32,620 nucleotides of DNA from NCBI GenBank assembly GCA_949751835.1, contig CATKHK010000173.1:1-32620 (forward strand), read 5' to 3'. The notes beneath the pieces are model-generated. The model did no database searches. It had not been told where the DNA came from and worked only from the letters and a program-made list of their open reading frames with translations. The DNA is from Blepharisma japonicum (taxonomy: Eukaryota; Ciliophora; Heterotrichea; Heterotrichida; Blepharismidae). The translations under genes and the position numbers were made by a program. Positions 1 to 32,620 of this stretch are shown piece after piece. Numbering within the stretch: position 1 is the first letter of the stretch; each line of letters opens with the position of its first letter.

Positions 1-408
1 ATGGGCAACAGTCCAGATAAAATTGAGAAAAAATTATACTTAAAAGGATTTAAAGGAAAATTTGAAGTAATTTTAAGAAAATTAATTAGAAAAATAACAC
101 ATGCTCCCAAATGATGTCCAATCCCTCCCTTACACATAGTTACTAAAATACCATCTTGTCAGCTAATCCTTCGAGAAATTAAATTAAATAGGATAAAAGA
201 AATCTGAAAGAATAGTATAAATAACAAATTAGATGAGAGAGATAAAGAACTACTGAAAAATCAACTTATAAAAAACTCTAAGCAACTAATTCAATCATTT
301 TCATTGGCTAGTTTGTGAAATAACGAACCAGATTGAACAATGATTAAAATTCAAGAAAGGACTCAATTTTGAGATGAAATAATTAAGATATTAGTTTTTC
401 AAAACTAA
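1..408 (+). CDS. Uncharacterised open frame at left edge (possibly 5'-partial)
   Basis: Frame 1 is open from base 1 to a TAA at 406-408 if TGA is read as Trp (first TGA at 112-114), giving 135 residues from an ATG at base 1. That ATG may be internal, because the window starts there. The product is basic and lysine/isoleucine rich, begins MGNSP and ends in a Trp-containing helix-like stretch (WDEIIKILVFQN). I recognise no family. The last codons and the 3' flank (about 381-490) recur degenerately at about 6768-6886, so this may itself be part of a decaying repeat family. The main support is the uninterrupted frame across several TGA codons in AT-rich DNA. Confidence 0.4.
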
Positions 409-1319
409 CTTTGATAAATGCTAAAAAATAAATACGATTTGAAAAATAGCAATCAACATAAAGCTGCTACAGCATAAAAACCTTCACCCTTAAATTAATA
501 AGGGTAAATGTTTTATTCTGTCTTTTAAGATAGTATGAATGTTTTTAGCTATTATTTCAAGTTGCATAAATTTTCCATTAACCTCTAGCAAGCGGCTATA
601 ATTGATATTCCATTTGCTCTTCAATCAATTTTTTATTAAAATTATTGCTGAAGTCTAAATGCTTGAATCAGCAATAAAGTGGCAGCCATTCTAGTGATGG
701 CTTAGGTGCCAAGATGAAACTTTACATTTTGGTAAACTGCAAAATTAACATCTTGCAATTACCCTTATAAAATGCACGCTGTATACCCAACTTAGAGAGT
801 AAGTTTTTGCTTTAAAGCCATTTTATAATATCAAAAAGGGATGGAAAAACCCTTGCTAATTTTTTCTTTCTTTACCCTTTACCACTGATTTGCCCTGATT
901 ATAGCTTAGAAATGCATTAAAAATATTAAATTAATCTTTTATTTAAATTATCACTCATTGAAATTCAAGTTTAAGAAGATCACGAGCTGTATTTAGACAG
1001 CTATAAAGCTAAGATAATAATAATAATAATAATAATAATAACTCATTGAAATTCAAAGAAAAGTATATTTATAGTTTTATCTGATTTCAAGACAATGCTC
1101 TTTAATTATAAGTATTAATACATGCGCTTAAACATTATATTTATCATTATGATCAATCGCGCGTATGAATTTAAGGAATTTCAAAAAAATTTAAAAAACG
1201 AAGCTTTTTTCTTGATGAAATTATGTGTAATGATTAAAATGTTCAGAATAATTGCTAGCATTGGTTCTTTTGATGAAATAACCCTTTTAATATTCATATT
1301 ATATACATAATTAATAATA
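409..1319. other. AT-rich stretch without convincing gene
   Basis: No credible coding frame on either strand with UGA=Trp. It holds the 3' part of repeat E, an AAT microsatellite, and from about 1100 the 5' part of repeat A. In that part an open stretch at about 1122-1310 looks like a decayed N-terminal extension of the repeat-A ORF, with stops in both copies. Two short copies of ACTCATTGAAATTCAA lie near 953 and 1041. Confidence 0.5.
1013..1041. repeat. AAT microsatellite
   Basis: About nine tandem copies of a TAA/AAT trinucleotide, seen directly. It lies between two short copies of an ACTCATTGAAATTCAA motif, just 5' of repeat A copy 1. Confidence 0.9.
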
Positions 1320-1850
1320 ATGAAATATCCAATTAAGGAGACCCCAAAACCAGTGTTAAAGTATAGAAATTTAGAATGAGATCTGTATGTTAAAGTTACT
1401 GCAGCATTACGAGATGGAGAATTTGATGAAGTAGAACGTTTAATGAAAAAGTACAACCAAAGCAATGTCCAGAGATTCATTGAGGGGAATATTGAATCAT
1501 TTTTTCCAACTGCCATGCTCGCACGTAATATTGAATCAATCAATTTTATCATCAAACATGTAAAAAAGGACTTGCTGATGAAAACTATTGAAAAAGACGA
1601 AAGAAAAAGATTGAGTCGATTTATAAATGTTATTTTTCCTATGACTGAAGAGCAAAATGTGCGCGAAATAAGGAGAGAAATATTGATTAAGCTAGCAGAA
1701 TTAGATGATGAACTAGGCAAATTTATATACAGCGTTGGCCATGAAATTTTCAATAATTAAATTTATATTTTAGGCAAGTGCTTTAATTATGGATTAATAA
1801 TGACTCTAAAAATAAATAATTGCCTTCTAATATTTATTGCAAAGAATTAT
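1100..1850 (+). repeat. Repeat A, copy 1
   Basis: Closely matches about 4890-5630 in direct orientation; most positions are identical by eye, with scattered substitutions and single-base indels. It contains the ORF at 1320-1760 and a decayed upstream coding-like part. The match continues past the ORF stop into a shared 3' flank (starting near GACTCTAAAAATAAATAATTG) and then ends. Copy 1 runs on into an inverted receptor-gene fragment, while copy 2 runs into unrelated sequence. Confidence 0.85.
1320..1760 (+). CDS. Repeat-A ORF, copy 1 (uncharacterised helical protein)
   Basis: Reading TGA (1377-1379) as Trp, the frame is open from ATG 1320 to TAA 1758-1760, giving 146 residues. The sequence is mostly amphipathic and helix-like, with an ankyrin-like cadence early on (AALRDGEFDEVERLMKKYN, then a stretch around TAMLARNIESINFII). 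I cannot assign a family. A second copy at 5101-5540 has a 1-nt deletion and is broken. In both copies the region upstream looks like a decayed N-terminal continuation, so even copy 1 may be a truncated remnant of a longer gene. A 190-codon frame on the opposite strand is a shadow. Confidence 0.45.
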
Positions 1851-1861
1851 AATTATCTGAA

Positions 1862-2202
1862 TAAGGCCTGCTGAAACAGAAATATATTCTAAAAATTCAA
1901 AATACTCCAGGGAGTAAACAGCGTCTATAAATACTGCGACGCCTGCGTTAGAAAAAGATGAAAGAACTTGATAAGGGCTTAGGCCTTCAACAAAAGAGTA
2001 ATCTATACTTCTAATTTGAAGTCGAGGCTGAATAAGAGTTGTAAAGTATTTTCAATTTCAAGCTGGAGGCCAACAATATTTGAAATAAGTACCGAGAGAA
2101 AGCTTAAGTCAGTGTTGGACGAGCAGACTAACCAAATAGGCAGGACTAGGTCTACTGCAAACTTATAAGTGCTAAAAAATTGAACCAGCATTTTCTTTAG
2201 AC
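1862..2202 (-). pseudogene. Inverted fragment of the receptor gene 5' end
   Basis: Its reverse complement matches about 9909-10250, the 5' flank and first ~110 codons of the large receptor gene. The open part on the minus strand begins MLVQFF..., shares SSNTD, then SNIVGLQLEI and NTLQL with the parent, but carries substitutions and later breaks. It is a truncated duplicate about 7.7 kb from its parent and in opposite orientation, placed exactly between repeats A and C of copy 1. Copy 2 of the repeat complex does not have it. It cannot encode a working receptor. Confidence 0.85.
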
Positions 2203-2365
2203 AAAAATGCATGCTTGCACATGCTTGTACTGTAGTTGCATACTTTAAGCAGTTAGAAACTTATGAAAGAACTGGAATTTGTAGATACTGGCTTATTAAT
2301 GTTAAGACTTTTATTTAGTTTTTAACATATATTTCATCATATATTAAGGTTTTAATAATTAAATA
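2203..2365 (+). repeat. Repeat C, copy 1
   Basis: About 160 bp starting AAAAATGCATGCTTGCACATG and ending near an ATATTAAGG motif. It is nearly identical to about 5987-6140 in direct orientation. No coding potential seen. Confidence 0.85.
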
Positions 2366-2439
2366 TGGGAGTTCGAATTTTCTTTAAAAGTTGAAATTAC
2401 TATACTAAATAAAGGTTAAATTGGAATTATATCCTATAA

Positions 2440-3160
2440 TTTTGGAATCTAAATGCTTAATTAAAGTCAGCAGACTAAAACACCAAAAATTAATTTCCAA
2501 TATTAGCTATATTAATGTTGACTCCTATTTCTCCTGAACCTATTTCTAAAAAATCGATCAATTTAATTTAATTAACCGAGTTGAAAGGCGAAATATAAGT
2601 TAAATTGATAAAGATTATATTTAATAAGATAGCAGCTGAAATCGTAAAACTAATTGCATTAACTAATATTAGCCACTTTATTGGAAAATCAAAATGCATA
2701 TCAAGAATCAAATTAAAAAGGGTGATTATTGTATATTTATCTTGCCTAAGAATCTACAAGAAATAAGAAGGGATTTGAATATGCTTTTGCAATTAGACCT
2801 TAAAAGAATCTAAAAAATTGACATGTTAAGAGACTAAGGCTATAGCAGCTATTGCGATTTATTGTGAATTGTAGATGAAATAATTTTTGTAATAGAAAAT
2901 GTAAATAGCTTATTTTACACTGATCATTAGCTAAGATAAGCATTATAAAGTTATTTTAAACTCACATTTTGTTATGTTTCCATCTATAAAAAAGTTAATT
3001 ATTCTTTAAAATATAAATTAATTTGCAATAAAAATATAGTTTGAAGACAAATATGCGTGGGTATTAAAAAAATATAGCTAGTTTTTTTTTATAGCTGTTC
3101 TTTAAGTTCTTCAAAGTCCATTTATACAAATAAAAAAATGTTTTAAACCATATAAAAATT
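2440..3160 (+). repeat. Repeat D, copy 1
   Basis: Direct repeat of about 4035-4760, with many substitutions and small indels; shared landmarks include CCTATTTCTAAAAAATC, a TTGTATATTTATCTTG block and AATCTACAAGAAATAAGAAG. Fragments of coding-like sequence (such as APISKKSINLNNW in copy 2) are interrupted by TAA/TAG, suggesting an old duplicated gene now decayed. The two D copies flank the J-domain gene. Confidence 0.75.
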
Positions 3161-3302
3161 AATCTCAAATAAAATCAATCCAAATGCAATTACAAACTAA
3201 TTTGGGATTCTTAAAATTAAGTACATTTTATAATAAACATACTTATTATTGACCATCATTTTATATGAAAAAGAAAAGGATTGATATTAGCTTAAATAGT
3301 CA

Positions 3303-3926
3303 TTAATTCCACATGCCATGGGCTTTTCTGTATGAGACTATGACGATATAACTGACTCCGACGTTGGTAAATTTTTGGTGTGCATCTTCTTCGCGGCCAT
3401 GATTTTTATCAGGATGGTACTTAAAAAGCAAGCGCTTCCTTTGGGCTTCAACCTCAGCATTGTTTGATTTCTCTTTCAGCTCAAATACTTTCAATGCATC
3501 TATATAAGCCCCATATTTGTATTCCTGGGTATCCTCCTCTCTTATAGATAGCTCAGTTGACTTGGATTGTATATATCTTCCAGCTGCATAGCCTGCACAT
3601 CCCCCAACAGCAGCCCCTACAACAGTTCCTATACCAGGAAAAATTAAGGTGCCAATTATTGATCCAATACCCATTCCTGAGAGAGTACACACCCTTGTAC
3701 TTTTCCTCCCTATTCTTCTTAGGCATTCTCTTCCAGTAATATTCCCGCATATCCATCTTGCCATATCTTCTACACACTCCAATAGGTCCATGATAAAATT
3801 ATTGCCCGTTGGATCTTTAAGGCAAAGATCACTGCTAGATTTAATATTAGCTATTTTTCATGTATCAGCAATCATATCTCCACTGAATTCCAGCTTTCTA
3901 ATTTTAGAATTTGGGCTACTTCCCAT
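3303..3926 (-). CDS. Glycine-zipper membrane protein with C-terminal J domain
   Basis: 207 residues, using ATG at 3924-3926 (product begins MGSSPNSK) and one TGA-Trp at 3858-3860 (residue 23). A shorter form could start at ATG 3789-3791. Residues ~83-117 are a hydrophobic, glycine-rich zipper (GxxxG repeats such as GIGTVVGAAVGGCAGYAAG) expected to insert in or associate with a membrane. Residues ~138-190 resemble J-domain helices I-III with an intact HPD (171-173), so an Hsp70 co-chaperone role at a membrane is plausible. The C-terminus is short and lacks a clear helix IV. The N-terminal MGSS could be a myristoylation site, though Asn at position 6 is a poor match. It is the only clearly intact gene between the repeat copies. 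Confidence 0.75.
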
Positions 3927-4034
3927 GATATATATTATAATAGGCCTTATTAAAACAAACCATCTATAAAAAATGAAGGAAATTTTAAATTTATTTAAAA
4001 GATTTTTTGAGAGTATTTGCGATAATTTTAAGAT

Positions 4035-4760
4035 ATAAATTCTTAAAGCCAGCAGAATAAGACCAAAATTAATTTCGATATTAGCTATATATAATGGCAC
4101 CTGCACCTATTTCTAAAAAATCAATCAATTTAAATAACTGAATTGAAAAGCTAAATATGAGCTAAATTGATAAAGATATATTTTAGAAGAAATCAGTTTA
4201 AATAAGAGCTAATTGCATTAGCTAATATTGGCAACCTTATTGAAAAATTAAAGAGCCTATCAGAATCAAATTAAAAAGGGTGAATTATTGTATATTTATC
4301 TTGTCTAAGAATCTACAAGAAATAAGAAGGGTTTGAATCTGCTTTTGCAATTAGATCTTATAAGAATCAAAAAGCTAGCAATTATGCATGATACTAAGAA
4401 ATCGAAGCTATAAAAGCTATTGCGATTTATTATTAAATTGTAGATAGAATAGTTTTTATATTAGAAAATAAAAATAGCTCATTCTATACTGATTATTAGC
4501 TAAGATAATTATTTTTATCTATTTTAAACTTACCTTTACTTATGTCTACATCTATAAAAAAGCTAATTATTCTTTAAAATATATTGAATTAATTTTCAAT
4601 AAAAATATAGTTTCGAGACAAATCTGAGAGAGTATGAAAAAAATATAAAGTAGTTTTTGCAGCTGTTCTTTAAGCCGCCAAAGTGGCAAACATTCATTTT
4701 TTATATAAAAAGCACAAATAAAAAAAAATTGCTTTAAACCATAACGCAAAATTCTCAGGT
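4035..4760 (+). repeat. Repeat D, copy 2
   Basis: Second direct copy of 2440-3160. A short frame from ATG 4095 (MAPAPISKKS...) is soon interrupted by TAG/TAA, so no gene is called. It is followed by repeat A copy 2, giving the order D-A-C here, whereas the first set reads A-C-D. Confidence 0.75.
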
Positions 4761-4889
4761 CAAACTTAGTCATTTCAAATGAAAAGATGTCTATAGAAAT
4801 ATATAATAATAGGTAATAAAATGCGTGCCCAAATCTATTTATTAAGATTTTACTAGTGAAAAATGCAATTTCAAAACAATCGTTCTTTA

Positions 4890-5630
4890 CATTATAAGTA
4901 TTAATGCATGCGCTAAATATTTATTATTATGATCAATAACGCGTATGAATTTAAGGAATTTCAAAAAAATTTAGAAAGACGAAGCTTTTTACTTGATGAA
5001 ATTATGTATAATGATTAAAATGTTCTGAATAATTGCGAGCATTGATTCTTTTGATAGAATAACCCTTTTAATAGTTATATTGAATAAATAATTAATAATC
5101 ATGAAATATCCAATCAAGCAGACCCCAAAACCAGTGTTGAAGTATAGAAATTTAGAATGAGATCTCCATGTTAAAGTTACTGGAGCATTATGAAACGGAA
5201 AATTTGATGAAGTAGAATGTTTAATGAAAAAGTACAACCAAAGGAATGTCCAGAGATTCATTGAGAGGAATATTGAATCATTTTGCCAATTGCCATGCTT
5301 GCACATCATACTGAATCAATCAATTTTATCATCAGACATGTAAAAAAGGACTTGCTGATGAAAACTATTGAAAAAGACGAAAGAAAAGAATTGAGTCAAT
5401 TTATAAATGTTATTTTTCCTATGACTGAAGAACAAAATGTGCGCGAAATAAGAAGAGAAATATTGATTAAGCTTGCAGAGTTTGATGATGAACTAGGCAA
5501 ATTTATATACAGCGTTGGCCATGCTATTTTCAATAATTAAATTTATAATTTTAGGTAAGTGCTTTTAATTATGAATCAATAATGACTCTAAAAATGAATA
5601 ATTGGCTTCTAATATTTACTGCTAAGTGTT
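4890..5630 (+). repeat. Repeat A, copy 2
   Basis: Direct copy of 1100-1850; it contains the frameshifted ORF at 5101-5540. The upstream coding-like part reads better here (AYEFKEFQKNLERRSFLLDE) but hits a TAA soon after. Confidence 0.85.
5101..5540 (+). pseudogene. Repeat-A ORF, copy 2 (frameshifted)
   Basis: Starts with the same MKYPIK as copy 1 and keeps the TGA-Trp (5158-5160). A one-base deletion near 5284 (a shortened T run compared with copy 1) shifts the frame. The remainder is open in the new frame from 5283 to the TAA at 5538-5540. This is a recent-looking pseudogene, or a sequencing error in a homopolymer. Confidence 0.7.
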
Positions 5631-5760
5631 TAAGTCCTCTTCTTTCCAAAACCTCCAAATCATTTTTTATTTTATTGCAGAAGTCACTAAGCTGTTCGTT
5701 TAGTGAAAGTGATGCTAAGCTACAAGTAGAATTACCAATTATCTCCAAAGCTCCCTGCAT
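5569..5760 (-). CDS. Short uncharacterised ORF
   Basis: 63 codons, leucine/serine rich and helix-like (SLNEQLSDFCNKIKNDLEVL). Its 3' end overlaps the shared 3' flank of repeat A, while the 5' two-thirds is unique to copy 2. No family recognised. It may be a gene fragment or a chance frame. Confidence 0.25.
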   Translation of the reverse strand: MQGALEIIGNSTCSLASLSLNEQLSDFCNKIKNDLEVLERRGLKHLAVNIRSQLFIFRVIIDS

Positions 5761-5986
5761 TTAAAATGAGTTTTTAGGAAATTTGAAAAAAAAGCACCAG
5801 AGTAGGATGATTCAGCATAATAGAAATTAAAGCAAGACTTCTAAAGGACAGTATATGGTATCCAAGGATAGAATTGAGGGAAAATGCATATAGCCTAATA
5901 TGAGTATGAACTGGGCTCGTACACATGGAGTGACTCAGAAATTATCATACAAACTTTTCTGTGTGTCTATACAGCTCATGCCAAAC

Positions 5987-6140
5987 AAAAATGCATGCGT
6001 GCACATGCTTGCACTATAATTGCATACTTTAAGCAGTAAGAAACTTATGAAGGAACTGGAATTTGCAGATACTGGCTTATTAATTTTAAGACTTTTATTT
6101 AGTTTTTAACATATATTTCATTATATATTAAGGTGTTAAT
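5987..6140 (+). repeat. Repeat C, copy 2
   Basis: Near-identical direct copy of 2203-2365, starting AAAAATGCATGCGTGCACATG. Sequence on both sides differs from copy 1. Confidence 0.85.
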
Positions 6141-6259
6141 AATTAATTTGGTGTTAGAAAATTTAAAAATGTCTGCCAGAGATCTTTGAATTATTAATGT
6201 TGTGCTCTTTCCGAGAAAAATGATTAATAGATCAATATTATTTCTAATTAATTTTTAAA

Positions 6260-6550
6260 TATTAAGACATTCTATTGATATAAACTTTATATTTTGAAGT
6301 TTGAAGAAGCACGATGCTGATAAATGTGCTTTTTCCGCAGAGATTAAAACATTCTATTGATTGAAAATTTATCTTTTTGAAGTTTAAATAAATATGTCTT
6401 ACTTAGACAGCGGGAAAATATATTTAGTACTTTTTAATGCATGTGCAATTTCCGTTAATCATTATTTATAAATTATTATCACCTCTATTTAATTCCTAAA
6501 TATTAAGACATTCTATAGATAGAAACTTTATATTTTGAAGTTTAAAGAAA
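6260..6550 (+). repeat. Three dispersed copies of a ~45-bp motif
   Basis: Copies at about 6261-6308, 6341-6390 and 6500-6550 share ATTAAGACATTCTATTGAT followed by a T-rich stretch ending TTTTGAAGTTTAAAGAA. The spacing is irregular (about 80 and 160 bp). No coding role seen. Confidence 0.75.
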
Positions 6551-6767
6551 TATGGCTTCTTAGAGGAAAAGTGTTTAGCACAATGCAAGAAAAATAGCAT
6601 TGCTCTGAGCACGATTTTATATAGAGCAATAATTAGGGATTTTCGATGTAAAGAGTTTACCGGAATTTCTTGAAGTGTTTTCGATAGCAGATTTTGCTGA
6701 TAAATTATAGATATTGAAGTCTGTTATACTTCTTGTGTAAAAATATGTTCATAGTATTCAAGGGAAT

Positions 6768-6886
6768 AATTAAGTATATGAGTTTTCAAAACTATCTTTG
6801 TTGAATGTGAAAATAAAATACGATTTTGAAAAATGGCTTAAGCAAACATAATGCTACTCAAAAGACAGCATAAAAACCCATCACCC
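6768..6886 (+). repeat. Repeat E, copy 2 (matches 381-490)
   Basis: Degenerate direct copy of the last codons and 3' flank of the first open frame. Shared landmarks are AATTAAG, TTTTCAAAACTA, ATACGATTTTGAAAAAT and CAGCATAAAAACC. It lies next to the dynein-like fragment. Confidence 0.7.
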
Positions 6887-6930
6887 ACAAAATAATTAAA
6901 ATAAAATTAACAGTTTTGTATTTTATTTCA

Positions 6931-7086
6931 GAAAAAATTGTTTCCAAATTTTCATCAAAATATCTTAGTGAATGAATCTACACTATAACAAACTATGCTC
7001 AAGTATCAAGAGAAGTGGAGCCTAAACAAAAAAGATTAGAAGAATTCAATAAAACACTCACAATAATCCATCACAAATTTATCTAA
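6931..7086 (+). pseudogene. Dynein heavy chain fragment (start of stalk coiled coil)
   Basis: About 51 codons in frame, with TGA at 6973-6975 read as Trp, give SEWIYTITNYAQVSREVEPK followed by QKRLEE. This resembles the segment before the dynein heavy-chain stalk (typically LxxWVxxIxxYxxVxxxVxPKRxxL). It stops at TAA 7084-7086; downstream sequence in other frames has further weak coiled-coil-like residues. The full gene would be about 4000 codons, so this is only a relic. Confidence 0.55.
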
Positions 7087-7820
7087 ATCTTAGGATAGAT
7101 TTAGAGTATAATAAGAAAAGTTGCAGGGCTGAAAGTCAATTAAATGAATACTAGATAAACAAATTAGTCTTGATAATCAAATTCAAACAACGAATATATA
7201 TCTAGGTCTTCCTATCCTACTTTTAAATCTATCAAACTTATTCGTTGCAAAGTCTATTAAGATATAACCCTATTATGTTTTCCATTTTAAAATAGATTTA
7301 CCAATAGGTGGATTTCATAATTCGTCTACCTAAAATGAGTAGACAATCATAGAAATTCTCCCATCAAAATAATTAACAAATCTTTGGCTTATGTGGATCA
7401 TTCCAAATTAATTTGCTATTTTCATGGATACTTTTATTTTCGAGTTTCATTAATTATAGCTGATTGTGCCCTTTTTTGCTATAATTCAAATGATTAGGTG
7501 CAAAGCTGTAAATGTCGAGATACTGGCAAGTAAGATGACATAGGCTAATAGTATGCGACATAGAAAGTCTTTTAGAATTTGAATTCAGTTCATACTCCAT
7601 TTCTTTATCATCTTCTTTAGGAATTTCATTAAATAAATTATTTACTTCTTATGAAAATTTTCCTAGAATTTTTATTTCTTTTATTAGCTGACACAAAGGA
7701 TTTATAATTCATAATAATTAAATTTAATAATTGGGAGGTTTTTTAATCAAAATTTAAATAGATATAATTAGAAATTATGACAAGATATTAAAAGTCTCTA
7801 CTTCTAAGTTGGTGTTCTAT
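7087..7820. other. No intact gene; decayed coding-like sequence on the minus strand
   Basis: On the minus strand around 7390-7690 one frame reads as plausible protein (NEIPKEDDKEMEYELNSNSK, later KLIWNDPHKPKIC) but is cut by several TAA codons. Further minus-strand coding-like pieces lie at about 7190-7290. I could not identify the parent gene. Confidence 0.35.
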
Positions 7821-8185
7821 ATGTCTTCGAAAACGACTTTTGCTAAGGCGACTTGAGTGGCTTCTACTTCTATCAACTATAAGTCCATAGTAATTATAAA
7901 ATTTCTATGAACTGAAGTTATTGCCTCTTATATTTATTATTCATAAGTTCAATCTTGCGTATAGATCTTTATCAATGCCAAATTGGATTAATGCATCGAG
8001 CAATACAGTGTCCCAAAAAAGAAAGGATTCATATGGTTTTATTGCTTGACATGCCTGAGGAGGATAGAGGCCAAACGCGACCCATAAAAAATCCTGGCCC
8101 TTTTGGTTGGTTTTCAGGAATGCTAACTAGACAATTTGACTGCTGACATCATAATTGGGGGTTAAAAGGGTTAGCTTCGGTCTAA
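7821..8185 (+). pseudogene. Possible two-part gene remnant, unknown
   Basis: A frame from ATG 7821 (MSSKTTFAKATW..., TGA read as Trp) ends at TAA 7944-7946. A second frame, with ATG at 7991, runs to TAA 8183-8185 with TGA-Trp at 8144-8146 and contains NPGPFGWFSGMLTRQFDC. The GC content is higher than the flanks. No standard 15-nt intron joins the two parts, so I treat this as a remnant or a wrongly delimited small gene. No family recognised. Confidence 0.25.
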
Positions 8186-8270
8186 GTAAATACTAACTCA
8201 TTAAAATTCATATAAATTAAAATATATCATTATTTTATTACAATTTGTATACATATCCTTAATTTTTACA

Positions 8271-8957
8271 TTAAAAGCTATCATCACTAGATTTCTTTAC
8301 AAGTGGGGTTTGATTCCTTATCGGCGCAAAAAACTTACTATTCGTTCTTGTAAAAATTCCTGGCAAATCATAAGTTCCTGGTCCAGGATTTTCATCTCTT
8401 GACTGTATCTTCCCTCTATCTCCAAACCCGAATCCAATTTTTGAAAAATTTGATCTTTCTATCACTTTAAAACTTGGATTATAAGTCCCAGGTGGAGGAA
8501 CTAAATATTTTTCTTTCAATTGAATTCTTGGCCTAAATGTAAATTTTGGGCTGTTTTCTCCAATTGGAAGTGTCACATTATAGGTTCCAGGTCCTGGCAC
8601 AAATTTTGTCTTTATCGGAGTTCTTTCAGCAACAGTCCCAGCGCTGAAATTAACCGTCCTTGAATTCATTGTAAACGAACTTGGAGGATTATATGCTGTT
8701 GGAGGCGGAGAATCCCTTCCTTTTTCGTTTTTAGGCTCCCATCTTCTACCAAAACCGAACGAAGTTGATCGTTTTGACAAAGATGTAGGTGGAACAATAT
8801 AATCAGGAGTCGTCGCATTTTTTCTGTGCATAAATCGGTCAGCTTTACTAAAACTTCAATGATAAGAATCTTTGCCAAGGGTCGTACTGAGTACTTCAGC
8901 GCTTTGGGAGGAATTTCGGATTGGCGAGTGGAACTTTGGTTTTAAGTTTTGCTTCAT
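8271..8957 (-). CDS. STPGR/SHIPPO repeat protein (ODF3-like, axonemal)
   Basis: 228 residues, using ATG at 8955-8957 and TGA-Trp at 8856-8858; starting at the inner ATG (8829-8831) would drop 42 residues. It contains at least four proline-glycine-rich turns: PPPTAYNP, PGPGTYN, PPPGTYNP and PGPGTYDLPG. These are the hallmark of sperm-tail PG-rich repeats. Members such as ODF3/CIMAP and other microtubule inner proteins line ciliary doublet microtubules, so a structural axonemal role is likely. It diverges from the SAM hydrolase with only 18 bp between start codons. Confidence 0.85.
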
Positions 8958-8975
8958 ATTTAACAAATAAAAAGG
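8958..8975. promoter_or_regulatory. 18-bp divergent intergenic region
   Basis: The ATG codons of the minus-strand STPGR gene and the plus-strand SAM-hydrolase gene are separated by only 18 AT-rich bases. Any promoter must be shared or lie inside the coding regions. Both starts are supported by conserved or compositionally good N-termini read through a TGA-Trp. Confidence 0.6.
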
Positions 8976-9758
8976 ATGAGTGGGATAGTGACACTGACGA
9001 CTGATTTTGGGAATTCTGATTGATATGTGGGGGCGATGAAAGGGGTTTTATTGGGCATAAACCCAAAGGTGACTATAGTGGATATTACACATGATGTACC
9101 ACCTCAGGATATTATTGCTGGGTCATTTATTTTATTGAATTTCTGCGATTACTATCCTGAGAATACGATTCATGTAGCTATTGTAGATCCAGGGGTTGGG
9201 TCAGACAGAAGACCTATTACAGTGAGGTTAAGCAACTCTCAGATATTTATACTTCCAGACAATGGACTAATCAGCATGCTAACGTTGAAGCATCAAATTA
9301 TTGAGACTTATCTTATAACCAACTCTGAACTAATGCTGAAAAACACTAGCTTTACCTTTCATGGTCGTGATATTTTTGCTCCTGTAGCAGCCCATCTATC
9401 TAATGGTGCCTCATTAGCTAGCGTAGGGCCAAGTATTAATGATGCACAAATTTCCCCAATAACCAAACCTATATTGTCTAAAAACGAAATGATAGGGGAA
9501 ATTATTTATATTGATCACTATGGAAATTGTATAACAAATATAAAAGATGATCTGAAATATCCAATTGAAGAAATAAGTATTAAGAATCATAAATTTTCAT
9601 ATATAAACCAAACATATTCAGAGGTAGAGCCTGGGTCTCCATTAATTTTATTTGGAAGCCATCAATTTTTAGAAATTGCAGTTAACCAAGGTAATGCGCA
9701 GCAGTTATTAGGTATAAACAGGCATGATTTGGTTACTATCAAGCTTTTGCTTGATTAA
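8976..9758 (+). CDS. S-adenosyl-L-methionine hydrolase (DUF62 / SAM hydroxide adenosyltransferase)
   Basis: 260 residues, the usual length for the family, which converts SAM and water to adenosine and methionine and is related to fluorinase and chlorinase. The start is ATG 8976-8978; reading TGA 9021-9023 as Trp gives TTDFGNSDWYVGAMKG, the conserved N-terminal motif. The catalytic Asp-Arg-His set is visible: D71 in VDPGVGSDRR, R78/R79 and H129 in FHGRDIFAPVAAHL. DHYGNCITNI and the C-terminal FGSHQFLEIAVNQGNA also fit. The family is mainly bacterial and archaeal, so lateral acquisition is possible, although the TGA-Trp and AT-rich codons show full adaptation. No introns. Confidence 0.9.
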
Positions 9759-9917
9759 TTTTTTTTGAATTTATTTAAATTTTTAATGCTCTTCATGCAT
9801 GTTTTTCATAATAATAAATAAAAAATTATAAATTTAGCTTAACTAGCTATATTATGTACCCTATCAATTGTAGACTATAAGTTCAATAAAATTGCGGCTA
9901 AATAATTTCTAAAGAAA

Positions 9918-12900
9918 ATGCTGGTTCAATTTTTTTTAGCACTTATATGTTTTGCAGTAGGCTCAGTCCTGCCTATTGGGTTAGTCTACTCGTCCAACAC
10001 TGACTCAAGTTTTCTCTTGGCCCTCATTTCAAATATTGTAGGCCTCCAGCTTGAAATTAAAAATACTTTACAGCTCTCATTCAGCCTCGACGTCAAAATA
10101 GAAAGTATAGACTGCTCTTTAGCTAATGGCTCAAGCCCTTATCAAGTTCCTTCATCCTTTTCTGACGCGGGTGTCGTAGTGGTCATTGACGCTGCTAACT
10201 GCCTGGAGTATTCTGAATTTTTAGAATATATTTCAGTTTCAGCAGGCCTCGTTCAAATAGTTATTCAAAGATCATATGACGCTTTAAACGGAGAAATCCT
10301 GAACCCTAATACATTCTTCTTAGAAACCAATTATATCACTCAGGCATATGCATTTTTAGACATCATCAAACTCTATGGCTGGCAAAATCTTGGCTTAATC
10401 TACGATAATGCTCCAGAATCCATGAATTTTGCCAATTCTTTCAAAAAAATCAACCAAAACTCAGGAGCTACGATCAATGATGAAATTATTGTTAACACAG
10501 ACGAGCCAAACGTCGAGTCTTTTTTTGTATCAAGATTTCAATCCTCAACATTAAAGGCAGGTGCTAGAATTCTTTTGGTTTGCACAAACCCAAGTATTTC
10601 AGCACAGGTACTAAGAGCTGCAGATTTAAGTGTGATGGGGGGATCAGGATATGCATATATTTTTTGTAGCAGTGCTATGACTGATCTAGGAGATGTAAGC
10701 AAAAATTCATATGTAGACGCAGACGAAGCAAGCTTTGGAGTGCTAAAATCAGGGGCTATTGGGTTTCAGGCACTTGATGACCTGCATTATGATATTAAGC
10801 CAATGGCGCTTATAAGATCAATATTGATTTTAGTTATTCAAGGGTATCAAAACCAAGGCTTCCCAGGAAATAGTATTTCTGCATCGATGCTGGCTACCTA
10901 CTTATCGAGCAGTCCAACAATCTCAGATGCAAAATACCAAATTAGTTTGGATAGCAGTAGAATGAAGATAAGTTCATACAATATTTATAATATACAGAGC
11001 TTCAAGGATTACTTAATAGGGTCTTGGAGCTACAGCTCTAGGAAAATTAGTTTGACATCTAGCAGCTTGGTTTGGCCCGGGTTTAGTTCAACGACACCTA
11101 ATGATAAAATTCCTTATATTAAGCTTGGATTTCTATATCCTGGCCATGACACTTCTGGAGCTACTTTTACTATCGGAACGACCATAAAAAACGGCTTTGA
11201 ACTCGGAGTTGCAACAGTAAATAAAGAAAAAGTAATGGGTGACTACCAATTTTCTGTTAATTATATCGATACAAATATGTTAGCAACTTTAGCTGCCTCA
11301 AATGTTCAAACCTTGACCAGCTACAGCGTAATTGCATTCGTCGGCCCTTATAACACTGACGAAACAGCTGCTTATGAAGATGCCATCTTGGCGACTTCCA
11401 ACCCAAAACCTTTAATTACTTATGGCTGTGCATCAGGCAATTTTTCTTCCTCATCAAGCTACCCTAATTTTTTCAGGTCAATCCAAGCTTATGACCTTGA
11501 AGGCACCGCAGTAGCTGTCCTCCTAAACCAAATAAAATGGAAAAAAATCTGTGTCATTTACACTTTGGATGATTATGGCTCTCAAATGTATAAAAGTCTT
11601 GTAAAAAATATCCTTTCTTTATCCATAGAAATAAGAAATAAAGAATCAAAAAGAGGAATCAGGTACAGTGGCGTAGGATCCACAATAAGCCAGCAAACCA
11701 AAGATGACGTAGATGATGCACTTTCTGCTGTTGTAAGAAAGCAATGCAAAGTCATTGTGTATTTGGGAGACTATGGACTAACGCCATATGTTGCGAAAAC
11801 TGCATATGAGAAAGAACTTTATGGATCAGACTATGCGTGGATTGGAGCCAGATGGATTAATAGCGATTTGACTGCATTAGTCACAAAAAGCTATAGTGAC
11901 AGCTCCTCTAAAATTTGGGATGTGCTTGAAGGAGCTGTGGGGCTTGATTATAGAACCATAGTGGGCACTGAAGGGACCACGTTTGCTGCTAATTATACAG
12001 CTGCTTATCCATCAGCACCTTATACTGTTTACTCCGTTTATGCATATGATATCGCTTTTTTCCTGGCAAATGCTATAAGCTCTATTGTTACTGTAGGAGA
12101 TAATTTCAATAGCGGAACTGATTTAATCAGAACTTTACGCTCTGCTGATTTTACAGGGGCGAGTGGGATCTTCAAAGTCATCACTGAATCAAATGATAGG
12201 TTCGGGATAGGCTACTTCGTGGTCAATGTGCAGAAAGGAGTTATAAAAAACGTCCAAGTTTATGATCCTTCTACTTCTTCTGGATTTATTAGTATTGACG
12301 AAAATACCATTTTGTATCATGACGGGTCTGCTAGTCCTACTGATGATACCTGGTCGACTTTTTATGACTGTCCATTTGCTGAAAAAATGGTTACTGTTGA
12401 TAATGTTGGTGTAGGAATCGTGGTTTTAATTGGAGGGTTCCTTTTTATAGTCACTCTGATATTAAGTTATTTTGCTTATAAAAAGTGAAGGCTATTAGAA
12501 ATCCAAGAAATTAATGAGCCAGTGCTGCAAAGCTGGAAAGATACGATGGTTTTTCTTACCATTGCTATTGAGTTTTGCCAGTTTGTTGCAATTGCTCCGA
12601 CTTTCCCAGCACTGGAGTCAGTGGTTAGAGGTTTCTCTAATGTGTTTATGATTGACGCTTTAAAAGTTTCACACAGCAATAAGCAAGGATTTTGGGCCAT
12701 GCTAAGTTGTGTATGTGCTTTATGCATAATTTGGTTTTTAATTATCATTTCTATTATGAACAACGTTGAAAAATATATCCAAAACAGTGTTCTCTGCCAA
12801 AGAATATATGAACTTATGAACAACTTATATTTACCGTTTTTCGGGAATACTATGTTTTTGCCTTTTATGACCATTTTGCTTGATGTTTTTGTATGTGACC

Positions 12901-13568
12901 ACAAAGCGCAAAAAAAAGCATTCGTCTGACGAGACTGTTATATGAATTGCTGGGGAAGTGAACATTCGCCTTATATTATCATTTCAGTTATAGCCATGAT
13001 ATGCTATGAGCCACTTGCAGCATTTTCACGGCCCCTATGGCAGCAAGCGAAAACTGGTATGAACATCATGATTACACCTTTCTTTTTGCTATTCAAAACT
13101 TGTGCCCAAATCCTTTTAATTGCTATTGGAAAATCTTTGCAAGGTACTTCAGTGATTGCTCATGGGGTTGTTTTCTCTACTTTATTCATCGCATTCACTA
13201 TTGTTACGTATAAAATGAAGCCATTTAACTATGGGAGATGCAACTTATGGGAAATAACGTCATTAATCGCAGTATGCTATATATCAGTTTTGGCTACTTT
13301 GGCAAATATAGGGAATTCTTCAAATATTGCGTGATTCATAGCTCTTGCGGCTGGATGGATAATTATGGTAATTGTAGCAGTTTTTATTCAGAAGAGATAT
13401 TTTCCGAATTATTTGACTTCGACTGGGTCTAGGGGGAAAAGAAAAATATATGACGCGATTATTGTGAGGAAAGGAAGCCAACTGGATTCTGTAGATATAG
13501 ATAACTCCAATATGGTTGAGGATCAGCAAGTCCCGACTCCGATGGGTGCTTCTCAAATAAACATATAA
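9918..13568 (+). CDS. Large receptor: signal peptide, two periplasmic-binding-like domains, multi-pass membrane region
   Basis: 1216 residues, one exon, with TGA-Trp at 12486, 12927 and 13332 and stop TAA at 13566-13568. Residues 1-25 form a signal peptide (MLVQFFLALICFAVG...). Residues ~30-375 and ~395-800 resemble type 1 periplasmic binding folds as in ANF/class C GPCR ligand domains; the second is clearer (KLGFLYPG, VIAFVGPYNTDE, FFRSIQAYDLEG, WKKICVIYTLDDYGSQMY). A first membrane span lies at ~829-853, followed by about eight more hydrophobic segments, one carrying CYEPLAAFSRPLWQQ. With about nine spans it is not a textbook 7TM_3 receptor. It is likely a surface sensor or a ciliate-specific receptor/channel; the ligand is unknown. 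Its 3' end is 17 bp from the convergent neighbour. A fragment of its 5' end is duplicated at 1862-2202. Confidence 0.8.
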
Positions 13569-13585
13569 ATTATAATAAATATAGC

Positions 13586-14320
13586 TTATTTAGCATAGAC
13601 AGTGATGTGATTGATTATAGGCAGCTCTTTAGAAACAACCCCTGATGAGTTTACTATCTCAAACTCTATTTTTAACTCCGGCTTGTTATGCTTAATTGTA
13701 GCTCTGATTGGGCTTGTCCAGACTCCGTCTCCCATGCTCCAATGATGTGAATCCATCCAAGCCAGTCTTCCGTCTACCTTCATCAATAGTCCTTCTCCTG
13801 CCCACTGCTTACTCTCAAAATGCACGTTTGTCGTTATTTGTATATAGCTGTGCTCCTTAATTTCGCTCATTTCAATTGGCAACTGATCAAAAATGCCAAT
13901 TTCTTCCCATTGCGGAACCTTGATTTCCAAAAAGCTTGAAAAATCTTCCCCTCCTTTGAGCTTTGACTGCACAATAGGCTTGGTGTCTAGGAAAGTAGAG
14001 TATTCCTCGCGTTTAGTTTCCAGGAGACTTGTAGTGTAGGTAATTTCTCCATTAATTTTTACTTTTCCTGATAATAAAATTTCTGTATTTAAGGCGATGA
14101 TTTTGTCGACTGTTAAGGTGTTAGCAGTGATTTCATTGGCTTCGGCGTACTCTGAGACAAAACTATCGGCTTCGGCAGTTGTGCAGGCGAATGAGGATCC
14201 ATCTGGAAGCTCTATGGAATAAGAATCGACTAAGTTGGTGATATTGACATCCCCAGGGGCTGTGATTGGGTTTTTAGCTTGAACTAAGGAAAAGATGCTG
14301 AAAATTAAACTGATGACCAT
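13586..14320 (-). CDS. Secreted or lumenal protein, uncharacterised
   Basis: 244 residues with a clear signal peptide (VISLIFSIFSLVQA, cleavage likely before KNPI) and no other membrane span. Features include a hydrophilic middle (LLETKREEYSTFLDTK) and a C-terminal half rich in beta-like strands, with SMGDGVWTSPIRATIKH. There are no in-frame TGA codons. It lies tail-to-tail with the receptor (17 bp) and 49 bp downstream of the VWA gene on the same strand. No family recognised; it is probably exported or in a secretory compartment. Confidence 0.7.
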   Translation of the reverse strand: MVISLIFSIFSLVQAKNPITAPGDVNITNLVDSYSIELPDGSSFACTTAEADSFVSEYAEANEITANTLTVDKIIALNTEILLSGKVKINGEITYTTSLLETKREEYSTFLDTKPIVQSKLKGGEDFSSFLEIKVPQWEEIGIFDQLPIEMSEIKEHSYIQITTNVHFESKQWAGEGLLMKVDGRLAWMDSHHWSMGDGVWTSPIRATIKHNKPELKIEFEIVNSSGVVSKELPIINHITVYAK

Positions 14321-14369
14321 TTTAATTATCCGTTTATAATTTTATAAGGTGCAACTCAATTATTTTAAA

Positions 14370-17300
14370 TTAAAATGGCCTACACCTATCAAATAAGCCT
14401 TTGTTTTGAGGCTGTGCTGGCGCATATTCAACTCTTTCATAAACTCTTCTAGGACGGGGTCTTTTATTTTTCCTATTATCAATTTTCCTCTTTTTTACCA
14501 AGTTTTTCCTCTTATTCCCCACTGCTTTTGGCCTTGGCGCTTTTTGGCCTTTATTTTTCATCTCCCAGTGCCTTGGATCGACCACATTTTTTTTCGGCTT
14601 CGAATAAGGAACAAATTCTCCAGCCATTCTCCTATATTGCTTTTCTATATGTTCGCTTTTTGTGGGAAATACCTCTTTCCACTGCTCCATAGTCCCTGAT
14701 TCCATGTTATTTTTCCATATCTTATGGAATGTCTTCTTATTTGGGGCCCACAAAGCATAGCCATCACCATAGTTCTTGTCCATGACCAATTTTACACCCT
14801 GATAGTGCCCATGTGTCAGCATTTTTGCTTTTTCTAAAGCTAAAGGCACGTTTTTATGCTTTAAGGCGTCCACAAAAAGGTTAAAAGTGTGATGGCCTTG
14901 GCATATCCCATATAAGCACCCTGCAGCTTCTTCAAGATTTACCGTGCTCTTAAAAGCTTCTGCCCTTTCTTCACCTTCTTTTAATTGCAGCTCATATAAG
15001 ATTTTCGACTTATTTGCAGCGATCTCACGGTTTACTGTGTCTGAATAAGTTTTTTGGACAAAAGCAATCGACTCTTCAAGGCTAAAAACATTGGGAATTT
15101 CTCCTTTTACAATAGAAACTTTTCTAACTTCATCTGTATGCCCAAAGCATTCAATTAAAAATGCAAGCTTCTGCTCATTAGCAATAATCCCGAGATCTTC
15201 CAAAGAGTTTATATCAATTCCAACATGTGAAAGCTCAGATTTTAAATTGCTTGTATGCAAGAAAGCATTGACTTTTCCCCATGACTCAACTGCTGAAGGG
15301 CTTAAAGCCTCAATTCGGTCTGAAAACTTGAATTTTTCAATTTCCATTTCTTTTCCTTTTTCCTTGAAATCTTTGGCAAATGAGCTGTAGATTTCAGCAT
15401 ATGAAGCGTTTGGCTTATTAAGGCTTTCTCCTAATGCTTTGAGCTGGCTTTCAGTGTTGATTTCAAGCAGCTCCTTGCATAAGTCACTGAATTTTTTCGC
15501 ATTTCTCGAAAATTCTCGTCTGGTTTCTTCTTCAACTATAAGTTTGAAAATGTTTTTATATTCAACAAGATCTCCTGCTTCCATTGCAATTGAAACTTGG
15601 CACAAGAAAATCTTGGAATTTGGGATAGTTTCAGGCAGTCTTGAAGTTGGATCACTTATATACTGTAATAACAGTTTGCTGAAGACCTCAAAATAAGCTT
15701 CTCTATTATCAATATATATCTGAAGACAGACTTCCTTAATATATCCTATGATTTCTTTAGGCAAATTATCGCTTTCCCTTGCTTTTATTAATAGCATATA
15801 AGGAACGATGGCCAATTGCTCTGGACTGTACCCAAAAACATCAACTTGTGTTGTAAATCCTAATGCTGATTTTATTCGGTTTTTTGATACATTCCAATGC
15901 TCTTCACACAAATAAAGAGGCATTAGTGCATTAATAGGGAAATCTGATAAGTTTTCACATGCCTGAGAGGCTGGAGGAGGCATTTCTCCATGCCTATAAC
16001 CTACGCGTCCTTGAATTATTTGTCCTGCTTTTGTGGTGAATAAATCAGACTCTATAAATGAGTCGAAAGAAACCAAGTCTTCTGAAACTCCAGTTACTGT
16101 GATTCCATAAGGGTCACTTGATAAGTTTTGAGGCCTTTGGACACAGAAAGTGGCACATAAGCAGTCTCCTTTGGAAATTAAATCGAAAATATTTAGGCTC
16201 GATATTTTGCATTCCAAATGAGAAATCCTTTTATTCTCTCTTAAATGTTCAATGCTAGCTACCCCTTTAGCTTTATTTATATTAGCTTCCGCAAGTTGGA
16301 ATTCAAAATACGCGTCTTTATGCTCTTTGACTATTTTTACTTCTAAATTCTTCTTCAACTGTATTGCATTAGCTACAGCTGAAAGATTGGCAACGTCAAG
16401 ATTTTCCAAGTCATTTCCATCTCCTTCAGTCAATTCTCGGAATTTCCCAATCAATTCAATGCCTGCGTTATAAAAAGGAGTGATCTGCATCATCCAAAGA
16501 GGCGAATAGAACTGAGACTGTGTGTATAAATCATTAAGTCTCCTTTCAGCCTCATTGATCAAATTCTCCATCTCTCTAAGTTTCAGTCTTGATCCAGCAG
16601 CACCTGCCTCCAGAGTTTTTAGCACCTTTGTGCTGAGAAAAGATAATAATAAGTCGATGGTTTCTTTAAGGTTAAATTCATCGCTTCTTATTGTTTCAAT
16701 TTGGAAATTTTTAACACGGCTACCTTGATGAAGCTCTGCAGTGCACTCTCCTAAATCATTTTCTGACATATAAATCATCCCTTCAGGTTTTCCAGTGCTG
16801 AGATTTTCTTGGACAAGAATTTGGTAGACTTGGCCTTCAGCATACACTTTTCCTCATATTGAGAGCTCAAAAGCTAAATTATAGACATTGTTGACAGCTA
16901 CCGGGATACGTCCGCCATCAGGAACATATTGAAAAGTTCCTGGTCTTGTCCCACTATTTGACAATCTAGTTAGCAAGTCTGCGTTATGGTACTCATCAAA
17001 GCCAATACAATGAACAGCAATTGAGACTTTTGCCTCTTCCATCTGTGCCTTAAATTCCTCCATAAGTGGAGTTAAAAAGGCTAGCCCATCATCATCGTCA
17101 CCATCAGAGAGCCACACACAAAAGACGTTTTTCATGTTTTCCTTCAAAATATGCTCTTTCATTGCTAAAATCACGTTTTTGAACTCTGTTCCTCCACTCC
17201 CTTTTAATTGTTCAATCTTTCTGATCATTTCGTCATAGCCACTTGTAATAGAACTCATTTCTTCGAAAACATGGCTAAAAGTATAAATTGTGACTGGGAT

Positions 17301-17504
17301 GTCCATTTTCCGAAATTTTGACACCAAGCTGCTAGCAGCTCCTCGGGCATCTTCAATAGGGTAGCCGTTCATAGATCCACTTTTATCAATAGCAAAAATT
17401 GCGTGAAGTTCTTGATCAGAAGATTCATCGATCGCAGGTATTTGGAAACGTAAGGAAATAAATTCACTTACGATATGAATTAGCTCGGCTTGGAGAACAT
17501 CCAT
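14370..17504 (-). CDS. VWA-domain protein with long helical C-terminal region and basic tail
   Basis: 1044 residues, with TGA-Trp at 16854-16856 joining two frames. The start ATG 17502-17504 has an in-frame TAA seven codons upstream. The VWA domain (~34-215) has an intact MIDAS: D40xS42xS44 in DKSGSM, T106 in GGTEF and D134 in WLSDGDDDD, so metal-dependent protein binding is expected. The remaining ~820 residues are mainly alpha-helical with no domain I recognise. The tail (~980-1044) is very basic (KNLVKKRKIDNRKNKRPRPR) and could be a nuclear localisation or RNA-binding tract. No signal peptide, so cytosolic or nuclear. It diverges from the E2 gene across 167 bp. Confidence 0.8.
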
Positions 17505-17671
17505 TGTTTTATTTGCAGAAGATTAGGAAATATGGATTTTATTTGCAAGAAGTCGTCTGATAGGAGCTATTATAATTATTTTTGAAATAATAATAGTTCC
17601 TATATGAAAATTTAAAATAAGTTATTTAATATAATTCAGAACTATCCAGAACAGTCTTACAAAAAATAAAT

Positions 17672-18259
17672 ATGAGTCGACAGTGTTTGAGCCGTTTGCA
17701 TAAAGAATATGAAATGATCATGAAAGACCCTATTCCTAACGCAATTGCATGTCCAGATCCTCAAAACTGACTGCATTGGCACTTTGTTGTGTTCGGATTG
17801 GACAATCCCTATACAAATGGAGTCTACCACTGTGAGCTTAGATTTCCAATTGATTACCCAATGGCTCCTCCTTCAATTATCATGCACACTCCAAGTGGGC
17901 GATTTGACCCTGGCCAAAGAATTTGTACTTCTATGTCTGACTATCATCCAGAGTCTTGGAGTCCTATATGGAGCGTAAGCACAATAATCATGGGCTTTAT
18001 AAGCTTTATGCAAAGTGAAGAAAATGCTGCTGGCACAGTTTCTGCTTCCAATATCGAAAAACAAAGGCTGGCTAATCTGAGTAAAGATTTTAACATGAAA
18101 TGTCCGAAGTTTGTAGAGCTTTTTGAGCCTTTTTTTGAGAAAATAATGCCTAAAGAGACGGTTGTAGAGCCTCCTGCTGTTAAAGAAAAAAGTGGGCCGA
18201 ATTGGTTTTTCTTAGGGATGCTCTTAATGATAATAGTAGGATACTACTCTTATAGTTAA
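17672..18259 (+). CDS. UBE2J2: Tail-anchored ubiquitin-conjugating enzyme E2 (UBC6/UBE2J type)
   Basis: 195 residues; the start ATG 17672-17674 gives the family N-terminus (CLSRLHKEYEMIMKDP), and TGA 17768-17770 encodes a Trp. The catalytic Cys is C85 in RICTSMSDYHPESWSPIW, followed by SVSTIIMGFISFM, typical of the UBC6/UBE2J subfamily rather than canonical HPN-type E2s. A C-terminal hydrophobic segment (~177-195, WFFLGMLLMIIVGYY) is a tail anchor. The known role is ER-associated degradation with ER-membrane E3 ligases. The next gene, SepSecS, starts only 26 bp after the stop codon. The RING-CH/FHA gene at 29215-30678 could be an E3, but no link between them is shown. Confidence 0.93.
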
Positions 18260-18285
18260 ACGAGATATATATAAATTCATTATAA

Positions 18286-19686
18286 ATGGATAGCAGAAAT
18301 CTCCAATTAGCAAAAGAAATTATAGGAAAGACTCTGGGGCAGTCAGGAGAAGATGTAAAGGATATATAGTCGCTTAATAGTCTTGTGAAGGAACTGAGAA
18401 TATTGCTGTCTCAAAAGAAATTGCCAAAAGAACCATGGACTGATTTAATGATGCAAAGCGTCCTTACAGACTTAGCTATGATGGATTCTAATAATTTTAC
18501 TTCAAGAGCTGGAGTGGGGGAAAGAGAAGGAAGAGTTTTCTCTTCAATTGTCCAGCAGAGACACTTTTATTTTTCACATGGAATTGGGAGATCAGGAGAA
18601 ATTTCAGCTATTCAGCCTAAAGCTGCAGGGTCAAGCTTAATGGCGATTCTTACTAATAATTTTGCCAAACATGCATTGAAAATTTCTGGGATAAGAAAAG
18701 TTGACTGTATGGTTGTGCCAATGGCTACTGGGATGTCTATATCATTGGTACTGCTTGCGCTAAAGCCTCAGAGACCGGTATTAGTAACTTAGCAAGCTAA
18801 ATATGTGGTGTGAACAAGAATTGACCAAAAGACTTGCTTAAAATGCATATATACGATTGGGTTGCAAGCAATAGTGGTAGAGCCAGAATTAAAAGGAGAC
18901 GCAATAGTGACTGGAGACGTCCTTAATTCTATTGAGAGTGTTCCTATTGATGAAATCTTGTGCGTTTTGTCAACAACTAGCTGTTTTGCTCCCAGGGAGC
19001 CAGATGATGTAGAGAGAATTTCAATTATTTGCAAAGAAAAAGGGATTCCTCACGTTATTAATAATGCATATGGACTTCAATGCCACAAAATCTGTGAAAA
19101 AATATCAAACTCAATAAGAAATGGAAGAGTTGATGCTATTGTACAAAGTACAGACAAAAATTTTATGGTTCCTGTTGGAGGAGCAGTGATTGCTTGTCCG
19201 AGCTCTGAATTTCTTAAAAATATATCATCAACTTATCCAGGCCGCGCATCCGGTGCTCCAATTCTGGATCTTTTTGTGACCTTTTTATCTATGGGTGAAA
19301 CAGGGTATCAAAGAATTCTTAGAGAAAGAAGATCATTAGTTCAAACATTCAAGCAAAGACTTCAGGATTTTGCTCATTCATTCGGCGAAAGGCTATTGGA
19401 ATCACCAAATAATACAATTTCATTTGCTGTTTCCCTAGACCATTTTCCTAATCCAACATCAATAGGCTCTTCGCTGTTTTTAAGGAGAGTGTCAGGAACT
19501 CGAGTAATTACTCCCGAGTCAAATAAATCAGTGTGCGGAATTTCCTTCAACAGTTATGGGGCAAGCTATAGCAATTATCCTGCAGCTTATATAACAGCTG
19601 CTTGTGCTGTTGGACTATCACTACGAGAAATCGATCTATTTTTTGAGCGTTTATCTCAAGTCTTAAGAGATTCGAGAACAAACTAG
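18286..19686 (+). CDS. SEPSECS: O-phosphoseryl-tRNA(Sec) selenium transferase (SepSecS)
   Basis: 456 residues after removing two 15-nt introns (18355-18369 and 18778-18792). This PLP enzyme converts phosphoseryl-tRNA(Sec) to selenocysteinyl-tRNA(Sec), the last step of eukaryotic Sec synthesis. Family motifs are intact: DSNNFTSRAGVGEREGRV, GIGRSGEISAIQPKAAGSS (~94-112), VPMATGMS, RIDQKTCLKC, STTSCFAPREPD, INNAYGLQ, and the PLP lysine K281 in STDKNFMVPVGGA, then YPGRASGAP. TGA 18811-18813 encodes W166 in KYVVWTRIDQK, where the family has Trp. Stop is TAG. It is slightly shorter than the human enzyme. A decayed copy of its 3' end lies just downstream. Confidence 0.95.
18355..18369 (+). other. 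15-nt intron 1 of SepSecS
   Basis: GTAAAGGATATATAG, phase 0, between Asp23 and Ser24. Removal restores the frame interrupted by the TAG that forms the intron's own 3' end. A at position 10. Confidence 0.9.
18778..18792 (+). other. 15-nt intron 2 of SepSecS
   Basis: GTATTAGTAACTTAG, phase 0. Removal joins KPQRP to QAKYVVW, matching the contiguous conserved segment of the family. If retained, the terminal TAG stops translation. A at position 10. Confidence 0.95.
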
Positions 19687-20557
19687 GAGGAAAATAATTT
19701 TAATCTAATTAGGCCAATCTTAATAACTAAACATTGGTATCGAGTATAGTCGTGATAATAAATTCTTAAGTGCTTATTACTGCTTTATTCATCTCTTATT
19801 CATTTAGTTAAATAAATTAATTTGTGGAATTTCCTTCAATAATTATGAAACGAGCTTAAGCAATTATCCTGTATCATATATAACAGCATATATCGAATTA
19901 TTTTTAAGCGCTTGTCACATGTTTTGAGAGAATTAAGAAATATTGAGACGGATTACTTTATAATTTATAATGGAAAATAATTATTAAGTGAATAAGCCGA
20001 GCAAAGCAATAAGCAACTATTCATTTAATTGGTGAATAGAATAGAGCCCTTTATTCAGCAATTTTTGAGACTCTAAACAAGAAATTAACAGAGATCGGAT
20101 ATATATTCACGCACTCATTTTAGTCTGTATATTATCAATTATAATATAAGATGATAGTATTCTGTCGAATTTGAAAAGGAAACTATCAAGTTTGTTGATG
20201 ATAAGTTTAAGGATGCTAAAGAAGACATGTCCCATCATAAAACAGAAATTAATCAAGTCAAAACCAAGAATAGGTAAGTTTAAACAAATGCATTATTAAT
20301 AAGTTCAATGAGAAAATGAAGAACGAATGAACTGAAAAGAAAATCATTGTGTAAAAATGTATGTTCCATGCAATTTCTGGAAAAACCATTGAGCCTATGA
20401 AGGGCTAGATGAAATTTAAACTCTTAATGAAATATTTTATTTAATTTAGAAATTTTATTACCATTATGAACTATTTCTGATTGATTATGAAAATCAATCA
20501 AAATACCTATGATCAAAATGGCTTTTCAAAAAATATAAAGATTGTTATAAATTAATT
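19687..20557. other. Intergenic, with decayed coding-like sequence
   Basis: Apart from the SepSecS 3' fragment, a frame at about 20158-20277 reads VEFEKETIKFVDDKFKDAKE and ends in TAA after 39 codons with no good start, so it is probably a relic. Nothing else convincing on either strand. Confidence 0.4.
19801..19950 (+). pseudogene. Decayed partial duplicate of the SepSecS 3' end
   Basis: Matches about 19518-19680 of SepSecS in direct orientation: TGTGGAATTTCCTTCAA, CAATTATCCTG, TATATAACAGC and AAGCGCTTGTC recur with substitutions and an internal loss of about 25 bases. The frame is broken by TAA. It is a tandem 3' partial duplicate about 115 bp after the parent's stop. Confidence 0.8.
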
Positions 20558-23089
20558 TTATTTAATACGTGGCTCTATTATTCCATGGTGTTGATTCAAA
20601 AGTTCATAATAATGGTGGTGTTTTGGCTTTGCATCTGAAGCTATTTGTTGAGTTTCATAATTGCTTGGCAATGTATTGGTCTGAAGAGTTTTTCTGGAAC
20701 TTAAAAATTCTCTGAGATCTATATCACTTTCATTCACCCTTATTAATGGAGGGCTTTCTGTTTCCCTCAGCAATGCTCAAGCATGCTGCTTTGCATTTTC
20801 TAGGTTTTTTAATATTAAATCTGAAATAATCTCTTTAGTGTTATATGTATCCAATAGTTTCCTCTTCGGAGACCTTTCTTGAGTTCTTTCAATTTTTATG
20901 CTATTTTCTGCTGAAAATGCAGGCGGAGGTAATGGCTTTGGCAAAGTTCTAATATAATCATTATTAGGGCTGGGAAATTTTGGAGACGTAATAGAATTTT
21001 TTTCTTTAAATGGAGATTTTGATCTGCCTTTATTGGGTGTTGTGGATTTTGATGATCGCTTTGCTTTTTCAGAGTCTTGAATATGACAGATTCTACTTGG
21101 CTGCTCCTCATTAAATTGATGATCATATTGCACCTCTCTCATTTTTCTCTCTAATATTTCTTCTTGATACTTGAGTAGAGAAAGCTCGTTTTTTCTTGAG
21201 TCTGTCATTTTTTTCAATAGCACATTTAAATTTGACCGCAAGCGAGCAACTTCAGCTTTTTCTTGATTTAATAATTGCTTTGTTTTCTAAATAATTCTTA
21301 CTTGAATTTGTTGAGATTGATAATCTTGGTATTGCTTTTCATGATTTTCTCTCAATTTTTCTAATTTTCGCATGTAGTCAATATTAAGCTCTTTTTCTCG
21401 TTTTTCAAGCTTAGATTTTACCTCTTCCATTACTAGATGATTATAATTCTCTTCAAAAGTCTGTTCCAGCTCTTGAATTTTAAATCTGGTTTCATTTTCC
21501 TGCCTTTTTCTGGCATTTTCGTGCTCTTCCTCGATTGATTCTTGAACTTCTTTCCTTATTTCATCTTCTTTCCTAAGCCTAACCTCCATTTCAATTCTTC
21601 TCACTAGCTCAGTTCGAACTTCTTTTTGTAATTGCTCCCTAAGTTTTTCTGTAAGCCCAACTCTCAGCCTAAAATCATGCTCTTTTTTTAAATCTTCAAA
21701 GCATTCAGCCCTGATTTTTTCAGATATAGTTTTTTCTCGTTCTCCATCTGCGTCATCAATTTCTTTGATTTTTGCTATAATAGCTGTTTCAGAGTCTTTT
21801 TTTACTTGGTCAATGAGCTCTTGGATTTCTATTTTTGCTTGGGTTTTTAATTCTGAAGTTTTTTTTGAAATTATCTGGTCTTGCTCCCTATTAGCTATTA
21901 TTCTGCATTCTTCAATAAGAAATGGCATTATATCTTTTTTCCATGCTTCTTTTTCGCTGTATAATCTAATTTCGTTTTCTGAAATAATTTCTTCATTTAT
22001 CCTATCCAGCTCATCAGTTGAAGGTTGTATATCTTTATTTGTTTGTTTCTTCTTTTGAATAGCTGCTATCTTCTGCTGTGCTTTTGTTTCATATTCAGCT
22101 TTAAATTTTGCAATTATTGCTTTTTGCAAAGCCTCAGACTGTTCATTAAGTTTCTGGTCCAAGAGGTTGTCATAAAATTCTTTTAAACCTTGCTCTTCTT
22201 GACTATGATATTGAATTGCTTTTAGTTCCATTGATTTAAGTTTCCTATCTAATTCCTGGACTTTTTTTTGCCAAAATTTATTAAGTGCTGTTTTGGTTTC
22301 TTCAATTCCTTGAGAAATTTGAGACTCAAATTTGGAAGCCAAAGCTGATTGGTCAGCCTCAAAATCTTTTTCAAGCTGATTTCTCAATAAATTTTCCTTT
22401 TCTTTAATATCCTCTTCAAATGCTGATTGTAAGATTTCTGAATATTTTCGAATTTTATTTTCTGTAATGATTGATGTGTCTTCTGCCATGATTTCGCTGA
22501 GAATACTTCTGAGCTCTTGAGGATTTACTGAGCTGCTTAAATTTGTTTGCTTATTTAAGCTTTGGGTAAAAGTTTGTTGTCTGCAATTTTTTAGATGATC
22601 ACTAATAGACAAACTTTCTAAGCATAAAGATTCAGGAGTAACCAGAGGAGAAGTTGAGACTTTCGTTGTTATTTCTAGCATTTCAGGGCGAGTTGCAATA
22701 AGAACTTGCAGATCTGCTTCATTAGAAATTTGCTGAAATAGTTCTCGTTCCTTTTTCAAATAATCTTTCTTAAGCTTAAGAATTGAATTTTCGGATTCAG
22801 ATCGCATACGGGAAATTTCATTGCAAATTTCAACATCGGTTAGCTCAGTGCTTTCTATAAGATTTTTCATTTTATAATCAATTTTTGAGGCTTCTTCAAT
22901 AGATATAATTGACTCTATATGTTTTTCATTGGTATCTATACAGTTGAAGTAATTTTCTAGTGTATCAATGGAAGCCTTTTCTCTCATGTGTCTGAATTTT
23001 TTATAAGCTGCGCTGAACTGAGGCGTTCCCAAAGGACTTTCGAAAATTCCTGTGTTTTCTAAGCTTTCAATCCATTTGTCTTTTTGCAT
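20558..23089 (-). CDS. Long coiled-coil protein with basic/proline-rich C-terminal region
   Basis: 838 residues after removing the intron at 21287-21301 and reading TGA 20777-20779 as Trp. The ATG 23087-23089 is directly preceded by an in-frame TAA. Residues 1-50 form a conserved-looking head (ESPLGTPQFSAAYKKF). About 200-650 is a nearly continuous Glu/Lys/Gln-rich coiled coil (e.g. RTELVRRIEMEVRLRKEDEI). The C-terminal third is low complexity with SPFKEKN, SPKFPSP and SPKRK, which look like kinase sites. This composition suits a basal-body, centrosomal or cytoskeletal protein, but no specific family can be named. Confidence 0.8.
21287..21301 (-). other. 15-nt intron of the coiled-coil gene
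   Basis: On the minus strand GTAAGAATTATTTAG, phase 0. Splicing joins SQQIQ to KTKQLLNQ and continues the coiled coil in frame. If retained, the terminal TAG stops translation. A at position 10. Confidence 0.9.
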
Positions 23090-23199
23090 TTAAATTTTGA
23101 ATTATATTTATATGATAGCCTTAACATTATTTTCGAAAATATATCAATTTCTGTGCACATTCATAATAATTAATGAGATTTATCCTCAAAGAGATCAAC

Positions 23200-24015
23200 T
23201 TATATTATAAATTTATCATGCAATTTAATTACTCCACCATAGTGAGTATTGAGTCTTAAATCTATAGCCAAACTTTCTATTTTAGATACCTTAATTGGAA
23301 GAAACCAAGTCCAACATTTTTTACCAAAAAATATCTGAAAATTATCGTACCATGAGCCACTTCCATATATGTCTTGCTTCTCCTGTAATAAATATGATAA
23401 ATCAGTAGCAGCCCTTATCATATTTAAGATAATGTACAAATTGAAAAATCCCACTAGGCCAGAATATATACATATGAAAACAAGATCTATTCCATAGGAC
23501 GGTGCCTTTGAATTCTTCATAATTTCATAGTTCAGGGCAAAAATAATTATTGATCCTATTGCAATGTAAAAATTCAGCATTGCATGAAACTTGAAATTGT
23601 AATAGCCAATACATTTTCTGAAGCAAAAGGTATGTGTAAACCTATAAAGAATGCATTTTTTGCAGATATCGCAATGAATAGCATGGGGAGGCCTGCATAA
23701 ATTGCAAGATGTGCATAAATACACCTTTGCGGGGGTAGCATCGTTTTCATCAATGCAGTCTGATGGAGTATATTTGGTTTCTTCTGGCAAATCTCTTATG
23801 CTAATATTCTCTTTGACTTCTCCTGGCTCTATAATTAAGCAAAAAATAAAATAGATAATTACAAGGGTTGAGTCAATTATTAAAAAAGCTAGGCCAGCGG
23901 ACATTAAATCAGTTCTTGAATCTAGCGTGAAAACAGTATAAATTGTAATAGCAAAAAGGCTGGCAACAACTATATATCAGCATAAGTAAAAAAGCATCAA
24001 AAGCCAGAGTTTCAT
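23200..24015 (-). CDS. DHHC-palmitoyltransferase-like membrane protein lacking the DHHC motif
   Basis: 271 residues, from ATG 24013-24015 with TGA-Trp at 23977-23979 (residue 13). Four hydrophobic spans (about 1-28, 40-62, 145-166, 172-196) and a cytosolic zinc-finger-like region between spans 2 and 3 give the zDHHC topology. The Cys pattern starts well (CTSCNLCRPPHAIHCDICKKC, residues 101-121), but the catalytic DHHC is replaced. The sequence there is ILYRFTHTFCFRKCIGYYN, so Thr takes the place of the active Cys in an ungapped alignment, with a Cys (131) two positions later. It is either a pseudoenzyme or a shifted-Cys variant. A separate unspliced start at 23904 would remove span 1. Confidence 0.8.
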
Positions 24016-24442
24016 TTTTATTAACTTTAATAAATTCTAAAAGTAGATAATTTACTTTAAAGAATTAATTGACTTGATTTATTGATGTAGATATAGCTTT
24101 ATGAGGTTTAGTTGAAAGCTAAAAATTAATGAAAAACTAATTAAGAGCGGGTTTCTCGTTTCTCCTGCACAAGTCTGTAAAACCAGCTCTTCGATCGGTT
24201 TGGGAAATATTTGGGATGATAGTTATCTATTCTAGTTGAAAAGCGCTATAAACGCAATCGCAGCTCTTTACCTTCGTAATTTATAATTTTAAAAAATATT
24301 ATTCAATTAGAAATTTTTTTACGTTTTTAGATTATTTTCCTATGCTGAAAGTACTATTAGGATGAGCCCAAAGCTATTTACCATTGCCCTTTTCTTAGCA
24401 ATGCAGTTGGAATTATGATTATTAATTATTCATATAATACTC
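24016..24442. other. Intergenic with a candidate structured RNA
   Basis: No open frame of note. The segment at about 24140-24280 is richer in GC than its surroundings and can fold. The rest is AT-rich and featureless to me. Confidence 0.4.
24143..24191. ncRNA. Candidate hairpin RNA element
   Basis: AAGAGC-G-GGTTT (24143-24154) can pair with AAACC-A-GCTCTT (24180-24191), an 11-bp stem with a one-base mismatch and a loop of about 25 nt. A second small hairpin (GCGCTATAAACGC) follows near 24243. It resembles no tRNA, snRNA or SRP RNA that I recognise. It could be a small ncRNA or a UTR structure; the strand is unknown. Confidence 0.2.
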
Positions 24443-24859
24443 CTACAAACCAGAATTAGAGTAGTAGTGAGAAAATCTGACCCCATGGTTTTCCAAATAT
24501 GACTCAGCTCTGTCAAGATTGATATTTCTATCAATAATATTTTTTGTAACAGCCCATTGTTTTAGTTTACTTTTATTTTTTGGTTTATATTTCTTTTTCC
24601 ACTCATAGTTTATCTCTCTTCCACTTATCATACTCATTGGATTTCTATGGACACTTATAGGTGGCAGCTTTTCGAAAATTGTTTCTTTGACTCTTGTTGG
24701 CTTTCGTTTAGGACTCAAAAGTGGTGATGAGCCATGAGAATTTACAGGACTGAATATCGAAGCAATTTCAGACTTTGTTTTTTCTAATTCTTCCAATACA
24801 TCAAAGCTACCAATTCTGCTAAGAGAACAACTGATTTTTGGATTATATTTTCTTCTCAT
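24443..24859 (-). CDS. Small basic hypothetical protein
   Basis: 138 residues, ATG 24857-24859, stop TAG. It is Ser/Pro/Lys rich, with a likely kinase-site cluster (SSPLLSPKRKPTR) and a more ordered C-terminal part (DRAESYLENHGVRFSHYY). No membrane segments and no TGA codons. No family recognised; composition and tail suggest a real gene. Confidence 0.6.
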   Translation of the reverse strand: MRRKYNPKISCSLSRIGSFDVLEELEKTKSEIASIFSPVNSHGSSPLLSPKRKPTRVKETIFEKLPPISVHRNPMSMISGREINYEWKKKYKPKNKSKLKQWAVTKNIIDRNINLDRAESYLENHGVRFSHYYSNSGL

Positions 24860-25379
24860 ATATTTATTTTATCGAAAGATTATTTTAAATTTATGCTGAT
24901 TTGACAATTTGTGTTTGGAATTGAAGATTTGAATGATAGGATTTATAAAAATAACTTGAGCTTATAAATTTTTTATGATAATTTATAAATAAACACTGAT
25001 AGAATATTTTGGTTGGCAATTTAATAAACTTGCTCAATTATTCAAAGGAAAAAGATTTAAATGTTGACTTTTATTAAATTATAAAAAGATGTATTTAATA
25101 TGAAATAGTCCTATCTATTTTAAATCAAATTTAGATTGAAGAGATATAAAGCTTATATTTTTTAGTGTTTTATATTTTAAAAATTAAATATAATAGCCTT
25201 AAAATAGCTCATTAAGAATCAGATTTAAAGTAAAAAAGACAGTTTTTAGAATATAAAAATTTCATAATTCTTCTTTGTGGGCAAAATAAATTTTTTAGAT
25301 TATTAAAAGGTTCAACAATTTTTTAAGATAAAAATTTGATAATTGATTAAAGCTTAAACATAATCAATAGCTATTTTAT
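24860..25379. other. AT-rich intergenic stretch
   Basis: About 520 bp, very AT-rich. No coding frame, RNA gene or clear repeat seen. Confidence 0.6.
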
Positions 25380-26636
25380 TTATTCCCAAACTTCATTTTG
25401 GATCATCTGTGCAAATGTCTGCTTTCTCCTAATCAATTGAATTTCTCCATTATTTAGTAACAGCTCTGCATTTTCAGGAAAGAAATTATAATTTTTAGTA
25501 CACATAGAGCTACAATAAGCCCCTGCATCTTTTATAATACATAAATCGCCAATTCTAACTTCCCCGCTAATTCTCTCTCCAATTTCATCACCATTTCCAT
25601 AAGATGGTGATATTAAATCAGAAGATTCGCAGCAGTGGCCAACAAAAACATATTGTTTTTTATTTTCTCTCTTTGGTAAAGTTATGATATTATGTCAAGC
25701 TCCATAAAGGCATGGCCTTATTATTTCAGTCATACCTGTATTAAGCTTCACAAATTCATACTCAGAGGTCCTAGCTATATCAATAACTTTACATAAAATA
25801 ATTCCTGCTTTTGCCATAAGGTATGTTCCTGGCTCTATTTCGATTTGGATTTGTCTTCCAGTTTTATTGTAAAATTCAATTATTTTTTCTTTAACGCGAT
25901 TTCCAATGTCCAAAATATCACAATCTGTTTCCTTTTCTTTGTATCTTGAGATTTTAAACCCTCCTCCCATGTCAATAGTTTTGACATCTGGGAAATTTTC
26001 AAGCTGGCCTAAGAGGGTTTCTGCTGCGGAGACTCATTTATTGGGATCATTTCCAGAGCCTATGTGACAATGAATTTTATCAATTGTTAATGAGTATTCT
26101 TCACAAATAGCCTTTACTTCTCCTAGTAATTCATGCCATATTCCAAAACTTGAAGTTTGTCCTCCAACAGTTGTCTTTGAGAAACTTCCTGATCCAATTC
26201 CTATATTTACCCTAATCCCAACACTTGTTGAAGCAAAAAGCTCTGCATATGTCTTCAATTGGTGAAGGCTGCTAGCAATAAATCGAATTCCACTATGGAT
26301 TGTAGACATTAAATCACTTGGCAATTCTTGACAAACAAGTGAAATTTTTTCGGGTTCAATGCCACAGTGGAGTAATTTTTCAACTTCATACTCAGAACTA
26401 GCATCAAAATGCAGTCCTAACCCATTAAAAAGTCTTAAAATTGAGAAATTTGAATTTGCTTTGACAGCATATCTTACCTTTAAACCAAAAGCATTTGGAA
26501 ACTCAAGAATTGATTTAGCTGAATTTTCAATAACGCTCTGGTTATAGATATAGAGTGGAGTTCCGTATTCCTCTGAAATTGAATACAATCTTGACTCAGT
26601 TAAGCATCAATCATCTATGATAATTTCTTCTCCCAT
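25380..26636 (-). CDS. Diaminopimelate decarboxylase-family PLP enzyme (fold-type III)
   Basis: 418 residues, with TGA-Trp at 26607-26609, 26034-26036 and 25695-25697 joining three frames. The start is ATG 26634-26636. PLP lysine K59 lies in YAVKANSN; LHFDASSEYEV, HCHIGSGNDP, DMGGGFK, EIEPGTYL and the C-terminal active-site GHCCESSD (336-340) with AGAYCSSM are present. The family includes DapDC (last step of lysine synthesis by the DAP route), ODC and related decarboxylases; the LHFDASSEYEV and GMTEIIRPCLYGA variants look closest to a DapDC-like clade. Ciliates are generally lysine auxotrophs, so substrate and origin (bacterial or algal transfer) are open. No introns. Confidence 0.88.
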
Positions 26637-26795
26637 TTATAGATCAAAACAGGCTGAGCTCAAATCATAAAACTGTTTCACATGCATAAATAGGATAAGC
26701 ATTGAAGCCTAAATTTTAGCTTATCTAGGTATTTATGAAAAAGTTGAATAAACTTAAAATTTTTATTTTTCTTTTAATAAATAGCATTGGACAAT

Positions 26796-28097
26796 ATGTC
26801 TGCAAGAATAGCTGTCAGACATCATAGCATGTTTTGTTTACCTTCTCAAGATAAAGCAGACAGTCTTAAAACGTTTAAAAAATTTGAATCATTAATTTTA
26901 GAAGGATGTAGCAGCACCCATCATAAGGCAAATAAGAGTTTATGCATAAACCAAACTTCTGATTTAATTTCAAAGCAAAAGGTTTCAATGATAGTTAAAC
27001 CATCTCCATCTAAAACAGATACTGTGGCCAGCAGATCATTTAAAGCTACAGCTACTTCAAAATATTGTGCTCTTAACTCTACTAAGAAAATGATTCAAAT
27101 TACCCCCAACCCTCTTCTTAAAGATAGTCTAGAAAAGAAACGAAAAATTGAGACTTCAGCTCAAACCCTTCAGTCTAGTACTTCTTCAAATATTGTTAAA
27201 GCTTTATTTCCGAAGCCTCATACTGCAAGAACTGCTCCTCCTATAAAGTCCGAAAAACCATTAGAAATTTTCACTCAAATTATACCGTGTGAGAAAACTC
27301 CAAAATCAAATAATTTTACTCGCAAAAAAACATCAAGGTCTAAAACATCAGCAACTTGTACTATAGAAGACAATATGGTAGAAGGAAAACTGCAAGAGCT
27401 CTTAATGAAAGACCACTTACATGAAACATATTTAGCGCTTAAGACAGCCAGAGAACTCCCGACCCCAGACATAAAACTTATAAAAGCAAGGCAAATAAGT
27501 CTTCCAAGAAAGCCCGGATGTGAAGATAGGAAAACAGTTATTTTCGATATGGATGAAACCCTTATTCATTGTGAAGAATCAAGATGAATCGAAACAGACG
27601 CCCAGGTCACTATAACTTTGCCAACTGGGGAGGAAGCCAAAAGTGGGATTAATATAAGGCCTTATGCAGTAGAATGTTTGAGGGAAGCAAGCAAACTCTT
27701 TGAGGTCATTGTTTTTACAGCAGCTGAAAGATATTATGCAAACCCAGTGCTGGATATCCTGGACCCAACACATGAATTAATTCATCATAGGCTGTATAGA
27801 GAAAGCTGTATTTGTGTCGATGGAATAATGGTGAAAGATTTAAGAATTTTTCTTGACAGAAAAATTCAAGATATTGCAATTGTTGATAATTCAGCTTATA
27901 GTTTTGCTTTTCAACTTGATAATGGAATTCCGATAATTTCGTGGACAAACCGAAAAGAAGATACAGAATTATTAAATTTGATAGATTATTTAAAGCAACT
28001 TTCGGAAGCTGATGATATTAGAGCTTTCAATAGGAAAAAGTTCAAACTTCATGCGTTTTATCAGGATTATGTTGACAAATTTGTCGACAGTAATTAA
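26796..28097 (+). CDS. FCP1/SCP-type (NIF/CTD) phosphatase
   Basis: 433 residues, from ATG 26796-26798 (a TTG 9 bases upstream is not needed), with TGA-Trp at 27585-27587 (residue 264). The N-terminal ~235 residues are Ser/Lys rich and likely disordered. The HAD-like catalytic domain (~245-425) has the DxDxT signature in FDMDETLIH, then the FEVIVFTAA motif, CICVDGIMVKDL and IVDNSAYSF, as in CTD small phosphatases and Dullard. Known substrates are Ser-phosphates on the Pol II CTD or lipins. No transmembrane segment, which argues against a Dullard/NEM1-type ER form. Confidence 0.88.
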
Positions 28098-28516
28098 TTT
28101 TTTGGAAATCATATCGATAAAAGATGTTTTAGTAATAAATTCATTGATTTAAATTAAATTCAAGCCTAAACCTATCCTCTAATTTAATTTTTGTTGAAAG
28201 ATAGCTTCTTCCGAAATTCTATAACTATTTTGGATGATGTAAGGTATTTATAGTATTTTAATCAAGAACTCTGCTGTGGCAAGCAATCAATAAAAATTAA
28301 GAATATCTATTTGGGTTTATAAGTCTCATTCTAAAATTCATTTCTAAAATGCAAAGAATGATAATACCTTTATAGGTTAGTTAAATTATTTCACAACAAT
28401 ACTGAATTTTGCAGTCAAAATGATGCTAAATTCTCTTTATATCTAATATAAAATTTTTTATACTTTATTGCTTAAATCTAAGCGATATTAATTGCATTTT
28501 AAAAATTTTATTCTAA
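28098..28516. other. AT-rich intergenic stretch
   Basis: About 420 bp between two plus-strand genes. No frame or RNA gene supported on either strand. Confidence 0.5.
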
Positions 28517-29188
28517 ATGAAAAGAACTGGACGATTATCAACAAGTCAGCTTAACCTAAAAGAAATGATTGACGCTCTCGACAGCGACGGCCTCCTAACT
28601 GAACTCCAAACCCTTTTAGTCAAGGTCCATACCAAGGTTTCAACTCTAAAAGGGAATAAAAAAGAAGCCCTAATGAATTTGCTTGATCTCCTTGTCACAA
28701 AAGAATGAAAATCTACCACAACTGCTTCTACAGAAGCTGATGAAACTCCAGTGCGAACCCCCATCTATTCAGCTCAGCAATCTCCTGTCAATTCAAGGCC
28801 AGGGACCCCTTCAAACGCAGGCTTAAGTTTGCTCAACCTGAAACACAGGAGAAACGCCTCCATCAGTGAATTAACTGAGACTTATGTGAATAACCACAAG
28901 CTTTTTGAAGAAAACCAAAAAGAAGAGCTTGATTATTTGGTAATCTTAACATAGAGCGAATTTTCACATCCGAATATAGCACCATCATTTCCCAAAGCAA
29001 AAAGAGACTTAGGAGAAGTCAAAGACGTGAATCCTGGACCTGGAACTTACAACCCTAAAACGGTGCTCATAGAAGAATCAACTCCAAGCTCAGTTATCCC
29101 TAAAGGGGGCAAGCGTTTTGAGTTCAAAGTTTCAGAAACCCCAGGGCCTTGCTATTACAAGCCAAAGCGCTTTTTTACTTCAAGATAA
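28517..29188 (+). CDS. Second STPGR/SHIPPO-type protein
   Basis: 218 residues after removing the intron at 28940-28954; TGA-Trp at 28706-28708. The N-terminal ~60 residues are helical (LKEMIDALDSDGLLTELQTL) and are followed by a Ser/Pro-rich linker (SRPGTPSN). The C-terminal exon has two PG turns, VNPGPGTYNPK and TPGPCYYKPK, as in STPGR proteins, so a ciliary microtubule-associated role is inferred. The convergent neighbour ends 26 bp away. Confidence 0.75.
28940..28954 (+). other. 15-nt intron of the second STPGR gene
   Basis: GTAATCTTAACATAG, phase 0. Splicing joins ELDYL to SEFSHPN and brings the PGPGTY repeats into frame. If retained, the terminal TAG stops translation. A at position 10. 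Confidence 0.88.
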
Positions 29189-29214
29189 ATTGTGATTTTT
29201 TAATACATATTTAT

Positions 29215-30678
29215 TTAAATCGCAGAGGTTTCGAATCTTTTTTCTTCGTTTTCGTCTTCCTCCTCGTCTGAAGAAATTGCAAGTTTTACCTCTTCCACTG
29301 AGTCGCCGCTTTCAGTGCCTTCTTCATCTTCATAGGAGCTATTTAATCCGAGCTGCTTGTGTTCAAATAAAACATTGTTGGTTCTGGAGTACTCATCGGG
29401 CTTGTGAGGGCATAAGCCAGCACTTTCAAGAAGATCATATGGATTGTCGACGCTTAAAGGGATTCCTGTATTATAAGGGAGTAGAGGAAGATTACCCTCA
29501 GGCTGAGGTGTTAGATAAGATTCAATCATAGTGCTTATAGGTCTGAAACAGGAAGGGATAATGCTAAATTGTTTTTTCATAGAAAAAGTAAGAAGCGATC
29601 GTCCAGCTTGTATGGTAACTTTATGAGCTAGCGAGATAGGGCGCTTTATTTGTATTAAAGTTCCAAATTTCCCCCCTGCATCTTCTAAATAAAAGTGCCC
29701 AGCAGCATAATTCAACATTGCATGGGTCCTTGACACAGATATATCTTGTGCCCTTAAGTCACATTCTTGGCTTCTTCCTATTTTTATTGAGCTTTTGCTG
29801 CACAAGCTCACAACGTGCAGACTCTTATTAGACGTTTTATCTTTACAAAGGCCTTCCAATATAATGTATTGCCCTGGCGGCTTAGGGATGTCCAAAAGCT
29901 CTATAACTTTTTGACCCAAAATAAATTTATATGGATACTCTTTTTTACATAAATCGCAACAAAGTTTTTTTCATACAAATGATACTGAACAGTCGCTATA
30001 TCTGCTAGTGATTTTTGATCTCAAGCACTGCTGTAGACATTTTATATGAATATATTTCATCGTACCATCACATTTACAAGGAGCTATTAGAGGGTTTTCG
30101 TCATCATTTGACTCACTTAAACAGATCCTGCAAGGCAGCTTATAAATTTTGGATGGCGGAGGTTCTTCACTGTGTTCGCTGCTTTGGTTTTGTGAAAGCA
30201 TATCAGACATACTAAATGTTTCAAGCCCAGGGACCACCGTTGAGCTTATTTCTTTAACCCTAAATTTCAATTTTCCTAGTTTTATTACATCGCCTTCCGC
30301 AAGTCTATAACCCTTAGCAGAATGGGAATTTTTGATTGCTCTTACAACAAGTCACATTTTCTCGAAATGATCTCTTCGAAGTTTTTTTCCATTTGCAGAA
30401 CTCACTGGGGTTATTGCAAAGTTTTCTGTTTATGAATTACTGTCAATAAGGTGGACTTTTAAAATATATTTCATTCCGCTTGTACCTGCAAGTGTACGAA
30501 AAGTTGGAGTAAACTCAAGATCGTCTCCATTTCTTATAAGAAAGCAAGGAGTTTCAGTCTTGATTAAGCTTTTGGAGACACTTTTTGAGTCATAGTCAAA
30601 GAGTTCGTTTGAATCTTTTTCCCATGTCAAAATGCTTGCTTGAATTCTGAGTTTTCATTACATTGCTTTAAAATTCAT
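29215..30678 (-). CDS. RING-CH + FHA domain protein (putative E3 ligase)
   Basis: 477 residues after removing introns 30647-30661 and 30426-30440; TGA-Trp at 30352-30354 and 29971-29973. Residues 1-135 may be an FHA-like beta region (RLAEGDVIKLGKLKFRV). A RING-CH (MARCH-type) finger spans 173-234: C173/C176, C191/C193, H201/C204 and C231/C234, with the conserved Trp226 encoded by TGA. An FHA domain (~286-357) follows, with GRS (291-293) and SRTH (306-309), the phospho-threonine-binding core. The tail is very acidic (ISSDEEEDENEEK). There is no membrane span, unlike typical MARCH E3s. It is inferred to ubiquitinate phospho-dependent partners. Confidence 0.85.
30426..30440 (-). other. 15-nt intron 2 of the RING-CH/FHA gene
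   Basis: On the minus strand GTAATTCATAAACAG, phase 1; splicing gives VHLIDKNFAITP. If retained, an in-frame TAA inside the intron stops translation. A at position 10. Confidence 0.85.
30647..30661 (-). other. 15-nt intron 1 of the RING-CH/FHA gene
   Basis: On the minus strand GTAATGAAAACTCAG, phase 2, after five codons plus two bases; splicing gives MNFKAIIQASILTWEKD. If retained, the TAA within the 5' splice site stops translation. A at position 10. It is supported by fit to the other introns and by supplying an ATG. Confidence 0.7.
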
Positions 30679-31043
30679 AAATTTATTTAATTATTTGATA
30701 TAATATAATTTTTAATTAAGATTTTGTTTTATAACTATGTATAGGTAAATCTCGTAGGGCTTTCATTTTACTTTCCTCAAAGATAAGGCAATCGCTATAA
30801 AGAAAAAATGAATATATTTCAAAATAGAAGGCCAAAGCCTTAATAATCTGAAGCAAGTGTTCATAGAAAAAAATTATTTATTCATAATTATCACTTGTCA
30901 CAATTTATAATTGCATGAATATTTACCCCGTAAAATTTAAAAGAATGTTTAAAACAAAAAATTAATTTTATTTAGTTATAATTTATAAGTACACTTCTTT
31001 CTTCGAACTTTTATTCGAATTTCTTTAAGAATTTTTATTTATT

Positions 31044-31650
31044 TATGAAAGATCTGCTAATGAGTTAATGAGTTTATATGAAAAAAATCCTGATATTTTG
31101 TTTTTTAAAGGGAATTCTTATTTTATTCTGGAAAATCAGCCTAAGAAAACAGTTTTTATGATGCCATCAAATTTTATCCAGACAGCAAAAATACCAAAGA
31201 AATTATTAGATTTAAAAAGAATTGTCAAATTTGAAAGATGAAGGGAATAAGCATTTCTAAGGATGTAAATTAAATACCTATTGACTGCTATACAGAAGCT
31301 TTGCCCATTAATCCAAAATGGCAAAAAATCGATATAGTGATACTTGCTAACCGAACAGCTTATAAAAATTTAGTAATAAAATGGCATACTGATAAAATGC
31401 AGATTCAGGAAAAAAAAGGCTGCAGAGTAAAAATTTAAAGATATTGAAGAGGCATGTATAGTTTTAAGTGATAAAAAAAGAAGGCAATATGATTTAGGAG
31501 GAATTTTAAAGGAATGCAACAAGGAATGCCAGAAGGGACACAATTGGATGTGGATCCAATAAATATTTCGACTTTTTCAGGGATAGCGCGGCATGATCTT
31601 TGGAAATAGAATTTTGAGGGAAAAAAGCTCAATATTTTGCAGGACCAAGA
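31044..31650 (+). pseudogene. DNAJC7-like (TPR + J domain) pseudogene
   Basis: Pieces in shifting frames match the TPR-J co-chaperone order. First comes SLYEKNPDILFFKGNSYFI, then YDAIKFYPDSKNTKEIIRFK, LKDEGNKHF, IDCYTEALPINPKWQKI and ILANRTAYKNL. A jump into the J domain follows with KWHTDK (HPD changed to HTD), KFKDIEEACIVLSDKKRRQY and DLGG. There are several frameshifts and TAA/TAG codons, and the later TPRs are missing, so this is a decayed gene, not a coding one. Confidence 0.8.
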
Positions 31651-32502
31651 GAAGGAGAATTTTATTCAGTTGGGTAAAGAGGAAACTATAAGTTTGACTT
31701 TCGAAAAGTAGTATTGTGAGAGATTATTATTGATTTAAAATCTTCGAATAAATAAGATATTTGGATATAAAATTTAAAATTATTAATCCGGTAAGAAATT
31801 ATATATTATTTAATTTTTTTTAGTAGCACCTAATCTTTTAATTATTCAGTAGCCAGATATATCCCAATAGATATATATATATACATTTACACAAATGTAT
31901 TCTTCAGATTTAGTCAATTTAATACTAAAATACTAGAGGAAAATTACTATTTCAAAAATAAGTAAAAAAAGTTATCTTCTGTTCATATAGGAGAGTTAAT
32001 GAGCATTCATTGATGTAAAGCTATTATATTAGATACATGAATTGATTCAGCTGTTAATTGCAGATTATATAAAAGAATATAATTATAGACCATCGTAAAA
32101 GCTAAATAAGAGTTTAAATGCAAATTAGATAGCGAGAATCTACAGCCACTAAAGAATGCATATTTTTTATATTTAGCATAAATTCATTTTGAAGTTAAAA
32201 ATAGCACTAAATTTTATTTTATAGTAAATTATGTTCAAACAAAATTAAAAATATTATTTATAAATATTACTCCATAAACTTTATATTATAAAATGAATTA
32301 GAATTTATTTGCTTTAGATAATTAATTTTATTTTTATCTTTAACAATTTCCTTCTTTAAACTTTATTAAGCCGATATTTTACTTATTTGTATATCTAAAC
32401 ATTTATATATTAAATTATATAAACAGAATATCATAAAGATTTTCAACTCAAGAACGTAAAGACAACTTTGATACCCCAGCAGAACTAAATAATCAGGGGG
32501 TG
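31651..32502. other. AT-rich spacer beside the rDNA
   Basis: Very AT-rich with a short TATATA tract near 31870-31885. No gene seen. It is presumably downstream spacer of the minus-strand rRNA unit. Confidence 0.5.
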
Positions 32503-32620
32503 ACAAATCGAAGGAAGGAGGCTGGATCTCAGTAGATCGTAAGACAAGCTTACTCTCGTACGTACAATCCCTCGTTCCATGTAAGTGGTCTGCAAAAGAT
32601 TTGTCCCAGTCACTATTTGG
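32503..32620 (-). rRNA. Large-subunit (28S-type) rRNA, 3' end, partial
   Basis: The reverse complement contains ATAGTGACTGGGACAAATC, then ACTTACATGGAACGAGGGAT and TCTTACGATCTACTGAGATC, and ends in a GATTTGT-like terminus. This matches the conserved 3' end of nuclear LSU rRNA in plants, fungi and ciliates as I know it. The molecule continues beyond the right edge. The exact 3' terminus (about 32503) is inferred from the GATTTGT ending of yeast 25S rRNA. Confidence 0.85.

Follow-up and report, generated by a model that had tools for sequence, protein, structure and literature searches.

The SepSecS gene (O-phosphoseryl-tRNA(Sec) selenium transferase) of the ciliate Blepharisma japonicum very probably encodes a working step of the standard eukaryotic selenocysteine (Sec) pathway, in a genome in which UGA ordinarily specifies Trp and would specify Sec in mRNAs carrying a 3' SECIS, at least those of TrxR and one GPx. 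The gene lies on contig C173, a stretch of 32,620 nucleotides that was analysed as a whole (the window), and its partners were sought throughout the host assembly, which comprises 45.2 Mb in 224 contigs. A sequence-only reading of the window had offered three ways in which SepSecS and UGA as a Trp codon could coexist: a dual UGA, read as Trp and, by means of a SECIS, as Sec; Sec on another codon; or a vestigial pathway. A tRNA-Sec with the anticodon UCA, the Sec machinery and TGA codons at Sec sites together support the first of these. The genes, anticodons, Sec-site TGA codons and SECIS-like folds described below were read from the assembled sequence.

UGA as Trp and a complete SepSecS gene in the window

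Ten ORFs of the window, delimited by TAA or TAG, were scanned with Pfam. Eight of them gave matches, and each of these eight contains at least one in-frame TGA (13 TGA and 35 TGG codons in total), which bears out the earlier claim that UGA is a Trp codon in many genes here. Because the ORFs were delimited in this way, their ending in TAA or TAG is no evidence on UGA as a stop. Counted over the longest open frames at 64 distinct loci, which are uncurated and include both Sec codons, TGA makes up about 29% of the Trp-type codons (67 of 230). The gene-dense middle of the window contrasts with its ends, positions 1-8000 and 30001-32000, where GC is low (0.27-0.30) and long open frames are few when UGA is read as Trp. 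No tRNA genes and no Rfam matches at gathering thresholds were found within the window.

The SepSecS frame matched PF05889 in the Pfam scan (431 bits, E 3.9e-129) and the NCBIfam model TIGR03531 (576 bits against a cut-off of 225), scores above curated cut-offs that identify it as a full-length SepSecS, and it also matched the PDB entry 3HL2 (E 1.5e-126). In the alignment to 3HL2, both the lysine of motif STDKNFMVPVGG and the loop HGIGRSGEISAIQPKAAGSS have matching motifs; we take the former to be the PLP lysine and the latter to be the phosphate-binding substrate loop. These results uphold the earlier view that the gene is complete, with PLP lysine and substrate loop. The same holds for the conserved Trp said to be written TGA: this codon, the sole TGA in the frame, is matched in 3HL2 by a Trp ('kyvvWtridqk' against 'kyiiWpridqk'). 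The positions of these features are given in Table 1.

Two in-frame TAG codons, on which the sequence-only reading is silent, occur in the SepSecS frame, each forming the end of a 15-nt GT..AG stretch. Judged from their sequence, both stretches are probably tiny introns, and their splicing would explain both TAG codons. Introns of Blepharisma stoltei, in which UGA likewise encodes Trp, are described as tiny and predominantly of 15 and 16 bp (PMC9942806). Just downstream of the gene lies a decayed partial copy of its 3' end (local alignment score 84; the highest score among 200 shuffles was 31), probably the leftover of a partial tandem duplication.

Table 1. SepSecS, its neighbour and associated features in the window
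Feature	Position	Strand	Basis or remark
Ubiquitin-conjugating enzyme gene, neighbour of SepSecS	17672..18259	+	PF00179, E 5.6e-16; 1 TGA, 4 TGG
SepSecS gene	18286..19686	+	ATG to TAG; PF05889, TIGR03531, 3HL2
Putative intron 1, 15 nt GT..AG, phase 0, with in-frame TAG	18355..18369	+	sequence; upstream of the 3HL2-aligned part
Putative intron 2, 15 nt GT..AG, with in-frame TAG	18778..18792	+	sequence; 5-residue insertion relative to 3HL2
TGA codon at the conserved Trp of SepSecS	18811..18813	+	alignment to Trp of 3HL2
Codon of the presumed PLP-binding lysine, motif STDKNFMVPVGG	19156..19158	+	aligned with 3HL2 'sldKnfmvpvgg'
Decayed partial copy of the SepSecS 3' end	19806..19887	+	matches 19517-19598

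Transfer RNAs for Sec and Trp

The sequence-only reading had proposed a search for tRNA-Sec and its anticodon, and such a gene was found. Of the ten tRNA-Sec matches in the genome, one exceeded the Rfam cut-off (75.6 bits against 47), matching its model over the full length and carrying the anticodon TCA (UCA); the other nine fell below the cut-off, and the three that were checked (L002, L003 and L006) are tRNA-Ser. Since the sole tRNA-Sec over the cut-off has the anticodon TCA, Sec is assigned to UGA.

For tRNA-Trp, a genome-wide pattern with the anticodon TCA and up to two mismatches gave 15 matches, and ARAGORN was run on 10 of these loci. Six of the 15 are tRNA-Trp with the anticodon CCA, and the other nine are Arg, Cys or Phe tRNAs or repeats of the matched sequences; thus, tRNA-Trp(UCA) was found at none of the 15 pattern matches, a pattern that a more divergent copy could escape. 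In all six tRNA-Trp(CCA) genes found, A27.C43 is unpaired, leaving an anticodon stem of 4 bp. The bodies of the six genes (L037, L039 and L042-L045) are identical, and three of them lie within 4 kb on contig C47. In Blastocrithidia and Condylostoma, a 4-bp anticodon stem is reported to enable tRNA-Trp(CCA) to decode UGA, and a Blepharisma tRNA-Trp with such a stem has itself already been described (PMC13092985, PMC12005148). In ordinary mRNAs, UGA is thus probably read as Trp by this tRNA-Trp(CCA).

Sec-site and Trp-site TGA codons

The search for selenoproteins covered four families, GPx, TrxR, Rdx and MsrA. Within these four families, a TGA at the Sec site was found in two genes, one TrxR (L018) and one GPx (L014). 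The TrxR gene, which scored 657 bits and is the sole match over the cut-off among nine matches to the TrxR (TGR) family, has a single TGA in frame, located in a tail (...KTGC-TGA-GGC-TAG) that corresponds to the classical GCUG ending. Four of the nine matches were read to their ends (L018 to L021), and the other three of these end at an HPTASEE motif and are without the GCUG tail. Two of these three, L020 and L021, are neighbouring glutathione-reductase-like genes on contig C8, and the identity of their C-terminal stretch suggests a recent tandem duplication. In GPx, a TGA within the match was seen in one of eight cases (L014), where it occupies the catalytic site (VACE-U-GLT); all seven other GPx matches have Cys there.

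The TGA codons of the two remaining families occupy Trp positions. One of the three MsrA matches (L066) has a TGA, at the Trp of GCFWG and with the Cys intact, as shown by comparison with L064 and L065. Among the eight Rdx matches, one (L028) has a TGA inside the match, at a position occupied by Trp in all six further copies that were read (L022-L025, L027 and L029); just upstream of the match, L028 has another TGA and L027 has one, and both correspond to Trp in L023 and L029. The partial Rdx match L026 was left out of this comparison. We therefore rejected the TGA-containing Rdx (SelW/SelT-like) and MsrA genes as selenoproteins, since their TGA codons fall on Trp positions of their paralogues. 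The Rdx-like (SelW-fold) N-terminal domain family (L022-L025 and L027-L029) comprises several copies, mostly in long proteins, with CxxC present in L022-L025 and apparently absent in L027-L029.

The Sec-site TGA codons of TrxR and GPx, set against the Trp-site TGA codons of MsrA and Rdx, therefore indicate that UGA has two meanings, depending on its position. All six Trp codons of the two selenoprotein genes are TGG. We considered whether this lack of UGA-Trp codons in TrxR and GPx is a sign of selection and do not claim it, because at a TGA share of about 29% it would arise by chance with a probability of about 0.13.

SECIS-like elements

Selenoproteins with TGA at the Sec site and a SECIS downstream had also been named as something to look for, and TrxR L018 and GPx L014, both with SECIS-like folds, are candidates for such genes. 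Reading of their 3' flanks revealed SECIS-like stem-loops within about 30 nt of the two stop codons, with the quartets GUGA/UGAG in TrxR and GUGA/GGAG in GPx. In both elements, AA lies 11 nt past the 5' quartet, with pairing on both sides, and the TrxR element has an additional short third helix. The usual form of the SECIS 5' quartet is AUGA; both candidates open with GUGA instead.

A scan script was applied to 185 3' flanks, those following open frames no shorter than 150 codons in the retrieved loci and the window, with TrxR and GPx included and spurious frames kept. The TrxR and GPx elements ranked first and second, with scores of 29 and 28 (the third flank scored 26), and the observed scores were reached by 0 and 3 of 2,000 dinucleotide shuffles each; these statistics are partly post hoc, because the script was written with both candidates in view. 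When the quartets were held unpaired, the TrxR element folded weakly (-7.4 kcal/mol) and lost helix I, and the GPx element kept both helices (-10.9 kcal/mol). Across the whole genome, the Rfam model RF00031 (SECIS_1) gave a single match of 19.4 bits, below the cut-off, and did not detect the TrxR and GPx elements. This match (L009), located within the reading frame of a phosphatase-like gene, was dismissed as a chance hit. When all Rfam families were run on the TrxR, GPx and tRNA-Sec loci at E values up to 10, no SECIS model was listed on the TrxR and GPx loci. SECIS elements of ciliates have gone undetected elsewhere: a survey of ciliate GPx describes eleven Sec-GPx without a detectable SECIS (PMC7409322).

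The distance from the UGA to the SECIS quartet is 379 nt in GPx and 33 nt in TrxR, the latter falling below the 51-111 nt rule. A short spacing was likewise noted for the TrxR of Condylostoma and Parduczia, in which the Sec codon is also very near the SECIS (PMC4967479).

Proteins of the Sec machinery

Of the proteins that the sequence-only reading had proposed to look for, eEFSec, SBP2 and SelD were found, all as intact open frames. eEFSec (L031, 509 aa) matches human eEFSec (5IZK, E 4.9e-135) and was recognized as such by the eukaryotic third- and fourth-domain families PF21208 and PF21131; on the selB model TIGR00475, it ranks first among 31 matches, at 234 bits just below the cut-off of 242. 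SBP2 (L063, 306 aa) has its best PDB match in human SBP2 from the Sec-insertion complex 7ZJW (E 4.2e-21), against an E value of only about 5e-4 for ribosomal L7a, and L063 is the weakest of the ten L7Ae-family matches in the genome. Its N-terminus contains a short motif, FNLDAPEFVPFNP, which to us resembles a PAM2 motif, through which poly(A)-binding protein is bound. Selenophosphate synthetase (SelD, L030) is the sole match in the genome (213 bits) and has the Cys form MKGCSCK, in which the Cys presumably sits where SPS2 proteins have Sec.

The search for PSTK, also proposed earlier, yielded a divergent candidate, L053, which fell far short of the curated cut-offs. Its best PDB match, extending over almost all of L053 (residues 6-241, E 7e-8), is the archaeal PSTK 3A4L, which we take to be that of M. 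jannaschii, and on the PSTK models it scored 47.6 bits against a cut-off of 290.5 (TIGR03574) and 25.5 against 382 (TIGR03575). On both models it is outscored by L050, which headed the PSTK search but was rejected because it is KTI12 (PF08433, 255 bits). The assignment of L053 as PSTK, based on sequence similarity, is accordingly a weak one.

These genes bear on the possibility that the pathway is vestigial, with the machinery left over and the Sec-site UGA codons of TrxR and GPx now read as Trp. Such an account would suit the detection of only two candidate selenoproteins in the four families searched, the Cys form of SelD and the divergence of PSTK, but the intact, long open frames of eEFSec, SBP2 and SelD, a tRNA-Sec that matches its model over the full length, and the retention of TGA at the Sec sites together with SECIS-like elements speak against it. 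Moreover, neither TrxR nor GPx could carry out its known chemistry with Trp at the Sec site. We therefore regard a vestigial pathway as very unlikely.

Discussion

The observations fit a scheme in which UGA is read as Trp and as Sec by two different tRNAs. In ordinary mRNAs, UGA would be decoded as Trp by the near-cognate tRNA-Trp(CCA), whose anticodon stem is cut to 4 bp. For Sec, the route would be the established one, in which serine on tRNA-Sec is phosphorylated by PSTK (here the candidate L053) and the phosphorylated serine is converted to Sec by SepSecS, using selenophosphate from SelD. SBP2 would bind the 3' SECIS and bring eEFSec with the Sec-tRNA(UCA), and the same UGA would then be read as Sec; through SBP2, eEFSec would deliver the Sec-tRNA to ribosomes on SECIS mRNAs only. 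We infer from this that Sec is inserted in TrxR and GPx and that their SECIS-like elements are functional.

Two further accounts were considered. An origin of the window, or of the Sec genes, from a contaminant with another code is highly improbable, given that SepSecS itself has a TGA-encoded Trp and apparent 15-nt introns and that long frames with in-frame TGA adjoin the tRNA-Sec (L001), GPx (L014) and TrxR (L018) loci. The results the sequence-only reading had named as fatal to its proposal, namely a genome without tRNA-Sec, eEFSec or a selenoprotein, or a contaminant contig, are thus not those obtained. Sec on UAG or UAA, which could be entertained because UGA is a sense codon here and because Sec on codons other than UGA is known in bacteria, is scarcely conceivable, since the sole tRNA-Sec over the cut-off (one of ten matches) has the anticodon TCA, the lower-scoring matches L002, L003 and L006 are tRNA-Ser, and TrxR has TGA as its Sec codon followed by a TAG stop.

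A dual UGA, our preferred reading, has precedents: UGA as both Trp and Sec has been published for Condylostoma and Parduczia (PMC4967479), the dinoflagellate Amoebophrya (PMC6394959) and Blastocrithidia (PMC12153298). Close parallels are the heterotrich Condylostoma magnum and the karyorelict Parduczia sp., in which UGA likewise encodes Trp and, with a SECIS, Sec; in C. magnum, as here, a tRNA-Sec(UCA) was found and a tRNA-Trp(UCA) was not. Unlike the situation considered here for Blepharisma, UGA is also a stop in these two ciliates, the only two named where PMC4967479 states this triality of UGA. In Amoebophrya sp. ex Karlodinium veneficum, UGA is Trp, a 4-bp-stem tRNA-Trp(CCA) is present and tRNA-Sec is the only UGA-cognate tRNA found, all as in Blepharisma; however, UAA and UAG mostly encode Gln there, SelT, SelM and SelO are the likely selenoproteins, and the 4-bp stem occurs in one of seven tRNA-Trp(CCA), compared with all six found here (PMC6394959, PMC12005148). 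The trypanosomatids Blastocrithidia spp. also read UGA as Trp with a 4-bp-stem tRNA-Trp(CCA) and as Sec with a tRNA-Sec(UCA), but differ in that UAR is Glu, that SelK, SelT and SelTryp are the selenoproteins reported, in place of TrxR and GPx, and that UGA stands for both amino acids inside one gene, SelTryp (PMC12153298, PMC13092985). Euplotes resembles Blepharisma in having one codon for two amino acids, which there are Cys and Sec on UGA, with Cys replacing Trp (Turanov et al. 2009, cited via PMC12153298 and PMC4695839).

Blepharisma is very probably a further case of an already published Trp/Sec duality of UGA, and a prior description is possible. According to its listing, the TrxR alignment in Fig. 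S2E of PMC4967479 contains an MMETSP1395 entry, labelled bjaponicum in the same paper; a row for Blepharisma TrxR has thus been published. In the portions compared of papers that mention Blepharisma together with selenocysteine, we found no published statement that Blepharisma uses Sec.

We suggest, tentatively and with somewhat more doubt than conviction, that UGA may no longer terminate translation in natural genes of Blepharisma. Sec insertion would then compete only with the near-cognate 4-bp-stem tRNA-Trp and not with a release factor, so that its failure would yield not a truncated product but a full-length protein in which Trp stands at the Sec position. A shortage of Se would accordingly lead to complete TrxR and GPx chains with Trp at that position, selenoprotein mRNAs would escape decay triggered by UGA, and the Sec system would be uncoupled from termination, its SECIS working 33 nt behind the UGA. 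The literature on UGA as a stop in Blepharisma is divided. According to one review, Blepharisma eRF1 recognizes UAR only (PMC4695839), whereas Eliseev 2011, as cited in PMC4967479 and PMC6879139, has B. japonicum eRF1 recognizing all three stops, and even the standard code in use there; of the UGA stops predicted for B. japonicum, PMC4967479 accepted none as genuine.

With dual decoding as the explanation, SepSecS in a genome that reads UGA as Trp is expected rather than anomalous, and the puzzle posed by its presence disappears. Blepharisma offers a near-complete case, at the level of genes, of a single codon that serves for both Trp and Sec in a culturable ciliate. If UGA is not a stop in Blepharisma, Sec insertion could be studied there without termination as a competitor.
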